A stretch of DNA of 64,000 nucleotides, taken from Chloroflexota bacterium (GTDB lineage Bacteria > Chloroflexota > UBA11872 > VXOZ01). Below, piece after piece: positions 1-64,000 of the stretch. A model generated the notes under the pieces. The model saw only the letters and a list, made by a program, of their open reading frames with translations, did no database searches and was not told where the DNA came from. The position numbers were made by a program, and so were the translations under genes. Within the stretch, counting starts at the first letter, position 1. Every line of letters starts with the position of its first letter. The stretch covers positions 1 to 64,000 of the forward strand of contig JAPPLM010000043.1 in NCBI GenBank assembly GCA_028874195.1. The letters run 5' to 3'.

Positions 1-1151
1 TGGGCACACCATAGAACCGCCTCTCTATGAAGTCAAGGGGGGCGAGTAGTTACCCTTTTGGTTTTATAGTTGAAAGTGGTGCCAGGCAGGATACTACTGC
101 GATAGCGTTCTTTGCCGAAAACGAATACCACGTTAACGACGACTGGTCGCTTATATTCGGGCTTCGCTATTCGGATGAAGAAAAGGAGATTGACTTTTCA
201 GAGACCGGGAACTGTGGAGGTTATGCAACGTTCCCTATTTCCAATATCTCGAGTTGCGTATTTACAGCCAGTGACAGCGAAAGTTGGCAAACTCTTGGTG
301 GCAAAGTCGGTGTCCGTTACATGATGAACGAGGACGTTCAGTTGTATGGGCACTTCACCCGCGGTTTTCGCAGTGGCGGATTCAACGCACGTGATCTTTT
401 GGCTGACGGCATGTCTCCGCCACCCTACGACGAAGAGGAAATGGACGTCTTTGAGGTTGGCATGAAAGCAGATTGGCTGGACGGCCGCGTTCGAACAAAT
501 CTCGCCTTTTTCTACAACCAGGGAGAAGACTTGATTCGCGACGTCACCGTGCCCGATATAAACAATATCGGGATACAGACGACCGCCAACACAGCTGACG
601 CGGATATTCTGGGGGTTGAGTTTGAGGGCCACTGGCTGATTCAAGACAATCTCCTGTGGGAATTTGGGTTTGGTTACCTCGATTTCGACTACAAGGAGGT
701 GCGTTTCGATATCAATGGGGATGGTGTTGCCAATGACCTGGACAAAGAGCAAAAATTCCCGCGACTGGCGGACTGGACGGTGCATACAGCGTTGAACTAT
801 GACGTTCAGATGGAGAACGGTGACTTGGCGATGAGGTTGTCGTACGACTGGCGCGACCATATTTTCTGGGCGGACAACAACCTGGTGGAGTTACTCGACA
901 TAAATATGGTAAATGCAAGGGTTGCATATCGGTTCGGTAGTGGTCGTCAATATGAGATTGCAGCTTACGGAAAAAACCTGCTCGACGAATACAAGACGGT
1001 GCTTAATTCTGCGATTCCGGGGATTTTCGCCCCACAGGACCCGTTTTTTGGTCCGTCATCAATTGCCTCTACCACGCTTAATGGCTTGGGCACGTATGCG
1101 GTGATTGGGCGCGGCCGTCAGTTCGGTATCGAATTCAGCGCGTCGCTGTAA
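1..1151 (+). CDS. TonB-dependent receptor, C-terminal part (cut by window edge, probable frameshift)
   Basis: Outer-membrane TonB-dependent receptor that would import a bound ligand using energy from TonB. Only the C-terminal half of the beta-barrel is present. Alternating aromatic strands such as SLIFGLRYSDEEKEIDF and the FTRGFRSGGFNARD segment are typical of the family, and the last residues (IEFSASL) form the usual terminal strand ending in a hydrophobic residue. The frame used for most of the gene is closed by a TAG at 12-14. The neighbouring frame carries a receptor-like peptide (EPPLYEVKGGE) up to a TAG at 47-49. Removing one G from the G6 run at 37-42 would join the two frames, so either a frameshift mutation or a sequencing error lies there. 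A hairpin terminator follows the stop. Confidence 0.85.
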
Positions 1152-1163
1152 GTCAAAAAAGGG

Positions 1164-1187
1164 AAACCCTTCGTGGCGGAAGGGTTT
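1164..1187 (+). terminator. Rho-independent terminator after the TonB receptor
   Basis: A nine-base perfect inverted repeat, AAACCCTTC (1164-1172) and GAAGGGTTT (1179-1187), has a six-base loop and runs directly into further T residues. It begins about 12 bases after the receptor stop codon, the expected position for its transcription terminator. Confidence 0.8.
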
Positions 1188-1209
1188 TTCCGGCTCCTGG
1201 CGCGTAGTC

Positions 1210-1455
1210 ATGAGCAAAGAAACTGAACAAGATTACCTCACTCGTGAGGACGGGATCCGGATTGCCTACCGTCACACGCCGGGCAAGGCGCCTGGTGTGA
1301 TTTTTTTTGGCGGATTTAAGTCAGACATGACCGGCATCAAAGCGCTGTCTTTGGAAGCCGCCTGCAAAAAACAGGGGCGCGCCTATACACGGTTCGATTA
1401 TCGTGGCCATGGTCGATCCGACGGCGATTTTGAAAAGGTAAAGATGGTTGATTAG
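1210..1455 (+). pseudogene. Alpha/beta hydrolase, N-terminal fragment only
   Basis: The ATG at 1210 starts a protein of about 81 residues that matches only the beginning of an alpha/beta hydrolase. It has the strand-turn segment GVIFFGGFKSDMTG, where the oxyanion-hole region lies, and the FDYRGHGRSDG segment typical of the family. It stops at 1455 before the nucleophile elbow (GxSxG), so no catalytic serine or histidine is encoded. Family members are usually 250-300 residues. The luciferase-like gene starts 46 bases later, so the rest of the hydrolase has been lost, probably by a deletion that joined the two genes. Loss of function is likely. Confidence 0.75.
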
Positions 1456-1501
1456 CGAGTTATTGTTGAAATCGAAGACGCTGCTACAAGTCTAAACGAA
1501 T

Positions 1502-2509
1502 ATGTTTCCACTCAGATTCGGCGTTGCCTACGATTTTCGTAACCCGTCAGGTTCAGGTGTCTCTGACACCCACCTTTACGCTGAAATTCTCGAACAGGTG
1601 AAGTGGCTTGAAGACTTGGGCGCTGACCTTGTCTGGTTTACAGAGCATCACTTTGTTGATGACGGTTACTTGCCCAGTTGGGCACCTGTAGCCGGTGCTA
1701 TGGCGGCTACTACCGAACGCATCAGGTTTAGCACCAACGTATGCCTGATGCCTTTTAACCATCCTATCCGGCTCGCCGAGGATTTGGCTGTACTCGATAA
1801 TATCTCTAACGGCCGCGTTGAAATTGGTCTTGGCATGGGTTACGCGCCGCACGAGTTTCGCGGCTTCGGCATACCCCGCAACAATCGCGTTTCACTGATG
1901 AATGAAGGAATTGAAACATTGCAGCGATGCTTTACCGGTGAGAAATTCAATTACCGCGGCAAGCGTTATCAATTTGATGACGTCATCATTACCCCCGGCT
2001 ACGTTCAAGAAGGCGGTCCACCACTATGGATTGCTGCCATGTCAGCCGCTGGAGCCAAACGAGCGGCTGGCTATGGCGCACATTTCCTACCGCAGGGGTC
2101 TCGCAAAGAGGTTTACGATACCTGGGTTGATACAGTCACCGCTAAAGGCGAAGATCCTGCAAGTTTTCGCAAAGGCATCATTCGCAGCATTCTCGTCACT
2201 GATGACAAAGACAAAGATTGGCACGTGGTTGGAGCTGCCGAACGTTACCGCAGGCAGCTATACGATCGGTTCTGGCAGGAAAGTGGCGAAAGTTATGACG
2301 ACAAAGGCGAACCCATTCCACAAACCTGGATTGTCGGCGATAATGATCATTGCGTCGCAGAACTTTGTTCTTTCATTCAAGAGTTTGGTCTAACCGACAT
2401 CACCACAATGGCAGTTCCACCCGGACTACGGGCAGAGCAGATGCAGTCGAGTCTCGAACAACTGTTCAGAGATGTAGTCCCCAGAGTTAAAGCCGAACTA
2501 GCATATTAA
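1502..2509 (+). CDS. Luciferase-like (LLM class) flavin-dependent oxidoreductase
   Basis: A 335-residue TIM-barrel monooxygenase of the bacterial-luciferase superfamily, which uses reduced flavin (FMN or F420) to oxidise a hydrophobic substrate. Family marks visible are FGVAYDFRNP at the N-terminus, the VWFTEHHFVDDGYLPS segment near residues 45-60 (the EHH motif of LuxA-like proteins), and NGRVEIGLGMGYAPHEFRGF around residues 103-122, the flavin-site loop. Length is normal for the family. No good ribosome-binding site is seen before the ATG, consistent with the gene having been brought next to a truncated hydrolase. The substrate is unknown. The broken upstream hydrolase and the lipid and aromatic genes around it suggest a catabolic monooxygenase. 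Confidence 0.88.
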   Translation: MFPLRFGVAYDFRNPSGSGVSDTHLYAEILEQVKWLEDLGADLVWFTEHHFVDDGYLPSWAPVAGAMAATTERIRFSTNVCLMPFNHPIRLAEDLAVLDNISNGRVEIGLGMGYAPHEFRGFGIPRNNRVSLMNEGIETLQRCFTGEKFNYRGKRYQFDDVIITPGYVQEGGPPLWIAAMSAAGAKRAAGYGAHFLPQGSRKEVYDTWVDTVTAKGEDPASFRKGIIRSILVTDDKDKDWHVVGAAERYRRQLYDRFWQESGESYDDKGEPIPQTWIVGDNDHCVAELCSFIQEFGLTDITTMAVPPGLRAEQMQSSLEQLFRDVVPRVKAELAY

Positions 2510-2595
2510 GTTCACCCGTAGCTATCATTTTCCCTCGATCCAAGGACATACAGGTCTGAAGCTGTTCATTTGGTGGGGTTAGAGGTATTGGCTGA

Positions 2596-3609
2596 CTAAC
2601 TCAGGTCAGTAATAGTGGCGCCAATATCTGTTGCCAAGCTGGCACCGTAGGCCGACGCCGGTGCCTGAAAACCGACTGTGTAGGACCCGTCCAGTATCCG
2701 GCGAGCGATGTCTACAATGGCTAACGCGGTATAGGTATAACCGCCTGTATGCGTCTCAATCATCGAGGTATAGACCTTGCCCGATGCATCCGTAATTTCT
2801 GCAACAGCCATCGACTGTACTTTGGCCAGTTCTTCTTCTGTTGGGCCTTCGGCCATGGCATCGATTCCGCCTTCGGGCAAAGTAAACCCGGCCTCCTCTC
2901 TGCCCATGTACACTTCGATATTGGGCACACCCGTCGACTGCCAGGCCGTAACCACATCGGCAAGCCCTATCAGATGGCAGCTAATCGTCTCTCCATGAAA
3001 GCGAAAGTCGTGCATGGCAGTGGGGTCGTCGACTTTAACCAGTTCACCGTCGCGTCTGACCACGGTAAAGTCACGAATTAGCTGACCGCTGCGCAGCGAG
3101 CCCCGCGATGGCACGCTATTCACGTGATAGGCGCCGAGCCTTAACTGCAGCGGGTTCTGTGCACGCCGGGCAGTGTGTAGCGCCAGGCAATCGGTGGGCA
3201 CGACATCCCAGCCAGCGCCGGGCATCAGCATGACATCTGCAGCTATAGCGTCTTCACTTTTTTCGCCGGCGTAGGCAAAAACACTCAATTCCCCTGTGAT
3301 GTCGATGTAGTGTGCAGACTCGCTAATGCACATATCGATAATTGGCTCAGCCGTTGCGAAAAATGGCCCGGCGGCATTGACAACACAGCCCGCTTTGCGC
3401 ACCTGCTCTTGAAGAGCTGTTCGATCATCTACCGAAAAGACACTGCTTTCCAGTCCGAACTTTTCTGACAATGCGGCCACCTTTGTGGAGTCGCGCCCGG
3501 CGACAACGGGTCTTAACCCAGCCTTAACGGCGGCCTCGACGATAAGTCGACCCGAGTAGCCCGTTGCCCCGTAAATCAGAAACTGCTTTGAATCATTCTG
3601 GTCGTTCAT
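2596..3609 (-). CDS. Saccharopine-dehydrogenase-like NAD(P)-dependent reductase
   Basis: A 337-residue protein with an N-terminal Rossmann fold. The nucleotide-binding stretch is YGATGYSGRLIVEAA at about residues 13-27, followed by GRDSTKVAALSEKFG. It resembles the saccharopine dehydrogenase/trans-acting enoyl reductase family, whose members often reduce C=C or C=N bonds in lipid or secondary metabolism rather than lysine metabolism. A probable acidic switch point (SVDDRTALQEQV) and the AAGPFFATAEPIID segment also fit. The start lies inside the read-through tail of the decayed TonB receptor upstream. The precise substrate cannot be told. Confidence 0.8.
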   Translation of the reverse strand: MNDQNDSKQFLIYGATGYSGRLIVEAAVKAGLRPVVAGRDSTKVAALSEKFGLESSVFSVDDRTALQEQVRKAGCVVNAAGPFFATAEPIIDMCISESAHYIDITGELSVFAYAGEKSEDAIAADVMLMPGAGWDVVPTDCLALHTARRAQNPLQLRLGAYHVNSVPSRGSLRSGQLIRDFTVVRRDGELVKVDDPTAMHDFRFHGETISCHLIGLADVVTAWQSTGVPNIEVYMGREEAGFTLPEGGIDAMAEGPTEEELAKVQSMAVAEITDASGKVYTSMIETHTGGYTYTALAIVDIARRILDGSYTVGFQAPASAYGASLATDIGATITDLS

Positions 3610-4157
3610 AGGAGGACACCTGATTTTTTAGAATATCCAAGAGGAAGTTGTTAAAATCCCAGACGGCTTCTACGCCCCATGTTCTTGGCGGTGCCCAGGG
3701 AGATGTGTTCCGATTAAATCCTGTGGTCGCTGATGCGCTAATCATGTGAACGTACTCCTCATCCGACAGGTTCTTGACGAAACCCTTCAGCGTCAAATGG
3801 GAATCTCCACTCGGTGTATAGGAAACAAGCAAGTTGCAGATTGAGTAGGCGTCCTGAGCATCTATGTCTCTGTCAAAAGGCCGGTACTGTAGGTCGTCGG
3901 TCCAAGTGTACTGGGCTGAAGGCCAGTTCACCACCGTTGCTCAAAGGTACTTTGTAGTCAGCTACGATGCCCAGGCTGTTCTCAGGTGCCCGATTAAGCG
4001 GGTTGCCAGACACGTCTTCGACGTCCAGAATCGTAGATTCTCGCTTTGTTGCCTGAACCACGATTTCTTCAGTTTCCGTGGTCTGAGCGTATCCGATCAG
4101 CGCAAAGCCAGCGCCAACTATGACCGCAGCACACCTACAAACGAGATGACCTCTCAT
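3593..4157 (-). pseudogene. TonB-dependent receptor with a large internal deletion and a frameshift
   Basis: The ATG at 4157 follows a good ribosome-binding site (GGGGTGAAT) and starts a signal peptide, then the TonB-box region TEEIVVQATKRESTILDV. At about 4012-4025 this runs straight into EDVSGNPLNRAPENSLGI, which in the intact paralogue at 17310-19472 lies more than 500 residues later. The plug and most of the barrel are therefore missing. The join sits between two ACGTC pentamers (4012-4016 and 4021-4025), so a short-repeat deletion is likely. A second defect near 3915 shifts the frame, and the last part (TWTDDLQYRPF to RTWGVEAVWDF) continues in another frame. The usual stop after the terminal WDF is lost, and the frame runs to 3593, overlapping the next gene. 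Confidence 0.85.
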
Positions 4158-4623
4158 ATTCACCCCAAAATTTGAAGCTGGAACTTTAGTACCACAACAT
4201 TGTTGCGACTTCAATAGCGAATATAATTTTTTATCAATTGTAAATGTAAACTTTACGTAATCAAATAATAATAATTACTACGATATAGGACTGGCGCCAC
4301 AACGAACCGGACCAGCGGAACAGTAGTCACTTAGTTACTACAACCCACCTAGAATCAGTCCCTCCAATCGACATTCTGCCTGCCTGCCCGCAATAGGCTG
4401 ATAAAAGGCAACACCCGACATTGACAGTTGCAGGGCACATGTACCTACGACCTGTCCCGACAGAAACGCGCCGACGGCTCCGCCCCTCGCCCGCAGCATC
4501 CTGCGGCAGCCCCAACGACTTCGTGCTATATTTCAATCGTACAATGTGCATCCCGGATATCTCTTCACTGCTCCAGCATCGCCATAGAGAAGCTACATCT
4601 ACTTACTTAAGGAGAACTGAAAA
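4158..4623. other. Intergenic region between the receptor remnant and the SnoaL-like gene
   Basis: About 465 bases without a convincing gene. The left part is very AT-rich and holds TTTACGTAA at 4252-4260, a relative of the TACGCA motif seen before other genes. An imperfect palindrome with GTAGT/ACTAC arms lies at 4323-4341. A TTGACA hexamer at 4421-4426 could be a -35 element, but no good -10 follows. The short frames here look non-coding. Confidence 0.4.
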
Positions 4624-5019
4624 ATGACCACAGTCGAAGAACGCAACATGGAACGCGTCAAGATTTGGGAATCAACCTGGAACGACGACGTCATGCGGAT
4701 GGTTGACGAGTGCTATGCAGAGGACTGCGAGGCTACTGATATGCTGCGCGACCGGACCTTCTATGGCCGCGAAGAACTGCGCCTCATTGAAAAACAGATG
4801 ATGGCGGAGGACGCAACTCGCAGGTTGAAAGTCGTTAACATGATCGCATCCGGGAATACAGTCGTTGTCGAGACACATTCATTCCGTAAAGGTGGTGAAG
4901 TGCGTAGTAAATCCTGCGTGGTGTTAGTCTTCAACGAGGAAGGTTTGATCATCAGCGATCACAGTTACGGCGGCGACCCTACAGGTATCGCTGCCAACGA
5001 CCCTAGAACGGAAAACTGA
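4624..5019 (+). CDS. NTF2/SnoaL-like protein, cytoplasmic family C, copy 1
   Basis: A 131-residue single-domain cone-fold protein of the SnoaL/NTF2-like superfamily, which includes ketosteroid isomerases, polyketide cyclases and many small-ligand binding proteins. The N-terminal half shares a strong signature with two other genes in the window (7365-7757 and 30530-31036): IWESTWNDDVMRMVDECYAE, followed by TDML, RTFYGREELR and a C-terminal DHSYGGD. There is no signal peptide. A clear AAGGAG ribosome-binding site precedes the ATG. No catalytic residues can be assigned, so an enzymatic role is only possible. It stands alone between convergent and divergent neighbours. Confidence 0.85.
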   Translation: MTTVEERNMERVKIWESTWNDDVMRMVDECYAEDCEATDMLRDRTFYGREELRLIEKQMMAEDATRRLKVVNMIASGNTVVVETHSFRKGGEVRSKSCVVLVFNEEGLIISDHSYGGDPTGIAANDPRTEN

Positions 5020-5032
5020 TGTCCTGGTCGCC

Positions 5033-5659
5033 TCACTTGCCTTCCGCTATCGGCGGCGACAAGCTTTCCATGTATTCATCGTCCGGCCGGTAACCGAGCG
5101 CTGAAGTTACTCTGTTTGTGTAGTTAAAAGTGCTGGCCGTTTCCGTCACCCAATAGATTTCTTGATCACTGAGACCTACATCTCGCAATTTTTCCAAGTC
5201 GGCAGGTTCAGACTTTGAAGGCATCTCTGTAAGTTTGGTCACAAAGTCGCCGATGGCACGCTCCCTATCGGACAGGGTGACTGAACGGTAGTTAATCGCC
5301 AAACGACGTGCCCTGCCATGATCACCAATCAACTCACCTAGGACGTGAGAGTGAAGAATCAAACAAGTAACGCATCCATTGATCGCCGACACCACCGTGC
5401 CGATAAACTTCCTCTCTGCAAGAGTAAGCACTGTATACGCAGGGTCCCACATTAGCCTGCCCATATGTGGGCCTGAGTTTTCGAACATGTCCTTGACGAG
5501 CGAAGCCGTCGCAGTCATCGAACCTACTTCGGGCACCCCCTGCAACATCTCCAGAATCTCGGCAGGTAACTCGTAGTTTTCATCTCCCTTCACCCAGGCA
5601 TAAGGGTCGGGCTCTTTCGGTTCGGGGTTTAAGGTGGATCCTTTCACTTGCATGTTCAT
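5033..5659 (-). CDS. AhpD-like / carboxymuconolactone decarboxylase family protein
   Basis: The ATG at 5659 is preferred over an upstream ATG at 5710 because GGGAGAAG stands just before it, giving 208 residues. It has the alkylhydroperoxidase-D signature: glutamate 82 in LAERKFIG, then C96-V-T-C99 and H103 in NGCVTCLILHSH. In AhpD these form the thiol relay that reduces peroxides with a disulfide partner. Related proteins of this larger size are called peroxidase-related enzymes, and some have other functions. The second half (LSDREIAIG-like helix, LSDQEIYWVTETAS) repeats the helical CMD fold. It is convergent with the SnoaL-like gene 13 bases away. A role in protecting against peroxides from the flavin oxygenases nearby is an inference. 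Confidence 0.82.
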   Translation of the reverse strand: MNMQVKGSTLNPEPKEPDPYAWVKGDENYELPAEILEMLQGVPEVGSMTATASLVKDMFENSGPHMGRLMWDPAYTVLTLAERKFIGTVVSAINGCVTCLILHSHVLGELIGDHGRARRLAINYRSVTLSDRERAIGDFVTKLTEMPSKSEPADLEKLRDVGLSDQEIYWVTETASTFNYTNRVTSALGYRPDDEYMESLSPPIAEGK

Positions 5660-5757
5660 TACTTCTCCCGGGGTTATGTGCAATTCAAAACGAGTCATTC
5701 CAGCTACCAAGCATCATGCATACGCAGCTTACTGCGACAAAGGTTTCAGGAGTAAAC

Positions 5758-7221
5758 TCACGCCACAGGTGAAACCAGGTCCTCATGCGTGGGGCGAGCC
5801 ATCTCAGATATTCTAATGTTCTTAGTACTGCCGCGCGTGAAGATGGCTCGAATCAAACGAAACCAATTGGCAGGACTGCGCTGCCAGACTCCAATGGTCG
5901 CAAGCCCGTGAAACTCTCGCCAAACTTCTCGAAACAGTTCTGGTTCTGTAACCAGCGCATCTCGAAACAGCATGCCAAAGCACATCTTGAAACGATCGTT
6001 GAGTGTGTTTTTTTCCTTGCCCATGCAGATTTTGAAATTTCTCTGCGTTGCCTGGTCGATTTCACGCATAGTAAGCCAATCTTGACGAAACTCATCTTCC
6101 AGCTGTGACTCGTATCGCTTGATGCGCAACTCTGGTGACATCTCCCGAGCCAGGATATCCGCCAGCAAGTGAGCCGCTACAGAACCCCAAGTACAACCTC
6201 GGCCATACTTTGGGTTACCTCGTATGCCGCTGTCACCAACACAAAAGAAATTGAGAATACCGGCTTTGCCATTGACAACGGTGCGCCGCCAAAAGCTATC
6301 CATCTGCCCGAATCCATACACGTTACTAGTCGGGGTGGATCTTTCGGGATCGACCCAAGGACCGATCCGACCCGACAACATGGCAACCCTTTGAAAGTGA
6401 TCAGGATTACGTATCGCCCTGACTGCCTCAGAATCCTCTTTCGAAATCTGAAAAGTCACCGTGAAAGCGCTGTTGTCTGCAGGTAGCGCGCCAATCGTAA
6501 AATCATCGAACTGTTGTCCGGGAAGCCCGCTGATGTCCGGGTAGCTCCGCCCTTCATTCAACTTATAGTGCCGCGTGAAATAGAAGATACCCGAATCAAC
6601 CAATTCTTCTTCGAATACAGCACCAAGTTCACCCAACTGTTTCGTGAGCTTGCTTGTGCGACCCGAAGCATCAATGATGGCATCGGCCGCAATTGTACGC
6701 CGACCCTCTTTACTCTCAATCTCTATACCGCGGGCCGCCAACTGACCGTCAGCCATGTTGTTGGCGAGGATACGAATCACTTTGGTACTGTCTCTAACAG
6801 ACACATTAGTTAAGGAACTCACATATTCACGTACCGTCATTTCGAACGTGGTGCGGCGACTGTTAAATGAAAACAACTGATTGTCACCGGGTCTCGGTGT
6901 GATGCACTTGGCTAGGCTAGGGTGCACGTAATCGGTAAACGAACTTTGACCCGTTCCCGCTTCTCGAAGACTTTCAGCAAGTTCAGGATATCGATCCTCG
7001 AGCAACAGGCGGAGTCGGCCCATAAAAAAGTGAGGATGCAGGGCTTGAGGCACGCCCTTGCGATGCCACTGCATTGAATCTGCGGGATCGATGCCTTCAG
7101 GCGGTTTGGGATCACGCTCGAAAATGGTGGTTTTGATACCGTGCTCATTGAGGGCGAGCGCACTCATTAGTCCACCTATACCACTGCCGATGACTACTAC
7201 ATGCTCAATTTTGTCAGACAA
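5758..7221 (-). CDS. FAD-dependent oxidoreductase / monooxygenase
   Basis: The frame opens at 7296, but a TTG at 7221 with GGTGGAG nine bases before it is the better start, giving about 487 residues that begin right at the Rossmann fold. HVVVIGSGIGGLMSALAL near the N-terminus is the GxGxxG FAD-binding motif, followed by the ribose-binding TTIFERD. The second FAD motif is visible as FFCVGDSGIRGNPKYGRG around residues 330-350 (GD with a following glycine-rich loop). This architecture belongs to the hydroxylase/geranylgeranyl-reductase type group of flavoproteins. The substrate is unknown. Upstream lies a short palindrome at 7260-7274, in the promoter region shared with the divergent SnoaL-like gene. 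Confidence 0.82.
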   Translation of the reverse strand: MSDKIEHVVVIGSGIGGLMSALALNEHGIKTTIFERDPKPPEGIDPADSMQWHRKGVPQALHPHFFMGRLRLLLEDRYPELAESLREAGTGQSSFTDYVHPSLAKCITPRPGDNQLFSFNSRRTTFEMTVREYVSSLTNVSVRDSTKVIRILANNMADGQLAARGIEIESKEGRRTIAADAIIDASGRTSKLTKQLGELGAVFEEELVDSGIFYFTRHYKLNEGRSYPDISGLPGQQFDDFTIGALPADNSAFTVTFQISKEDSEAVRAIRNPDHFQRVAMLSGRIGPWVDPERSTPTSNVYGFGQMDSFWRRTVVNGKAGILNFFCVGDSGIRGNPKYGRGCTWGSVAAHLLADILAREMSPELRIKRYESQLEDEFRQDWLTMREIDQATQRNFKICMGKEKNTLNDRFKMCFGMLFRDALVTEPELFREVWREFHGLATIGVWQRSPANWFRLIRAIFTRGSTKNIRISEMARPTHEDLVSPVA

Positions 7222-7259
7222 GGTGTTATCTCCACCCTTCAAGTATGCGGAGTAATAAT

Positions 7260-7277
7260 CGTACGTATAGTACGCAA
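7260..7277. promoter_or_regulatory. Candidate operator between the FAD oxidoreductase and SnoaL-like gene
   Basis: CGTAC (7260-7264) and GTACG (7270-7274) form an inverted repeat with a five-base AT spacer. The right arm extends into TACGCAA (7271-7277), the half-site also found before other genes here. It sits in the divergent promoter region, 39 bases before the TTG at 7221 and about 90 bases before the ATG at 7365. Confidence 0.4.
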
Positions 7278-7364
7278 AAAGTAAAGCATTGCTCAACGCT
7301 ATAACTAGGCGTATATTTCGATCCCTTGAGAGACATTAACACCAAACAAACTGCGGAGGGGCAG

Positions 7365-7757
7365 ATGCCAACACGAGAGCGAATCCTGGAGCAGGTCAAA
7401 CACTGGGAGTGGACCTGGAACAACGACATTATGCGCATGGTGGACGAATGCTATGCCGAAAACTGTGAGGTTACCGACATGTTTCGCACTCGAACCTTTT
7501 ATGGTCGAGAAGAGCTGCGACAGATGGAGCAACATATGCTCAAGGAAGATAGCAGCCGTAGCATGGATGTAGTTAATGTCGTTGTTGATGGCAACGTGGC
7601 CGCGCTGGAAGTCCACATGCACTGGGGCAAAAACGAAACCGTTGGCGTGGCGTTTCTCACCTTTGATGAAGATGGGTTCATACTGACAGACCATTCATAT
7701 GGCGGTGATGAAGGGGGACCTGCCGACCATGATCCACGCCGCAGAGAATCCAGCTGA
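7365..7757 (+). CDS. NTF2/SnoaL-like protein, cytoplasmic family C, copy 2
   Basis: The ATG at 7365 follows GGAGGGGC and is chosen over a TTG at 7326 without a ribosome-binding site. The 130-residue protein is a close relative of 4624-5019. Shared segments include HWEWTWNNDIMRMVDECYAE, TDMF, RTFYGREELR and TDHSYGGDEG. SnoaL/NTF2-like proteins have a hydrophobic conical pocket and act as isomerases, cyclases or binding proteins. Which applies here cannot be told. There is no signal peptide, so it should be cytoplasmic. It is divergent from the FAD oxidoreductase at 5758-7221 and could act with it. A long dispersed repeat starts 15 bases after the stop. Confidence 0.86.
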   Translation: MPTRERILEQVKHWEWTWNNDIMRMVDECYAENCEVTDMFRTRTFYGREELRQMEQHMLKEDSSRSMDVVNVVVDGNVAALEVHMHWGKNETVGVAFLTFDEDGFILTDHSYGGDEGGPADHDPRRRESS

Positions 7758-7772
7758 TCACACATAGATCAA

Positions 7773-7860
7773 CACTAGTGTCCGGTTAACTGGCCTGTAG
7801 TGTACATAACTGCATGAATAAGCGACGTTTTTTCGCATGTTTTGCTGGTGCCGACTTGAA
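7773..7860. repeat. 88-base dispersed repeat, copy 1, with IS-like end
   Basis: This segment is nearly identical to 12498-12586, in the same orientation, with one inserted base and two substitutions. It begins with CACTAGTGTCCGGTTAA, the same terminal sequence as the IS4-like element at 19626-20298, but no matching inverted end is found nearby. It contains a small GCGA/TCGC stem with a T-rich loop. It is best read as the remaining end of a related insertion element. Confidence 0.85.
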
Positions 7861-7995
7861 CGCTGCGGCGCCTCAACATCATGCAACACCAAACCCTCCA
7901 CATGATCCATCACACAAAAAGATGCCCCACTCACTTCAGCGTCGCTGCAAACACCGACGCATCTGTCTGACGATGCCACCGTGGTGCGTAGGCCT
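7861..7995. other. Intergenic remainder after repeat copy 1
   Basis: No supported gene. The short frames crossing it have no family features. It separates the repeat from the convergent luciferase-like gene. Confidence 0.4.
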
Positions 7996-8904
7996 TTACT
8001 GCGGCGCTAACGCTTCCACCGCATCCCATGGGATTTGCCCAAAGCTTTCTCCCGAAGCCACAAAGTGCAGACATACCTGGTTAGCCCCCGCATCAACGTG
8101 GCGTTGGATGAACGCTTCGACATCAGCGTGACTCCCCCATGCGACAGTGGCGTCGATCAATCGATCGGAACCCCTGTCCGCAAAGTCCTCATCCGTGAAG
8201 CCAAATCGCTTCCAGGACTTCTGGTAATTGGGTAGCCCGATGTTGGCTCGCCCAATCTTGCGCGCAGCGGCACGTGCACGAGACGGATCTTCGTCTAAGA
8301 CAACTTTAACTTCTGGCACCAGCCAAGGATCAGGACCTAGGATACCTCGGGCTTCCTCCGTATGCTCTGGCGGCATAAAGTACGGATGGGCGCCATCCGC
8401 ACGCTCCCCCGACAACGCCATCATTTTGGGTCCCAGCGCAGCGAGAACGCGAGGCAGCCTGTTGGTGTTTTGTCCACCCAAATTCTTGACCTTGTCTCCC
8501 AAAAGCGCCTCAACACCGGGCACTCGATCCATCGCGTCCAAGTAATTGCGCATGGTCGTTAAAGGTGGGCCGTACTCAAGCCCATAGAGCTCGTCGACAA
8601 TAACGGGATGGGACACCCCCAACCCAAGCAGAAATCGCCCACCTGACATCTCATCTAAGGTGCGCTGTCCAGATACCATGGTGCTGGGGAGCCTATCAAA
8701 GGTCGCCTGGATCGCGGTCCCAACTACTAGGTTCTCGGTATTAGCTAGCAGATGGGAAGCCGTCACCAGCAAATCCCGTCTAAGGCTCATTGACATCCAA
8801 AGCACGCCGTAACCGAGTGATTCAACACGCTGCGCTGTACTTACTGCTTCGTCCAGCGTCGCACCTTCAAATGATGTGAAGAATCCTCGTTTTGAAAGTT
8901 CCAT
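7996..8904 (-). CDS. Luciferase-like oxidoreductase, probable F420-type
   Basis: A 302-residue member of the luciferase-like superfamily. The segments GYGVLWMSMSLRRDLLVTAS (residues 32-51), LVVGTAIQATFDRLP and GGRFLLGLGVSHPVIVDELYG are the barrel strands lining the flavin site, and resemble the F420-dependent subfamily more than FMN luciferases. A good ribosome-binding site (GAGGAG) precedes the ATG. Whether the organism makes F420 cannot be seen here, and the same fold also uses FMN. It is followed upstream by an alpha/beta hydrolase on the same strand (83-base gap), so the two may be co-transcribed. Confidence 0.85.
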   Translation of the reverse strand: MELSKRGFFTSFEGATLDEAVSTAQRVESLGYGVLWMSMSLRRDLLVTASHLLANTENLVVGTAIQATFDRLPSTMVSGQRTLDEMSGGRFLLGLGVSHPVIVDELYGLEYGPPLTTMRNYLDAMDRVPGVEALLGDKVKNLGGQNTNRLPRVLAALGPKMMALSGERADGAHPYFMPPEHTEEARGILGPDPWLVPEVKVVLDEDPSRARAAARKIGRANIGLPNYQKSWKRFGFTDEDFADRGSDRLIDATVAWGSHADVEAFIQRHVDAGANQVCLHFVASGESFGQIPWDAVEALAPQ

Positions 8905-8987
8905 GAATCTAGCTCCTCTGTTGTGTTTTTGGCTCGATACTCGAGTCCTCTAATACATTACACTCTGTTTATCGCGAAGCAGTCTCA

Positions 8988-9686
8988 TCACGGCGCCGCG
9001 AGTGTCTTGGCTACCGCGTACAAAACCTGAGGATTAACGGCTAACCCCGTATGGCTGCCCACAACCTCGATATTTTCAGTTTGAGCGGATTCCTCTTCTT
9101 GCGCGAGATGAGATTGAACCACCCCATCAGATCGACTAAAAATAGCCGTTGAAGGGACTGGCAGTGGCTCTTTATTCTCGAGCAAGTACTCCTCAACCTC
9201 GCGACGCGAGGCCACTGCATCATTGAATCGGTCGTACATTGTTTTCCCCTCCGTTTGCATGGGGTTAACAATCGGAGAGCCCATCGAGATGACCTGCCGG
9301 ACTTTATCCGGCCGATTTCTAGCCATCCGGCGCGCAAAGATACCGCCCAAACTCCAACCCACCAAGGTGACTTTCTGCCGGTCATTTTGCTGATAGACGT
9401 TATCGAGCTTCTCTAGCAACACCTCGAGCCCCCCCAGGTTTTGGAGGCCCATGTTTTTACCCATTCCCCAACCTGAAACCGCATACCCTTTCCATCTAAG
9501 GAAGGTTCTCAAGGCATAGGTGTCTTCATCACTCATGGTGAGTCCCGGCATGACCAGCACGGGATGCCCATCCCCTTTTGGCGCGTACATCAAAGCTGGG
9601 GAGGCCACGAACAGAGAGGCGTACTCCAAAAGGGCACGGGGCATCTCTAACATAAAGAGATGTTTTCTATTGAGCTCAAAAGACAT
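8988..9686 (-). CDS. Alpha/beta hydrolase (lipase/esterase-like)
   Basis: The ATG at 9686, ten bases after GGGAGAGG, is preferred to a TTG at 9707, giving 232 residues. HPVLVMPGLTMSDED holds the strand-3 region and oxyanion loop, and TLVGWSLGGIFARRMARN contains the nucleophile elbow G-W-S-L-G-G. An aspartate in IFSRSDGVVQ and a histidine in VVGSHTGLAVNP complete a plausible triad. The domain has a small lid insertion and resembles triacylglycerol-lipase or PHA-depolymerase-like hydrolases. No signal peptide is visible. It lies between luciferase-like and secreted SnoaL-like genes, so it may hydrolyse an ester intermediate or a storage lipid (inference). Confidence 0.85.
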   Translation of the reverse strand: MSFELNRKHLFMLEMPRALLEYASLFVASPALMYAPKGDGHPVLVMPGLTMSDEDTYALRTFLRWKGYAVSGWGMGKNMGLQNLGGLEVLLEKLDNVYQQNDRQKVTLVGWSLGGIFARRMARNRPDKVRQVISMGSPIVNPMQTEGKTMYDRFNDAVASRREVEEYLLENKEPLPVPSTAIFSRSDGVVQSHLAQEEESAQTENIEVVGSHTGLAVNPQVLYAVAKTLAAP

Positions 9687-9844
9687 GGTTTGCAAAGCCT
9701 CTCCCAACCTATATTCGCACTATTTTTTTGATTACCGCAAATTATCTATTTTCCGAAGCACATTATTGCTTTTTTCGCACTTTTAGATATCTAAAGATTA
9801 CGCATATTGGTTTGAATATGTCGAAGCGCACGATCCACTTTGGA

Positions 9845-10354
9845 TTAGTTGCTGCACCCTTTTTCTCGCTGTTGAACCGCTTGTCGTTGCAGCGCCAAAA
9901 AGGGCTCCCAGCCATAGAAGTTCTCGATCCGAGTGATTTTCCCGTCGTCGTTCCACGTCAGCACGTGCATGTAGTGGTTTTCGTACGAACCCCTCACGTG
10001 CTGAGCTTTGACGCGAAACCGAATTGCAGCCATTGCTCCATCCACCACCGTTTGCAGCAACTCAAATTCGACGCCCTCTTCAAGATCAAACATCGCTGCC
10101 ATTTCCCGGTAGTACTGAGTGACCGACTGCCTCGATTTAAAGTCGCCACCCCAGGGTCCGTCGTTGTTCACAAACAACAAAATCTTGTCCGCCCAAAACT
10201 CTGAAATGGCAGGGTTGATTTCTGACAAATGCTCATAATATTGATGGGTCAGGGTGCGTGTCCGCTCTGTTAAATCCACCTGGGACTGAACCGCAGGCGC
10301 ATACAAACTCAACAAACAAGCTAGCCAACAAACCGATATTAAAACTTTCATCAT
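9845..10354 (-). CDS. Secreted NTF2/SnoaL-like protein, family B, copy 1
   Basis: The ATG at 10354 lies one base after the stop of the upstream gene and directly after a G-rich ribosome-binding stretch. The first 25 residues (MMKVLISVCWLACLLSLYAP) form a signal peptide, so the mature protein should be periplasmic. Its core is a SnoaL-like cone fold with the landmarks LLFVNNDGPWGG, QYYREMAAMFD, FELLQT and ENFYGWEPFLALQRQA. All are shared with the gene at 29691-30212. The ligand is unknown. It is the last gene of a tight operon with family A (10356-10901) and a wax-ester synthase (10898-12349). Confidence 0.86.
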   Translation of the reverse strand: MMKVLISVCWLACLLSLYAPAVQSQVDLTERTRTLTHQYYEHLSEINPAISEFWADKILLFVNNDGPWGGDFKSRQSVTQYYREMAAMFDLEEGVEFELLQTVVDGAMAAIRFRVKAQHVRGSYENHYMHVLTWNDDGKITRIENFYGWEPFLALQRQAVQQREKGCSN

Positions 10355-10355
10355 C

Positions 10356-10901
10356 CTATTGCCCCCCTTTGTACAACCCAAGGTCTTCAAGCAATTGCTT
10401 GTTTCTCGCATAGTGCGCGTCGCTGTGGGGATTGGTCATCGCATGGTATTCAACGATCTTGTCACCTCGCACCCGATACATATGAATGTAATGGTTGTGG
10501 TATTCACCTTCTTTGGTTCTGGCGTGTCCGATATAACGCACTACCGCATTTTCACCATCAACGAGAACCAATAGAGGCTCGCTCCAAGGCGCGTAGTCAA
10601 AATCGTAATTCGTTAATCGTTCAGGCTTGTAGGCTTCGTAGTACTGCTGCACGCTGGTAAACGTAAAAATGCCCGTTGGCCGATAGTAAGTGGCGTTCAG
10701 GTCTTTGTGATAAAACTTCACGACTTCTTTTAGTGAAAAGTCTCCTGACTCGTGTAATCTCAAAAACCGCTCCATCAGCTGCCGAGTTTCAGCTGTCAAT
10801 TCCGCGTGGCTTTTGCGATCGTCTGAAAATGCCGCCGTCCAAGCCAGCGCGACTGTCGTCAATAGAACTGTAGAGATGAGAAAGTGGGTCTTCCGAATCA
10901 T
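10356..10901 (-). CDS. Secreted NTF2/SnoaL-like protein, family A, copy 1
   Basis: 181 residues with an N-terminal signal peptide (MIRKTHFLISTVLLTTVALA) and a single SnoaL-like domain. Residues shared with the paralogue at 29152-29688 include SHAELTAETRQLMERFLR, FYHKDLNATYY, YFDY-type turn WSEPLL, AVVRYIGHARTKEG, NHYIHMY, KIVEYHAM and NPHSDAHYARNKQ. Several histidines and tyrosines in the pocket segments are invariant between copies and could bind ligand. The start codon overlaps the stop of the wax-ester synthase by four bases (ATGA), and the family B gene follows after one base, so all three are translationally coupled. Confidence 0.86.
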   Translation of the reverse strand: MIRKTHFLISTVLLTTVALAWTAAFSDDRKSHAELTAETRQLMERFLRLHESGDFSLKEVVKFYHKDLNATYYRPTGIFTFTSVQQYYEAYKPERLTNYDFDYAPWSEPLLVLVDGENAVVRYIGHARTKEGEYHNHYIHMYRVRGDKIVEYHAMTNPHSDAHYARNKQLLEDLGLYKGGQ

Positions 10902-12349
10902 TTCACCTCCTCTGTTTCTGCTGCGCTTGGCGCATCGGCCGCCGCAAGCATTTCTTCAAATGATTCCTGTAGAAATATCGAGTACTGATCAGGATCAGGC
11001 AACAGTTCGCGACACGCGGTGAACGAAATGGCGAGCTGACCACAGTAGCTATACACCGTGTGGAAGATTCCCATGCCATCCGACACAATGCCCAACCCAA
11101 CACTGTACGCCGCTTTCGCGCCAGCAAAGAATAGGGGTTGCTGTGGGCCAGGCACGTTACTAATGGTTGTGTTAAACGCGGGTTGCGCCGACTGGGTCAT
11201 GGCCCGCATCGCCGGTGATGAGATCAGCCTCGACGCCAAACCGGCCAGCTGTGAAGGTATAAACTGTGAATAGTCAGCGAGCGTTTTGGCCCCAATTGCA
11301 TTCGCCAACGCCTTCGAGTGACTCGTACTGGTGTGAATGTATTCTAGGCGCTCCACCGGATCTTCGATTTGCGAACCGATTTCGACCGCCATGCCGGACA
11401 CTTGATTGCCCGCAGATCCACCTTTATCTTCCGATCGTACGGATATGGGCACCATGGCAATGAGCGACGTCTCGGGCAGCTCATCATGAAAATCGAGGTA
11501 CCTCCGTAGCGCCCCGCCAATGATAGAAATGACCACGTCATTCACCGTACTACCTTCAACGGAACGTCGGATAGATTTAATCTCTTGAAAATCAAACGAC
11601 TTCCCATCAACAACGCGATGCGACGTAACCGGGGCATTAAATCGTGTCCTAGGTGCTTGCCCAGTCGCTTTCAATTGATTGGATCTCAATCCCTGAGAGA
11701 GCCGAGCCATGCCCGGCATTGAACGCGTTAACACCTCCATAAACCGAAACGGTTGAGTGGCCATGTTAAAGTTCGCGCGCGCTATCAAATCGAATGGGTT
11801 GGGTTCCGCCTCCGGCTCCCAAGGCTGAATTTCAGGCTTGTCGGCAGGGTTCGGCTCCACATCGTGAATGTACTCAGCGATTTCTGAACCTGAGACCCCA
11901 TCAATCATCGCATGATGGATTTTCTGCAGAACCGCAAAGCTTCCTGGCGGGGCCACCTCGACATTATCCAACCCCTCGATGACATACATTTCCCAGGGCG
12001 GCTTTGACATGTCGAGCGCTCTAGAATGTAGCCGTGCCGCTTGGATACACAACTGTCGCCAGTCACCCGGTTTAGGCAAGGCGATATGGCGCACATGGAA
12101 TTCAAGATCAAAGTCGTTGTCGTCTACCCAATAGGGATGATCGAGATTCATAGGGACGTGCACGAGCTTTTGGCGAAACGCGCGAGACAAATGCAGGCGA
12201 CTTTCAATGTGCGCTAGGATATCTTTAAACCTCACGAAACCATTGGGGGCCGTGGAGGGGTCATAGATTGCGAACGAGCCGATGTGCATTGGTGAGTGCG
12301 GCGTTTCAAAGTACAAAAACGACGCATCCATACCGCTCAGTTGTTCCAT
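10898..12349 (-). CDS. Wax ester synthase / diacylglycerol acyltransferase (WS/DGAT)
   Basis: A 483-residue acyltransferase that joins fatty acyl-CoA to a fatty alcohol or diacylglycerol to make wax ester or triacylglycerol. The catalytic motif HHxxxDG is present as H145-H-A-M-I-D150-G, with MEQLSGMDASFLYFETPHSP at the N-terminus and the second conserved motif NDVVISIIGGALRRYL. The C-terminal NTTISNVPGPQQPLFFAG also matches the family. Length is normal. A clear AGGAG precedes the ATG. It leads an operon with two secreted SnoaL-like proteins. The LuxC/LuxE homologues at 23-26 kb could supply fatty aldehyde or alcohol for it (inference). Confidence 0.93.
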   Translation of the reverse strand: MEQLSGMDASFLYFETPHSPMHIGSFAIYDPSTAPNGFVRFKDILAHIESRLHLSRAFRQKLVHVPMNLDHPYWVDDNDFDLEFHVRHIALPKPGDWRQLCIQAARLHSRALDMSKPPWEMYVIEGLDNVEVAPPGSFAVLQKIHHAMIDGVSGSEIAEYIHDVEPNPADKPEIQPWEPEAEPNPFDLIARANFNMATQPFRFMEVLTRSMPGMARLSQGLRSNQLKATGQAPRTRFNAPVTSHRVVDGKSFDFQEIKSIRRSVEGSTVNDVVISIIGGALRRYLDFHDELPETSLIAMVPISVRSEDKGGSAGNQVSGMAVEIGSQIEDPVERLEYIHTSTSHSKALANAIGAKTLADYSQFIPSQLAGLASRLISSPAMRAMTQSAQPAFNTTISNVPGPQQPLFFAGAKAAYSVGLGIVSDGMGIFHTVYSYCGQLAISFTACRELLPDPDQYSIFLQESFEEMLAAADAPSAAETEEVK

Positions 12350-12725
12350 AGCGTGTCTCCTATGCTTGCCGTAGGGGATGCTGGCATCTACGCCAATATC
12401 TACGACAAAATATTTAGATGTTACCTCTGCGTTGAGTTCTAGATATTACCATAGAATGTTTTTTTCGAAACAAAAAAGATGCTACTATTACGCACATCAC
12501 TAGTGTCCGGTTAACTGAGCCTGTAGTGTACATAACTGCATGAATAAGCGACGTTTTTTCGCATGTTTTGCCGGTGCCGAATTGAATGCCGTTAAATCAA
12601 TGCCTTTTCGAACCCCGACCACACTTCCGGGCACGGCATGGACCCTAACCAATTGAATTTGTTTGAGTACTAGCCTGACACTAGTGGTCTCGGTATTCTG
12701 TTCAGGGATGCACATGGAGAGTGGC
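12350..12725. other. Intergenic region with repeat copy 2 and a TACGCA-type site
   Basis: An AT-rich promoter region for the wax-ester synthase lies on the left, with ATTACGCAC at 12487-12495. It is followed by the second 88-base repeat and then about 140 bases with nothing recognisable up to the VOC gene. Confidence 0.5.
12498..12586. repeat. 88-base dispersed repeat, copy 2
   Basis: 89 bases almost identical to 7773-7860 in the same orientation, again starting with the CACTAGTGTCCGGTTAA end. The two copies flank a 4.6 kb block holding the luciferase-like protein, the hydrolase and the wax-ester synthase operon, so recombination between them could delete or amplify that block. Confidence 0.85.
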
Positions 12726-13136
12726 ATGATCAACCGATTGATGAAAATAAACCTACGCGTGCGTTCAATGGAGAACGCAACACAATTGATGACCGAGCTC
12801 CTTGGAGGACAAGTCATTTTCGAACGTGGGGCAAACACACTCGGCGATTACGAATCTCGCCTATTTCAAGTCGCGGATGTCACATTTGACGTTGGTATTC
12901 CCGCTAACGAGGACAGCGATCTTGCAAAAACCATCGACAAGCTAGGCGAAGGGATCGATTCCATCTGTTTCGCCGTTGACGATGTCAGCGAAGTCGGGCG
13001 TCAGCTAGAATCGCAGGGGGTGCATTTTGTGTATGAGGCCGAATACGACGGAAGCCGCATTGCCTTCACCCACCCGAAAGATGCTTGTGGCGTAAAGCTT
13101 GAGTTCATGGACGGTCCCACAGCGAATCCAACCTAG
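12726..13136 (+). CDS. VOC-family (glyoxalase/dioxygenase fold) protein
   Basis: Starting at the ATG at 12726 (GGAGAG four bases before; 12708 and 12714 are alternatives) it encodes about 136 residues. The segments KINLRVRSMENATQLMTELL, RLFQVADVTFDVG, SICFAVDDVSEVGRQLESQG and VKLEFMDG form the paired beta-alpha-beta-beta-beta units of the vicinal oxygen chelate fold. In metal-dependent members a His or Glu from each unit binds a divalent ion. Here the usual first histidine is replaced by asparagine (KINLRV), while a glutamate is present at the end (LEFMD), so metal binding is uncertain. It is convergent with the GNAT gene, overlapping its end by four bases. Confidence 0.78.
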   Translation: MINRLMKINLRVRSMENATQLMTELLGGQVIFERGANTLGDYESRLFQVADVTFDVGIPANEDSDLAKTIDKLGEGIDSICFAVDDVSEVGRQLESQGVHFVYEAEYDGSRIAFTHPKDACGVKLEFMDGPTANPT

Positions 13137-13723
13137 AACGCTTCGTCCAATCCGTACGCTTGCATCATCCCTTGTACGGCTTGAACATCATGGCCCATGA
13201 TTAACAAGTCGTGTTTCTCGCCCGAGGCGTCTTTGACATGATCACGCAGCAGCGCTTCAGACCGAAAGCCCATTTCTTCAAAGACTGCAACCGCGCCATC
13301 TTGATCGAGCGTCATGCGCACGACGAGTTTTTCCAACCCCAGATCGAGCCCGATTAAAAAACTTTCCTGAATGAGGATTCGACCCAGTCCAATGTCTCGC
13401 AGATCCGGACGGACTAAGATGCGCATATCACCGACGTGCGCCGACCAAGACAGTCGGTCCACCAGCACTGCCGTTGTTCCGACTATCTCACCACCTCGTT
13501 TCGCTGCCACACTGACAATGCCGCCGCTGGCTATCGTCTTTGCCCAAGCAGCCACAACTTTCTCTTCACGAATATCTCGTGTGAGAAAAAGCAGATCACC
13601 GTCAGATAAGTGCTCGGTAAAGGCCCGCACCTCATCAGTCTGCGGGTTCTCCAATAGCTCCAGCGTGATCTCCGTCCCCTGACAGTCTACGGATTTAGGA
13701 TATCGATTGTTCAACTTATTCAA
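13133..13723 (-). CDS. GNAT-family N-acetyltransferase
   Basis: The frame is open from a GTG at 13744, but a TTG at 13723 placed after GGGGAG and overlapping the phaC stop (TTGA) is the more likely start, giving 196 residues. The acetyl-CoA-binding motif A is seen as ILVRPDLRDIGLGRILIQES (R/Q-x-x-G-x-G/A type), preceded by GGEIVGTTAVLVDR and followed by the motif-B segment VAVFEEMGFRSEALLR. The protein would transfer an acetyl group to an amine on a small molecule or protein. Coupling to PHA synthase is tight, but a link to PHA metabolism is only inferred. Confidence 0.85.
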   Translation of the reverse strand: MNKLNNRYPKSVDCQGTEITLELLENPQTDEVRAFTEHLSDGDLLFLTRDIREEKVVAAWAKTIASGGIVSVAAKRGGEIVGTTAVLVDRLSWSAHVGDMRILVRPDLRDIGLGRILIQESFLIGLDLGLEKLVVRMTLDQDGAVAVFEEMGFRSEALLRDHVKDASGEKHDLLIMGHDVQAVQGMMQAYGLDEAF

Positions 13724-14793
13724 ACCGAACGCTCCCCTAGCCACTCATTCACTGCCGGCCACATTCGTCGCACGGCGTTGGGTCCAGCGATGATACTGAC
13801 ATGACCACCTTTTAGGACGAGATCAGTTTTGTCTTCCGACCCCACCAATTCCATTAGGGCCTTTGTCGCACCATAGGTTGCTATATGGTCATGCTCTGCC
13901 ATGACCGCCATCAATGGGATTTTGATGTTAGAAAGATCAGCGACATCTCCACCAACCCTAACCGTACCGTTGTAAAGTCCATTCGCCCAGTTGAGCTGTT
14001 TCGTGCAATCCCTGAAGTACTCACCCGCCAAAGGCAACGTTTCTTCACTCCAACGATTGAAGGCACGGTAAGATCGCACAAAATCATCATTCCACATCTG
14101 ATCCCAAACGCGCATCTGTCCAGCAGTCTTTTGCGCAGGTCTTAAGATCTCAAAGCCCGCCTCAATAAAATCAGCGGGAATGATCCCGAGGGTGTCCACC
14201 ATCTTGTCGACATCCATGTGATCTTCGCTCGACAAAGTGCGGGTGAGGCCCATTTCTTCAAAGTTGATAGGTGTAGTCAGGCAGACCAGGTTCTGAAGGG
14301 GGCCGTCAGTATGAGTCGATGCGTAGATGAGGGACAACACGCCACCTTGGCAATATCCAATGATGTTGACATCATCTTCTCCGGATTCCCGTTGTACTTC
14401 TTCAATACAACGAGGGATAAATCGATGGGTGTAATCTTCTAAACGCAGACCCTTTTCTCTCTTTTGAGGGGGATCCCAATCGATCATGTAAACGTCAAAG
14501 CCTTCTTGGAGAAGATACTCCACCATGGATTGGCCAGGGATCAAATCAAACAAATACCCCTTGTTTGTTGTGGCCATCACAATGATCACAGGAATTCGAT
14601 AGATCTCATCCGCCTGCGGCAGATAGTGGAAGAGCTTCAGGGTTCCCTCATCATAGATCAGCTCTTTGGGGGTTAAGCCGACTTCAGCGGCTCTGGCGTT
14701 AATAAACTTCACGCCCTTAGTCCCACGTTGAATGGCCTTCTCCATCATGTCTCGCATCTGGCCGGGCGTAGGGGATAGCAGTCGTTCACTCAT
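13720..14793 (-). CDS. phaC: Class III polyhydroxyalkanoate synthase, catalytic subunit PhaC
   Basis: 357 residues, the size of class III PhaC (about 40 kDa) rather than class I (about 65 kDa). It polymerises (R)-3-hydroxyacyl-CoA into PHA on granule surfaces. The lipase-box-like motif G-Y-C148-Q-G-G has the catalytic cysteine. The aspartate lies in MAEHDHIATYG and the histidine in LKGGHVSIIAGP, matching the family triad. The YMIDWDPPQKREKGLRLEDY segment is also typical. The start overlaps the end of the PhaE-like gene by four bases. Class III enzymes need PhaE as partner, which fits the gene order. Confidence 0.95.
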   Translation of the reverse strand: MSERLLSPTPGQMRDMMEKAIQRGTKGVKFINARAAEVGLTPKELIYDEGTLKLFHYLPQADEIYRIPVIIVMATTNKGYLFDLIPGQSMVEYLLQEGFDVYMIDWDPPQKREKGLRLEDYTHRFIPRCIEEVQRESGEDDVNIIGYCQGGVLSLIYASTHTDGPLQNLVCLTTPINFEEMGLTRTLSSEDHMDVDKMVDTLGIIPADFIEAGFEILRPAQKTAGQMRVWDQMWNDDFVRSYRAFNRWSEETLPLAGEYFRDCTKQLNWANGLYNGTVRVGGDVADLSNIKIPLMAVMAEHDHIATYGATKALMELVGSEDKTDLVLKGGHVSIIAGPNAVRRMWPAVNEWLGERSV

Positions 14794-15182
14794 GACGCCT
14801 CCGACGGTTTTTTCTTGGTCCTAGGGGGCGTTTTGGTTCTCGACGGCTTCTGTTTCTCGGTCGATGAAGCATCCGACAGGTGGTCGACTAACTGCCTTAA
14901 CGTTCTCTCTATCCGATCTAAGCGGCGGTCGAGGTTAGCGACCTCCTCGTTGATACGGAGTACTTCTTCACGACTCGGCATATTCAGGTTAGCAAGCTGC
15001 GTCGCCATCATCTCGTTCATTTTTTTCTGGAACTCGAGCTGCATGGACTGCATTTGGTTTAGGGATTTTGCGAACTCATCGGTGCCCATGAGCTTGTTTG
15101 AAAATTCATCAACCGAACGCTCCCATTGAGTGATCCATTCTGAAAACTGCTGAGATGGATCCGGCCTTTTCTCATTTGCCAT
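14790..15182 (-). CDS. phaE: Short PhaE-like subunit of class III PHA synthase
   Basis: 130 residues, mostly predicted helix: an amphipathic N-terminal part (SQQFSEWITQWERSVDEFSN), a middle region QLEFQKKMNEMMATQLANLN, and the conserved tail NMPSREEVLRINEEVANLDR that matches the end of PhaE proteins. A lysine-, proline- and threonine-rich C-terminus follows. PhaE proteins are usually 300 residues or more, so this is a shortened or phasin-like form. It should bind and activate PhaC. The ATG has a good AAGGAG site and the gene overlaps phaC by four bases. A PhaR-type or plain phasin identity is the alternative. Confidence 0.8.
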   Translation of the reverse strand: MANEKRPDPSQQFSEWITQWERSVDEFSNKLMGTDEFAKSLNQMQSMQLEFQKKMNEMMATQLANLNMPSREEVLRINEEVANLDRRLDRIERTLRQLVDHLSDASSTEKQKPSRTKTPPRTKKKPSEAS

Positions 15183-15349
15183 ACTGGATCTCCTTAGGTA
15201 CGGCGATGCTTAGCCTGCGTCGCCATTTCTACGATTTCCCCACATATCCTGACCTGAAGGTGCCAATTCGAGTGATCGCAAACTTTATCTTCCCCAAGAT
15301 TTGCCGGTCCCCACCCACGATTAATCGTGGAAGCGATAGTACTTGCTCT

Positions 15350-17104
15350 CTAACGACGCCCGCGAATCAACCTGCCTGGTCGCGCCCCCGTATCTTCATC
15401 ATTCTCTCGAACGACAACACCGTTGGTAATCGTTGCGATGTAGCCAGATGCTTTCTGTAGGAATCTTTGCCCCCCAGCCGGAAGATCATTGGTGGCATAC
15501 GGCAAGCCAAGTTCAAGGTTCTCGAAATCAATCACGTTGATATCGGCGCGCATACTCTGTGCAAGCACACCGCGATCGCTCAAACCATAAAGGGCAGCTG
15601 TGTCGGCACACTGTTTCTTAATCAGATATTCTAGCGGTATTCTCTCGCCCTGCCTGTCACGGACCCAGTGGGTTAGTAGGTGTGTCGTACTCGATGCATC
15701 ACAAATCAAACCACAATGCGCCCCTCCATCCGCCAGACCCAGTACAGAATTTTCATCGGTCATCATGCTGAAGAGCGCTTCACAGTTACCCCGAGCAAAA
15801 TTCGTGCTTGGCATCATCAGGATCGCGCGCCCATCTTCAGCCATCATCGCATCGTACATGTGCGCTTCAACATCAATTCCAGATCGTCTTGCCTCAGCCG
15901 CAATTGAATCTTCTGTGGATGGTTCATAATTCATCGGAAACCCAAGCTCAAACACATTCTCGATATTCCGTGCCACCAGAAGATGCATCTCATCGTTGAC
16001 CGATTCAGAAAGTGGTGGCGCATTTTCTTCCGACAAAATCGCGTTTCTGACTTCCGAGTTGCGCAGTGCTTCTAGCCTTTCTTTCAGCGGCAGGTCAGCG
16101 AGCTTGATGTAAGTCGGGCGCCGTATAAAAAGATGGTTAGATTGCCACGAAAGCAACACACCCGCAGGGCGACTTGCTGTTTGAGGGTACAGCCGCGCAC
16201 CCCTTTTATTTGCCTCATGAACAAATTTCATCGCCTTCTTCCAAAGGTCAGGATTATCCATCGACTCAAGGACGAGAAAGGTAATGGGCAAACCCGTTTC
16301 TTTAGACAAGCGCTCCATCCAGATCAATTCCTGTTCCAGATCTGGCTCGCTAGGACCAGATTCGGGAGCTTCTCGCCCCCCTAACCCTCCCGGTACTAAC
16401 TGGAATACCGTGCCCGCGAACCCCATTGCCCGGCCGATTGCAAAAACCTCTTCCTCGGCTGCGAAGGTGCCTGGAACGGGTTCACCACTAATGGACTGGT
16501 GACCTAGGATTCGTGAGGTGGAAAACCCCAATGCGCCCGCAGACATCGCGTCCGCGGTGATACGCGCCATTGCTTCGATATCCTCGGCAGTCGCACTTTC
16601 ATTACGAATTCCACGTTCCCCCATGACGTAAGCGCGCATTGCGCCGTGGGCAATCTGAGTACCCACGTCCATCGTCCATGACTTGTTCTCTAACAGGTCC
16701 AGGTATTCCGGGAAGCTCTCCCAGGCCCAGTCGATACCCTCGTACAACGCCGTTCCAGGAATGTCTTCAACACCTTCCATCAATTCTATTAACTCGTGAT
16801 GGTGATCCGGGCGTACTGGAGCGAAACCAACGCCACAATTGCCGGTGACGATGGTCGTCGTCCCATGGCTCGCCGAGGGATCAAGCATGTCATCCCAAGT
16901 AATCTGGCCATCGTAGTGAGTATGAATATCGACAAATCCCGGCGTCACAATCGCCCCTTCGGCATCAATTGTGCGTCGCGCCTTCGTTTGAATACCCGCT
17001 TCTATTGCCTCTATTGCACCTTTATCAACCGCCACGTCGGCAATGAATGGCTGATCACCCGCACCATCTACGATCAGTCCGCTTTTAATGACGAGGTCGT
17101 ACAC
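15350..17104 (-). CDS. N-acyl-D-amino-acid deacylase-like amidohydrolase, copy 1
   Basis: A 584-residue amidohydrolase-superfamily enzyme of the D-aminoacylase type, which hydrolyses N-acyl or related amide bonds at a metal centre. GFVDIHTHYDGQITWDD near residues 57-73 gives the HxH metal ligands. TTTIVTGNCGVGFAPV holds the cysteine found as a bridging or nearby metal ligand in D-aminoacylases. GLADGGAHCGLICD near residue 465 carries the metal-binding aspartate. The ending DTGARPGRLIRGRR is shared with the paralogue at 46408-48159. The start is a GTG after AGGGGGG. It appears monocistronic, with a terminator at 17166-17196 isolating it from the receptor upstream. Confidence 0.9.
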   Translation of the reverse strand: MYDLVIKSGLIVDGAGDQPFIADVAVDKGAIEAIEAGIQTKARRTIDAEGAIVTPGFVDIHTHYDGQITWDDMLDPSASHGTTTIVTGNCGVGFAPVRPDHHHELIELMEGVEDIPGTALYEGIDWAWESFPEYLDLLENKSWTMDVGTQIAHGAMRAYVMGERGIRNESATAEDIEAMARITADAMSAGALGFSTSRILGHQSISGEPVPGTFAAEEEVFAIGRAMGFAGTVFQLVPGGLGGREAPESGPSEPDLEQELIWMERLSKETGLPITFLVLESMDNPDLWKKAMKFVHEANKRGARLYPQTASRPAGVLLSWQSNHLFIRRPTYIKLADLPLKERLEALRNSEVRNAILSEENAPPLSESVNDEMHLLVARNIENVFELGFPMNYEPSTEDSIAAEARRSGIDVEAHMYDAMMAEDGRAILMMPSTNFARGNCEALFSMMTDENSVLGLADGGAHCGLICDASSTTHLLTHWVRDRQGERIPLEYLIKKQCADTAALYGLSDRGVLAQSMRADINVIDFENLELGLPYATNDLPAGGQRFLQKASGYIATITNGVVVRENDEDTGARPGRLIRGRR

Positions 17105-17165
17105 ACCAACCCCCCTGTTGCGACTTCAAGATGACCATGCACAAACCTTGATCTACCATTAGAGC

Positions 17166-17196
17166 AAAACAGCCTGCTCAATGAGCGGGCTGTTTT
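17166..17196. terminator. Bidirectional-type hairpin terminator
   Basis: Arms 17166-17179 (AAAACAGCCTGCTC) and 17183-17196 pair over 14 positions with one G-T wobble, with a three-base loop. Both ends have runs of A or T, so it could stop transcription either way. It most likely ends the minus-strand TonB receptor transcript from 17310-19472. Confidence 0.88.
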
Positions 17197-17309
17197 CTCT
17201 TGTGCACAAAGGCACTTGACACTTCACAAAAACCTGGTTCAGTTCTCCCATAGACAATTTCTCAATCAAGCTATAGCGAGAACTCTACCAAACATTGCAG
17301 TTTTCCTGC

Positions 17310-19472
17310 CTAGAAGTCCCAGAGGGCCTCGACACCCCAGGTTCTAGGCGCTCCCCATGTGCCTGTTTGACGGGCAAATACGGTAGATGCGTTAGCACTG
17401 ATATGCCGTACATATTCTTCATCCCCAATGTTTTTCACAAACGCTTTCAGCGTTAGCGATGAATCACCGCTAGGCACATAGGTGACAAACAGGTTGCCAA
17501 TAGAATACGCTTCCTGGGCATCTTCACTTCTACCAAAAGGACGGTAGTAAATATCATCGGTCCAGGTCCATTGACCGGCAATCCCAACCTCACCACCATT
17601 ATCTAAGCGTACCGTATAGTTAGCGACAATACCTAAGCTGTGCTCGGGAGCGCGGTTCAGGGGATTGCCTGACACATCTTCAATACCTGCCGGGCAATTG
17701 CCGACAACTAACAATGTGTCACATTCAAAATGATCTGAATACTCAGTATCCAGATAAGCATAGTTCACTGCCAGCTCAAAGTTTTCAGCGACCAGGATCT
17801 GGGTCTCAATCTCCAGGCCTCTAACATCTGCACCTTCAGCATTTGACACTTCAAGAGTCAGTCCCACCAACTGGGCTAGCTGTAAATCGGTGTAGTCGTA
17901 AACAAAGGCGCTGGCTAAGAAATTAACACGGCCATCTGCCAATGTCGCCTTGTAGCCAATTTCCCAAGAATCATTGTACTCAGGCTCAAATGGATCGAAG
18001 CATCTGCTGCTATCAAAACCGCCTGACCGGAAGCCCTCCGAGTACTGCACATAAACCATGGAGTTTTCTGTCAGATCATGCTGCACGCCAGCCCGGAAAG
18101 AGGTTTCGGTCCAATCCTCTTTGTTTTCGGCAAGTGGAAAGCCAAAACCGCAGCCTAGGACGCTGGACCCCTGCACTACATCTTTCTCTTCCTTGGTATA
18201 GCGGATACCGCCATATACCCGCCAGTCTTCGGTGATGCTATAAGTGCCGTCCACAAATGCTGCATATGACGTGGTATCCTGGTCAAACGTAGTCTGCAGG
18301 TGAGGCGTAAAGGGCCCGAACCCCAAGAAGTCTAGTGGTATGCCGTTGAACCACTCAAGCTCATCCTTGTAGTAAAACGCGCCCAGCAGTAAATCAAGTC
18401 TGTCGTCCATTAATGAGCCATTGAGGTTAAACTCCTGCGAAATAGTGTCGGAGTCAGTCCCCGTGGTATAGGCATTACCCACTGCCGAAGTCCCATCACC
18501 GCTACTGAATTGGAAATACTCTGTGGTCGTGAAACCAGTGATAGACTTCAGCGACCAATTGTCGCTCAGTGCCCAATCCACATTCAAACCTACGATCAGA
18601 TCTTCACGGGTGGATTCAGCATCAACAGAGTTGTACGTCTCATGAGGCTCCGTCGAAAAAAGCACGCCGTTGTACCATGGAAACAACGTTGCGGGGTTTG
18701 TTGCGAGTGGTGTGTACATATCGAAAGTCTGGCCACCTTCGTAGTCCTCATAAAACACACTCAGACTAATCGTCAGGACATCACTCGGCAAAAACGTGAG
18801 CGTACCGCGAACTGAACTCACTTCGGAAGGGTCGGGATCTTTACCTCCGGGAAACAGGTTCTTGGTGTAGGCATCGCGATCATCATAGAGAACCGACAGG
18901 CGCCCCAGCACCTGATCAGAAATAGGCCCTGACACCGTCCCACTGATCTGAACACGGTCGTAGTCCCCGTAAAGGAGGCCTACGCGGCCTTCAAATTCTT
19001 CAGTGGGTTTCTTGGTGATCAGGTTGACACTACCGCCGGTCGTGTTACGACCATAGAGTGTTCCCTGAGGACCACGCAGGACTTCGAGGGCTTCCAGATC
19101 GTAATATGCAGCACGCAATGAGGACGTTCGCGGCATGAAAATACCATCGATATGTTGACCAACGGCTGGATCAGCAGAACCGTGAGTTTGTCCGAACCCC
19201 ACCCCGCGGATGTTGATAAAGGTCACACCATTGTACTCACCCGCATAGAAGTTGGGCACATTGATATTGAGATCATCAACCCCACCAATTTCCCGTTCTT
19301 CCAAAACCTCTGGCGAAAAGGCTGTGACCGAAGCGGCAACATCCATTACCGTGCTATCGCGCTTGGTGGCCGTAACCACAATCTCCTCCAAAACCTGAGA
19401 GTTGGAAAGTGCCGTCGTAGCAAAGGTGATACCACCCGCCAATAACAGCAACTTACATGCTTGCTTAATCAT
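17310..19472 (-). CDS. TonB-dependent receptor
   Basis: 720 residues, full length for an outer-membrane receptor. After a signal peptide (first 23 residues) comes the TonB box EEIVVTATKRDSTVMDV, then the plug with VLRGPQGTLYGRNTTGGSVN, the conserved plug hallmark. The barrel ends in RTWGVEALWDF, with a terminal phenylalanine as usual. Extended acidic, aromatic loops suggest binding of a specific ligand. Relatives of this group import substrates other than iron siderophores, such as sugars and hydrophobic compounds. It is the intact paralogue of the remnant at 3593-4157. A GGAGGG site precedes the ATG, and AGTACGTAA at 19581-19589 lies upstream. Confidence 0.95.
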   Translation of the reverse strand: MIKQACKLLLLAGGITFATTALSNSQVLEEIVVTATKRDSTVMDVAASVTAFSPEVLEEREIGGVDDLNINVPNFYAGEYNGVTFINIRGVGFGQTHGSADPAVGQHIDGIFMPRTSSLRAAYYDLEALEVLRGPQGTLYGRNTTGGSVNLITKKPTEEFEGRVGLLYGDYDRVQISGTVSGPISDQVLGRLSVLYDDRDAYTKNLFPGGKDPDPSEVSSVRGTLTFLPSDVLTISLSVFYEDYEGGQTFDMYTPLATNPATLFPWYNGVLFSTEPHETYNSVDAESTREDLIVGLNVDWALSDNWSLKSITGFTTTEYFQFSSGDGTSAVGNAYTTGTDSDTISQEFNLNGSLMDDRLDLLLGAFYYKDELEWFNGIPLDFLGFGPFTPHLQTTFDQDTTSYAAFVDGTYSITEDWRVYGGIRYTKEEKDVVQGSSVLGCGFGFPLAENKEDWTETSFRAGVQHDLTENSMVYVQYSEGFRSGGFDSSRCFDPFEPEYNDSWEIGYKATLADGRVNFLASAFVYDYTDLQLAQLVGLTLEVSNAEGADVRGLEIETQILVAENFELAVNYAYLDTEYSDHFECDTLLVVGNCPAGIEDVSGNPLNRAPEHSLGIVANYTVRLDNGGEVGIAGQWTWTDDIYYRPFGRSEDAQEAYSIGNLFVTYVPSGDSSLTLKAFVKNIGDEEYVRHISANASTVFARQTGTWGAPRTWGVEALWDF

Positions 19473-19616
19473 AAAACCCTCCGCTAATTGTGTTTAGGTG
19501 TTTTGTTGAACCCACCATCAACGCACACTCTAACGCCAACATGTTACGAATTCAACTCTTAACTGGTAGATAAACGATATAGTACGTAATAAAGTTGCCA
19601 CATTCGGAAAAGTGTG

Positions 19617-19625
19617 ACCCTCCTT
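19617..19625. repeat. 9-base target-site duplication, left copy
   Basis: ACCCTCCTT directly before the left inverted repeat of the IS4-like element. The same nine bases follow its right end at 20299-20307. Confidence 0.9.
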
Positions 19626-20298
19626 CACTAGTGTCCGGTTAAAAGTCCAATAAATTCAGTTGGTTGGGGTGGCCATGAGGCTTGGTCGTGAGTGGGTTGT
19701 CGAAAAGCCCTTGATTCAACTGGGCTTTTTTCGAACAGGGTGACCGACAGGGCCTGGAGAAAAACGTAGAGCGAGATCTTCAGGCCGAGGCGCTTATTGG
19801 CGATGGCGACGGGCGCGTACGCCGACACGGCGACCCGGATCTGCGTCTTCTCAGGCGCTACGCGAACTCGACGTGGATGCGCCAGTACCGGCGCTCGTTG
19901 GCGTCGGCCAGGGTGGAGTGCCTCACCGGCGAGCGGATGGCCATGTGGTAGAGCTTGGCTGACTGCGCCGACAGGCCGGCCTCGATGTCGAGCAGGCTCT
20001 CCCGGCCGGTCAGCTGCGCGAACGCCAGCACCCGGCACTGCCCGGCGCAGGACAGCGCGCGCCGCGGTTCCCCTCGTAGCGCGCCACCAGGCGATGGAAG
20101 GTCTTCCACGGCAGGAAGTCCATGACCTGCGCGAACAGCGTCCTTCCGGCATACATGCGGCCCCCTCGGCCCCAAGGGCGCAAAGGACGGCGATTTTGCC
20201 GGATCCGCGCTCAAGTCGGGGACACTAGAAATCCGTTGTAACCTGTTGTTAAGTATCCAAAAATCAGCGATCATCTGAACTTGAACCGGACACTAGTG
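19626..20298 (-). mobile_element. Non-autonomous IS4-like element (673 bases), internally deleted transposase
   Basis: Terminal inverted repeats of 15 bases (CACTAGTGTCCGGTT at 19626-19640 and its complement at 20284-20298) are flanked by exact 9-base duplications, proving that the element moved here by transposition. The minus strand inside encodes the start of an IS4/DUF4372-type transposase from the ATG at 20156 (MYAGRTLFAQVMDFLPWKTF). After a frameshift near 20067 comes LAFAQLTGRESLLDIEAGLS up to about 19858. The C-terminal piece (KRLGLKISLYVFLQALSVTL) follows without the DDE catalytic core. It therefore cannot move alone. The G+C content is visibly higher than in neighbouring genes. It lies between the receptor and the metallo-hydrolase genes. 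Confidence 0.92.
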
Positions 20299-20307
20299 AC
20301 CCTCCTT
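20299..20307. repeat. 9-base target-site duplication, right copy
   Basis: ACCCTCCTT directly after the right inverted repeat, matching 19617-19625. Confidence 0.9.
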
Positions 20308-20352
20308 GGATTTTGCCTGTGATCCCCTTTCCAGCACGCTTACGGATAGGTG

Positions 20353-21735
20353 TCATTTGACTGCCTGACGAAGCTCCATCGCATATGTCCGGTAGTAACT
20401 ACGCGCCGTGCCGTTCAGCCTGCCCTCCGCAAGTATATCCAATACGTCAGCCTTGGCCAGCATGATCACTCTGTCGCCTGGCGACAACGCCAATAAGTAA
20501 TCCGATAACTGCAGGGCCCACTGATACTGTTTGTTTTCAACCGCCTGTTCAAACGAGCGGCGCAAGGATTTCTCTCCCCCCGCCAGCTCTGCCACCTGCA
20601 TTGCCTCTTCGTTTGGAGTCAGCGGAAACAGATTGGTGGGGTTACCGTCGAACCAGCCTACCAGGCCATTAAATATAGATCGGACACCCCAGTCTGGATG
20701 ACCGTAATAGGGGAGCAGGTAATCCAGTTGGCGATACTCTTCCGGTAGTCGCGCATATTCAACCAGCGCATTTGGTGTCAGCCCCTTGTTCATACCTTCT
20801 ATGGTTTTCTCGAATACATATTTGATCGCATCGCGATAATTGCCCAAAGTCTTTCTGACGTTGGCTTCACCAATAACTGGCCGGGTGTGACCACCGACCA
20901 GATGGTGAGGATTTTCATTGAGCATCGCACTCAGACTGTGAATCCAAGCGTAGACATCTCGATAACCTGTACCTCGAATCGGGTAGAGGTTAGGCCAGGA
21001 TTTATAAAAGTTGTCGCCGGAAAAAACCACACGATCGGCCTCATACCAAACATAAAGCTGGTCTTTGGTTTCACCATTCGCAGCAACCAATTTCAGGGTC
21101 AGATCAGCGACATGGATAGTTTGCTGATCTCCGCTGAATGTGTGCGTCGGTTTGATAGGTCCCGCAGCCGCTAGATTGGTATCGTTACCCAGACTGCTGG
21201 GAATATAGCGACGGCCGACCCCCAAATGCACGATGTCATCACGGGGCAGAAGTATGCCGCCATGTCGAATGCCTCGTTGCCTGGTTATGGTGACGCCAGC
21301 CTGTTCCAGTGGAACATCTTCTGCACCAAAGTTTTCGCGCGCCCAAATCTGTGTACCTTCCTGAAGAAAGGCTTCGGCACCTCCTGTATGGTCAACATGG
21401 CCGTGGGTGAAAATTATCGCCTTAGTGGGTTTGTGAGTAATCTTGCGAAATTCCGCCAGTATTTTTTTACCAGCGGCCAGATCGATATTGGTGTCTACGA
21501 TCACCAGCCCTTCATCGCCCACGATCATTGAGACCGGTCCGGTGCCGACACCAACGACCGTATATACATGTTCACTGACTCTAATAAGCTCCTCGTTAAA
21601 TTCCGCATTTCTTGCCAGTAGCAGCTCTCGCACTGACGAGGATTGATCGGCGGACGCAGAAAAGACCAACGAACCCACCGCAAGGATGGTCGCCCGCAAC
21701 ATTGTCATGATCATGAAAAGCTTCAAATTGTTCAC
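20353..21735 (-). CDS. Secreted alkylsulfatase-like metallo-beta-lactamase-fold hydrolase
   Basis: A GTG at 21735, nine bases after GGAGG, is the best start (460 residues). It overlaps the control region of the preceding MFS gene, whose stop lies one base away. The first 29 residues form a signal peptide ending near FSASADQ. The zinc-binding signature is FTHGHVDHTGGAEAF, with further ligands expected in VGGHTRPV and the FSGDNFYKSWPN segment. The 300-400 region (EYRQLDYLLPYYGHPDWGVR) and the C-terminal dimerisation-like helices match class III alkylsulfatases such as SdsA1. It may cleave sulfate esters or a related ester in the periplasm. The MFS carrier upstream could then take up the product. 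Confidence 0.85.
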   Translation of the reverse strand: MNNLKLFMIMTMLRATILAVGSLVFSASADQSSSVRELLLARNAEFNEELIRVSEHVYTVVGVGTGPVSMIVGDEGLVIVDTNIDLAAGKKILAEFRKITHKPTKAIIFTHGHVDHTGGAEAFLQEGTQIWARENFGAEDVPLEQAGVTITRQRGIRHGGILLPRDDIVHLGVGRRYIPSSLGNDTNLAAAGPIKPTHTFSGDQQTIHVADLTLKLVAANGETKDQLYVWYEADRVVFSGDNFYKSWPNLYPIRGTGYRDVYAWIHSLSAMLNENPHHLVGGHTRPVIGEANVRKTLGNYRDAIKYVFEKTIEGMNKGLTPNALVEYARLPEEYRQLDYLLPYYGHPDWGVRSIFNGLVGWFDGNPTNLFPLTPNEEAMQVAELAGGEKSLRRSFEQAVENKQYQWALQLSDYLLALSPGDRVIMLAKADVLDILAEGRLNGTARSYYRTYAMELRQAVK

Positions 21736-21736
21736 T

Positions 21737-23323
21737 TTATAAGTCCTCCGGAACGGGCTCCTCCAGCTTACGCGCTCTATCAAGCCTGGTGGCCTCATCA
21801 CCGGGCAACGAATGCCAGGTGAGTGTCAAGAATGTCAGAGTGACACCATAGATCAGGTATACATTTGTCAAACCCAGCTGAAGCGAGAACCCGTCGTCGT
21901 GCCCCTTTAGGGAGTAGTAATCTGACAGGTAGCCCACTAGGTATGGTCCCAGCGCCAGTCCAATAAATGTGCCGACAAGGATCAGAAACGCGATGGCAAC
22001 ACCACGCATCCGTGGCATGACGATATCCGTCACAGTAGCTCCAGGAATAGCTGTCGCAGAAACCGCAAACATGAAAAAGAACAGGTTAAAAACTGCAGCT
22101 GTAAAGAGGTTGGATGCGTAGATTGTCAACAAACCGAATGGCAGGCTGCCGGCAACGGCCAAGTAGCCAATAATGAGGCGTCCACAGGGGTGTTTGCGCT
22201 TGAAAACGTCACCCAAATACCCGCCAAGTATGACACCCGTAAAACCTCCCACTGCCGTGCTAAGCCCAATGTACATCCCGACGTCAGCTGGATTGGTGCC
22301 TTCTGTACGCAACAGAAGAGGGGGTATCCAGAATCCCATGCCGCAAATAACAACACCCGTGGCAGGCATACCGAACAACAAATAGATGAACGTTCTGGAC
22401 TTCAGCACCATGCCATAGGCGGCGGGATCGCGTACGGCGAGTGACTGCGCCCATGTGACCGTGATGTAGGCCCCGATACCCAGCGCGACCCACTGTTCGG
22501 GCGTTCCGGTGAGAAAAATCAAAAACCCGACTCCGGCCAAAATAAACAACGCATAGAGCAGGTTCTTTCTCACCGATCCGCCATCACGCTTTAGGTCAAT
22601 CAAGTTTAAGCCGGGGGTCATGGCCTTCAATTCACTACCCAGTACCGAAAAAGGCGCAGGATGCGGCGGTACAACCAAGCCTTCACTCGATCCTCGCACT
22701 GGCTCGCGCAGCGTACGAACCCAGATAGCCAACAACAACCCTGGTACTCCCACCGCCATAAAAGCAACCTGCCAGCCTTTGAGCCCAAATGGTGCCTTAT
22801 CCGCAATCGGGTAAATGGATTCCCAGGTATCGAGGAGAAATCCCCCCAAAAAAAGACCTATACCACCGCCGATGAACACCCCGGAGGAATAGATGGCAAT
22901 CACTGTTGCACGCAGCACCGGTGGATAGTAATCCGACAACATTGAGAATGCGGCGGGTGAAGCACTCGCTTCGCCAACGCCAACCCCCATGCGACAGATT
23001 GTCAGTTCGATGAACGTTCGGGCCATTCCTGAGAGTGCTGTAAACGCGCTCCAGAAAGCCAATCCCGTCGCGATTAAGCTGCGGCGGGTCCAGACATCAG
23101 CAAAGCGTCCCAGGGGAACGCCAAACACAGCGTAGAAGATGGCGAAGACCGTACCGTACATGAACCCCAGTTGTGCATCGCTCACACCGAGGTCGCGCTG
23201 AATGTCTTCGGCGAGAATCGATATGATGTTGCGGTCGACAAAATTGAAGATGTAGACGACCACCAGCACAAACAACACGTAGTTTGCGTAGGCTCGACTC
23301 GGCGGCGCACTCCTGTTATCCAA
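21737..23323 (-). CDS. MFS transporter (spinster-like)
   Basis: 528 residues with about twelve hydrophobic segments. YVLFVLVVVYIFNFVDRNII is helix 1, carrying the DR signature of the spinster/ACS-like branch, and GVPLGRFADVWTRRSL is the loop-2 motif (GxxxDRxxRR type). The second half has the matching GGYLGDVFKRKHPCGRLI loop. The start codon appears to be TTG (23323), since no in-frame ATG precedes helix 1. It should sit in the inner membrane and exchange a small organic anion or lipid-like solute. The gene is 20 bases after the luxC homologue and one base before the metallo-hydrolase, so all may form one operon. Confidence 0.9.
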   Translation of the reverse strand: MDNRSAPPSRAYANYVLFVLVVVYIFNFVDRNIISILAEDIQRDLGVSDAQLGFMYGTVFAIFYAVFGVPLGRFADVWTRRSLIATGLAFWSAFTALSGMARTFIELTICRMGVGVGEASASPAAFSMLSDYYPPVLRATVIAIYSSGVFIGGGIGLFLGGFLLDTWESIYPIADKAPFGLKGWQVAFMAVGVPGLLLAIWVRTLREPVRGSSEGLVVPPHPAPFSVLGSELKAMTPGLNLIDLKRDGGSVRKNLLYALFILAGVGFLIFLTGTPEQWVALGIGAYITVTWAQSLAVRDPAAYGMVLKSRTFIYLLFGMPATGVVICGMGFWIPPLLLRTEGTNPADVGMYIGLSTAVGGFTGVILGGYLGDVFKRKHPCGRLIIGYLAVAGSLPFGLLTIYASNLFTAAVFNLFFFMFAVSATAIPGATVTDIVMPRMRGVAIAFLILVGTFIGLALGPYLVGYLSDYYSLKGHDDGFSLQLGLTNVYLIYGVTLTFLTLTWHSLPGDEATRLDRARKLEEPVPEDL

Positions 23324-23342
23324 GGCTGTTAGGTCCGCGTAA

Positions 23343-24818
23343 TCAATCCCACTGCCAAGGTGGGGTCACGACGCCGGTCTCACTGATTTCATTGGTGATC
23401 CACTTCGCCATGCGACGCACAGGTTCAATGCCATCCTGGGGTGCAGCCGTCGTTCCGGAGATCGCGTAGCCCAGCGACACAAAACGCTGAGCGCCGTACA
23501 AAGAAAGCAAGTCTCCAATGTCGTCCTTCAAATCCTCTGGGTAGACGCCAACGGTCTGGGTGTAGGCGTTGGCAGCAGCGGTAGCTTCATCAATGGAGTC
23601 GATGGGCACCAGGTTGGCTGTTCGATGATCGAGTTTTGTGGCGAAATCCACCGCATCGGGAATCTGCGAAACGATCACCGCGCCTTCATCATCCTCGCCA
23701 CCGATCACCCGGTACCAGTCTTCAGAAAAACGCAGGGCATCGACATGCGCGCGCAGTTCGTTGTCATAGGCTTTTGGTTTGGTGCTGATACTGGCCGGAA
23801 GTTTCGCCAGCGCATCGTAAGTCATCTGACCCAGCTGATTGAGTTGTTCGATACCCGCCTCGTCAGTACCGCTTTGTACATAAACTACCCGAGCGTTAAC
23901 GCATCCCACCTGATTCATGCCGCCAAAGTCACTCGCTAGACGCAGAGCCACATCCTGCATAGCGCTTTCGCTGTCAAAGGCTTCCTTGCCGATAATGCTG
24001 ATACTGCGCTTGGGATCCAACGAAATCAGTTCCAAGCCTGGCTGGATGTATTGAGTGACGTGCTTGACTGACGCGTAGCCGCCCCACGCAATAATTTTCT
24101 CCACGTTGTGGGGCTGGTAGAGCTTTTCTTCCAGGACCGTGTCGCCACCACGCCAATAAGCAACGCTTAAGTGCTTGGTGATGGGGTGTTGCGGGTCAAC
24201 ATCAATCATGGTCTGGGCGATCGCCAGCGCCGTAAAAGGGTCGTTAGACGGGGTCTTGATGAGGGCATCGCTGCGCAAAATGGCATTCCGAATAATGGAC
24301 AGCGCTGAAATGGCAGGCGCATTACCTGCAACAATGTGCAATGTTCGAGCACCAAAACAACGGACTTTCAGACGCATACCGTTGCGCCGTGGTTGTTCTT
24401 CCACCCAGCCCTCCAGATATTTAATGCCAATCTGGCTTTCAGCATCCTCGCGCACAGCATCCGGCTGAAAGAAGCTCCCGAGATCGGCATAGCTTGCATC
24501 AACGATGGACGGTGTGGTCGGCGCTGTTAGGTATGACAACTCCCTAGCCTGTTGCAGATGCTCGTTAGTACTGACGTCCAGTGCGTCGCCTACCTTGCTG
24601 AGATAATCCACAATGTCATCGAAGCTGAGCTCGTACAGCTCACTCAGTTTGCCGGGATTACCCATCGGCAGACGGTCGAGGTACTGGTGGGCATCCGGCG
24701 CGAGGAAGCTAAGATCGCCGCCCCGTCCACCAAACTCCACCAGATTATCGGAGATGATCTGCCCACGAATCACCATATTAGCAACGGGCCTGAGCGCCTT
24801 GATTGCTGATTCTGTCAT
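23343..24818 (-). CDS. luxC: LuxC-like acyl-CoA (fatty acyl) reductase
   Basis: An ATG at 24818 after AAAGGA is preferred over one at 24857, giving about 491 residues. The protein belongs to the aldehyde-dehydrogenase superfamily acyl reductase group typified by LuxC, which reduces activated fatty acids to aldehydes with NADPH. Visible landmarks are GMRLKVRCFGARTLHIVAGN (nucleotide-site region), ILRSDALIKTPSNDPFTALA, AYWRGGDTVLEEKLY, IIAWGGYASVKHV and the cysteine in GGMNQVGCVNARVVYV as probable acylated nucleophile. It directly follows the luxE-like gene (about 30-base gap from that stop). No luciferase luxAB pair lies beside it, so light production is not implied. Confidence 0.85.
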   Translation of the reverse strand: MTESAIKALRPVANMVIRGQIISDNLVEFGGRGGDLSFLAPDAHQYLDRLPMGNPGKLSELYELSFDDIVDYLSKVGDALDVSTNEHLQQARELSYLTAPTTPSIVDASYADLGSFFQPDAVREDAESQIGIKYLEGWVEEQPRRNGMRLKVRCFGARTLHIVAGNAPAISALSIIRNAILRSDALIKTPSNDPFTALAIAQTMIDVDPQHPITKHLSVAYWRGGDTVLEEKLYQPHNVEKIIAWGGYASVKHVTQYIQPGLELISLDPKRSISIIGKEAFDSESAMQDVALRLASDFGGMNQVGCVNARVVYVQSGTDEAGIEQLNQLGQMTYDALAKLPASISTKPKAYDNELRAHVDALRFSEDWYRVIGGEDDEGAVIVSQIPDAVDFATKLDHRTANLVPIDSIDEATAAANAYTQTVGVYPEDLKDDIGDLLSLYGAQRFVSLGYAISGTTAAPQDGIEPVRRMAKWITNEISETGVVTPPWQWD

Positions 24819-24849
24819 ACGTTGGTTCCTTTGTTTGAAGACGCTTCGA

Positions 24850-26280
24850 TCACTCAAAATGCGTTAAGAAATCCATGGCTTCTTTGTGAGCATTTTCCGT
24901 GGCGGCACAGCTTATTTTGTCGTCCCCACCCTGTTTCTCGCTGTAGCGCTCTATCTCGCCCTCAATGAAATAACTTTGTCGACCACAGGCACACGGCGTT
25001 TCCCAGTTAATCGTGAGTTCATCCCCAGTGATGAACCCTCCCCAGCGAGTTTCTGCGGTGAGATCGAAGAACGCGGCTCGCCCAGTCACCGTACCGGAGC
25101 GCGGCAGCGGTTCGCTCGTGTCTGGATCGAGCAGAAACGGAATGGCACCGGGCGCAAAATGATAACGACCCTGCTCGCACTGATAATGCATCTGTTGAAC
25201 CTCGGACATGCCATAACCCATGAGGATTCTTTCGATGCCAAAAAATCGGCAGACGTCTTCTTGCCAGTTTTCCGGCGGCGTCACACCCTTCGCACCACCA
25301 CCACTGATAATCACGGAGTCAGGCGCAAACATCGCTTCTTCCCCCATTTTCAGCCCCTGTTCCGCAAGCTTGTGCAGCAAGTTCCACGTGCCACCGAAGT
25401 AGACTCGCTTGCCGCGAAGTTCTTCCATCACATGCTCAAAAAAAGTGTCCAAGTGAGCCGGCATGTTCTGTTGCAGTTCCTCGAACTCCCTCAGTCGCTG
25501 CATCAGTGCCGGGTTAATGTTTACTCGGTCCAGTTCACCATTGGCTTTTGCGGCACGAACTTTTGCCGCGAGGTAGAGCACATCGGAGCTCATCCAACCT
25601 GGATAGGCAGAATAAAATCGTGATTCGTCCCCTAAAATATGTTTAATGCAGTAGTTGTTTATCCGCAGGTGGGAACTAGCGCCATCTCGATAGTACGGGT
25701 AGATGCAGTAAAACTCGTTGTCGTCGGGATCGGCAAGGCGTGATCTGACCGTAGTCCGAGTGCCCCGAGTGAACTTATCCCACTCTTTTTTTGACGTGGG
25801 TAAAAAGGACATGGTGCCTGACGTACCGGACGAGTGGCATATTTCTAGTTCGCTTTTCCTATCCATCACCTCAATCCACTCGTCGATGGACTGGCACTCA
25901 GACACGTCAATGGTACTCAGATCATATGTGGTGAGGCGTGAGATAAACTTGTTGATGTCAGCAAAGCGGTTTTTTTCCAGCAACATTGGCGGATACGACT
26001 TGTACATGGTGTGCTCAAACAAGATGGGTACGACATCCTCCAGCGTTTCCAGCGACGCAATATTCTGCCTGCTCGCCAATTGCTGGAGCATCGGGATTCG
26101 ATCCTTCAAATCCTCAAAGCGGTATTTCAGGGCTGCCAGCTGCAGCGCAGCCAGTCGGTCCCGCGGCATGCCATGCAGATTCTCATCAGAGCTGCCAAAG
26201 TAGGCGTCAGTGTCACTGCAAAACCGGATGGCTTCCTGCTGAAGGTTATCAGCGGTAATTTGTAACGATGTGGAGCTCAC
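24850..26280 (-). CDS. luxE: LuxE-like acyl-protein synthetase / adenylate-forming enzyme
   Basis: The GTG at 26280 with GGAGAAAATC directly before it is chosen over a TTG at 26304; about 476 residues. LuxE activates a fatty acid as acyl-AMP and hands the acyl group to LuxC. The nucleotide-binding loop is LEICHSSGTSGTMSFLPTSK, the usual S/T-G-T-S-G-T type. The strands VYFGGTWNLLH and ISGGGAKG, then ILMGYGMSEVQQMHYQCE, are the motif that coordinates the adenylate. It is longer than classic LuxE (about 370 residues), with an N-terminal addition of around 100 residues. The neighbouring luxC-like gene supports a fatty-acid reductase complex. The SDR upstream might then act on the aldehyde. Confidence 0.83.
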   Translation of the reverse strand: MSSTSLQITADNLQQEAIRFCSDTDAYFGSSDENLHGMPRDRLAALQLAALKYRFEDLKDRIPMLQQLASRQNIASLETLEDVVPILFEHTMYKSYPPMLLEKNRFADINKFISRLTTYDLSTIDVSECQSIDEWIEVMDRKSELEICHSSGTSGTMSFLPTSKKEWDKFTRGTRTTVRSRLADPDDNEFYCIYPYYRDGASSHLRINNYCIKHILGDESRFYSAYPGWMSSDVLYLAAKVRAAKANGELDRVNINPALMQRLREFEELQQNMPAHLDTFFEHVMEELRGKRVYFGGTWNLLHKLAEQGLKMGEEAMFAPDSVIISGGGAKGVTPPENWQEDVCRFFGIERILMGYGMSEVQQMHYQCEQGRYHFAPGAIPFLLDPDTSEPLPRSGTVTGRAAFFDLTAETRWGGFITGDELTINWETPCACGRQSYFIEGEIERYSEKQGGDDKISCAATENAHKEAMDFLTHFE

Positions 26281-26321
26281 GATTTTCTCCAGAGTTATTT
26301 TCAACAGGGCTCTGTCTTACT

Positions 26322-27284
26322 TCACAGGGGCAGCTTACGCCCAAGCATTTCTTCAGCTTTTACCCACAATTGATCCGCGAGATCAGGATCAAGTGCGTAC
26401 TGCAACACTCCGAAAGCGGCGTTGGGTTCCTCAACAATGGGGGCGACTTGGCAATCTTCTAGGTAAATCGGCCCAAGACCTTCCAGTTCCGGTGCGGTTG
26501 CCGCCCAAACCGATGTCGCTGCACCGGATTCCACGGTTTTAAAATCTGGCATATCCAGATCTTTTGTTTGTTGCATGAGACCGGCCCATTCCTCTTCGGA
26601 GAAGTGACGGCCAAGTTCAGTTTCAATCATGCCGGGGTGCACCGCTGTCACGGTCACCCCCTTGTCTGCGAGATGTCTTGCTGCCTGAACGGCCAGCAGA
26701 ACGTTAGCGGTTTTTGATTGGCCGTAGGCCACGAAGGGTTCGTACTCTCGGCTTTCGTAGTTGATGTCTTCGAAGACAATCGGCGAATTGTGGTGTCCGG
26801 TAGATGACAACGACACCAAGCGGGCGGTTTTGGCTCGCACTAAAGCGGGTGCCAGTAAACTTGTCAGTAACGCATGGCCAATAAAATTGGTGGCGAGTTG
26901 CGCTTCAAACCCCAACGAATTTCTCGACAGCGGACACGCCATAATCCCTGCGTTGTTTATCAGAATGTCGACGGGGCGATCCAAGTCCAGTACCGCATTG
27001 GCAAACTGCTCCACGCTATCTGGCTCCATGAGATCTAGTGGAACGCTGTAAACAGCCTTAGTGCCCGCTCCGAGCAGCTCGAGCCGAGCATTTTCAAGCT
27101 TCTCCTCATTACGCGCCCCAATAAAAACGTCAGCGCCCGCGTTGCCAAGCGCCCTGGCAGTTTCCTTACCAAGCCCGGTTGACCCGCCAGTAATTACCGC
27201 CAGCTTTCCCGTGAGGTCTACTTCCTGCACGACTTCAGATGCTGGTGTGTCTCGATCAAATTTAGAATTAACCGGTGTCTGCAT
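26322..27284 (-). CDS. Short-chain dehydrogenase/reductase (SDR)
   Basis: A 320-residue SDR of the retinol-dehydrogenase-like, NAD(P)-dependent type. VITGGSTGLGKETARALGNA is the cofactor loop (TGxxxGxG), NNAG appears in DILINNAGIMACPL, and the catalytic YxxxK is in FVAYGQSKTANVLL with the serine in LVSLSSTGHHNS. An AAGGAG site precedes the ATG. It sits upstream of the luxE and luxC homologues on the same strand with an 18-base or greater gap, so it could reduce the fatty aldehyde to alcohol or oxidise an alcohol. Its promoter region contains a perfect 30-base palindrome 92 bases upstream. Confidence 0.9.
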   Translation of the reverse strand: MQTPVNSKFDRDTPASEVVQEVDLTGKLAVITGGSTGLGKETARALGNAGADVFIGARNEEKLENARLELLGAGTKAVYSVPLDLMEPDSVEQFANAVLDLDRPVDILINNAGIMACPLSRNSLGFEAQLATNFIGHALLTSLLAPALVRAKTARLVSLSSTGHHNSPIVFEDINYESREYEPFVAYGQSKTANVLLAVQAARHLADKGVTVTAVHPGMIETELGRHFSEEEWAGLMQQTKDLDMPDFKTVESGAATSVWAATAPELEGLGPIYLEDCQVAPIVEEPNAAFGVLQYALDPDLADQLWVKAEEMLGRKLPL

Positions 27285-27375
27285 GATCTCCCATCTCCTT
27301 GCTATTGCCTGTTACTGGCGGTCTCGCCATTCGACTATATGGACAACCTCTCCCCTATCTGATTTGCAAACTAAC

Positions 27376-27405
27376 ATAAATGTTTTGTATATACAAAACA
27401 TTTAT
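27376..27405. promoter_or_regulatory. Perfect 30-base palindrome, probable TetR-type operator
   Basis: Each 15-base arm reads ATAAATGTTTTGTAT, and the arms meet without a spacer, so the whole site equals its own reverse complement. It lies 92 bases before the SDR-luxE-luxC start and ends exactly where the GC-rich IS91-type remnant begins. TetR-family dimers bind AT-rich palindromes of this form. The likely regulator is the TetR gene at 28476-29105, which would have been divergently adjacent before the insertion. Confidence 0.65.
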
Positions 27406-28330
27406 TGGACTGAGCCGCGTTCCCCGGCGGGTCGCTCTCTCACCACGGTCCCGCCCACATCTACACCGCCGCCAAGACGAAGGCCAGCGTCGAACTTACC
27501 GTCATCCAGCACCGCCTGGGTCACAGTTCCATCCGCCCCACCATGCGCTACCTGCACCTGGCGCAGGAGCGAACCGCGGCCACGCCCTCACCGCTGCCCC
27601 TGATGGAGTTCCCTGCCCAAGCCTGACCGGTGCACACAGGCAGCCACCCGGCACCGCGGCCGGCGCTGGAGGTGGCCGATTTCCTCAGGGCACGGGTCGA
27701 GCGTTACCGGGAAAGCCACCGGCTCTCGATTCAGCAACAGCAGGTCGTCAAGGCGCTGATGTCCTGCCGAACCGGTTCGCCGCAAAGTGCAACCAGTGCA
27801 GTGCGCTCACGGTCCAGTATGCGTCCGACCGCCATAGCTCCAAGTGCCAAACGCTCTCGCAGACCCGCTGGGTCGAGCGCCGGTGCCCAATCTGCTGGAT
27901 GTCGGCTACTGGCATGTCGTGTTCGGCTTGCCGCACGAACTCAACCCCTTGGCCCAATGGCATCCCGACGTCGTCTACCGGCTGCTGTTCAAGGCCGCCT
28001 CCCAGACCCTCCTTGAGTTCGGGCGCAACCCCCGTTTGGCTCAGCGGAGAGATCGGCTTCACCCTAGTGTTGCACACCTGGGGACAGAACCTCGGCCAGC
28101 ACATCCATGTGCACGGCGACGCCTTCGACTGTTTGAATACCGTCTTGCGGGAGCACGACTGGGTGGTCTACACCAAGCCGCCGTTCGCGAACGCTGCGCC
28201 TGACCGGCGTCGACATCACCCAGTGCCGGCACTGCGGTCGCGGAACCACCCTGCACCAGGTTCAGGCTTTGCTTCCCTAGGGTTATGCGACGGCCATCCT
28301 GCGGGTCAGGCGACCGCCATGACCACCGTT
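27406..28330 (+). mobile_element. Degenerate IS91-family element with tyrosine-recombinase remnant
   Basis: GC-rich segment, unlike its flanks. The first part, ending at the TGA at 27624-27626, encodes the C-terminus of a tyrosine recombinase (VIQHRLGHSSIRPTMRYLHL, with the G-H-S-S and Tyr region). Then, in several broken frames, comes an IS91-type transposase: VADFLRARVERYRESHRLS near 27680, WHVVFGLPHELNPLAQWHPD near 27915-27975, LLFKAASQTLLEFGRNP, GEIGFTLVLHTWGQNLGQHI and DWVVYTKPPFA near 28160. A cysteine-rich tail (ITQCRHCGRGTTLHQVQ) appears after an internal deletion. No intact reading frame remains. IS91 elements transpose by rolling circle, and related ones carry a recombinase gene just upstream, as here. 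Confidence 0.85.
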
Positions 28331-28475
28331 CCGCACCGACAGACGACCGTTCGAACTCTGCGCACGACCGATAAGAGTCCTATTCATATAACCCTTATAC
28401 TGGTTGGAACGGTAGGAAGCCGTCCGTAAACTCGCACTTTTACATCTCACCAGAAATCTCGGGATTAATCGCCAC

Positions 28476-29105
28476 ATGACTATGCCGAAAATACGCCGTT
28501 CTCAAGCCGAACGTGTTAGGGATTCCGAAAATGCCCTCTATGGCGCGACAATCAAGCTAATTGCACGGGTGGGCCCCAGTAAAATGACGGTCGCGGACAT
28601 CGGCAGGGAAGCTGGTCTCAGTCCGGCCCAGGTCACCCATCGGTTCGGTTCTAAGAGCAACCTCCTCTACGCGACAGTCAGGAGAATCCTAGAGCTATGG
28701 GTTGAGGAACTGACCCAGCCGGTGATTGCAGAAGATGGACTTCAAAGACTTGAGACGGCAGGGCACATCTATCTGAAAGCAATCACCCACCGCTCAGACC
28801 TTCTGCTCGCACAAGCAAGACTAACCGTGGAAAGTCACTCATCCTACGCTGAACTCCAGCCTGTGATCCGTGAATTCAACCAACAGGCCCGGGAAACCAC
28901 CGTGCATCTGCTGACCCCGTTGCAGGCCAAAGGAGAAATTGATGCGGAAGTTGATCTGGAGAGTTTCGCCATCATGTATCTCGGCATGATGCGTGGTGTG
29001 GCTTCGCAATATCTGGTGGACAGCCAGAATGTAGATCTGAACGCAGTTTATGACTTCATCAAAATAGCCTGCAGGAAAGTGCTATTGAATGAATCACGCA
29101 AGTGA
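28476..29105 (+). CDS. TetR-family transcriptional regulator
   Basis: 209 residues. The N-terminal helix-turn-helix is MTVADIGREAGLSPAQVTHR followed by FGSKSNLLYATVRRIL, the TetR DNA-binding pattern. The C-terminal all-helical domain (residues 60-200) would bind an effector and dimerise. It is likely a repressor. Genes it could control are the secreted SnoaL pair just downstream (46-base gap) and the SDR-luxE-luxC operon, in front of which a 30-base palindrome stands. The two loci are now separated by the IS91 remnant. The start lacks a strong ribosome-binding site. Confidence 0.9.
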   Translation: MTMPKIRRSQAERVRDSENALYGATIKLIARVGPSKMTVADIGREAGLSPAQVTHRFGSKSNLLYATVRRILELWVEELTQPVIAEDGLQRLETAGHIYLKAITHRSDLLLAQARLTVESHSSYAELQPVIREFNQQARETTVHLLTPLQAKGEIDAEVDLESFAIMYLGMMRGVASQYLVDSQNVDLNAVYDFIKIACRKVLLNESRK

Positions 29106-29151
29106 CTCGCACTTTTCAATTTTTTCCAACTAAACGCATGAGAGTAAAACA

Positions 29152-29688
29152 ATGGCATCTATCATTCGAATGTTACTGAGCGTTGCGCTCGTAGCACCCA
29201 ATGCCGCAATCGCTGAGGGTAGCAAAAGCCACGAGCAAATGACGGCGGAAACTCGTGCCGTTATGGAGCGCTATATGGCCGCTCAAAACGCCGATGAATA
29301 CTCCTTCAAGGAGATTGTGAGTTTCTACCACAAGGATTTAAAGGCTATCTACTACATGCAGGATGGCATCCGTAGACACGAGAGTGCTGAGGATTATTAC
29401 AACACCTGGAATGCTGACAACATTACCGAATTTAGATTCGATCTCGACTACACAGGCTGGAGTGAACCGTTGCTCACCATTATCGACGGTGAGACTGCCG
29501 CAGTTCGCTACATTGGTCACTCAAGAACCGTCGATGGTGCGTACTACAATCACTACATCCACCTATATACCGTTCGCGATGGCAAAATCGTTGAATACCA
29601 CGCTATCATGAACCCACATAGCGGCGCTCACTACGCTCGTAACAAACAGATGCTTCTCGATTTCGGGCTGTACAAGGGAGATAAGTAG
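29152..29688 (+). CDS. Secreted NTF2/SnoaL-like protein, family A, copy 2
   Basis: 178 residues, signal peptide at the N-terminus (cleavage probably after NAAIAEG). It is the paralogue of 10356-10901. Shared blocks include SHEQMTAETRAVMERYMAAQ, FYHKDLKAIYY, GWSEPLLTIIDGE, AAVRYIGHSRT, NHYIHLY and NPHSGAHYARNKQM. SnoaL-like proteins have a hydrophobic pocket; the invariant histidines and tyrosines may line it. The family B gene follows after two bases, the same order as in the wax-ester operon. It is downstream of the TetR gene and probably regulated with it. Confidence 0.86.
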   Translation: MASIIRMLLSVALVAPNAAIAEGSKSHEQMTAETRAVMERYMAAQNADEYSFKEIVSFYHKDLKAIYYMQDGIRRHESAEDYYNTWNADNITEFRFDLDYTGWSEPLLTIIDGETAAVRYIGHSRTVDGAYYNHYIHLYTVRDGKIVEYHAIMNPHSGAHYARNKQMLLDFGLYKGDK

Positions 29689-29690
29689 TC

Positions 29691-30212
29691 ATGATGCTCA
29701 GAGATTCAAAGAGATCTTCCCACCTGTTTCTGTTGTTGCTGTCGCTTTGTTGGATTTCTGTTGCAGTGGCCAAACCGGAAACACCGGCAAATCAAACTGA
29801 GAAAACACGGGCACTTACTCTGGCTTACTTCGAACGGCTTTCAAACGCCGATAGGTCAGTTGCCGACTTTTGGGACAAACGCACTGTCCTATTTGTTAAC
29901 AACGATGGTCCTTGGGGTGGCTACTATCGGGGTACGGCGAATATTGCTCAGTATTATCGCGATATGGCCGACATGTTTGATATGGACAATGGCATAAGGT
30001 TTGAATTGTTACAAACGGCAGTAGAAGGCAATCATTCCATCCTCCACTTTCGTGTGCAAGGCCAGCACATAGCGGGCGAATACGACAACCATTACATACA
30101 GGTTTATTACTGGGGTGACGATGGCAAACTCAGCAAAATAGAAAACTTCTACGGCTGGGCGCCATTCCTACACTTGCAACGCCAGGCGGCCGAGAATCGC
30201 GCATCACATTAG
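29691..30212 (+). CDS. Secreted NTF2/SnoaL-like protein, family B, copy 2
   Basis: 173 residues with a signal peptide (first about 27 residues, ending near ISVAVAKPE). It matches 9845-10354 in VLFVNNDGPWGGYY, QYYRDMADMFD, FELLQTAVEG, NHYIQVYYW and ENFYGWAPFLHLQRQA. As in the first locus it directly follows a family A gene. The pair is therefore a repeated two-gene unit rather than a chance neighbourhood. No enzymatic motif can be named. Confidence 0.86.
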   Translation: MMLRDSKRSSHLFLLLLSLCWISVAVAKPETPANQTEKTRALTLAYFERLSNADRSVADFWDKRTVLFVNNDGPWGGYYRGTANIAQYYRDMADMFDMDNGIRFELLQTAVEGNHSILHFRVQGQHIAGEYDNHYIQVYYWGDDGKLSKIENFYGWAPFLHLQRQAAENRASH

Positions 30213-30529
30213 AGATACTCTCACCAATGGGATAGCTGTCCGCGTCGCCGCAACGCGATGACACAGAACCAGCAAAGTCAATGCCTTCAGACTGTGTTGA
30301 ACTGCGCTCGATAGCATGGACCCCGAACAAACTGGGGCGCATGCACACCCATTGCCCCGCCTCATTGATGATGACAGGCGCAAATTCCGTGACATACTAA
30401 CGTTTTTCTCAGACCTATATTATGCGGAATGACTATATTTATTACATTACGCATTAATCCTAGCTATTGCTCTATGGGATTGCTAAACGTATATTCCTAT
30501 CCCACAAACACCCAAGTCCGGACGTACAA
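30213..30529. other. Intergenic region before the chimeric gene
   Basis: About 317 bases. The left half has an open minus-strand frame (about 30130-30348) with no family I recognise. The right half is AT-rich and contains ATGCG at 30422-30426 and ATTACGCAT at 30446-30454, an imperfect inverted pair of the recurring TACGCA type, probably the promoter region of the next gene. Confidence 0.4.
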
Positions 30530-31036
30530 GTGCCGACAAGAGAAAAGATACTAGAGCAGGTAAAACACTGGGAGTGGACCTGGAACAACGATATCTCACG
30601 TATGGTCAACGAATGCTACGCCGAAAATGGTGCAGTTACCGACATGTTTCGCAACCGGACGATGAACGGTCGAGAAGAATTACGTCTGATGGAGGAGCAT
30701 ATGTTGGCAGCCACCGAACAGCCATCACCGCCGAACCTCGACCCGGATTCAATTCCGGCTCGAGTGATCGACAGCTTGGAATTGCACACGGACACTCCCA
30801 ACACGACCGGTTGGCGCACCGCTGATATCCCCGCTGCGAATGGCCACGGCAATGCGCGATCCGTAGTTCGCGCGCAAACCGACTTGGCCAATGGCGGGGT
30901 CGCGTTCGGCAAGGAACTCTTCTCACCCAAAGTGCAAACAAGATCGCTCGAATCGCAGATTCAAGGTTTAGATCACGCACTCGGGCTCAAGGTCGAGTAT
31001 GCCATGGGGTATAAGCCAAATATATCTAATGAGTAG
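30530..31036 (+). pseudogene. Chimera of SnoaL-like family C (copy 3) and a beta-lactamase-type serine hydrolase tail
   Basis: Residues from the GTG at 30530 match 4624-5019 and 7365-7757: PTREKILEQVKHWEWTWNND, then TDMFRNRT and GREELRLMEEHMLA. After about residue 60 the SnoaL sequence stops and a different one begins. TGWRTADIPAANGHGNARSV is the C-terminal segment of EstB/class-C-like serine hydrolases, ending shortly after GYK. The SxxK and YxN catalytic parts of a hydrolase are absent, and so is the second half of the SnoaL domain. Both halves are in one frame, so a fusion protein could be made, but each is truncated. Start is uncertain: GTG at 30530 or TTG at 30467, neither with a strong ribosome-binding site. 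Confidence 0.72.
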
Positions 31037-31174
31037 TTGACAGAGGTGTTGTGTTACGAATAATGTCCTATATCTGACGCAAGAGTCAGAATACTCGTGG
31101 ATGTCCTGCACCCATTCACTCAAGATTACTGGTCAGATACCCGGGAACGGGGATAGAAATAGAGGAGATAGGTT

Positions 31175-32848
31175 ATGACGGTCATAGATGGTGGTCGACT
31201 ATTTGTACAGGCGCTCAAGCGTGAGGGCGTCAACCAGATCTTTACATTGTCCGGTGGTCACATCGAACCGATCCACATAGGCTGTATCGATGAAGGGGTG
31301 AAAATCCTGGATGTGCGGCATGAACAAGTGGCAGGACACTCTGCAGCAGGTTGGTTTCGTGCGACGGGCGAGCCTGGCGTGGCTGTTGTGACTGCAGGCC
31401 CCGGAGTCACGGATACAGTCACCGGTATTGCGGAAGCGTTTTATTCGGAAAGTGCCATGGTTGTGCTAGGCGGACAAACACGCCTGTCTCAGATAGATAT
31501 GGGTGCGCCTCAGAATCTTCCGCACGTTACCTTGTTGGAGTCCATTACGAAGTGGTCGGCTACCATCTATGAGCCCCACCGAATACCAGAATATCTTTCC
31601 CGCGCGCTCCGGATCGCGCGTAGCGGAACGCCGGGGCCCGTCTACTTAGAGGCTCCGCTCGACATTTTATTTGCTGAGTTCGATGAAGAGACGATTAAGT
31701 TTCCAGCGACCTTTCGTAGGCCACAATCTGGTGCCAGTCCGGCGCATGTCGAGGAAACCATGGAGTTGCTCGCGCAAGCGGAACGACCCCTTGTTATTGC
31801 CGGAAACGGTGTCTGGGCAGATCAGGTCGAAGGCGAGCTCTTGGAGTTTGCAGAACAATCGCAGGTGCCTGTGTGGATGACCAATGAATCGCGTGGTGTG
31901 ATTCCCGAGACCCATGCGCTGGCGAAAGGTATGTTTGCTGCGCCGCTCGCGGATCTGGTGATCCTTATGGGCGTGAAGTGCGACTACATGCTGGGTTACG
32001 GGCAAGCGCCTTTGATTCGAGAAGATGCGAAAGTGGTCCAAGTCCATGCGGATGAGACAGTGGTGGGTTTCAACCGAGATGTGGATGTGGGTATTGCAGC
32101 CAACCCTAAGGTTGTTTTAGCGCAACTGAACGATGCGCTGAAGTCGGCTGCAACGCCGGATCGGGCTGCGTGGCACAGTGAGCTTGGTGGTATCGCGGCG
32201 CAGATGGCGGAAGAGGCGGAGCAAGCATATGGCTCAGACTCAACGCCAATGCATCCCGCGCGACTGAGTCGTGAGGTCGTCGAGTTTTTGGATGATGATG
32301 CCATCGTTGTCCCGGATGGGGGCGATATTTCATACGGCTTTTTTGGTCCATGCTTCCAGGCGAGCACGATGGGTCAGGTCATGATTACTGGCGCACTGGG
32401 CTGTCTAGGAGCGGGAACTGGTTTTGCACTGGCCGCGAAGATGGCACACCCTGACAAGCAGGTTATGTTGTTTTCGGGGGATGGAACCTTCGGTTTGAAC
32501 GGCATGGAGTTTGACACCTTTGTTCGGCATAGCTTGCCGATTGTCTGTGTCGTTGCCAATGACAGCGCGTGGGGCATGGTCAAACACGTTCGACGCATGA
32601 TGGCGGGAAACAATAAGCTTGCGGGTTCCGAGTTGTCACAGAACACGCGTTATGAAAAAGTCGTTGAGGCCCTTGGTGGCTATGGTGAGTTCGTCGAGGA
32701 CATTGCCGATGTGAAACCCGCGCTGGAGCGCGCATTTGCCTCGGGACTTCCTGCATGTATCAACGTTGCGGTTCGGCAAGATGTCTGGAGTGCGGCAACG
32801 GAAGGGTACAAAAACAGCTGGGGGCTTGCCGAAGCCGCAGATCGCTGA
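31175..32848 (+). CDS. Thiamine-diphosphate-dependent enzyme, acetolactate-synthase/2-hydroxyacyl-CoA-lyase type
   Basis: A 557-residue ThDP enzyme with the usual three domains. VRHEQVAGHSAAGWFRATGE carries the catalytic glutamate (E51-52 region) that activates the cofactor. The FAD-like or central domain follows at about residues 190-330. GDGTFGLNGMEFDTFVRHSL with the VANDSAWGMVKH segment is the Mg-ThDP motif (GDG-x24-N). Catalytic subunits of acetolactate synthase have a similar size but usually sit beside a small ilvH gene, which is absent, so oxalyl-CoA decarboxylase, 2-hydroxyacyl-CoA lyase or a carboligase are equally possible. AGAGGAGATAGG precedes the ATG. The AsnC/Lrp pair lies downstream. 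Confidence 0.85.
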   Translation: MTVIDGGRLFVQALKREGVNQIFTLSGGHIEPIHIGCIDEGVKILDVRHEQVAGHSAAGWFRATGEPGVAVVTAGPGVTDTVTGIAEAFYSESAMVVLGGQTRLSQIDMGAPQNLPHVTLLESITKWSATIYEPHRIPEYLSRALRIARSGTPGPVYLEAPLDILFAEFDEETIKFPATFRRPQSGASPAHVEETMELLAQAERPLVIAGNGVWADQVEGELLEFAEQSQVPVWMTNESRGVIPETHALAKGMFAAPLADLVILMGVKCDYMLGYGQAPLIREDAKVVQVHADETVVGFNRDVDVGIAANPKVVLAQLNDALKSAATPDRAAWHSELGGIAAQMAEEAEQAYGSDSTPMHPARLSREVVEFLDDDAIVVPDGGDISYGFFGPCFQASTMGQVMITGALGCLGAGTGFALAAKMAHPDKQVMLFSGDGTFGLNGMEFDTFVRHSLPIVCVVANDSAWGMVKHVRRMMAGNNKLAGSELSQNTRYEKVVEALGGYGEFVEDIADVKPALERAFASGLPACINVAVRQDVWSAATEGYKNSWGLAEAADR

Positions 32849-33009
32849 TTCTGCAACCCTGACAAGCTGCGAACGGTCTAGCACGGAGTGCAGGACGTCC
32901 GCTCGATTCTGTTTGAAGCTAACTGTGGGGCGGAATTCATTTAAATAAAGGCGTAATGATGCGTTGGTCGAATTTAGGTGCTTTACCCAGCAAGTCAAGC
33001 CCTTTATAG

Positions 33010-33026
33010 TTGCGTGTTTTACGCAA
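33010..33026. promoter_or_regulatory. Inverted repeat before the first AsnC/Lrp pair
   Basis: TTGCGT (33010-33015), a five-base spacer GTTTT, and ACGCAA (33021-33026) form a perfect inverted repeat that ends ten bases before the ATG at 33037. A dimeric or octameric Lrp-type regulator bound here would block translation start or transcription, as expected for autoregulation. Confidence 0.6.
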
Positions 33027-33036
33027 TTGCCACATT

Positions 33037-33495
33037 ATGAGCAAACTAGCCGAACTTGATAGGCAGCTAGTCGAAGCGCTTATCAAAGACCCACTTGAAT
33101 CGAATAAGAATTTAGCCCATCAGCTTGGGACATCGCAGGCAAACATCGCTAGGCGCATAAATCAGCTAACGGAAGACGGTGCGTTGCGTGTCACGGTGCA
33201 AGAGGAGTTTGAAGCTGCCGGCATTCACTTCATGGCCCATGTGGATGTTTACGTATCCACGGGGGAAATAAACAGCGTTGCCAATGCCCTGTGCGAGCTG
33301 CCCCAGGTGACGAGTTGCCTCATCACCGCTGGCACTCCCGAGATTCTCGTGCGCATCGGAGCACAGAATCAAAAGCACTTCGCGGATTTCCTGAACACGG
33401 AAATCGCATCCATTCAGGGCATCGAACGAATCGAAACGCTCACCGTGCTTGAAGTGCCAAAATACAACGTCTGGCATGCCAGTATAGTCTCATGA
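33037..33495 (+). CDS. AsnC/Lrp-family regulator, type I of pair 1
   Basis: Starting at the ATG at 33037, 152 residues. The N-terminal winged helix-turn-helix (LDRQLVEALIKDPLESNKNL, HQLGTSQANIARRINQLTED) is followed by a C-terminal RAM-type alpha-beta sandwich (about residues 65-145), which binds small ligands and forms dimers or octamers. Its stop overlaps the ATG of the next AsnC/Lrp gene by four bases. The closest relative in the window is the gene at 39475-39945 (shared tail ALRVTVQEEFEAAG / MRVALRKDFHAAG). The inverted repeat right before the start suggests autoregulation. Confidence 0.88.
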   Translation: MSKLAELDRQLVEALIKDPLESNKNLAHQLGTSQANIARRINQLTEDGALRVTVQEEFEAAGIHFMAHVDVYVSTGEINSVANALCELPQVTSCLITAGTPEILVRIGAQNQKHFADFLNTEIASIQGIERIETLTVLEVPKYNVWHASIVS

Positions 33496-33953
33496 AAGAG
33501 CCCTTGGACGAAATCGAACGCAAGCTCTTCAACCTTCTCTCGCCCAATGCCCGGGTCAGCAACCGCAAAATAGCCGAGCAACTGGGTGTTACGGAAGGAG
33601 CAATCAGACACCGGCTGAAGAAGCTGACCTCTGCACGCTCCATGCGCGTTGTGGCAATCGCTGATGTCGTGAAAAGCGGAAGGACAGCCGCTCTCTACAT
33701 ACGTTTGACAGTGGAACCCTCTAGGATCAAGCATGTGATTGAGCACTTGGTTAAGGTAGAAGGAATAACCTACATCGCTCAAGTGTCAGGTGCAGCGGAT
33801 ATCACATTTTTGCTTTCAGGCACCAATTTGAGTGCGCTTTTCGAGCTGTTTAGACGCAAGATCAAACCAATGCCCGGTGTTCGAAAATCTAATGCGATTG
33901 TCATCTCCAGCGTAAGAAAGCATGATTTCCAGCTCGCGCACTTTGTGGAATAG
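33492..33953 (+). CDS. AsnC/Lrp-family regulator, type II of pair 1
   Basis: 153 residues, AsnC/Lrp family. The helix-turn-helix is LDEIERKLFNLLSPNARVSN with KIAEQLGVTEGAIRHRLKKL. The RAM-like domain (KSGRTAALYIRLTVEPSRIK onward) is present. It is most like the second gene of the other pair (39914-40423), both having the EGA-[IV]-R-x-RLK recognition helix. The start overlaps the previous stop (ATGA), so the two proteins would be made in a fixed ratio and may form a heteromer. That possibility is inferred from gene structure. Confidence 0.87.
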   Translation: MKEPLDEIERKLFNLLSPNARVSNRKIAEQLGVTEGAIRHRLKKLTSARSMRVVAIADVVKSGRTAALYIRLTVEPSRIKHVIEHLVKVEGITYIAQVSGAADITFLLSGTNLSALFELFRRKIKPMPGVRKSNAIVISSVRKHDFQLAHFVE

Positions 33954-34013
33954 GGTGATTCCGTCTCCACTTTGTCGCAATAGGAGACGACTTCGGAACG
34001 ATCCCTTGGGCTG

Positions 34014-35219
34014 CTAGGCCGCGGCCTTCTCCAGTACATGCACGCCACAAGCGGAACCCAGCCCGATCACATGCGCCAAACCAACCTTTGCGCCTTCAAT
34101 CTGACGCTGCTTTCCTTCATCGCGCAAGTGTTGGCACACCTCCCAGATGTTGGCGATGCCCGTTGCTGCAATGGGGTGGCCCTTGGACTGAAGCCCTCCG
34201 GAGACGTTGACGGGTAATTGCCCATCACGCCAAGTGGCCCCGGAGTTAAAGAAGTCGGGCGCCCCGCCCTCCTCACACAGCATCAGGTTGTCGTAGTGCA
34301 CCAACTCCGCCGTCGCAAAGCAGTCGTGCAGCTCCACCAGATCCAGGTCCTCCGGGCCTACGCCTGATTGCTCGTAAGCCTGGTTGGCTGCATTGCGGGT
34401 GAGGGTGTTCACGTTGGGCAAGATCTGGCAAGCCTCCTCCCACGGATCCGTAGTCAGGATCGAAGCAGACACCTTAACCGCGCGTCGCTGCTGGCCTTTG
34501 GACAGGGTCTTGAGCTTGGCTCCGTTGACTACCACCGCCGCAGCCGCACCATCGCAGTTGGCCGAGCACATGGGGCGGGTGTTGGGATAGGCGATCATCA
34601 CGTCGTTCATGATCTCCTCAGCCGACATCGCCTTGGTGTAGGCGGCCAACGGATTCAGCGTGGAATGGAAGTGGTTTTTCTCGCTGATCTTGGCGAACAG
34701 CTCAAAGCTGGTTCCGCCATAGCGGTGCCCATATTCCATGCCAATCTGGGCGAATACGCCCGGCATGGTTGCCGTGCCAATGCGCCCATCGACTTCCGCG
34801 ACCGCTCCGTAGCGACCTGAGGGCTCCCAAACTTCTGAGTCTTCCTTGCGGTCGGCGCCCGCCAGCAAGCCAGCACCTGCCAACTTCTCGACTCCAACCG
34901 CTAGACCAACATCCGCCTCATCGGCTTTCACGGCCATAATCGCAGTCCGCAGGGCCGTGGCACCGGTAGCGCAAGCATTGGTGACGTTATAGACGGGAAT
35001 ACCCGTTTGCCCCACCTGCTTTTGCAACTGCTGCCCCATGCCGCCTCCCCCACGCGTGCTGCCAACGGCGAGCACGCCCACATCCGCCATGGTGACCCCG
35101 CCGTCCGCCAGCGCGCCATGAATGGCCGAAACACCAAGATCCACCAAATCCTTATCTGGGTGCTTGCCGAACTTGGTCATGTGAATGCCCAGAATCCAAA
35201 TCTCGTCCATTGCGCTCAT
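34014..35219 (-). CDS. Thiolase (acetyl-CoA acetyltransferase / SCP2-thiolase type), copy 1
   Basis: 401 residues of the thiolase superfamily. The nucleophile region is VYNVTNACATGATALRTAIM with the reactive cysteine in N-A-C-A. LDLVELHDCFATAELVHYDN holds the HD-type motif of SCP2-like thiolases, and GGLQSKGHPIAATGIANI the GHP histidine. The C-terminus has the GSACGVHVLEK cysteine. It directly precedes a DUF35 OB-fold gene in transcription order. Thiolase plus DUF35 complexes are known as Ltp2/ChsH2-type retro-aldolases in steroid side-chain degradation and as acetoacetyl-CoA thiolase partners in archaea. Which reaction occurs here is unproven. An AGGAG site is seen before the ATG. Confidence 0.9.
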   Translation of the reverse strand: MSAMDEIWILGIHMTKFGKHPDKDLVDLGVSAIHGALADGGVTMADVGVLAVGSTRGGGGMGQQLQKQVGQTGIPVYNVTNACATGATALRTAIMAVKADEADVGLAVGVEKLAGAGLLAGADRKEDSEVWEPSGRYGAVAEVDGRIGTATMPGVFAQIGMEYGHRYGGTSFELFAKISEKNHFHSTLNPLAAYTKAMSAEEIMNDVMIAYPNTRPMCSANCDGAAAAVVVNGAKLKTLSKGQQRRAVKVSASILTTDPWEEACQILPNVNTLTRNAANQAYEQSGVGPEDLDLVELHDCFATAELVHYDNLMLCEEGGAPDFFNSGATWRDGQLPVNVSGGLQSKGHPIAATGIANIWEVCQHLRDEGKQRQIEGAKVGLAHVIGLGSACGVHVLEKAAA

Positions 35220-35243
35220 CGTTTATCTCCTCGTTGCGCTTCG

Positions 35244-35639
35244 CTAAGCCGCTGGCTCGAATCCAAAGCCGATGGCCTCGGTGCCATTTTCGTCTTTGCC
35301 CATGGAATAGGTTGCCAGACGCACCTTCATGCCCAGCGACACATGTTCGGGGTCTGGCGGCGTGTTGATGATGTTCGCACGCACGCTGGTGCCATCACAG
35401 TCGACCACGGCGGATACGAACGGCACCTCAATGCCGGGGGCTGCCCTGCTCACGATGGTAAACGCCCTCACCTCGCCTTCCGTGGCGACATCAGCGTCTC
35501 GGAATTCCGTCCCAAAACACGCTGCGCAGGCGTTGCGCCGATCGAAGTAGCGCGCGCCACACCGCACGCATTCGTGAGCCACCAAATGCGGCTCGTTGTT
35601 CAACACCAGGTAGGACACCAATGGAACTTGGTTCGCCAT
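35244..35639 (-). CDS. DUF35 OB-fold zinc-ribbon protein, thiolase partner, copy 1
   Basis: 131 residues. The N-terminal zinc ribbon has four cysteines in CVRCGARYFDRRNACAACFG, two CxxC pairs about 13 residues apart. An OB-fold follows (EGEVRAFTIVSRAAPGIEVP onward), ending in GFGFEPAA. DUF35 proteins bridge or chaperone acyl-CoA substrates to thiolase-fold enzymes. The start has GAGGGGAG in front. The thiolase gene lies 25 bases downstream, so the two form a unit like the one at 41760-43343. Confidence 0.88.
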   Translation of the reverse strand: MANQVPLVSYLVLNNEPHLVAHECVRCGARYFDRRNACAACFGTEFRDADVATEGEVRAFTIVSRAAPGIEVPFVSAVVDCDGTSVRANIINTPPDPEHVSLGMKVRLATYSMGKDENGTEAIGFGFEPAA

Positions 35640-35668
35640 TCACGCACTCCCCTCAAACTTCCGGTAGT

Positions 35669-36688
35669 CTACAGCTCCACAATCACCTTAACCTGATCCG
35701 TCGGCTTACGCATAGTCTCAAACATCTCAGGCAATTCCTCTAAGCTGATGCGATGCGATATCAATGGCTTAGCTACGATCCTGCCTTGGTCCATTAGCTT
35801 GAGGATTTCAGCAAAGTCCTCGACCCTGTAGCCCGCCGCAAAAATCAACTGCAATCGTTTCTCGAAGCACAGCATAGGCTGAAAGCGGTCGTACCCGAAA
35901 CACACACCCACCACCACAATGCGGGCATTGTTGCTGGCCATTTCAATGCAGCGCTGAATCATGCCGGGGACACCGACAGCTTCGACAATCACCGAAGGCG
36001 CGCGGCCGGCAATGCGTTCAAATTCCGCGGCCGGATCATCCACATCGTTTCCATCAATCAATATGTTAGCGCCCATCTCCTCTGCCAGAGATAGGCGAGG
36101 CGCATTCAACTCGGAAACGGCAATGTCGGTTACGCCAAAGTGCTTGCACCACTGGGCAACACACAGCCCAATGGGGCCCGCGCCAATAATCAGCACCGAA
36201 TCACTCATTTTCAGTTCCGCTTTGCGAACCGTGCTGTAGCCAACGGCAAGGGGCTCCACAACAGCAGCATCCATGTAGCCCACACCGTCCGGCAGCCGCA
36301 ACGCCGTTGCTGCGCTCACCCGAGCGTACTCCGCGTAAGCACCATCAACGTTGGAACTAAAACCAATGAGATCCGAATTTTCACAATCTGAATAGTTCTC
36401 TCGCCTACAACTCGGGCACTCGCCGCAAACTAACTTCGCCAAAGGAACCGCGCGGTCACCTACTGACCAACCAGTGACCTGGTCGCCTACTGCTGCCACT
36501 TCACCCGAAAACTCATGGCCCATGACAATGTCGGTGGGAGTCCAGCTCGCCTCACTGGCATGCAAATCGCTGCCGCAAACACCCACGGCCTTTACCCGCA
36601 CCAATAGCTCATCGGCTCGGATTTCTGGTTCAGGGCGCTCCTCAAGTACCAGAGGCTGGCCGAGCTCCTTGAAAACCACTGCCTTCAT
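35669..36688 (-). CDS. Zinc-dependent alcohol dehydrogenase (MDR family)
   Basis: 339 residues of the medium-chain dehydrogenase/reductase family. The catalytic-zinc site is seen in VCGSDLHASE and IVMGHEFSGEVAAVGDQVTG. The structural zinc comes from the four cysteines of CGECPSCRRENYSDC. SVLIIGAGPIGLCVAQWCKH is the NAD(P) Rossmann motif. It oxidises an alcohol or reduces an aldehyde or ketone; related members act on 2,3-butanediol, threonine or sugar alcohols. A 17-base tandem duplication (36672-36705) covers its start codon and creates a six-codon upstream ORF. The ligase at 36725-38272 precedes it on the same strand, so they may be co-transcribed. Confidence 0.92.
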   Translation of the reverse strand: MKAVVFKELGQPLVLEERPEPEIRADELLVRVKAVGVCGSDLHASEASWTPTDIVMGHEFSGEVAAVGDQVTGWSVGDRAVPLAKLVCGECPSCRRENYSDCENSDLIGFSSNVDGAYAEYARVSAATALRLPDGVGYMDAAVVEPLAVGYSTVRKAELKMSDSVLIIGAGPIGLCVAQWCKHFGVTDIAVSELNAPRLSLAEEMGANILIDGNDVDDPAAEFERIAGRAPSVIVEAVGVPGMIQRCIEMASNNARIVVVGVCFGYDRFQPMLCFEKRLQLIFAAGYRVEDFAEILKLMDQGRIVAKPLISHRISLEELPEMFETMRKPTDQVKVIVEL

Positions 36689-36714
36689 AAAACCACTGCC
36701 TTCATAAAACCACT
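36672..36714 (-). repeat. 17-base tandem duplication over the adh start, with six-codon leader ORF
   Basis: On the minus strand ATGAAGGCAGTGGTTTT occurs at 36705-36689 and again at 36688-36672, followed upstream by a partial third copy. The upstream ATG (36705) opens a six-codon ORF whose TGA (36687-36685) overlaps the true ATG as ATGA. The unit length of 17 puts the two starts out of frame. Confidence 0.9.
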
Positions 36715-36724
36715 TTCAGTTTTC

Positions 36725-38272
36725 TCAGATGTTCCTTTCGTGCCCAATCCAGTACTTTTCACGCAACTTGTTTTTCAGGACTTTGCCCGTCGGGTTAAGA
36801 GGAAGCCCGGCTACAAACTCATATTGCCTAGGGTGCTTGTAGCGCGCAAGCCGATCTTCGACAAATACACGAAGTTCTTCTTCAGTGACGGAGGCTCCCT
36901 CTGCAATCACGACAAACGCGAGAGGTTGCTCGCCGAATTCCTCATGCGGAATTCCAATGACCGCGCAGGACAAGACCCCATCGTGCGCTGCCAATACCTT
37001 CTCTATCTCCGCGGGATAGATGTTGACACCTCCCGCGATGATCATGTCTTTCATTCGATCGGTAATAAAAAGATAGCCGTCTTCATCCAAATAGCCAACA
37101 TCACCCGTACGATAGAAACCATCACGCAACGTCTCCGTATCGAGCGGCGGTTTACCGATGTAGTTATTCAGCACCAACGGCGTATTGACAGCAATTTCAC
37201 CTATTTCTCCACACGGCAGTTCCTTCCAGTCACTGTCAATAATGCTCACTTGAACCCCGTCGTGGATTTTGGCGCTACTGCCAGGTTTCTTGATTTTGTC
37301 TTCTGGGCTCACCGCCCCAATCATGTTGGCTTCGCTCAAACCATAAGTTTCCCACAAGACAGGCCCAAAATGCTGCACGGCCCAACTGGCCAAGTCTGAA
37401 CCTACAGGTGCTGCTCCAGTAACAAGAGTGCGCATTGACGACACGTCGTATTTCGACAGTGTTTCCTCTGGCAACGATCGAATGCGCTGGAGCATTGTAG
37501 GTACGGCTGTCCACATATTCACTTTGTGTTCTTCGATCAGCCTGAGCGCCTCTTCTGCATCGAAGGGACTTAACAGCACCGTGGTTCCTCCGGTCTCTGT
37601 TGCCACGGTTGCGGCCAGCGGGCCCGCGCCATGATGGACTGGCAAGGACAGCATGACTACACGGCGCCCCTCAGGACGCTGAGGCCTCCGTGCAATCGAC
37701 CTTAGGTACGAATCTAGACGTTGCTGCTCCTTCAGTGACGCGGGCGGATCCGCAGGTGGAACACCTTTCGGATTGCCTGTCGTGCCGGAAGTGTATATCA
37801 CCATTTGTGGTCGAGCAGGGCCAAAGCGCGTCACCAGTCTGTTGTCGGCTAACAAGTCTTCAAACCGAAGCCAATCTCTAGAGGGCTGCGCACCCTCAGT
37901 TAACAATACGCCGATGTCCAGGCCCAGCCATGCTTCCGGATCATCGTCATCACAGGCCAAGCCTTTGGCGCCACTATCCTTCAGGATGTAAAGGGCCTCC
38001 TCCGCGGTTAGGCGATAATTCACAGTGACTTGAACAACGCCCAGTTTTTGACATGCTCGTTGAACAACGAACCACATGAATCCGAGTCGAAATCGCATTC
38101 CAATTCGATCGCCATTGGAAAATCCAACATTTGCCAAGCCTTCGGCGACTCGGTTTGCCCTTTCATTCCAATCAGCGTAGGTGAGTGACCGATTGCCAAA
38201 TCGAACCGCGACGGCGTCCGGCGTTCGATCCGCCCACTCCTCGGGTGAGCCAGATTCAGCGGTCTTCAGCAT
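36725..38272 (-). CDS. AMP-dependent acyl-CoA ligase / synthetase
   Basis: An ATG at 38272 after GGGGAGAAGAAG is preferred over one at 38356, giving 515 residues. It activates a carboxylic acid via acyl-AMP to acyl-CoA. Motifs: P-loop-like YTSGTTGNPKGV (residues 168-179), ETYGLSEANMIGAVS, YRTGDVGYLDEDGYLFITDR, and the C-terminal lysine loop PLNPTGKVLKNKLRE. The family spans fatty, aromatic and steroid-type acids. A remnant of a related ligase exists at 46302-46421. It is followed by the alcohol dehydrogenase and thiolase-DUF35 genes on the same strand. ATTACGCAT lies 34 bases upstream at 38306-38314. Confidence 0.92.
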   Translation of the reverse strand: MLKTAESGSPEEWADRTPDAVAVRFGNRSLTYADWNERANRVAEGLANVGFSNGDRIGMRFRLGFMWFVVQRACQKLGVVQVTVNYRLTAEEALYILKDSGAKGLACDDDDPEAWLGLDIGVLLTEGAQPSRDWLRFEDLLADNRLVTRFGPARPQMVIYTSGTTGNPKGVPPADPPASLKEQQRLDSYLRSIARRPQRPEGRRVVMLSLPVHHGAGPLAATVATETGGTTVLLSPFDAEEALRLIEEHKVNMWTAVPTMLQRIRSLPEETLSKYDVSSMRTLVTGAAPVGSDLASWAVQHFGPVLWETYGLSEANMIGAVSPEDKIKKPGSSAKIHDGVQVSIIDSDWKELPCGEIGEIAVNTPLVLNNYIGKPPLDTETLRDGFYRTGDVGYLDEDGYLFITDRMKDMIIAGGVNIYPAEIEKVLAAHDGVLSCAVIGIPHEEFGEQPLAFVVIAEGASVTEEELRVFVEDRLARYKHPRQYEFVAGLPLNPTGKVLKNKLREKYWIGHERNI

Positions 38273-38514
38273 TCTTCTTCTCCCCTTATGGTCATCCGCA
38301 TATGAATTACGCATTATAGCAACTTGAATGTCCCGTGACCCGCTACCGGACAGCAACTAGGCCTCCAATGACAATTTGTTTGAGCACAGACCTTCAATCT
38401 GTTACTTTTCTCGTAGCTCAACGATTAGACTCGCACACATGGTGGGCGGTGGTGCGGATTACTTCGCTCACGGGCTCCCAGCTTAACTATGCAAAATTGC
38501 AACAGGAGATAGAT

Positions 38515-38931
38515 ATGACAATGTCCAAGGAAGAGCAACAGATCATTGACTACCTGTATTCGCGTAGTGACTACTCGAAGAAGAATCTGGAAGAAATGCC
38601 AGACATTCACGCAAAAGCTGGGGCTTTAGAATTCCAGTCCCACGGTGGACTCCTAGAAGTGGTCATGCCACATGAGAGCAAAATAAAATACGACTACTTT
38701 AACGTGGAACCTAAGCACATTGAGACGGTAAAGCTTGCCGATGATGCTGTTGCGGCTATGTACTATTTGTCTGGCAACGCCAAGATCACCGGCGGACCGA
38801 GCATTACCAACTATGCTGCAAGAGTCACCGAGGTATTCATCAAGGAAGGCGACAGTTGGAAGGGTCGCATCGGCCATTGGTCACCGTTGTTTGGTCAGGC
38901 AGGCCTAACCACTTCATTCGATCCTGATTGA
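38515..38931 (+). CDS. NTF2/SnoaL-like protein
   Basis: Starting at the ATG at 38515 (ACAGGAGATAG in front) it has 138 residues. A SnoaL/NTF2-like cone fold is suggested by an N-terminal helix, DYLYSRSDYSKKNLEEMPDI, a strand with LEFQSHGGLLEV, and the C-terminal strands VTEVFIKEGDSWKGRIGHWS. It is not close to the family A, B or C members elsewhere in the window. No signal peptide. Divergent from the acyl-CoA ligase. Confidence 0.78.
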   Translation: MTMSKEEQQIIDYLYSRSDYSKKNLEEMPDIHAKAGALEFQSHGGLLEVVMPHESKIKYDYFNVEPKHIETVKLADDAVAAMYYLSGNAKITGGPSITNYAARVTEVFIKEGDSWKGRIGHWSPLFGQAGLTTSFDPD

Positions 38932-38935
38932 GGGC

Positions 38936-39220
38936 TTACACTAGCACCTTCATTTCGTGTCGCTGCGTACTCTGTATGCAATCGCGCAGAAGGCCTCCGA
39001 GTTCTTTGAAATACGCCGCCTGTCTATGCTCGTCCAGCGCCTCCTGGCTCGCGTACTTTTCGAGAATCACATAATTTTCGTGCACTGTCGTCTTGCATAA
39101 ATCATACTGGAGGCATCCCGATTCGTTTTCGAGTGATGCGGCGGACAGCCGACCAACAAGATCCTGAAATTCGCCTTCTCGCCCTTCCTTGACGTCGACT
39201 CTGATGAACAACACAATCAA
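38936..39220 (-). CDS. Antibiotic-biosynthesis-monooxygenase (ABM) domain protein
   Basis: A TTG at 39220 preceded by GGAG is the best start, giving 94 residues, the usual size of an ABM-type ferredoxin-like dimeric protein. VLFIRVDVKEGREGEFQDLV, ESGCLQYDLCKTT and NYVILEKYASQEALDEHRQA show the typical barrel strands and the E-x-Y/W motif. Such proteins oxidise quinol or aromatic substrates without cofactor, or bind haem. The role here is unknown, and it is convergent with the SnoaL-like gene five bases away. Confidence 0.85.
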   Translation of the reverse strand: MIVLFIRVDVKEGREGEFQDLVGRLSAASLENESGCLQYDLCKTTVHENYVILEKYASQEALDEHRQAAYFKELGGLLRDCIQSTQRHEMKVLV

Positions 39221-39420
39221 TGCACATCTCCAGTTTGAGCATTTCCATGAGCCTACGCATATATAAACGTTTGTCAACACGTTCTGCCTAAGTGCGTGTT
39301 CCGAAGTTCCACTTGGACCGAAAATCCACATCAATCTGTCCATCCTAGACTTTAACTCACACTCCTTTAGCAGCTCCGCAAGCTGCTATTTGCGCAATCT
39401 ACTGCACCAACTTTGCTTTG

Positions 39421-39452
39421 TTGCGTATCGATTCAATGCTATTATTACGCAC
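39421..39452. promoter_or_regulatory. TTGCGTA / ATTACGCAC sites before the second AsnC/Lrp pair
   Basis: TTGCGTA at 39421-39427 faces ATTACGCAC at 39444-39452, opposed half-sites with about 16 bases between them. They end 22 bases before the ATG at 39475, the same situation as at 33010-33026 before the first pair. Confidence 0.55.
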
Positions 39453-39474
39453 CGAACCCACACAGCGTGTTTAC

Positions 39475-39945
39475 ATGTCTGACTTGGACAACATTTCGAC
39501 CAGCATTCTTCGTGTTTTGGCTAGAGATCCTCGGACACCAAACAATGCCATTGCCAAGGAGGTCGGCGTCGCTGAAGCAACTGTTGCAGCGCGACTTAGG
39601 CAGATGCGGGAAAACAAGATAATGCGTGTCGCCTTACGCAAGGACTTTCACGCCGCTGGGTACGATTTTCAAACTACCGTCGATATAGCGACTTCGGGTC
39701 GTTCTGTGCACAGTGTTGCCGAAGAGTTGGCTGCGCTCGATGCTGTAAAGGCCGTAATGATCGTGATGCGTAAGCCAGAAATCATAATTACGATTAACAC
39801 AAAAGATCGACAAGAATTAGCACATATAATTTCGGACCATGTATCAACCATCCGCGGCGTTGCTGAGATCGAAACACATGCCGTCTTGCGGATCAGAAAG
39901 TCGAGAGTGCGGTATGCCAACCTCAAATCCAAATACGGTGATTGA
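39475..39945 (+). CDS. AsnC/Lrp-family regulator, type I of pair 2
   Basis: 156 residues from the ATG at 39475. The winged helix-turn-helix is NISTSILRVLARDPRTPNNA with KEVGVAEATVAARLRQMREN, followed by a RAM-type domain through VSTIRGVAEIETHAVLRIRK. It corresponds to the first gene of the other pair (33037-33495), both sharing a recognition helix with x-A-x-RL/INQ and the D/EF-x-AAG turn. The next gene starts inside its end (32-base overlap). The TACGCA-type sites upstream may bind this regulator. Confidence 0.87.
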   Translation: MSDLDNISTSILRVLARDPRTPNNAIAKEVGVAEATVAARLRQMRENKIMRVALRKDFHAAGYDFQTTVDIATSGRSVHSVAEELAALDAVKAVMIVMRKPEIIITINTKDRQELAHIISDHVSTIRGVAEIETHAVLRIRKSRVRYANLKSKYGD

Positions 39946-40423
39946 TGACCTCGACGAGGCCATTATCGCGGAATTCCAATACGACGGCCGCCAAAGCAAT
40001 CGAGAGGTAGCTCGCAAGCTTAACGTCTCGGAAGGAGCAGTACGCCAACGTCTTAAACGATTGCAGGAAAAGAAAATCGTCGCATTTAACCTATTGATTG
40101 ACACGGCGAGTTCTGGAAATCACTTTGGCGCCATATTCCGCGTAAACGTTGCTCCAAACCAAATGGAGAGATTGCTAAAAAGTGCTGAGAAGATTGATGA
40201 GGTTACCTATCTGGTTGAATGCGCAGGTCGATACAACGTCGCGGGGTTCATTAGCACAAGAGATCAGCGCTCAGCGCTAAAGCTCATTGATCAGCATTTT
40301 CTTACCGCAAAGGGAGTCAACTCCGTGGACGTCATCCAGTTGGCGCAACAAATAAAGCACAACTTTCTGGAAACTGTTATCGCAGAAGAACGATCACACT
40401 CGGAAAGCGAATCTAGTTTGTGA
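39914..40423 (+). CDS. AsnC/Lrp-family regulator, type II of pair 2
   Basis: 169 residues. Helix-turn-helix DDLDEAIIAEFQYDGRQSNR with ARKLNVSEGAVRQRLKRLQE; the RAM-like domain follows (FGAIFRVNVAPNQMERLLKS) with a charged tail. It parallels the gene at 33492-33953 (EGAIRHRLKKL). The ATG lies 32 bases inside the end of the previous gene, so the two are translationally linked. Both pairs keep the order type I then type II, which suggests duplication of a functional unit. Confidence 0.86.
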   Translation: MPTSNPNTVIDDLDEAIIAEFQYDGRQSNREVARKLNVSEGAVRQRLKRLQEKKIVAFNLLIDTASSGNHFGAIFRVNVAPNQMERLLKSAEKIDEVTYLVECAGRYNVAGFISTRDQRSALKLIDQHFLTAKGVNSVDVIQLAQQIKHNFLETVIAEERSHSESESSL

Positions 40424-40532
40424 AAGAGCCTCGCTAGATAGACGTTGAAAGTCCGCTACGCTTTCCTGCGTTGTTGCATTAGCCCGCCGTACACGTATCG
40501 AAAATCGCCGAGAGTAAGGGTCAGGTCCATTG

Positions 40533-41687
40533 CTATCCGAATAGCCTTTTTGTGGCAATCGCTGCACCCTCAGCCAATGTTTGCAGCTTAGCTCGCGCTA
40601 TACTAGGAACGACATTCGGCAGGTCAGCATAAGTGGAAAAGCCACAGTCAGTGCCAGCCATTACCCTTTCCTTACCCACTCTTTCAGCATAGGCAACAAT
40701 TCGATTCGCTACTAGTTCCGGGTGCTCTATGTAGTTGGTGCAAGTGTCAATCACGCCCGGCACTAAGTACTTGTCATCAGGAAGTGTAACGCTAGAAAAC
40801 ACGTCCACTTCGTGGGCGTGTCTTGGATTAGCTCCCTCTAAGAGTAAACCAGCTGGCCTGGCTCTTAATACTTCTCCAATAATGGTTTGGAGCGGTACAT
40901 CGCAATGATGTGGACCGTCATAGTTGCCCCAGCACACGTGCATGCGCAAACGATCAGAAGGAATATTGCGTGTGGCGTGGTTAAGTATTTCGACATTGCG
41001 AGCAACGGACTTCATAAATTTCTGCTCGTCCTGTTGGTAGTAGCCAAGATGGCGGTTCATCGCAAGATCTGGACAATCCAACTGCACCATGAAACCAGCT
41101 TCAGCAATCGCTTCATACTCCGGCCGCATGGCTTCAGCGAGGGCTTCCAGATACTCGTCTTGACTGGAGTAATGTTGATTGATTTGAAACACCGAGATCA
41201 CACCAGGTGAGGCAGCGCTCATGAATCCTTCAACGTTCTCATTGGCAGCCAGAGCATTAGAAAGGCAGCTGATATCGAGCGCTGTTTCTTCACCACCGTG
41301 CGCATTGGGTTCAACCTCATCTACACAGACCAGACGCATTTCGTCCACGTTTACGCGGCCTGACTCGATCAAGCGGTGTGCGTACTCAGGAAACTCGATA
41401 ATGTCACCCAGTATGCCGTTGGCTCTTGCTTCGTCAGGTTCACCTTCACCGAAGCCATCGAGACGGGACGTGATGTAGGTAGCGTAGCTTGGTTTAGAGA
41501 GCTCTCCATCATTGACAATGTCGATACCCGCTGAAAGCTGAAACTCAACGATCTCATCAACAGCGCGCTGTAGTTGCAGATGTGCTTCTTTCGACATTTC
41601 GCTGCGCAAGGTTTTCCAGGAGGCAAAGAACCACTCTGGACGCGGAAGACTACCAACATGAGTGGTCTTGATTTTATCGGTATTCAC
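40533..41687 (-). CDS. MetE-like (cobalamin-independent methionine synthase C-terminal type) protein
   Basis: A GTG at 41687 after AAGGGGAG is chosen over a TTG at 41705; 384 residues. TTHVGSLPRP near the N-terminus and DIVNDGELSKPSYATYI are typical of the catalytic MetE barrel. LQLDCPDLAMNRH and LRMHVCWGNYDGP hold the probable zinc ligands (HxC), with the final glutamate/cysteine region MAGTDCGFSTYADLPNV. The N-terminal MetE half is absent, as in stand-alone methyltransferases and epoxyalkane:CoM-transferase-like proteins. It may therefore act on a thiol such as CoM or a cofactor rather than make methionine. GTGCGTAAA lies 27 bases upstream. Confidence 0.83.
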   Translation of the reverse strand: MNTDKIKTTHVGSLPRPEWFFASWKTLRSEMSKEAHLQLQRAVDEIVEFQLSAGIDIVNDGELSKPSYATYITSRLDGFGEGEPDEARANGILGDIIEFPEYAHRLIESGRVNVDEMRLVCVDEVEPNAHGGEETALDISCLSNALAANENVEGFMSAASPGVISVFQINQHYSSQDEYLEALAEAMRPEYEAIAEAGFMVQLDCPDLAMNRHLGYYQQDEQKFMKSVARNVEILNHATRNIPSDRLRMHVCWGNYDGPHHCDVPLQTIIGEVLRARPAGLLLEGANPRHAHEVDVFSSVTLPDDKYLVPGVIDTCTNYIEHPELVANRIVAYAERVGKERVMAGTDCGFSTYADLPNVVPSIARAKLQTLAEGAAIATKRLFG

Positions 41688-41759
41688 TGAGCTCCCCTTG
41701 TCCAAGTTTTATTGTGCGTAAACTCTAACCACCTAAGTGATAGTGCAGAGTGCCGTGCA

Positions 41760-42899
41760 CTAACAAACCAGCACGTTGATTCCACAAGCACCGCCATCGA
41801 GGCCTGTTACAGATCCCCCCAACATGTGTGCAACACCAACCTTAGCTGACTCAACCTGCATGCCCTGCGCTTGACCTCTCAACTGCCGTGCGATATCCCC
41901 GACAACCCTCACACCGGAGGCACTCAGGGGGTGACCCAAAGAGAGCAGCCCACCACTCGGATTGACGGGAACTCTACCGCCAAGCTCTGTAGCACCTGAT
42001 CTCAGCAAGTTAGCTCCATCGCCTCGTTCACAAAGTTTCAGATCTTCGTAGCGCAGAAGCTCCTCATTAGCAAACGCATCATGTATTTCGACCACATCGA
42101 TGTCTTCTGGCGAGATGCCTGCCATCTGGTATGCGCTCTCAATCGCGACAATGCTAAATGGTGATTCAGTGATATCACTCCTTCTGAAGGCATAATCACC
42201 AGACGTCAGGGAAGATCCAGAAATCTTTACCATCTTCGTGGTATGCCGCCTTGCATAAGCCTCTGAACAGAGGATTACCGCCGCCGCTCCGTCAGAATTC
42301 GGACAGCACTGCAACAGCGTAACAGGGTCGCAAATGGTGCGTGAGTTCAGGATCTCCTCTTCGCTCAGTTCTTTCCGATACTGCGCGAAAGGATTGTGCA
42401 TCGCATGCCTGTGATTCTTCGCCGATACCCTTGCAAAATCGTGAACCGTCGCACCCTGCAACTCCATCTGCCGTCTCGCAACAGTTGAGAACGCAACTGG
42501 CATTGTACGACCAAGCTCCGCATCGAGATCGTTCTTAGACGCCAAAGCGCCGGTCCTCGGCATACCCGTAACTGCTTCTGTACCAATTGCTATCCCAACG
42601 TCGTACAAACCTGACGCTACATCCTTCCAAACGCCACGCACCGCCGTTGACCCACCAGCACACGCATTCTCTACATTGAACATCTCAATCTGAGTAATGC
42701 CATGCGCCATCAAGATTCTTTGAGAGTCGTCTTGGGCGTCAAACCGCCTTGCGGTGTACGCCACTTGAATTTCTCTGGGATCAATGCCACAGTCTCTGAT
42801 CGCTTCACGGACAGCCTCTTGGCCAAGATCGGTCGCCGAACGCTCCGGCATTTTTCCGAAAACCGTCTGCCCTATTCCTAAAACAACAACATCACGCAT
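41760..42899 (-). CDS. Thiolase (SCP2-thiolase type), copy 2
   Basis: 379 residues of the SCP2-like thiolase branch. The reactive-cysteine region is MFNVENACAGGSTAVRGVWK, with IDVVEIHDAFANEELLRYED, GGLLSLGHPLSASGVRVVGD and GGACGINVLVC at the C-terminus. Key cysteine, histidine and C-terminal cysteine are all present. The DUF35 gene lies 39 bases upstream on the same strand, as for copy 1 at 34014-35639. It may catalyse thiolytic or retro-aldol cleavage of an acyl-CoA. Confidence 0.9.
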   Translation of the reverse strand: MRDVVVLGIGQTVFGKMPERSATDLGQEAVREAIRDCGIDPREIQVAYTARRFDAQDDSQRILMAHGITQIEMFNVENACAGGSTAVRGVWKDVASGLYDVGIAIGTEAVTGMPRTGALASKNDLDAELGRTMPVAFSTVARRQMELQGATVHDFARVSAKNHRHAMHNPFAQYRKELSEEEILNSRTICDPVTLLQCCPNSDGAAAVILCSEAYARRHTTKMVKISGSSLTSGDYAFRRSDITESPFSIVAIESAYQMAGISPEDIDVVEIHDAFANEELLRYEDLKLCERGDGANLLRSGATELGGRVPVNPSGGLLSLGHPLSASGVRVVGDIARQLRGQAQGMQVESAKVGVAHMLGGSVTGLDGGACGINVLVC

Positions 42900-42938
42900 T
42901 CCGCCGCCCCATAATCACAAGATTCTGAACTGACCCAA

Positions 42939-43343
42939 CTAAGCTGGTATGAAGTGATAACCGACAACTGACTCGTTGTCCGACCGCCACACTTCGCCAA
43001 CAATGACTTTAACGGGCATGTTGATGCTGACTGGATGGCCCATGTGCTCAGGATGCATCGGCGCGAAAACCTTAACGCCTTCAACCATATCGATTACCCC
43101 GCACACATAGGGTGCCTTTATGAACTCGGCATCCACCTCACTACGAGCATAGGAGTGGATACTTCCTTCTCCGCTGAGCTGAATCTCAGCTAGCTCTTCG
43201 TGCAAGCACTGCATGCAAAATTCCACGGTTGGAGGATAGTAAACCTGACCACACTTCTCACACTTTGCTGCAAGCAGATGGCCTTCGGCTCCTAAGTCAG
43301 AGAGAAGGTTGTCGCGTATCGGTCGGCTATTCATCATTAACAT
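42939..43343 (-). CDS. DUF35 OB-fold zinc-ribbon protein, thiolase partner, copy 2
   Basis: 134 residues. The zinc ribbon cysteines are CEKCGQVYYPPTVEFCMQCL, with the OB-fold after them (GEGSIHSYARSEVDAEFIKA). It has the same arrangement as 35244-35639, but the sequence is clearly different, so it is a separate pair and not a recent duplication. It would assist the neighbouring thiolase by binding acyl-CoA. The start could be the ATG at 43343 or either of two ATGs shortly inside. ATGCGTA at 43461-43467 lies upstream in the divergent promoter region. Confidence 0.88.
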   Translation of the reverse strand: MLMMNSRPIRDNLLSDLGAEGHLLAAKCEKCGQVYYPPTVEFCMQCLHEELAEIQLSGEGSIHSYARSEVDAEFIKAPYVCGVIDMVEGVKVFAPMHPEHMGHPVSINMPVKVIVGEVWRSDNESVVGYHFIPA

Positions 43344-43529
43344 GCCCTACATGTCCCACCTACGATGATACTAGTGTAGTCTAGAAAAACTCAAGACATG
43401 CAAGGCGATATTTGAGAATACACATCACCATATGCAGTTGATTCCTGCATTGATTACAATATGCGTATTTCAATTTGCAACGCACAAATGTATATTGACA
43501 CGGTTTTTCAGAAATAGGGGTAGGAAACA

Positions 43530-44441
43530 CTGGCTAATTGCGAAGCAAGTGACCCACTTAGCGCCGCCCTGAGCACGTCTCATCCTCAAACTGTTCTTGA
43601 GCTGCGCGAACTAATGGACCAACTCTTTCTAGATTTCGTGGCCAACGCTCGTCCACCACAGGGGATAAGCGTGACTCGGATGGTGGAGATTGGAGAAGCC
43701 GGAGGTAAGCCCCTAACACTCGACTTCTATGCGCCTTCGGAATCTGAACCTGGGCTTCCCGTCGTGGTCTATATTCACGGCGGTGGTTTTGTAATGGGTA
43801 GCACCCAAACCTACGACCCGATCTTGAGGCACATAGCCGCAGGTGGATATCTGGTCGCGAGCGTGAACTATCGACTATCCCCTGAAACGCCCTTTCCAGG
43901 CGCATTAGAAGATTGCATCGCAGCTATTCAATGGATATACGAGAACGTACACGAACACGGAGGTGACACGTCCTTTATCGCCATCGCCGGCGATTCGGCC
44001 GGAGGCAATTTGGCAGCGGCGAGTATCGCCTGCATGAGCGAGGCAAACGGGCGAAAGCCAAATGCTCTCATCCTGGCGTACGCGCCACTCGTCAAAGCTG
44101 TCGAAACTAACCCAGAGGTTTATGACCAACTTGGCCTAGTACCGAGACTCATTAAAGAAGCCTACTTAGGTGTTGGAGAATGGTTCGAAGAAGATGTACG
44201 AACTCGACCCATAGACGCCGCATGCGAAATGCCCCCGACACTTCTCATTTGTGGCACTGCTGACCCTTTGATTACGGACGCCAACTCTATGGCCAAAGCA
44301 CTACGCGATAACAACGTATACTGCGAGGAGCTGTTTTTCAAAGATGTGCCGCACGCTTTCTTGCAAATGGAATCGCACTACTCGCAAGCATATGAGGCAT
44401 TCGAGACAATCAAGACCTTCTTAAAGTCTCAGCAGGGTTGA
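43530..44441 (+). CDS. Alpha/beta hydrolase, hormone-sensitive-lipase family
   Basis: HSL-type esterase. VVVYIHGGGFVMGSTQTYDP carries HGGG, the oxyanion-hole motif. FIAIAGDSAGGNLAAASIAC has the nucleophile G-D-S-A-G, LLICGTADPLITDANSM the aspartate, and FKDVPHAFLQMESH the histidine. An ATG stands at 43614, but no ribosome-binding site precedes it. The frame stays open back to 43521, and the extra 28 residues (ANCEASDPLSAALSTSHPQT) look like a normal family N-terminus. A CTG at 43530 sits after AGGAAACA, so translation may begin there. Otherwise the start is 43614. It likely cleaves short- to medium-chain esters in the cytoplasm. Confidence 0.88.
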   Translation: MANCEASDPLSAALSTSHPQTVLELRELMDQLFLDFVANARPPQGISVTRMVEIGEAGGKPLTLDFYAPSESEPGLPVVVYIHGGGFVMGSTQTYDPILRHIAAGGYLVASVNYRLSPETPFPGALEDCIAAIQWIYENVHEHGGDTSFIAIAGDSAGGNLAAASIACMSEANGRKPNALILAYAPLVKAVETNPEVYDQLGLVPRLIKEAYLGVGEWFEEDVRTRPIDAACEMPPTLLICGTADPLITDANSMAKALRDNNVYCEELFFKDVPHAFLQMESHYSQAYEAFETIKTFLKSQQG

Positions 44442-44562
44442 TCCTGCTCAGCGAGACGTATCAGTTCCTGAGAATCGTCTCCGTCAAGCCATAGACCAAG
44501 CTCACCAGTTTTCAAACGAGCGTATGCCTTCCGACCGTGAGGTTCCGCATCCGCAAAAGCAA

Positions 44563-45486
44563 CTAGCTCATTCCGCCCTGTGCGCCGCCGCTCACAGCGA
44601 TAACTTGACCAGTCACAAAATCAGACAATGGAGATGCTAGCCAGAAGATCGCATCGGCCGCCTCTCGAATTGTTCCATTGCGTCCGAACAGCGTGTTTTT
44701 ATTCGCACGGGGCGAGTAAATCTCTTCATTCGTTGGTGGTGCGTCTCGATCGATCTTCAATCCGAGCGCCTCCGCTCGTTTATGCGCAACCCCAACATGT
44801 ATCTTGTGGCCGCCAGATTCAACAACCTCATGTTCCGATTGCGGTAATCCAAATCTAGTCTGCACACCTCCAAAAGCAACGGCATTAACATTCACTCGAT
44901 GTTTCCCCCATTCTTGAGCTAGGGTTCGCATTAGCCCCAGCATTGCTGCTTTCCCCGTAGCATAGTTCCCTGCACCAACTAGGCCCCACTGTGCAGCCAT
45001 AGAAGAGATCATGATGGTTTTTCTGTGTCTTTCGATACCAGCTTCGTTGTCATCTAACGCCGCTTGTCGGAAATAGGGAGCAGACGCCCGCGCAATCCGA
45101 AATGGCACGATTGCATGGATATCCAGCATCGCCTGGAACTGATCATCTGACATGGAGTGAATACCACCATCCCAGGCATAACCTGCACTGTTGACCACAG
45201 TGTCAATCCGTCCGTGATCGTTCAGTACTTTTTCTACGAGTTGATCGCACGCATCTACACCAATAAGATCAGCAACAAATGTCGATACCCTATCAGCACC
45301 GTACTCATTACAGATTCTTGACGCAGCTTCCTCAGTTTCTTGTTTGTCCACGTCTGCGATTACTACGTGAGCCCCATTCGCGGCCAGCATCTCCGCCGCC
45401 GCACCACCAATGCCTCGAGACCCGCCAGTGACAATTGCAACTTGATCCTGAAGTACTTCTGACTTCAGCGTTGGATTAATCAACAC
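44563..45486 (-). CDS. Short-chain dehydrogenase/reductase (SDR)
   Basis: 307 residues from a GTG at 45486 that follows GGAAGATAG, itself part of the previous gene's stop. VAIVTGGSRGIGGAAAEMLA is the TGxxxGxG loop, VVNSAGYAWDGG the NAG-like motif, and GNYATGKAAMLGLMRTLAQE the YxxxK. The C-terminus ends in VTGQVIAVSGGAQGGMS. It likely oxidises a beta-hydroxyacyl-CoA or related alcohol. It follows the enoyl-CoA hydratase with no gap, as in a beta-oxidation-like operon. Confidence 0.92.
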   Translation of the reverse strand: MLINPTLKSEVLQDQVAIVTGGSRGIGGAAAEMLAANGAHVVIADVDKQETEEAASRICNEYGADRVSTFVADLIGVDACDQLVEKVLNDHGRIDTVVNSAGYAWDGGIHSMSDDQFQAMLDIHAIVPFRIARASAPYFRQAALDDNEAGIERHRKTIMISSMAAQWGLVGAGNYATGKAAMLGLMRTLAQEWGKHRVNVNAVAFGGVQTRFGLPQSEHEVVESGGHKIHVGVAHKRAEALGLKIDRDAPPTNEEIYSPRANKNTLFGRNGTIREAADAIFWLASPLSDFVTGQVIAVSGGAQGGMS

Positions 45487-46305
45487 CTATCTTCCCTTCC
45501 AAACTGGTTTTCTTTTCTCAGCGAATGCCTGCAAACCTTCCTGCCAATCCTCTGAGCCTCGAACAAGATCCGAATATTGGCGTTGCTTGATCCATGCTTC
45601 ATCATCGCTCCAATCGTATGCGTGCCTTACGATCTGCTTCGCCGCCTTAACTGCAACTGGTCCACAAGCGATGACCTCGTGAGCCAGCTCCATCGCGCCA
45701 CTGAGAGCTTCACCTGGCTCCGTCAGTCGATTGACAAATCCGAGTTCCGCCATTTTTTCGGCACTCCATGTCTTACCGGTTAACACAAGCTCCATCGCAA
45801 GGTGGTAAGGAATCCTCTTGGGTAACTTGAAGCAACCACCGCCGATTGCAACGAGTGATCTTTGCGCCTCTGGTATACCCATTTTTGAATCCTTTGCTGC
45901 GACGACAAGATCACACGCAAGGCAGAGTTCGAGCCCCCCTGCTAAGCAAAAGCCTTCAACAGCTGCAATGATGGGTTTCGCCGGCGGGATGTTCATAATC
46001 CCAAAGCCACCACGTCGTGTTGTGACACCAAAGTCACCATAGCGGGCCGCAATGAGGTCCTGACCGGACGAGAATACGTCGTCCGATCCCGCAAGAATTG
46101 CACAGAACAGTGAGTCATCCTCCTCGTACGCATCCACCGCATCCTCCAGTGCTTGCGCGGTGGCAAAGTCAAAAGCGTTCTTGCGATGTGGCCTGTTGAT
46201 TTTGACTAACAACAAATGATTGCTGATCACCTCAGTGGATATAGCTTCTTTTCCGGTTGGTTCAGCTCCCGGTACTTCTCCAGTTAGATATTTTGTCTCG
46301 CTCAC
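45487..46305 (-). CDS. Enoyl-CoA hydratase/isomerase
   Basis: 272 residues of the crotonase family. AILAGSDDVFSSGQDLIAAR and AVEGFCLAGGLELCLACDLV hold the two oxyanion-hole NH donors. The usual catalytic glutamate pair is partly visible (GGLELC, and the segment MGIPEAQRSLVAIGGGC). The start is a GTG whose bases overlap the stop of a ligase remnant (GTGA). It would hydrate an enoyl-CoA, with the neighbouring SDR oxidising the product. Confidence 0.9.
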   Translation of the reverse strand: MSETKYLTGEVPGAEPTGKEAISTEVISNHLLLVKINRPHRKNAFDFATAQALEDAVDAYEEDDSLFCAILAGSDDVFSSGQDLIAARYGDFGVTTRRGGFGIMNIPPAKPIIAAVEGFCLAGGLELCLACDLVVAAKDSKMGIPEAQRSLVAIGGGCFKLPKRIPYHLAMELVLTGKTWSAEKMAELGFVNRLTEPGEALSGAMELAHEVIACGPVAVKAAKQIVRHAYDWSDDEAWIKQRQYSDLVRGSEDWQEGLQAFAEKRKPVWKGR

Positions 46306-46421
46306 TTAAGTACCTCAGATGTTTCCTTCAAGTCCCTTCCAATGTTTTCTCGCAATGCAGTTTTCAAGACCCTCCCTGTCGCGTTGAGTGGGAGTTCCGG
46401 CACAAACTCATCTTCTGCCCC
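46302..46421 (-). pseudogene. C-terminal remnant of an acyl-CoA ligase
   Basis: This frame encodes EDEFVPELPLNATGRVLKTA and a short tail, matching the C-terminal lysine loop of acyl-CoA ligases such as the gene at 36725-38272 (EFVAGLPLNPTGKVLKNKLR). The rest of the ligase is missing. The remnant overlaps the last codons of the deacylase by a few bases and its TGA (46302-46304) overlaps the enoyl-CoA hydratase start. A deletion or insertion of the deacylase gene replaced the rest of the ligase. Confidence 0.82.
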
Positions 46422-48159
46422 TGACTAGCCGTCCTGGCCGCGCACCTGTGTCTTGATCATTCTCACGGACGAGTATGCCATCAACGATAGTAGCCCTATA
46501 GCCACGAGCGGATTGCAGGAATCGCGGCCCACCAGCAGGCAAATCGTGAACCAAGTGTGGAGGATCTATCGTGAGATTGTCGAAATCTACTACGTTGATG
46601 TCAGCTCGCTTTCCAACCGCCAAAACGCCTCGATCCGACAGGCCATAAAGACCTGCATTGTCTGAAGTATGTTTCTTGATGGCGTATTCAAGAGGTAGCG
46701 TACCTCGCTTACGATCCCGAGCCCAATGAGACAAAAGCCAAGTGGAACACGAAGCATCGCAAATAAACCCGCAATGTGCCCCTGCATCGGCCAGTCCAAT
46801 CACGGAGTTAGGATCTACTAACATTGAATGAAAACTGTCACTATTCCCCCCCAGGTAGTTTGGCAACATGATAATCGTACCAGTACCCTCGTTGGTGAGG
46901 AGATGGTCATACATAACTTCATCTGCGTTCTTGTTAGATCTGTTTGCAATCCCCGCAACGGATTGTTCCGTGGGCTGCTCATAATCCACTTGAGACGCGA
47001 TGAGAAAAACTCGGTCTAGGAATTGGGGAACCATCAAGTGAACGCGGTCATTTATAAGCTCAGAAACTGGTTGCAGGTTTTTCTCGTTGACGATTGCGTC
47101 CCTGACTTCCTGCTTTCGTAGAGCTTCCAGACGCTGTTCCCAAGGAAGATTCAACAACTTTACGTACGTCGGCCTCCTTATAAAGGGATGAGAGGTTTGC
47201 CAACTCAACAAGGCACCTGCGGGGCGAGTGCCGACTTGTGGGTACAATCGAGAACCGGTTCGGTTAGCGTTTGCAGTAAACTCGAAGGCTTCCCTCCATG
47301 CGTTAGGATTTTCCATGTATTCAATCATAAAGTACGTGACAGGTAGTCCACACTCCTTCGACAAGCGGCCCATCCATTCCAGCTCCGTCGATAAGGCTTC
47401 CTCTGACCAGCTGGTTTCCTGACCACCCCGCCCAGTTGATCCGCCAGGCACAACTTCGAAAACCGTTTTGTAAGGCACCATTGCCTGAGCGATTGCAAAA
47501 AGTTCGTCTTCGTGAGCAAACGTACCGGGCACAGGTTTGCCGCTCATTGACATGTGTCCAAGTATGCGGGACGATGAAAAGCCCAAAGCTCCAGCTTCCA
47601 TGGCTTCCGCAGTAGCTTGTTTCATCGCAGCGACATCCTCATCCGTCGCGGCTTCATTCTCTATGCCCCGCTTCCCCATCACGTACACACGAAGCGGGCC
47701 ATGCGGAAGCTGGGTGGCAACATCCATGCTCCACCTTTTCTGACTGAGCAGATCCATGTACTCAGGGAAACTCTCCCACACGAAATCTATGCCCTCATGT
47801 AAAGCAGTGCCCGGAATGTCTTCAACGCCTTCCATGAGTTCAATCAACTCACCTTCCTGGCCTCGCTTCACCGGCGCGAACCCAACGCCGCAATTTCCCA
47901 TGACAATCGTCGTAACACCATGACTGGACGAGGGCTCCAAGGCATCATCCCAAGTCACTTGTCCGTCATAATGTGTGTGAATATCGATGAAGCCCGGCAT
48001 CACCAGCATACCCTCAGCATCAAGACTCTCGCTCGCGCGTTCAGAGATGGACGGGGCAATATCAGCAATCACTCCTTCACTAATTGCAATATCAGCAGGA
48101 TGGGCAGCCGAACCACTCCCATCCACCAAAAATGCGTTCTTTATCACCAGATCATGCAT
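46408..48159 (-). CDS. N-acyl-D-amino-acid deacylase-like amidohydrolase, copy 2
   Basis: 583 residues, clearly homologous along its length to 15350-17104. Shared landmarks are GFIDIHTHYDGQVTWDD (HxH), TTIVMGNCGVGFAPVKRGQE (metal-site cysteine), GIDFVWESFPEYMDLLSQKR, GLADAGAHCGFICD and DTGARPGRLVRGRR. The active-site set seems complete. GGAGCACGAT precedes the ATG. It belongs to a minus-strand run of Rieske oxygenase, nitroreductase, deacylase, enoyl-CoA hydratase and SDR. Its end abuts the ligase remnant. Confidence 0.9.
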   Translation of the reverse strand: MHDLVIKNAFLVDGSGSAAHPADIAISEGVIADIAPSISERASESLDAEGMLVMPGFIDIHTHYDGQVTWDDALEPSSSHGVTTIVMGNCGVGFAPVKRGQEGELIELMEGVEDIPGTALHEGIDFVWESFPEYMDLLSQKRWSMDVATQLPHGPLRVYVMGKRGIENEAATDEDVAAMKQATAEAMEAGALGFSSSRILGHMSMSGKPVPGTFAHEDELFAIAQAMVPYKTVFEVVPGGSTGRGGQETSWSEEALSTELEWMGRLSKECGLPVTYFMIEYMENPNAWREAFEFTANANRTGSRLYPQVGTRPAGALLSWQTSHPFIRRPTYVKLLNLPWEQRLEALRKQEVRDAIVNEKNLQPVSELINDRVHLMVPQFLDRVFLIASQVDYEQPTEQSVAGIANRSNKNADEVMYDHLLTNEGTGTIIMLPNYLGGNSDSFHSMLVDPNSVIGLADAGAHCGFICDASCSTWLLSHWARDRKRGTLPLEYAIKKHTSDNAGLYGLSDRGVLAVGKRADINVVDFDNLTIDPPHLVHDLPAGGPRFLQSARGYRATIVDGILVRENDQDTGARPGRLVRGRR

Positions 48160-48184
48160 ATCGTGCTCCAGTTAGGAAATGTGA

Positions 48185-48850
48185 TCACCACCGATCCATG
48201 TGCATAACAGACCGCGCGGGTAGTCGATACGCTTGTTTGAAATTCGTCCCTTTAGTGTACGCAATGGGGATTAGTCCACACTGCATATACTCCTCGTAGG
48301 GAATATCTAGGAGCTCAGCAACTTCTTTTTCATACATCAGATGCATGGTCGCCAAGGAAGTACCCAGACCCCTATCTCGGGCAGCTAGCATGAAGCTCCA
48401 TACGGCAGGGTAAATTGACGCGAATCGTGTCGCTTGACCAATCAACCGCAATCCGTCCGTTCTACTTCTGTAGCAAGGGATCATGAGTACCGGGACGCTC
48501 TTGATATTCTGTGACAGAAAATCCGCTGAACTCGCGGAACGCTCCTGGCTGTTTCGCAGGTCACCGTCATCGCTGTCTTCGTGACGTCTGAATATTGAAT
48601 TTGGCGATTGGATATACTGATCCCAAGCCCGACTGTAGATCTCTCCCAGATTTTCCTTCAAAGCAGGATCAGTAACAAACACGAACTGCCAATTCTGAGC
48701 ATTGGAGCCGGAAGGCGCCTGGACGGCGATGGATAGGCACTCCTCCAATAGATCTTCTGGCACTTCGCGTTCCAAGTCCAAGCGCTTTCTGACAGCACGG
48801 GTCGTCGTCAGTAACTCCGTGGTGGTTAGACCAAGCGTTTCGTATGTGAT
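48185..48850 (-). CDS. Nitroreductase-family FMN oxidoreductase, non-standard start
   Basis: The recognisable protein starts near TTG 48781 (MDLEREVPEDLLEECLSIAV). In-frame codons upstream, back to 48850, encode a normal nitroreductase N-terminus (LLTTTRAVRKRLDL). They are preceded by GGAGGA seven bases before an ATC at 48850, and by a TGA at 48854-48856. The start may therefore be a rare ATC or a mutated ATG. QAPSGSNAQNWQFVFVTDPA and FMLAARDRGLGTSLATMHL are family FMN-site segments. Total about 221 residues, the usual length. Such enzymes reduce nitro, quinone or enone groups with NAD(P)H. Confidence 0.85.
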   Translation of the reverse strand: MTYETLGLTTTELLTTTRAVRKRLDLEREVPEDLLEECLSIAVQAPSGSNAQNWQFVFVTDPALKENLGEIYSRAWDQYIQSPNSIFRRHEDSDDGDLRNSQERSASSADFLSQNIKSVPVLMIPCYRSRTDGLRLIGQATRFASIYPAVWSFMLAARDRGLGTSLATMHLMYEKEVAELLDIPYEEYMQCGLIPIAYTKGTNFKQAYRLPARSVMHMDRW

Positions 48851-48865
48851 GGCTCAATCCTCCAA

Positions 48866-50191
48866 CTAACTTGAGGCGTCTGCCGCGATCAATCCACTCG
48901 GAGATCCGAATCTCTTTTCAAGCACCTGTTCGAAGGTCACATCCGAATCGCTAATCGAGTCACCGGAACCAACCCGAAAAACTTCCGCACTTCTTAAACT
49001 CGGAGGCGTTTCTCCATCAGCTAACGCACTTGCAGCCTCGAGTATGTGTCTGCGGAAATAGACAACTGCGCGGTCAGTCTGAACAAGCAATTCGTTCGTG
49101 CGATCATGGATTGTCCCCTGGCTGTACTGGACAACACTGTCTTGTTCCTTCACGCCTTTGACGCCGCTAAACGAAAACGGTTCGCCACTGGCTTGGAACT
49201 CGCGGTCGAGCATGAATTCATTGCCTGGATTGGCATGAGGGTAGAAGTTTTCGTCTGTTGCAGGAATTCCACCCCGCCGGCCTGACTGATAGTCGTCTCG
49301 TTCCTGATCGGTAAGCGGGCGTTGCAGGTTGTACGCGTAGTTGAACACCCATGTGTTTTCATCATCTATCGGGGTCCATGTACCGCCAAAGTTGGTTTCC
49401 CCGGGAAACGCATGCGGCGTTAAAACCATGTTTGGCATCAAGAATTGCGTGATCCGCCAGTAAGATCCTTCACCATCTGCACTACGTGCAGCGCCGATTG
49501 CCATTCCTGCATCATGATTGATCAGATGCATTTTCGGAGCCCCATCTTCTGCAATCCATCGAAATCTCGCCTGTTGAGGGTTTTCATTCTCCTGGCGCTC
49601 CGGTGCTACAACTGGGCCATGCAGAAAAGTGAAGTGTGACGTGTCAATGGCGCCTTCAAGGGGATGAGCCCAGTTCGTTTTTTGCAGGAACTTGGATACA
49701 TGAACATGAGAATCCGGTAGTCCTATGAACGGGAATTGAGACAAACCTTCTGAAAGCGCCTCTCCTTCCGGTGCTCTGAATCGCGCCCAAATCGCCCCAT
49801 TGCTCTCAACGACTTCAAGCGCCTTAATCGCGGCACGCGGTTTCATTCTTTCCGCAGCAGCCTCGGTCGTATTCGGCATGTCTACACAGTTGCCATTAAC
49901 GTCGAATTTCCAACCATGGAAGATGCACCTTAGACCGCATTCTTCGTTTCGACCGAAGTAAAGTTCAACCTTGCGATGAGGACAGCGGGATTCAACGATA
50001 CCGAGCTGACCAGAGGTGTCGCGAAACGCGACGAAATCTTCGCCAAGCAACCTAACCCGCACAGGTGGGCAGTCCGGATTTGGCAACTCAGTTGATAACA
50101 ACACCGGGTGCCAGTAGCGTCGCATCAGTTCACCTACGGGCGTTCCAGCTGAAACACCAGTCAGGCGATTGTTGTCTTCAGCAGTAAGCAC
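48866..50191 (-). CDS. Rieske-type ring-hydroxylating oxygenase, alpha subunit
   Basis: 441 residues from a GTG at 50191 after GGGAGGATGTT. The Rieske [2Fe-2S] ligands are C70-P-H72 and C89-I-F-H92 in the pattern CxH-x16-CxxH. The catalytic domain has GAIDTSHFTFLHGPVVAPER, where the two histidines and a later aspartate bind the mononuclear iron. Phthalate-oxygenase/KshA-like members have this organisation and act as monooxygenases or dioxygenases on aromatic or steroid-like compounds. A matching reductase or ferredoxin gene is not seen nearby; the nitroreductase downstream might serve, but that is speculation. AGTACGCAT is 53 bases upstream. Confidence 0.92.
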   Translation of the reverse strand: MLTAEDNNRLTGVSAGTPVGELMRRYWHPVLLSTELPNPDCPPVRVRLLGEDFVAFRDTSGQLGIVESRCPHRKVELYFGRNEECGLRCIFHGWKFDVNGNCVDMPNTTEAAAERMKPRAAIKALEVVESNGAIWARFRAPEGEALSEGLSQFPFIGLPDSHVHVSKFLQKTNWAHPLEGAIDTSHFTFLHGPVVAPERQENENPQQARFRWIAEDGAPKMHLINHDAGMAIGAARSADGEGSYWRITQFLMPNMVLTPHAFPGETNFGGTWTPIDDENTWVFNYAYNLQRPLTDQERDDYQSGRRGGIPATDENFYPHANPGNEFMLDREFQASGEPFSFSGVKGVKEQDSVVQYSQGTIHDRTNELLVQTDRAVVYFRRHILEAASALADGETPPSLRSAEVFRVGSGDSISDSDVTFEQVLEKRFGSPSGLIAADASS

Positions 50192-50332
50192 AACATCCTC
50201 CCTTTGCGATCGTCATTGGGTGAGTTCTAGGTTATCTGAATGTAGTACGCATTTCCAGACCAAAACAAGGAGTTTCTTTAACCAAATGATCAATATGCTC
50301 TTTATTAGCTACGCGTTATCTACAAAAGCTGT

Positions 50333-51673
50333 CTAGTCCGCAGGTTGCAGCGTTGGACGCCGAGGAAGATAGGCAAGACACAAAATGGCGAGCAAGATCG
50401 GCACCAAAAAGAGCCAGTATGCTTTGTAGACAGGTACTTGCCTTTCGAATAGGTAACCCGCGATCACTGGCCCAATAACAGCGCCTACCCGCGAGACACC
50501 CATGCACCAGCCTATTGCAGTTGCCCGTAGTGCAGCGCTGTAGTATGTCGCCGCGATTGTAAAAACACTCGCAAATCCACCACTGATCAGAAATCCTGAC
50601 ACGAAGTTAAAGGCAATAACATAGGGCCACAACTTCGCCCAAACGAGCGCGCTGAGCACCAATACTGCCGCGCAACCAACCGCAAAAGCCAATATGACGA
50701 TGCGCCGAAGCTCTCGATTCCTCGCACAAGCGGCAATGACAATAGCACCCACTCCAGCACCAACTGGGAAAGCCATTCCCGCATAGATACTGAGCTCAAT
50801 GCTCAAGCCACGCTGAGTGAGCATCTGCGGTGTCCAACTAACCATAAAGTAGCTAAACAAGTTGATCGCAATAAACACACCCCACAACACAGGCGTTGTC
50901 ACTCGATAAGAACCCGATAAGAGTTTGACAACACTAATTGCTGGGGAGGTAGAGAGCGCTTCTGGCACCGATTGGAGCGGAGTGGCACCTAGTCTTTGAA
51001 GCACCACGTTCGTTTTCTGCAGTGCATCAGAATCCGGCTCCCTAGATAGAAAAACTGGCGATTCCGACAACATCTTGAACGAGACCAGTGCCAGCAACAA
51101 GGTAACGAGTCCGCCGCCACCGACGATCCAGCGCCAACCAACGTCATCAAGGAGATTTGCAGACAATAGCGCTGCTATCACACTGCCCACGGTACCAATT
51201 GCGACAATGAGCGCAACATTTACGTTACGGGAGCTAGATTTCGAGATTTCACTGACGTAGGTGGTGAGTACCGGAATCAACACCCCAACTCCTGCACCGG
51301 TTATCAGACGCGCAACCAAGAACTGATCACTCGAGGTTGCAAACGCACTCGCCAACATCGACAACCCAGTAAGGGTTGCAGCAACGATGATAATCGAACG
51401 CCTACCCATACGGTCCGCCAGTGGCGCAAAGAATACCGCACCTATCGCCAAGCCAAGGAGCCCCGATCCAAAGACATAACCTAAGGCCGAGGGGTTTAGA
51501 TTCCATTCAGCGGTCAAGGCGGGCGCGATGTACGCAACCACACCTAAGTCGAAACCGTCAGCGATTGTCAGCGCGCAACACAACACCAACAAGGTTCTGA
51601 CCACGCCAGCGGTCGGTGATTCATCAAGCGCCCGTTGAACCGCATCTTCCGGTGATGGTTCTTGAGTAGTCAA
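50333..51673 (-). CDS. MFS transporter (aromatic-acid/H+ symporter type)
   Basis: 446 residues with about twelve membrane segments. TIADGFDLGVVAYIAPALTA is helix 1 with the D-G-F/Y-D-L mark of the AAHS family that imports aromatic acids. FFAPLADRMGRRSIIIVAAT gives the loop-2 motif (GxxaDRxGRR), and VARLITGAGVGVLIPVLTTY helix 4. A TTG start at 51673 without strong ribosome-binding site is used unless translation begins at a later codon. It fits uptake of the substrate for the Rieske oxygenase group. Confidence 0.9.
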   Translation of the reverse strand: MTTQEPSPEDAVQRALDESPTAGVVRTLLVLCCALTIADGFDLGVVAYIAPALTAEWNLNPSALGYVFGSGLLGLAIGAVFFAPLADRMGRRSIIIVAATLTGLSMLASAFATSSDQFLVARLITGAGVGVLIPVLTTYVSEISKSSSRNVNVALIVAIGTVGSVIAALLSANLLDDVGWRWIVGGGGLVTLLLALVSFKMLSESPVFLSREPDSDALQKTNVVLQRLGATPLQSVPEALSTSPAISVVKLLSGSYRVTTPVLWGVFIAINLFSYFMVSWTPQMLTQRGLSIELSIYAGMAFPVGAGVGAIVIAACARNRELRRIVILAFAVGCAAVLVLSALVWAKLWPYVIAFNFVSGFLISGGFASVFTIAATYYSAALRATAIGWCMGVSRVGAVIGPVIAGYLFERQVPVYKAYWLFLVPILLAILCLAYLPRRPTLQPAD

Positions 51674-51683
51674 ATGAGGCTTA

Positions 51684-52049
51684 TCAATACAAGGGAGCGT
51701 CGTCGTCCAATGGAATGAACAAGCAGGTGCGCGGTTCGCCTTCTACTGCATTGCTTTTATGACCGCGGCCAGTGTGATCTTCTGCCAGCAGGATCGATCC
51801 CGGGCCCATTCGACGTACAGTTCCATCTCCCACCTCAAGATCAACGTGTCCTGTAAGATTGACGACCAGTTGCCGCTTTGGCGCGGTATGGAATTCCAAA
51901 GAATAGTCTCCTTCCACCTCACGAAAGATAACACCATCCCCTTTGAACAACTGTGAGTAACGGCCAGAACCGGCAGGGTGCAGCTCAATTTCAACATCTT
52001 CAAAGTGCGACTCCCCATCGTCCCCGGAATATAACCGAACTATTTTCAT
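51684..52049 (-). CDS. Cupin-domain protein
   Basis: 121 residues, single small beta-barrel. EFHTAPKRQLVVNLTGHVDL is the first cupin motif region (the usual first histidine pair is partly replaced by H-T-A-P-K-R-Q), and MGPGSILLAEDHTGRGHKSN the second. A function as metal-dependent dioxygenase, isomerase or regulatory binding protein is possible. AGGAGGGCGG precedes the ATG. It lies just upstream of the MFS gene with a ten-base gap and is divergent from the EthD-like gene. Confidence 0.82.
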   Translation of the reverse strand: MKIVRLYSGDDGESHFEDVEIELHPAGSGRYSQLFKGDGVIFREVEGDYSLEFHTAPKRQLVVNLTGHVDLEVGDGTVRRMGPGSILLAEDHTGRGHKSNAVEGEPRTCLFIPLDDDAPLY

Positions 52050-52097
52050 AACAACCGCCCTCCTATGGTGTTCGTGAAGTGTTCATTTGTAAGCCGG

Positions 52098-52112
52098 AAC
52101 ATATATTATGTT
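52098..52112. promoter_or_regulatory. Candidate operator in the cupin/EthD divergent region
   Basis: AACAT (52098-52102) and ATGTT (52108-52112) flank ATATT in a perfect inverted repeat, placed 49 bases before the cupin ATG and 90 bases before the EthD-like GTG. It could bind a regulator acting on both directions. Confidence 0.4.
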
Positions 52113-52202
52113 GGACGCTAAGCTAAACACAATGCACATATATGCAGATTTGATGTTAACTTATCAAGAAACGCGTGTAATCATCCTGGATAGGGGGTCG
52201 CA

Positions 52203-52910
52203 GTGAGCTCGCAGGAACACATCTCAGAAACTAAGGTGCACTATCTCATCAAGCGCAAACTAGGTATCTCCCGAGAGATACTAGTCGCACATTGGCTCAT
52301 CAGTCATATGCCAAAAATAATGCAGGCATACGCCGCGGGCGTCGGTCCTGACATCAGGCGATATCGAGTCTCCCTTTTTGAAGAACCCGGCTCAACCGCT
52401 AACTCAACAACATTCGATGGCGTAGCAATGCTAACCGCGGGTCGGCAGCCCAAGATTCCGAATGAGCCATTCGGTACAGACCCAGTCGATGACTTTCAGA
52501 AAGTCGTTGAACCCTACTGGCCTTGGCATACAATCGAGCAGCTAATCGTCGAGCCACAGGTTGAACCTGTCCTAAACACAGATCCCCTGCCCCGCATCGA
52601 GTCCAACAGCATCTACGTCTACCAATTCTTGGAAGCGAACGGCCTGAGAACACCCGAGAATCGCAGCGTTTACTGGCGAGAACACAGAGGCCCCAGAGTC
52701 CGGGACCACATTAATGCTTGCGGGGCAACTAGCTACACGGTGAGCATCTCGGACAACACCACCGACAATCCCTATACCGCCATCGAGGAATACCGCTTTA
52801 ACGATCTAACTCAGTGGGAGAAATTTCACGACATGCACGAAGATTACTCCGATCCTCAGACACGCACAGTCGCAACAGCAGTATCAACCTCCCAGTTTAT
52901 CGGCGTCTAA
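52203..52910 (+). CDS. EthD-like protein with two ferredoxin-like units
   Basis: 235 residues from a GTG after a GGGGG stretch. Each half has a strand-helix-strand unit typical of EthD/dimeric alpha-beta barrel proteins: VHYLIKRKLGISREILVAHW with HMPKIMQ, then NSIYVYQFLEA with NRSVYWREHRGPRVRDHINA. The WxxxHxP-type motif of EthD appears twice in weakened form (HWLISHMPKI and YWREHRGPRV). The fold supports decarboxylation, monooxygenation or binding of ring compounds. It faces the luciferase-like gene convergently. Confidence 0.7.
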   Translation: MSSQEHISETKVHYLIKRKLGISREILVAHWLISHMPKIMQAYAAGVGPDIRRYRVSLFEEPGSTANSTTFDGVAMLTAGRQPKIPNEPFGTDPVDDFQKVVEPYWPWHTIEQLIVEPQVEPVLNTDPLPRIESNSIYVYQFLEANGLRTPENRSVYWREHRGPRVRDHINACGATSYTVSISDNTTDNPYTAIEEYRFNDLTQWEKFHDMHEDYSDPQTRTVATAVSTSQFIGV

Positions 52911-52941
52911 GCGAAAGTTCACGATGAGCGAGAATCCAAGA

Positions 52942-53895
52942 TTATCGGAAATCATGGCTTTCTGCCAAGGAACTTCTCAATCCAGCGAGAACCTCACACG
53001 TGCGCTCATATGACGTCTCATCCACGCGCAGCGGCGCCGCGATGAAGTCGGTAAGGCCGATTGCTTTTAGATGCCTTAAATCTGCTTCGACCTCAGATGC
53101 GTTCCCTATGATCGCAACATCTGCGTGACTGGTGGCCCCTTGTTGCCGCTTAAGCTCCTCGTAGCTATCCCTTTTGGGACCCGTTTCCAGCAATGCGTGG
53201 ACGAGCTCCTTAGTCTTCGGGATATCGTCAGTTGCAACCACAGGCAGAGTCGCCGCGACGCGGGGCGCTCGTTTGTTGGCAGCCTCAGCCGCTGCGTTGA
53301 TCTTAGGCAAAATGACTTGCTCAAGTCGTTCAGCATTCACTAGCCAGGGCAAGGTTCCACGTGCCAAGGCACCTGCTACTTCCAACATCAAGGGCCCCAT
53401 CGCTGCAACCATCACCTCGACCGGGCAAAGACCTGGTGGACGAAGACTTATGTTCGCGCCAAAGAATTCACCCGCATAATCCACGTGTTCGCCTTGACAA
53501 AGCGGCACTAGCACTTCCAGATACTCCCGCATCCGACGCGCAGGTTTCTTAAAGTCTACGTGATACTCATCTTCCATGATGGGTTGGTGAGATGCACCGA
53601 CCCCCAGTGTGAATCGGCCATTGAGCGCCATATTCGTCGTGATGGCTTGCTGAGCCATCGTTACGGGGTGTCGAGGAAAGGCAGGCACTACAGCGGTACC
53701 GAGTTCGATACGTTCGGTACGTTGACCCGCCACGCTTGCCACAGTCATGGCATCCATTCCCCAAGGACTGTTGACTATCCAGAAATGGTCAAATCCATGG
53801 CTTTCAGCATTAGTCGCCTCATCAACAACTTCCGCCATCGTAACGAGCGGGTTGAGCCGATCGGTAACTTGGCTGCTCAATATCCCAATTTTCAC
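52942..53895 (-). CDS. Luciferase-like (LLM class) oxidoreductase, probable F420-type
   Basis: 317 residues from a GTG at 53895 after GGGAGAACGCTG. DHFWIVNSPWGMDAMTVASV, RIELGTAVVPAFPRHPVTMA and GRFTLGVGASHQPIMEDEYH are flavin-site strands of the luciferase-like superfamily. It follows the HsaA-like hydroxylase by about 60 bases on the same strand, and may share a pathway with the MaoC, hydroxylase and molybdopterin genes. Its sequence is distinct from those at 1502-2509 and 7996-8904. Confidence 0.87.
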   Translation of the reverse strand: MKIGILSSQVTDRLNPLVTMAEVVDEATNAESHGFDHFWIVNSPWGMDAMTVASVAGQRTERIELGTAVVPAFPRHPVTMAQQAITTNMALNGRFTLGVGASHQPIMEDEYHVDFKKPARRMREYLEVLVPLCQGEHVDYAGEFFGANISLRPPGLCPVEVMVAAMGPLMLEVAGALARGTLPWLVNAERLEQVILPKINAAAEAANKRAPRVAATLPVVATDDIPKTKELVHALLETGPKRDSYEELKRQQGATSHADVAIIGNASEVEADLRHLKAIGLTDFIAAPLRVDETSYERTCEVLAGLRSSLAESHDFR

Positions 53896-53956
53896 CAGCG
53901 TTCTCCCTTCTTAAGCCCGAGTCCTTGAGGGGCCAGACTGGAATTCACAAGGTCAA

Positions 53957-55144
53957 CTAGTACAACAGAAACGCCCAATCAGTGGGTCTATCCACCATCA
54001 GTTTCCCAACGGACTCAAACCTCGAGGCTGAGGTAAACGCGTGCTGTGTGAGCGTTGCGATGTCGCGATGATAACGCTCGAAATTGAGCGCACCTTGAAT
54101 CGCAGACGTACCTGCTACACCACGAATCAATTCGATTGCCTCAGCCGCTGCCTGCGTTCCAAATGATCCGGCGAGTTGCAAATCCATTTTGTGCTCTTGG
54201 GTCGGAGTCTGACCCTGGGCAACACATTCCCACAGCGTTTCTATGCTAGAGAACAAGTAGGCACGGGCGGCATCTAGTTTGGCTCGCGCCTGGGCAAGTT
54301 GCGATTGCGCCACCGGCCGATCCCCAACGGTCGCAGGTGCAAAGGCGGGTGTCTTCTTTGCAGCAAGATCTAGAGCTTCGACAAGCGCGTTACGTGCGCT
54401 AGACAAGCAAACGACCGTTACAAATGGGGTTCCCGCAATCGGCCCGCATTGATACAGGTGCCCATCAAAAGGAGGATTGGGGTTGGTTATGGGCCCGAGT
54501 TCGTGGGTATGGGACCTTGGCACAAACACATCATCAACGATTACATCGTGACTGCCAGTCCCTCGCATTCCAAGCGTATTCCAGTTGCCAGTAACCTCAA
54601 GATCTTCAGCTTTGTACAGGCAGCGTACTACCAATGGCTTGTCGCCCTTCATGCGAGGCTTGCCATCGTCCAATACCAGTGTGGACCCGGCGATCCAATT
54701 TGAAAAGTCGCATCCACTGACAAACGAGATCGTTCCGGAAACTCGATAACCCCCTTCCACCTCGATCGCGCGCCCTAATGGAAAGGGTGACCCGGCCGCA
54801 ATGGTCATCGGGTCGCCAAAAATCTCTTGTGCTGCATCAGGGTGCAATGCACCACCAGCCATGCTGGGACCATTGGCGTTAGGGACCGCCCAACCAACTG
54901 CACTATCAATGTTCGCCAGCGCTTCGAATATTCGATAGGAGCTTGGAAGGTCGATCTCCAGTCCACCAAGGGCCTTTGGGACCCACATGCGGAAAAAGCC
55001 AGCGTCACGGAGCGCATCGATGACAGGCGACGAGACCTTACGCTCCTCTTCCGCGCGTTCTGAGTGTTCCCGAATCAAGGGTTCAAGTTCGTGAACTTTT
55101 TCTAGTAAGTCAATTGCGACTTGACTCTCTAGTTCAGCGTTCAT
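53957..55144 (-). CDS. Acyl-CoA-dehydrogenase-fold flavin monooxygenase (HsaA/HpaB-like)
   Basis: 395 residues of the acyl-CoA dehydrogenase fold. FRMWVPKALGGLEIDLPSSY is the N-terminal part, and VSGTISFVSGCDFSNWIAGS lies in the flavin-binding barrel. The HPLCxxD-type glutamate base of true acyl-CoA dehydrogenases is not obvious. This makes the hydroxylase branch (two-component, FMNH2-using, such as 3-HSA hydroxylase in steroid degradation) more likely. Start and the previous stop overlap (TAATG). It forms a tight operon with the MaoC-like and molybdopterin genes. Confidence 0.82.
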   Translation of the reverse strand: MNAELESQVAIDLLEKVHELEPLIREHSERAEEERKVSSPVIDALRDAGFFRMWVPKALGGLEIDLPSSYRIFEALANIDSAVGWAVPNANGPSMAGGALHPDAAQEIFGDPMTIAAGSPFPLGRAIEVEGGYRVSGTISFVSGCDFSNWIAGSTLVLDDGKPRMKGDKPLVVRCLYKAEDLEVTGNWNTLGMRGTGSHDVIVDDVFVPRSHTHELGPITNPNPPFDGHLYQCGPIAGTPFVTVVCLSSARNALVEALDLAAKKTPAFAPATVGDRPVAQSQLAQARAKLDAARAYLFSSIETLWECVAQGQTPTQEHKMDLQLAGSFGTQAAAEAIELIRGVAGTSAIQGALNFERYHRDIATLTQHAFTSASRFESVGKLMVDRPTDWAFLLY

Positions 55145-56313
55145 TAACTTCGCGCACGGTCCTTGATTGGATCAGTGTCTTTGGAAGGAAGCACAATCGT
55201 TCCGCTCCCGGGCATAACATTTTGTCCTCGTTGATTCCTCGCCCAGGTAGAGACGTCCACGCAGTGTTCCCCATCATCGTCGATGTATCGTTTATCCACC
55301 TTTCCGCCCATCACGATGACATCGCCGTGGTAAACAAAGCTTCGATACTGGGCGCTGGCTGATTTGCACCAGCCGCTGTCTCCCATCCAATGGGTTAGCA
55401 GATTAATGTGCCAGCACTGTCTTTGAAAACCAACGTCATACTGGAGCGGAACGCCCATGGCGACGGCGGCATGCTTGTTGTAATGCACCGCGTATATCGG
55501 CTCCAAGGCGGAGCTGTCGGGATCTCGAAAGGCCCAAGCAGGGTGCTTTTGATAATCGCGCAACGCAACGCCATTCGCCTTCAGCCTGGGTATTGGCGCA
55601 CCTCCACCCGACACAAACGCCACTTCATCCGTGGTGCCGATCGGCCCTTTGGTGAGTTCATCAAGTTCATCCCCTTCAGCAACGCCTTCCCAGTAGCGAG
55701 GACTTGGTCCCCGGGGTGCCTCTGCAAGCACACGGGCTTCAATATCAACGAGTGCTTCCTCAGTCCAAACCTGGGGCAGGTCTTTGGCAACATCGGATTT
55801 GGCCCCCTTTTTTATCGCTGTGCCTCGTTCGTAGTTAATCACGCTCCAGTCTATTTCCGCGATGAGTTCATCGCGTTGATTGGTGTATTCGTTGTGGAAA
55901 TGATCGATGACAATTCGGTCAGCGAAACTGCTCGGCTTTGGACCGCTGAAACCCTGGTAGATGCATTTCGGCTTAATCCGATCGCCAATATAGATGGGTC
56001 TATGAAACCTAAGCGTGCTTTCAGAATGGAAGGAGCCTAACCCGGGCCATCCGAACTGCAGCCCCGAAAAGCAGCCCATGACGAATGACGGGGGCGCAAC
56101 TGCTGCGCCAAATGGGGATGCCTCACCTAACTCCGTATCGGCCCAAAGCGGGTTCACTTCCCCAATACCTTCAACAAAGCGCAACACGGCGATGCGACTG
56201 GCATCTTCGTTGTACACGGAGTGATCAATCCTTAGTTCAATCCCTGCTTTGGCTTGCATGGAGGCAATCATCTCTTCCGTGATGGTTGCCTGGGGCATGG
56301 TTGCTTCGGTCAT
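55144..56313 (-). CDS. MaoC-like protein with two hot-dog domains
   Basis: 389 residues, double hot-dog fold. The first half has FVEGIGEVNPLWADTELGEA and YIGDRIKPKCIYQGFSGPKP; the second half KHPAWAFRDPDSSALEPIYA and YRSFVYHGDVIVMGGKVDKR. MaoC-like hydratases act on enoyl-CoA esters, and large ones of this type are used in steroid and fatty-acid degradation. The hydratase D/H motif is weak here, so a thioesterase or binding role remains possible. Its stop overlaps the next ATG. Confidence 0.8.
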   Translation of the reverse strand: MTEATMPQATITEEMIASMQAKAGIELRIDHSVYNEDASRIAVLRFVEGIGEVNPLWADTELGEASPFGAAVAPPSFVMGCFSGLQFGWPGLGSFHSESTLRFHRPIYIGDRIKPKCIYQGFSGPKPSSFADRIVIDHFHNEYTNQRDELIAEIDWSVINYERGTAIKKGAKSDVAKDLPQVWTEEALVDIEARVLAEAPRGPSPRYWEGVAEGDELDELTKGPIGTTDEVAFVSGGGAPIPRLKANGVALRDYQKHPAWAFRDPDSSALEPIYAVHYNKHAAVAMGVPLQYDVGFQRQCWHINLLTHWMGDSGWCKSASAQYRSFVYHGDVIVMGGKVDKRYIDDDGEHCVDVSTWARNQRGQNVMPGSGTIVLPSKDTDPIKDRARS

Positions 56314-56325
56314 TTTTACTACGTC

Positions 56326-58464
56326 CTAGTTCACCGCTTCATTTCGCGGTCTTATGTTGACGGGAATGCTCGATTGCCGTGGCATAAAATTGATCGATTC
56401 TAAATGCTCGGTGAGAGACACCAAGTTATTCACCCCGTATTCCGCGCTATTGGCTTTCATGTGGAACGTTGAGACAACCCCAGCTTTTAATGTGGGATCT
56501 GACTGCACAGTGGCTCTCATCGACCCGTTGGCGTTAACGACTTCCACTAACTGTCCGTCTTCCAGTTTGTTCAACTCCAAATCCTCAGGTGCCATGTGCA
56601 AAACGCTCGACGGGTGCTTGCTGAGGGTTCGATCTGCATTTCGATACGCGCTGTTCATGGTTTCGAGACGGCGTCGGCATACCAGAAGGAATTGGTAGTG
56701 CGCATCTGGCGTCTTTTGGACGTAGCTGAGGAATTCCTCCGCGACATCGGCGGGACAGACATTCAAGCGAGCGCCATCATCCTGCTGGGCAGGTTCAATG
56801 GGAACGGGTTCGTAAGGCAGGCCAATCCCATGGGGGGCTGCGGTAAGTTCTTCAATGGACACATTGCCACCCAGCTCACACAACTGTGCAATGAGCTCCC
56901 TTGTGCTTGGCTTGGTTTGCATATCCAGCGGTGTACCTTGGTGAGCCTCATCCGGCAGGCCGATGGCTGGTCGCTTGAGTGCCAACGTGCGGTTCATCCG
57001 CTGGGTGGTTTCCCAGAAAAACTCCCAATCATCGATTAGAGACGGCAATGGTTGGACCACCGCATCAGCGTATTGGGCGAATGGCGTCAAGGTGTGTGAA
57101 TCTGACAAGCCCGTGAAGTCCTCTCGCTCATAAGGCGCCTTAACTGCGATGACATAGTCCGAAAGCTCTGTCGTTTCGGTCTCGCGCATATCCAGCGTCA
57201 CAAGCAGTTCCAGCTGCTTAAACGCTTTCCGCGTAAGCCCAGGCTCGCCGAGGGCGCCAACAGGATTGCCACCAACGACAATGAGCGCCCGCATGCGCTC
57301 TGGTGAATCACTAAGGATTTCACTAGGGAGTAGCGCGGTCGGAAACTCACCCCCCACCCGTCCAGTGTTGGCCGATAGTGTGCGCGGACCTTGCTCCCAA
57401 GCTCGGCCAGGTGGGATGACGCTTTCAACTGTAGGAACGGCCCCAAACAACAAACCGCGGTTAGTTACCCAATCACCCGCCTTTCTGTATCCGCCGCAGA
57501 CCACATTCAGTGATTCAACCAAGTGTTCGGCTAGGTTTGAGTGGGGCGACATGTCAGGACCCGTGCCTGAAAATGCGCTTGCCCGGTTCGCGCTTGAGAA
57601 AAGCTCCGCGGCTTCCACAATCTCTGCCGGAGGGATTTTCGCCCGTTTTGCCGCAACCTCAAGTGTTACCGGCTGCACAAGCGCACGCAACGCATCAACG
57701 GAAGTCGCGAACCGATTGAGGAAGTCTCGATTTTCCAATCCGTTAAGAAAGATGTGATTCAACATGGCGGCGAGCACAACCGCGTCTTCGCCCGGATCAA
57801 TTTGAAGATGGAGATCAGCCCTCCGCGCGATTTCGGTTCTTCTCGGATCAATCACAATGAGTTTGTGACCGTCACGCTGATATTGGCGAAGGTGGCTTTG
57901 CGGATTGCGACGCGAGGGGTATGGGCAAGTCGGCGCTCCCATGTGGGACACTGGCGGGTTTGTACCTACCAATAGAGCCACTTCACAATCCGGCCCTACA
58001 TACTTGCCGTTGGCGAAATATCCAAGACGTCCGGCTGTCACCCATTTGGCGGATTGGTCGATTGTGATGCTAGAGAAGAGATTCGGCGAACCAATGGTGC
58101 TTCCCAACCAACTCTTGACCAACGCATGATTTAGAGGATTTTGGTTTGTTCCAGTGCCGTAGTACAGCCCAATCGATCGTGGTCCATATTGGTCTATTAA
58201 GGTGGATAGTTTGCGCGAGACTTCATCATAGACTTCACGTGGTGAAAGCTGCTCTCTCCGGCCATCCTTTTGCTTGAACGTTTGTGTTAGCCGATCTTCA
58301 CCATTCTGATGATCGAGGCTCGTTTTTCCTTTGAAACAAAGGTAGCCCTTGCTATGCGGATGAGCGGCATCGCCTCTTATGGAAGTGACTCGATTGTCCT
58401 CCACTTCGAGTTCGACGCCGCAAGCAGCCTGGCAGTTTCGGCAGAATGAAATACGTCTTGCCAT
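56326..58464 (-). CDS. Molybdopterin-dependent oxidoreductase (formate-dehydrogenase/NarB-like)
   Basis: 712 residues with an N-terminal [4Fe-4S] site, C8-x2-C11-x3-C15-x27-C43, then a molybdopterin domain (IKTYY-like PLNHALVKSWLGSTIGSPNL, FFANGKYVGPDCEVALLVGT) and a C-terminal dinucleotide-binding domain (LNVCPADVAEE onward). There is no twin-arginine signal, so it is cytoplasmic. Members of this group reduce or oxidise formate, nitrate, sulfur compounds or CoA-bound substrates. The partner electron carriers are not seen. It leads the operon with MaoC-like and hydroxylase genes, so it probably acts on a carbon substrate in the same pathway. Confidence 0.88.
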   Translation of the reverse strand: MARRISFCRNCQAACGVELEVEDNRVTSIRGDAAHPHSKGYLCFKGKTSLDHQNGEDRLTQTFKQKDGRREQLSPREVYDEVSRKLSTLIDQYGPRSIGLYYGTGTNQNPLNHALVKSWLGSTIGSPNLFSSITIDQSAKWVTAGRLGYFANGKYVGPDCEVALLVGTNPPVSHMGAPTCPYPSRRNPQSHLRQYQRDGHKLIVIDPRRTEIARRADLHLQIDPGEDAVVLAAMLNHIFLNGLENRDFLNRFATSVDALRALVQPVTLEVAAKRAKIPPAEIVEAAELFSSANRASAFSGTGPDMSPHSNLAEHLVESLNVVCGGYRKAGDWVTNRGLLFGAVPTVESVIPPGRAWEQGPRTLSANTGRVGGEFPTALLPSEILSDSPERMRALIVVGGNPVGALGEPGLTRKAFKQLELLVTLDMRETETTELSDYVIAVKAPYEREDFTGLSDSHTLTPFAQYADAVVQPLPSLIDDWEFFWETTQRMNRTLALKRPAIGLPDEAHQGTPLDMQTKPSTRELIAQLCELGGNVSIEELTAAPHGIGLPYEPVPIEPAQQDDGARLNVCPADVAEEFLSYVQKTPDAHYQFLLVCRRRLETMNSAYRNADRTLSKHPSSVLHMAPEDLELNKLEDGQLVEVVNANGSMRATVQSDPTLKAGVVSTFHMKANSAEYGVNNLVSLTEHLESINFMPRQSSIPVNIRPRNEAVN

Positions 58465-58480
58465 TCCACCACCTTTGGCG

Positions 58481-60841
58481 CTACAGCCGCAACGTTAATT
58501 CCAAGCCGATCGTTCTAGGTCGATTCACGCTGCCGCCGATTACCGCGTTGTCCAATTTTCCCTGAGCATTGACGAACGGTGCCGCAGTATATTCGATGTG
58601 CTGGTATGCCAACTCGTTGGTGAGATTGCTCGCGTAGGCCACCAGCAGCCACTTCTTCGATTCTACACCCAACCTCAAATGCATATAGGATTGATCGTCA
58701 AGCTCAGTCGATGGAAAGTTCTGCGGCGTGGAGAAACTACTGTCGACAAATTGATAACCCAGATACCCTATGAAGTTTAGGCCGGAATCGTTGACGGGAA
58801 CATTCAAATCCACGCCGGCAGACAGGCTCCACTTGGGCGCGTTCGCCGGGGCGTTGCCCTCAACTAGGTCAAAAGGAAAGCCAAGTGCAGCGGCTGCAGG
58901 TATTAGCAGGATACTGCCATCGAACTCCGCATCCTGATAGCCTAGGTTGGCATATGCACTCACGTACGAATTGAAGTTCCAAATGGTTTCAAGCTCAAGA
59001 CCCACGATATCGACATCCGGGCCATTGACTGCCAATACAAACGGCACTGAGGTCTGAACTTGTGGATCTTTGTACGTTGTTTTGTAGACAGCGGCATTGG
59101 CGATGAACTTTCCACCGTTCCAGACTGCTTTTGCGCCTACCTCGAATGTTTCGGCGCTGTCCTGGTCATGGGTTCGAAGTTCGGCGAACCGCACCGGATT
59201 AAATCCGGAGGCAATTGCAACTGAGCTGGGCGCGTTGAGATTGCCGTTTCGGACACCCTCTGAAAATGACGCATACAGCAAGACGCCGTCGCTCACATCA
59301 ACTTCAATGGACACGCGAGGCAACCATTCTTTGAGCTCAAACTCTTCACTCACTGCAAAACCGAACAGTTGGGTCAAGGCAATGCCGTCCGATGTAGGCA
59401 TCGGAAGGGGCGGGAGCCCCGCAAACAATGCGCTAAACGGGTCTAGGTTAGTAGCAGTGATAGCCGTCGAATCGATGGTTTCATCCACGTAGCGAACACC
59501 AGCGATGAGGCGCAGCGCATCGGATACTGAAAACGTCGCTTCGGCAAACACGGAATACTGCTCAGATTGGTAGTTTGTGTCTGACAGGAATATGGATGAT
59601 GTCACTGGATTCGTGAACGCCGGATTAGCAAATTCCGGCGCGTCTGCGCCAATGAAAGTACCGAGTTCGGAATCTTGATAGTAAGCGCCAGCGATGAAAT
59701 TCACCGGGCCCTCAAAGTTTGAAACCAAGCGCAGTTCTTGGGTGAAGCTCTCATCTTCTGAATTCGAAAAGCCGGTTGGTGAGCATGAACTGCCAGCGCC
59801 CAGGATGAAGGGGCAGAACACGGCCAAGCTCGGCGCATTCACTTGACTCACGCCCCGGTCGCGCTCAAACCACCCGGTTATGGACGTCAAGGTGAACGAG
59901 TCGAAGTCGTAGTCAAGTTTCAAACTGTACAGGTCGAAGTCGTCCTCGCCACCACCGCCAACGACCGCGGCAAGTTCCAAATCATCTGCTGCGGAGGCAG
60001 GAGACGGTGCGTTGACAAGATTGGTGGCGCCCGCCTCGTCGCGGCTAATGTGGGCTGATAGACGAGCTGTTAACTGATCGTTTGGCGTGAATAGCGCGAC
60101 AACTCGGCCGCCTGTCGATTCATAGGAGTTGAAGTTTGAGTCGTTGAGGACTGGGTTGTCGATGAAACCACCGTCATCACGCTGATTTACTACAACGCGC
60201 AGACCAAGCACATTGGGCGACAGGACCGCGCTGGACGCTGCTGAGATTGAGTAGTTCGTGCCGCCGTCGGCAGTGGATGAAAGGCCAGCCTTTATCACCG
60301 TATCGCTTATGCCCTCTTCGGACAAATCCGGATTTCTTGTGAAATAGCGAATGGTTCCCCCGACTGAACCTTCGCCAAAGAGCGTCGGCTGTGGACCGCG
60401 CAAAATCTCAACTCTTTCGTAGTCGAAGAAATTCAAGTCTCTTTGGCTGCCTAGGGACGCGGCGATGGGTATGTCATCGAGAAACTGGCTGACGAGTGGT
60501 CCAGCTTGTCCATTATCTGCGAAGAAAAGAGCGGTATTGTTGGAAATGCCGCGAATGCTCACTTCGTTCTGATTGGGCCCTCGATCGAATAGATTCAACC
60601 CCGTCGTTCGCCGCGATAGATCTTCGAAATCTACAATGCCTTCGCTGTCTAGCTGCCCTGACAACGCGCTTATGCTTGCGCCAATGTCCTGCACTGTTTC
60701 CTCACGGAAGCGAGCGGTAACCACGATCTCTTCAATATAACTATCGGCTTCGGCCTCTTCGGCTTGTGCTTGTTGCGGAGCAACAAAACCACCAATGGCC
60801 ATCGCGCATGCCGCCAACGCAGCGGTGATCGATCGATACAT
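58481..60841 (-). CDS. TonB-dependent receptor
   Basis: 786 residues. A signal peptide (about 27 residues, ending AQAEEAE) precedes the TonB box IEEIVVTARFREETVQDIGA. The plug has EILRGPQPTLFGEGSVGGTI, and the barrel ends in TIGLELTLRL. It differs markedly from the other receptors in this window, so it should import another compound. GGAGGATGCTT precedes the ATG. It is upstream of the molybdopterin operon (16 bases), consistent with joint expression. GCTACGCAA lies 83 bases upstream of the start. Confidence 0.95.
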   Translation of the reverse strand: MYRSITAALAACAMAIGGFVAPQQAQAEEAEADSYIEEIVVTARFREETVQDIGASISALSGQLDSEGIVDFEDLSRRTTGLNLFDRGPNQNEVSIRGISNNTALFFADNGQAGPLVSQFLDDIPIAASLGSQRDLNFFDYERVEILRGPQPTLFGEGSVGGTIRYFTRNPDLSEEGISDTVIKAGLSSTADGGTNYSISAASSAVLSPNVLGLRVVVNQRDDGGFIDNPVLNDSNFNSYESTGGRVVALFTPNDQLTARLSAHISRDEAGATNLVNAPSPASAADDLELAAVVGGGGEDDFDLYSLKLDYDFDSFTLTSITGWFERDRGVSQVNAPSLAVFCPFILGAGSSCSPTGFSNSEDESFTQELRLVSNFEGPVNFIAGAYYQDSELGTFIGADAPEFANPAFTNPVTSSIFLSDTNYQSEQYSVFAEATFSVSDALRLIAGVRYVDETIDSTAITATNLDPFSALFAGLPPLPMPTSDGIALTQLFGFAVSEEFELKEWLPRVSIEVDVSDGVLLYASFSEGVRNGNLNAPSSVAIASGFNPVRFAELRTHDQDSAETFEVGAKAVWNGGKFIANAAVYKTTYKDPQVQTSVPFVLAVNGPDVDIVGLELETIWNFNSYVSAYANLGYQDAEFDGSILLIPAAAALGFPFDLVEGNAPANAPKWSLSAGVDLNVPVNDSGLNFIGYLGYQFVDSSFSTPQNFPSTELDDQSYMHLRLGVESKKWLLVAYASNLTNELAYQHIEYTAAPFVNAQGKLDNAVIGGSVNRPRTIGLELTLRL

Positions 60842-61142
60842 AGAAGCATCCTCCCAAGTTACACGCCAGATTTTCGCCGTAAGCGGATTAACTACTCAGT
60901 GTGACCGCCCAATCAAGCTTCATGCTACGCAATATGTATATGAGAGTCAATTGGTATTTTGAATTGCACAGGCATTTGGAAAGATTCAAAAATTAAATGT
61001 AGTTTAGATCGTGGTTCTTGCCAAAAAGAGCATGGATGCAGTCTAGTCCGAGCTTGCTGAGAGTATTGAAATCTATTTCATTTCAACAGGTTACGTTGAA
61101 ATAGACTGCGCCTCTGAGCGACGCTACGCTATATCGCCCAGT
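60842..61142. other. Intergenic region upstream of the TonB receptor
   Basis: About 300 bases, AT-rich near the receptor. It holds GCTACGCAA at 60924-60932 and an inverted repeat TCTATTTCA (61072-61080) / TGAAATAGA (61097-61105) with nested TTTCAAC/GTTGAAA arms, which could be a terminator or RNA hairpin after the amidohydrolase gene. No protein gene is supported. Confidence 0.45.
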
Positions 61143-62390
61143 CTAACCGGCACGCTGCTGCAAGGCGGCCGCGTCAGGCTGATCCAGATACCGCTGCGGA
61201 ATGTCGAAGCCGAACAGTTTGGCGGCATTCAGGCCGAGGATCTTGGCCCGCTCGGTATCGCTCAGATGCCCCATCTGCCGCTCGATCGCTTGTGGCGAGT
61301 AGGGCCACGAGCCTTCTTGATGCGGGAAATCACTGGCCCAGAGGAAATTGTCCACCAGACCGAATTCACGGGCCAAGGCCAGCCCGGCCGGGTCCTCCTG
61401 GAAGCTGGCGAACCCCTGGCGCTTGAAGTACTCGCTAGGCAGCAGGTCAAGCTTGGGGCGGACCCACATATGATGCTTGGCGTAGGCCTCGTCCATCGCC
61501 CCCAACATCCAGGGGATCCAGCCTATGCCCGCTTCGATGGAGCCGAAGCGGAGTTTTGGATGCCGCTCGGCCACACCTGAAGCGCAAATGTTGACGATGG
61601 GCTCCATCGTTGGGGCCAGTGAGTGCACGGCATAGTTGATCACCGCGCCGCCCTGGCTGCGGGCCGTGCGCGGGTCGCGCCCTGTGGAGACGTGAAAGGT
61701 GACCGGCAGTTCCACGTCCTCAATGCAATCCCAGAGCGGGGTGAATTCACGCAGGTTGTAGTTCAGGTCGTCCACGTCGGGCGCACCGAAAACCGGTTTG
61801 CACGGCAAGCAAATGCCTTTGAATCCCAACGCCGCACAGCGTTGAATTTCCGCAATTGCGGCGTCGATGTCGGCCGGCGCGGCACAGGCCATTGGCGCCA
61901 GCCGATCATTGTGCGGGCCATAGTTCTCCCAGGCCCACTCGTTCCAGGCTCGGCACATCACTTGGGAGAACGAGGCATCCCGCGTGGCCCACATGGCCAG
62001 CCCAACATTGGGGAAAAGCACCTCGGCATCCACCCCATCCAAGGCCAGCTCCGCCGCCCGTTCATCTGGATTGCGCCCTGACTCGTGGCGTAGCCTTTCG
62101 TGCCCTTCGAGCGGCTGCACCCAATTCAACTTGGCTGGGCGAAACCCCTCGGTCTTTTGATACTGCGTCTTCTTGTCCCGGCCAACGACGACCGTCGGCA
62201 GGCGATCATGGAACGCCTCCGGCAGCCGTTCCTTGAAAATCTTCCTGGGTTCCTGAACATGCCCGTCCGCGGAAACCATGAAGTACTTGTTGGGCGCGTC
62301 AGGGTGAGGCGACCGTGGCCAGTCTGCCGACCCTGGCGATTGAGTGCGCCAAGCATTGTGCTCATCGGGCGCTGGTATCGAAATGGTCAT
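61143..62390 (-). CDS. Amidohydrolase-family (decarboxylase-like) protein
   Basis: 415 residues of the amidohydrolase-2/TIM-barrel group. YFMVSADGHVQEPRKIFKER has the metal-site histidine after an N-terminal strand, and NFLWASDFPHQEGSWPYSPQ holds the later aspartate and histidine. Related enzymes include 2-amino-3-carboxymuconate-6-semialdehyde decarboxylase and gamma-resorcylate decarboxylase. The reaction here is therefore decarboxylation or hydrolysis of an aromatic intermediate, but this is not certain. The gene has higher G+C than those before it, suggesting a separate origin. An AAAGGGGAG site precedes the ATG. Confidence 0.88.
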   Translation of the reverse strand: MTISIPAPDEHNAWRTQSPGSADWPRSPHPDAPNKYFMVSADGHVQEPRKIFKERLPEAFHDRLPTVVVGRDKKTQYQKTEGFRPAKLNWVQPLEGHERLRHESGRNPDERAAELALDGVDAEVLFPNVGLAMWATRDASFSQVMCRAWNEWAWENYGPHNDRLAPMACAAPADIDAAIAEIQRCAALGFKGICLPCKPVFGAPDVDDLNYNLREFTPLWDCIEDVELPVTFHVSTGRDPRTARSQGGAVINYAVHSLAPTMEPIVNICASGVAERHPKLRFGSIEAGIGWIPWMLGAMDEAYAKHHMWVRPKLDLLPSEYFKRQGFASFQEDPAGLALAREFGLVDNFLWASDFPHQEGSWPYSPQAIERQMGHLSDTERAKILGLNAAKLFGFDIPQRYLDQPDAAALQQRAG

Positions 62391-62480
62391 GACTCTCCCC
62401 TTTTACTCAGGTGTGGTTAACGGTTGCTCCAGACTGACTATAGGTAGTCCGCGGGCGTCACGGGCGCGGCGCGTTTCTCA

Positions 62481-63098
62481 TCATGGGCCCAGATCGAGTG
62501 TACGGTGCGCGGTCTGCCGTTCCGCAATACCCTTGTTGATGTGGTGTTCCAATAGACCTAGGCGCCTCTCGGCATCGTTGGCGTGCATGATGACGCGCAC
62601 TTTTTCCGATATGTACGTCATGTCTATTGGGTTTGGTCCGTATCGAGCAAGGGACTGAATATCCACGAAGTCCTTGTCTCGCCCGAAAATGGACTTCATG
62701 ACAATCAGATCATCGGGGCCAATCACATTGATTGTTTCCCCGTAAAGAGGCAGTGGCAGGGCTTTCTCAACGACCTCACGCAAGTAGTCAATGTTCGGAA
62801 AGAACAGATCAACCTTGATCATGCCGCTGGCGCCTTGGATGAAGCCTGTTTCCTCGGATTTGGCAAGAAGTTGCTCTTGGGTTTCGCCAAAGGCAATCCC
62901 ACATTTTTCTTGTAGATGACGTAGGACTTCGTCCGAAAAAAAGGTGGTTCCTTCCACACCTATGTTCATGTCAACGTCATAGGTGGCTCGCGGCACGCCG
63001 TGAGCCGCAAGAGCCAAAGCGCCGCCCACGGCGTAGGGTATGCCCAATTGATCCAGCAGCCTTGCGATTTGTACAACAAGGTCACCGGCGCCGTTCAT
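62481..63098 (-). CDS. Nucleotidyltransferase-fold protein (AbiEii/MNT-like)
   Basis: 205 residues with the nucleotidyltransferase fold: IPYAVGGALALAAHGVPRAT, then YDVDMNI with the DxD metal-binding pair, and VDLFFPNIDY as the third acidic strand. AbiE-type and other toxin families use this fold to modify tRNA or proteins. The small gene at 63082-63342 overlaps its start by 17 bases, as in toxin-antitoxin pairs. Whether it is a toxin or a repair or antibiotic-type transferase cannot be decided. Confidence 0.72.
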   Translation of the reverse strand: MNGAGDLVVQIARLLDQLGIPYAVGGALALAAHGVPRATYDVDMNIGVEGTTFFSDEVLRHLQEKCGIAFGETQEQLLAKSEETGFIQGASGMIKVDLFFPNIDYLREVVEKALPLPLYGETINVIGPDDLIVMKSIFGRDKDFVDIQSLARYGPNPIDMTYISEKVRVIMHANDAERRLGLLEHHINKGIAERQTAHRTLDLGP

Positions 63099-63342
63099 AG
63101 GCGTACCTCAAACGCCCCGGGAATTGCGCCTTGGCTTCATCAGGTTCTCTCGCCCTTTCAGTGAGTCTCTTCCTGAGGTCTTCGTTGCCTTCAGCAATGC
63201 GCATCGAGTCTCTGTCGAGGGCCTCAACGGCTTTCCCGCGTTCCTGCAGTGATGCATGGCGCCAACGATCATGTTTGTCCGGACCACTTGTCATTCCCGG
63301 AAGCGGAGCCGAGCGGGTTGGTTGCCAGTTTTTCCGGGCCAT
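63082..63342 (-). CDS. Small charged protein, possible antitoxin-like partner
   Basis: 86 residues, rich in Arg, Glu and Lys (LTERAREPDEAKAQFPGRLR). No family is recognised with confidence. It overlaps the start of the nucleotidyltransferase by 17 bases, so they are co-expressed. A paired toxin-antitoxin role is one possibility. No signal peptide or membrane segment. Confidence 0.5.
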   Translation of the reverse strand: MARKNWQPTRSAPLPGMTSGPDKHDRWRHASLQERGKAVEALDRDSMRIAEGNEDLRKRLTERAREPDEAKAQFPGRLRYAYERRR

Positions 63343-63625
63343 TGGCTAAGTTCCATTTCAATTGCACATGCATTGTAGGGGATTCGGAGAGCATTCCAAC
63401 TATGGAGGAGAGACTCAATGGTGGCTGCATCATCATTCGAGATTTCACACATCTCGCGCCGCCCCGCCTTTGCCAGCGGTCAGTTCCATGTTCCTGCACC
63501 CCTAGACCAGGTAGCCATCGCCAGATGCCCGAGCGGGCAGGTCGCCTCTATCCCTGAGCGGGGGAATCCGATATTTTTCGCATGCAGCGCAAGAACTGGA
63601 AACTGGCGGAAAAAGGGGTATTGAT
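63343..63625. other. Intergenic region before the FAD dehydrogenase
   Basis: About 280 bases. No supported gene; the small frames have no recognisable features. An AAAAGGGG stretch at its end is the ribosome-binding site of the next gene. Confidence 0.4.
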
Positions 63626-64000
63626 ATGGGAGGCAATCGGTCGAGACAGCACGCTAGAGACTATGACGTGATCGTGATCGGTTCCGGAGCGGCGGGTCTC
63701 TCGGCGGCTGTAGCCGCTGCGGATGCCGGGGCCAGTGTACTTGTCGTTGAGGCGGAAACCGTTGTTGGCGGTTCGTCCCGCCTGAGCGGGGGTCATTTCT
63801 ACGCAGCGGGAACGTCGGTACAGGCGGAAGCGGGGGTTATTGGCGACACCGCGGATGCCATGTTCGAACATTACATGACCCTGAACCAGTGGATGGTCGA
63901 CCCTGCAGTCGTTCGGAGGTACTGCGATCTTTCGGCGCCCACTTTCGAATGGCTCCGGGGGCTTGGCGTCACATTCCCCAAAGAGGGCGTCTACCCCTCC
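63626..64000 (+). CDS. FAD-dependent dehydrogenase / fumarate-reductase-like flavoprotein, N-terminal part
   Basis: The ATG at 63626 follows AAAAGGGG and the frame stays open to the window end (125 codons). YDVIVIGSGAAGLSAAVAAA is the FAD-binding GxGxxG, ending in the acidic residue of VLVVEAE, and GGSSRLSGGHFYAAGTSV is the segment typical of the fumarate-reductase/3-ketosteroid-dehydrogenase flavoproteins. The catalytic domain lies outside the window. A role in dehydrogenating a ketosteroid or related ring compound would fit the region but is not shown. Confidence 0.85.
   Translation, partial: MGGNRSRQHARDYDVIVIGSGAAGLSAAVAAADAGASVLVVEAETVVGGSSRLSGGHFYAAGTSVQAEAGVIGDTADAMFEHYMTLNQWMVDPAVVRRYCDLSAPTFEWLRGLGVTFPKEGVYPS

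Follow-up and report, generated by a model that had tools for sequence, protein, structure and literature searches.

Two Lrp/AsnC gene pairs and their surroundings

The 64,000-nucleotide stretch of DNA analysed here (the window) carries four genes of the Lrp/AsnC family on its + strand, arranged as two overlapping pairs in which a type I gene is followed by a type II gene (Table 1). This arrangement had been described in an earlier note on the same DNA, and all four open reading frames are present as it had them. Of the two overlaps that it gave, 4 and 32 bases, the first is exact, while the second is insecure, since it depends on the ATG at 39914 as the start of II_2; the in-frame GTG is a better fit to the usual type II N-terminus and would leave an overlap of 8 bases with I_2.

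An AsnC-type HTH (PF13404) lies above the Pfam cut-off in all four proteins and a RAM domain (PF01037) in three, with II_2 just under it (21.8 vs 25 bits). The recognition-helix motif EGA-[IV]-R-x-RLK that the note had read in both type II proteins is there, as EGAIRHRLK in II_1 and EGAVRQRLK in II_2, and in its place the type I proteins have the pattern of their own that had been claimed for them, A-x-[IV]-A-x-R-[IL]. I_1 and I_2 are 31% identical, II_1 and II_2 24%, and type I and type II proteins 19-22%; judged by these sequences, the two cassettes are probably ancient paralogues of each other. Searches with PF01037 and PF13404 found no further Lrp/AsnC protein in the genome (3.5 Mb assembly, 98% complete). 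Five congeneric genomes gave no match to II_1 or II_2 (E 1e-10), and the cassettes were therefore probably acquired.

Table 1. Features of the two cassettes, their predicted control sites and neighbouring catabolic genes
Feature	Coordinates	Strand	Basis
I_1, Lrp/AsnC type I, pair 1	33037..33495	+	Pfam HTH + RAM; 192 bits type I vs 90 type II; type I clade
II_1, Lrp/AsnC type II, pair 1; 4-base ATGA overlap with I_1	33492..33953	+	Pfam; 187 bits type II vs 89 type I; type II clade
I_2, Lrp/AsnC type I, pair 2	39475..39945	+	Pfam; 194 bits type I vs 86 type II; sister of I_1 (100/97)
II_2, Lrp/AsnC type II, pair 2; alternative start GTG 39938	39914..40423	+	Pfam HTH; 192 bits type II vs 66 type I; long branch within type II group
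Inverted repeat TTGCGTGTTTTACGCAA; predicted operator by which pair 1 likely controls itself	33010..33026	.	Sequence; half-site enriched before homologous pairs
Several TACGCAA/TTGCGTA-like half-sites clustered 5' of pair 2	39375..39452	.	Sequence; site counts
Candidate target module of thiolase + ChsH2-like OB-fold protein; converges on pair 1	34014..35639	-	Pfam Thiolase_C_1, OB_ChsH2_C, zf-ChsH2
Second module of thiolase + ChsH2-like OB-fold protein; converges on pair 2 past a MetE-like gene	41760..43343	-	Pfam (thiolase); identity to first module
Acyl-CoA ligase between the two pairs	36725..38290	-	Pfam AMP-binding; below FadD3 cut-off

Two classes of subunit

Profiles built for type I and type II separate the two classes cleanly, and so does a tree of 63 proteins (22 type I, 21 type II and 20 others, including ordinary single Lrps; divergent rows were omitted). 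All 22 type I proteins lie on one side of a branch with support of 100/97, all 21 type II proteins are grouped (96/73), and the remaining 20, with the ordinary single Lrps among them, are set apart at 97/90. E. coli Lrp and AsnC are absent from this tree, with ordinary single Lrps of other genomes standing in for them. The four window proteins form two corresponding classes in it, in agreement with the types that the earlier note had given them: I_1 and I_2 are sisters, and II_1 and II_2 fall together, but on long branches and with a weakly supported junction (48/44). In an earlier quick tree of 73 rows that kept the divergent ones, II_2 fell among single Lrps, and we are unsure of its exact position within the tree.

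Conservation of the pair in other genomes

A tblastn search of plasmids revealed paired homologues in Novosphingobium and Sphingobium, invariably type I then type II, with a 14-base overlap in the pair SARO_RS19550/RS19545 on N. aromaticivorans pNL2 and 4-base overlaps in those on Sphingobium herbicidovorans pMSHV and pSHV1. We then scanned 84,980 species genomes with a type II alignment and retained 80 loci. Adjacent genes in the order type I, type II on one strand number 75 pairs, the window's two and 73 others, hosted by sphingomonads, Halieaceae, Spongiibacteraceae and unclassified proteobacteria; the type II gene starts inside the end of the type I gene in most of them, with overlaps of 4 bases (27 pairs), 11 (17) and 14 (8). 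Linkage of the two types, which the earlier note had put forward as a check, is thus widely conserved and has a single order. Two Lrp matches 12-14 kb apart in the f10 genomes were considered as a double cassette and turned out to be single ordinary Lrps.

Because the 80 loci had been picked by type II, a converse search was made with the type I profile in 16 whole genomes. A second match, the type II gene, stands immediately 3' of 21 of the 22 strong type I genes (>=150 bits; 14 proteobacterial genomes), as read from the match table, a proportion that applies to the strong type I genes of genomes chosen for holding a pair and not to genomes at large. The sole exception is an orphan type I gene in Novosphingobium jiangmenense (L173, 194 bits), a genome that also has an orphan type II gene (L174, 176 bits) at a distance of 82 kb, which looks like the outcome of a single pair coming apart. 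Divergence of type I and type II is correlated across pairs (r = 0.94); this correlation and the co-linkage would also follow from simple co-inheritance.

Natural fusions and a structure model

The two types also occur as halves of one polypeptide, in five Mycobacterium ORFs of about 335-341 aa (L131, L147, L161, L166 and L167), in an ORF of a gammaproteobacterial MAG (L150) and in one of Haliea (L175). The layout is the same in all three lineages, with type I as the N half and type II as the C half, and the halves are placed in the matching clades of the 63-protein tree. Scores for own vs other type are 157 vs 111 bits and 158 vs 115 bits for the halves of L150, and 114 vs 61 bits and 114 vs 86 bits for those of L175. 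More divergent two-domain Lrps are found in mycobacteria too, and their I-II nature is not clear.

An AlphaFold model of the mycobacterial fusion L166 has a mean pLDDT of 84 and a pTM of 0.78; the fusion L150 folded poorly (pTM 0.49) and is unusable for interpretation. The top PDB matches of the L166 model in Foldseek, queried as one predicted chain in which the pairing of I with II is that of the model only, are 4ch7 and 4czc, both the fused siroheme decarboxylase NirDL, which align over 312-319 columns with a TM, relative to the query, of 0.61-0.63. Structures of ordinary Lrps cover ~140-150 columns, that is, one half of the model.

Half-sites upstream of the pairs

Facing TTGCGT/ACGCAA-like half-sites directly before the first gene had been reported for both pairs, and they are present in both places. 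TTGCGTGTTTTACGCAA is a perfect inverted repeat with arms TTGCGT/ACGCAA and ends 10 bases 5' of the ATG of I_1; I_2 is preceded by TTGCGTA-N18-TACGCAC at 39421-39452 and, from 39375 on, by two overlapping matches. When one mismatch at most is allowed, the 64 kb have inverted TACGCAA/TTGCGTA pairs in just three locations, namely the two pair upstreams and 222-260, which is inside a TonB-receptor ORF, and the window holds no other intergenic copy of the operator. Simulated versions of the two window upstreams had a site in 0.013 regions on average, vs the 2 observed.

The same half-site recurs before homologous pairs. Of 17 non-redundant upstreams from sphingomonads, the window excluded, 9 have TACGCA vs 1.4 expected (0/1000 simulations) and 8 have ACGCAA vs 2.6 expected (3/1000 simulations). 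Inverted half-site pairs with at most one mismatch precede 5 of 74 homologous pairs vs 0.29 expected. TACGCAA-N30-TTGCGTA stands before type I without mismatch in L070 and L132; L124 and L139 deviate from it at one position and L156 at two, and the spacers of these sites are largely unlike each other. Geometry varies: the TTGCGT and ACGCAA of pair 1 start 11 bp apart, pair 2 and L078 have N18, and the L070 group has N30. In Halieaceae, where a FadD3 gene stands first, the half-site is rare directly before type I. From these sequences we infer that TACGCAA-type half-sites are putative operators, which the pair would bind and read.

In the genome, TTGCGTGTTTTACGCAA has two exact matches, the second one inside a gene. 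The 17-bp site was rejected as a genome-wide regulon marker, most of the near copies examined being intragenic, and a search for TACGCA-N29-33-TGCGTA gave a single site, which does not exceed the count in the reversed control.

Neighbouring genes and likely pathway

The two modules that face the cassettes are 35% identical in their thiolases and 29% in their OB-fold proteins, and these catabolic genes may be the targets of the window pairs. Elsewhere the surroundings point to steroids. In Halieaceae the gene directly 5' of the pair encodes a ligase of the FadD3 family (both of those tested exceed the NCBIfam cut-off), and in one member (L104) the pair precedes a two-gene CoA-transferase that is IpdAB-like by resemblance only. 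The sphingomonad pairs adjoin annotated extradiol dioxygenase, hydrolase, hydratase, aldolase and acetaldehyde dehydrogenase genes (steroid-ring cleavage, HsaC-G-type) or, alternatively, a ketosteroid-dehydrogenase-like gene that is below equivalog cut-offs. The HIP-CoA ligase FadD3 was not found above its cut-off in the window's own genome (best match 278 bits vs 657). Therefore, the steroid role of the relatives is not directly transferable, and the window pairs probably act in a pathway other than that of the relatives' steroid clusters.

A heteromeric regulator as the likely explanation

Because of the fixed pairing, the single order, the fusions and the fold, we consider it likely that the product of each cassette is an Lrp transcription factor that is obligately heteromeric, regulates its own genes and controls CoA-thioester catabolism, and this is the best explanation of our data. 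The heteromer is supported, yet complex formation as such is suggested by gene order, fusions and a predicted fold. We propose that each cassette would specify a single transcription factor in which two unlike Lrp subunits are obligate partners; the subunits would be translated one after the other from one mRNA. The RAM domains would pair type I with type II into a I-II heterodimer, which probably assembles further to (I-II)n, and the complex would bind TACGCAA-type half-sites 5' of its own first gene and control its own operon along with the nearby CoA-thioester catabolic genes. A CoA-thioester or acid of the pathway is the likely effector, and each window cassette may be paired with its own thiolase/ChsH2-like module.

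The main rival is that the two products are independent homodimeric Lrp regulators that have an operon and a pathway in common and never mix. Lrp proteins are usually homo-oligomers, operon sharing is common among co-functional regulators, and the symmetric site before pair 1 suits a homodimer; however, the fixed order, the near-obligate pairing and three fusion lineages of the same order are hard to explain without a physical partnership, and the L166 model resembles a fused heterodimer. We regard independent homodimers as unlikely, and a hypothetical (I-II)2 in which subunits of one type occupy both outer half-sites would make the symmetry of the site compatible with a heteromer. It is far less probable that the two cassettes go back to a local duplication of recent date, with no wider meaning: they are 6 kb apart, their type I proteins are sisters and both face thiolase/OB-fold modules, but identities of only 24-31% between cassettes and 29-35% between modules indicate an old split, and the homologous pairs in many other genomes contradict this reading. 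Least credible is our first suspicion for paired AsnC genes, that they encode enzymes like the siroheme and haem d1 decarboxylases (AhbA/AhbB, NirD/L/G/H) rather than regulators, which can draw on the common fold, the two-gene or fused architecture, the place of fused NirDL as top structural match of L166 and weak NirDL-like HTH matches, but is discarded on family scores (19-23.5 bits with the AhbA/AhbB NCBIfam models vs cut-offs of 125-140), on the absence of the HXYXR active-site motif (PMC4145669) from all four window proteins, and on an AsnC HTH that is intact and above cut-off in a neighbourhood with no haem genes among those examined.

More tentatively, and with slightly less than even confidence, we extend the heteromeric regulator to a widespread family, present as a I-II pair in Proteobacteria and fused in mycobacteria and some gammaproteobacteria, that would be dedicated to steroid or related CoA-thioester catabolism and in which (I-II)2 would read TACGCAA half-sites about 37 bp apart. 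Lrp/AsnC proteins are commonly regarded as self-assembling homomers and are annotated gene by gene. If the pairs are single two-subunit regulators, many genes labelled 'Lrp/AsnC family' in steroid and pollutant degraders are each half a regulator, and knock-outs of one gene or binding assays with one protein would give misleading results. For steroid-ring degradation clusters of proteobacteria the family is a source of candidate regulators, and its fused mycobacterial forms are a simple route to studying a locked heterodimer. Overall, the pairs point to little-noticed two-part gene switches for the breakdown of steroid-like and other CoA-linked compounds.

Comparison with known systems

E. coli Lrp and AsnC are single-gene and homomeric. 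They resemble the window proteins in having HTH and RAM domains and, likely, autoregulation, and the window proteins fall far short of the cut-offs of the corresponding NCBIfam models. The earlier note called a heteromer unusual for this family, which holds in that Lrp proteins are mostly homomeric, but goes too far for the fold as a whole, of which AhbA/AhbB and NirDL are proven heterodimers (as enzymes) and FL11/DM1 a hetero-octamer in vitro.

AhbA and AhbB form a heterodimer with an HXYXR active-site motif, and their genes are fused in archaea (PMC4145669). Like the window pairs, AhbA/AhbB and NirDL (4czd, 4ch7) consist of two different Lrp-fold subunits from adjacent or fused genes; they are heterodimeric enzymes with HXYXR, whereas the window proteins are without it and keep a standard HTH. 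The FL11/DM1 hetero-octamer of Pyrococcus horikoshii feast/famine proteins was obtained in vitro, and heteroassemblies were predicted (PMC2995911). It is a mixed Lrp-family assembly as proposed here for I-II, but DM1 is a stand-alone RAM protein, and FL11/DM1 is not an adjacent pair of full-length HTH proteins with a fixed order or fusions.

Beyond these two studies and one other (PMC12882949), we found nothing specific on paired, tandem or heteromeric Lrp regulators, and no description of the I-II family, in the open-access literature, a scope that makes such absence weak evidence. The third study gives two sentences to a pair of contiguous Lrp/AsnC genes (NCHOL11_RS15865/RS15860) from the Sphingobium sp. 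Chol11 bile-salt gene cluster, for which it suggests regulation that is either cooperative or differential; it describes neither types of subunit nor a gene order, fusions, an operator or a heteromer (PMC12882949). Both this pair, which lies in a sphingomonad steroid catabolic cluster, and those of the window are two contiguous Lrp/AsnC genes, and by this likeness of description, rather than by comparison of sequences, the Chol11 pair very probably belongs to the same family.

Lrp homologues within and beyond the source genome

In a search of the whole source genome, no Lrp/AsnC proteins were found beyond the four encoded by the two window pairs. The more divergent two-domain Lrps of mycobacteria have no clear type I/type II split (see table). 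In Novosphingobium jiangmenense, an orphan type I and an orphan type II gene (L173 and L174) lie 82 kb apart on one contig (G124:C11), and in both the open frame includes a long N-terminal extension. A locus from a record titled as a Klebsiella pneumoniae MAG (L158) contains an Lrp pair that clusters with Spongiibacteraceae and related gammaproteobacteria; this record is probably misbinned or mislabelled.

Neighbours of the Lrp pairs

The two thiolase/OB-fold modules are paralogues of each other that split long ago, and they may be aldolase/thiolase partners with CoA thioesters as their substrates. The methionine-synthase-like protein is unexpected company for CoA-ester catabolism.

Neighbours of the window pairs and mycobacterial two-domain Lrp proteins
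Feature	Location	Strand	Context
ThDP-dependent enzyme, acetolactate-synthase type	window 31175-32848	+	immediately upstream of pair 1
Thiolase + ChsH2-like OB-fold module, first	window 34014-35639	-	convergent with pair 1
Cobalamin-independent methionine-synthase-like protein (Meth_synt_2)	window 40533-41705	-	adjoins second module
Thiolase + ChsH2-like OB-fold module, second	window 41760-43343	-	convergent with pair 2
Two-domain Lrp, more divergent	L131:18315-19358		mycobacteria
Two-domain Lrp, more divergent	L147:10629-11702		mycobacteria
Two-domain Lrp, more divergent	L161:7016-8179		mycobacteria
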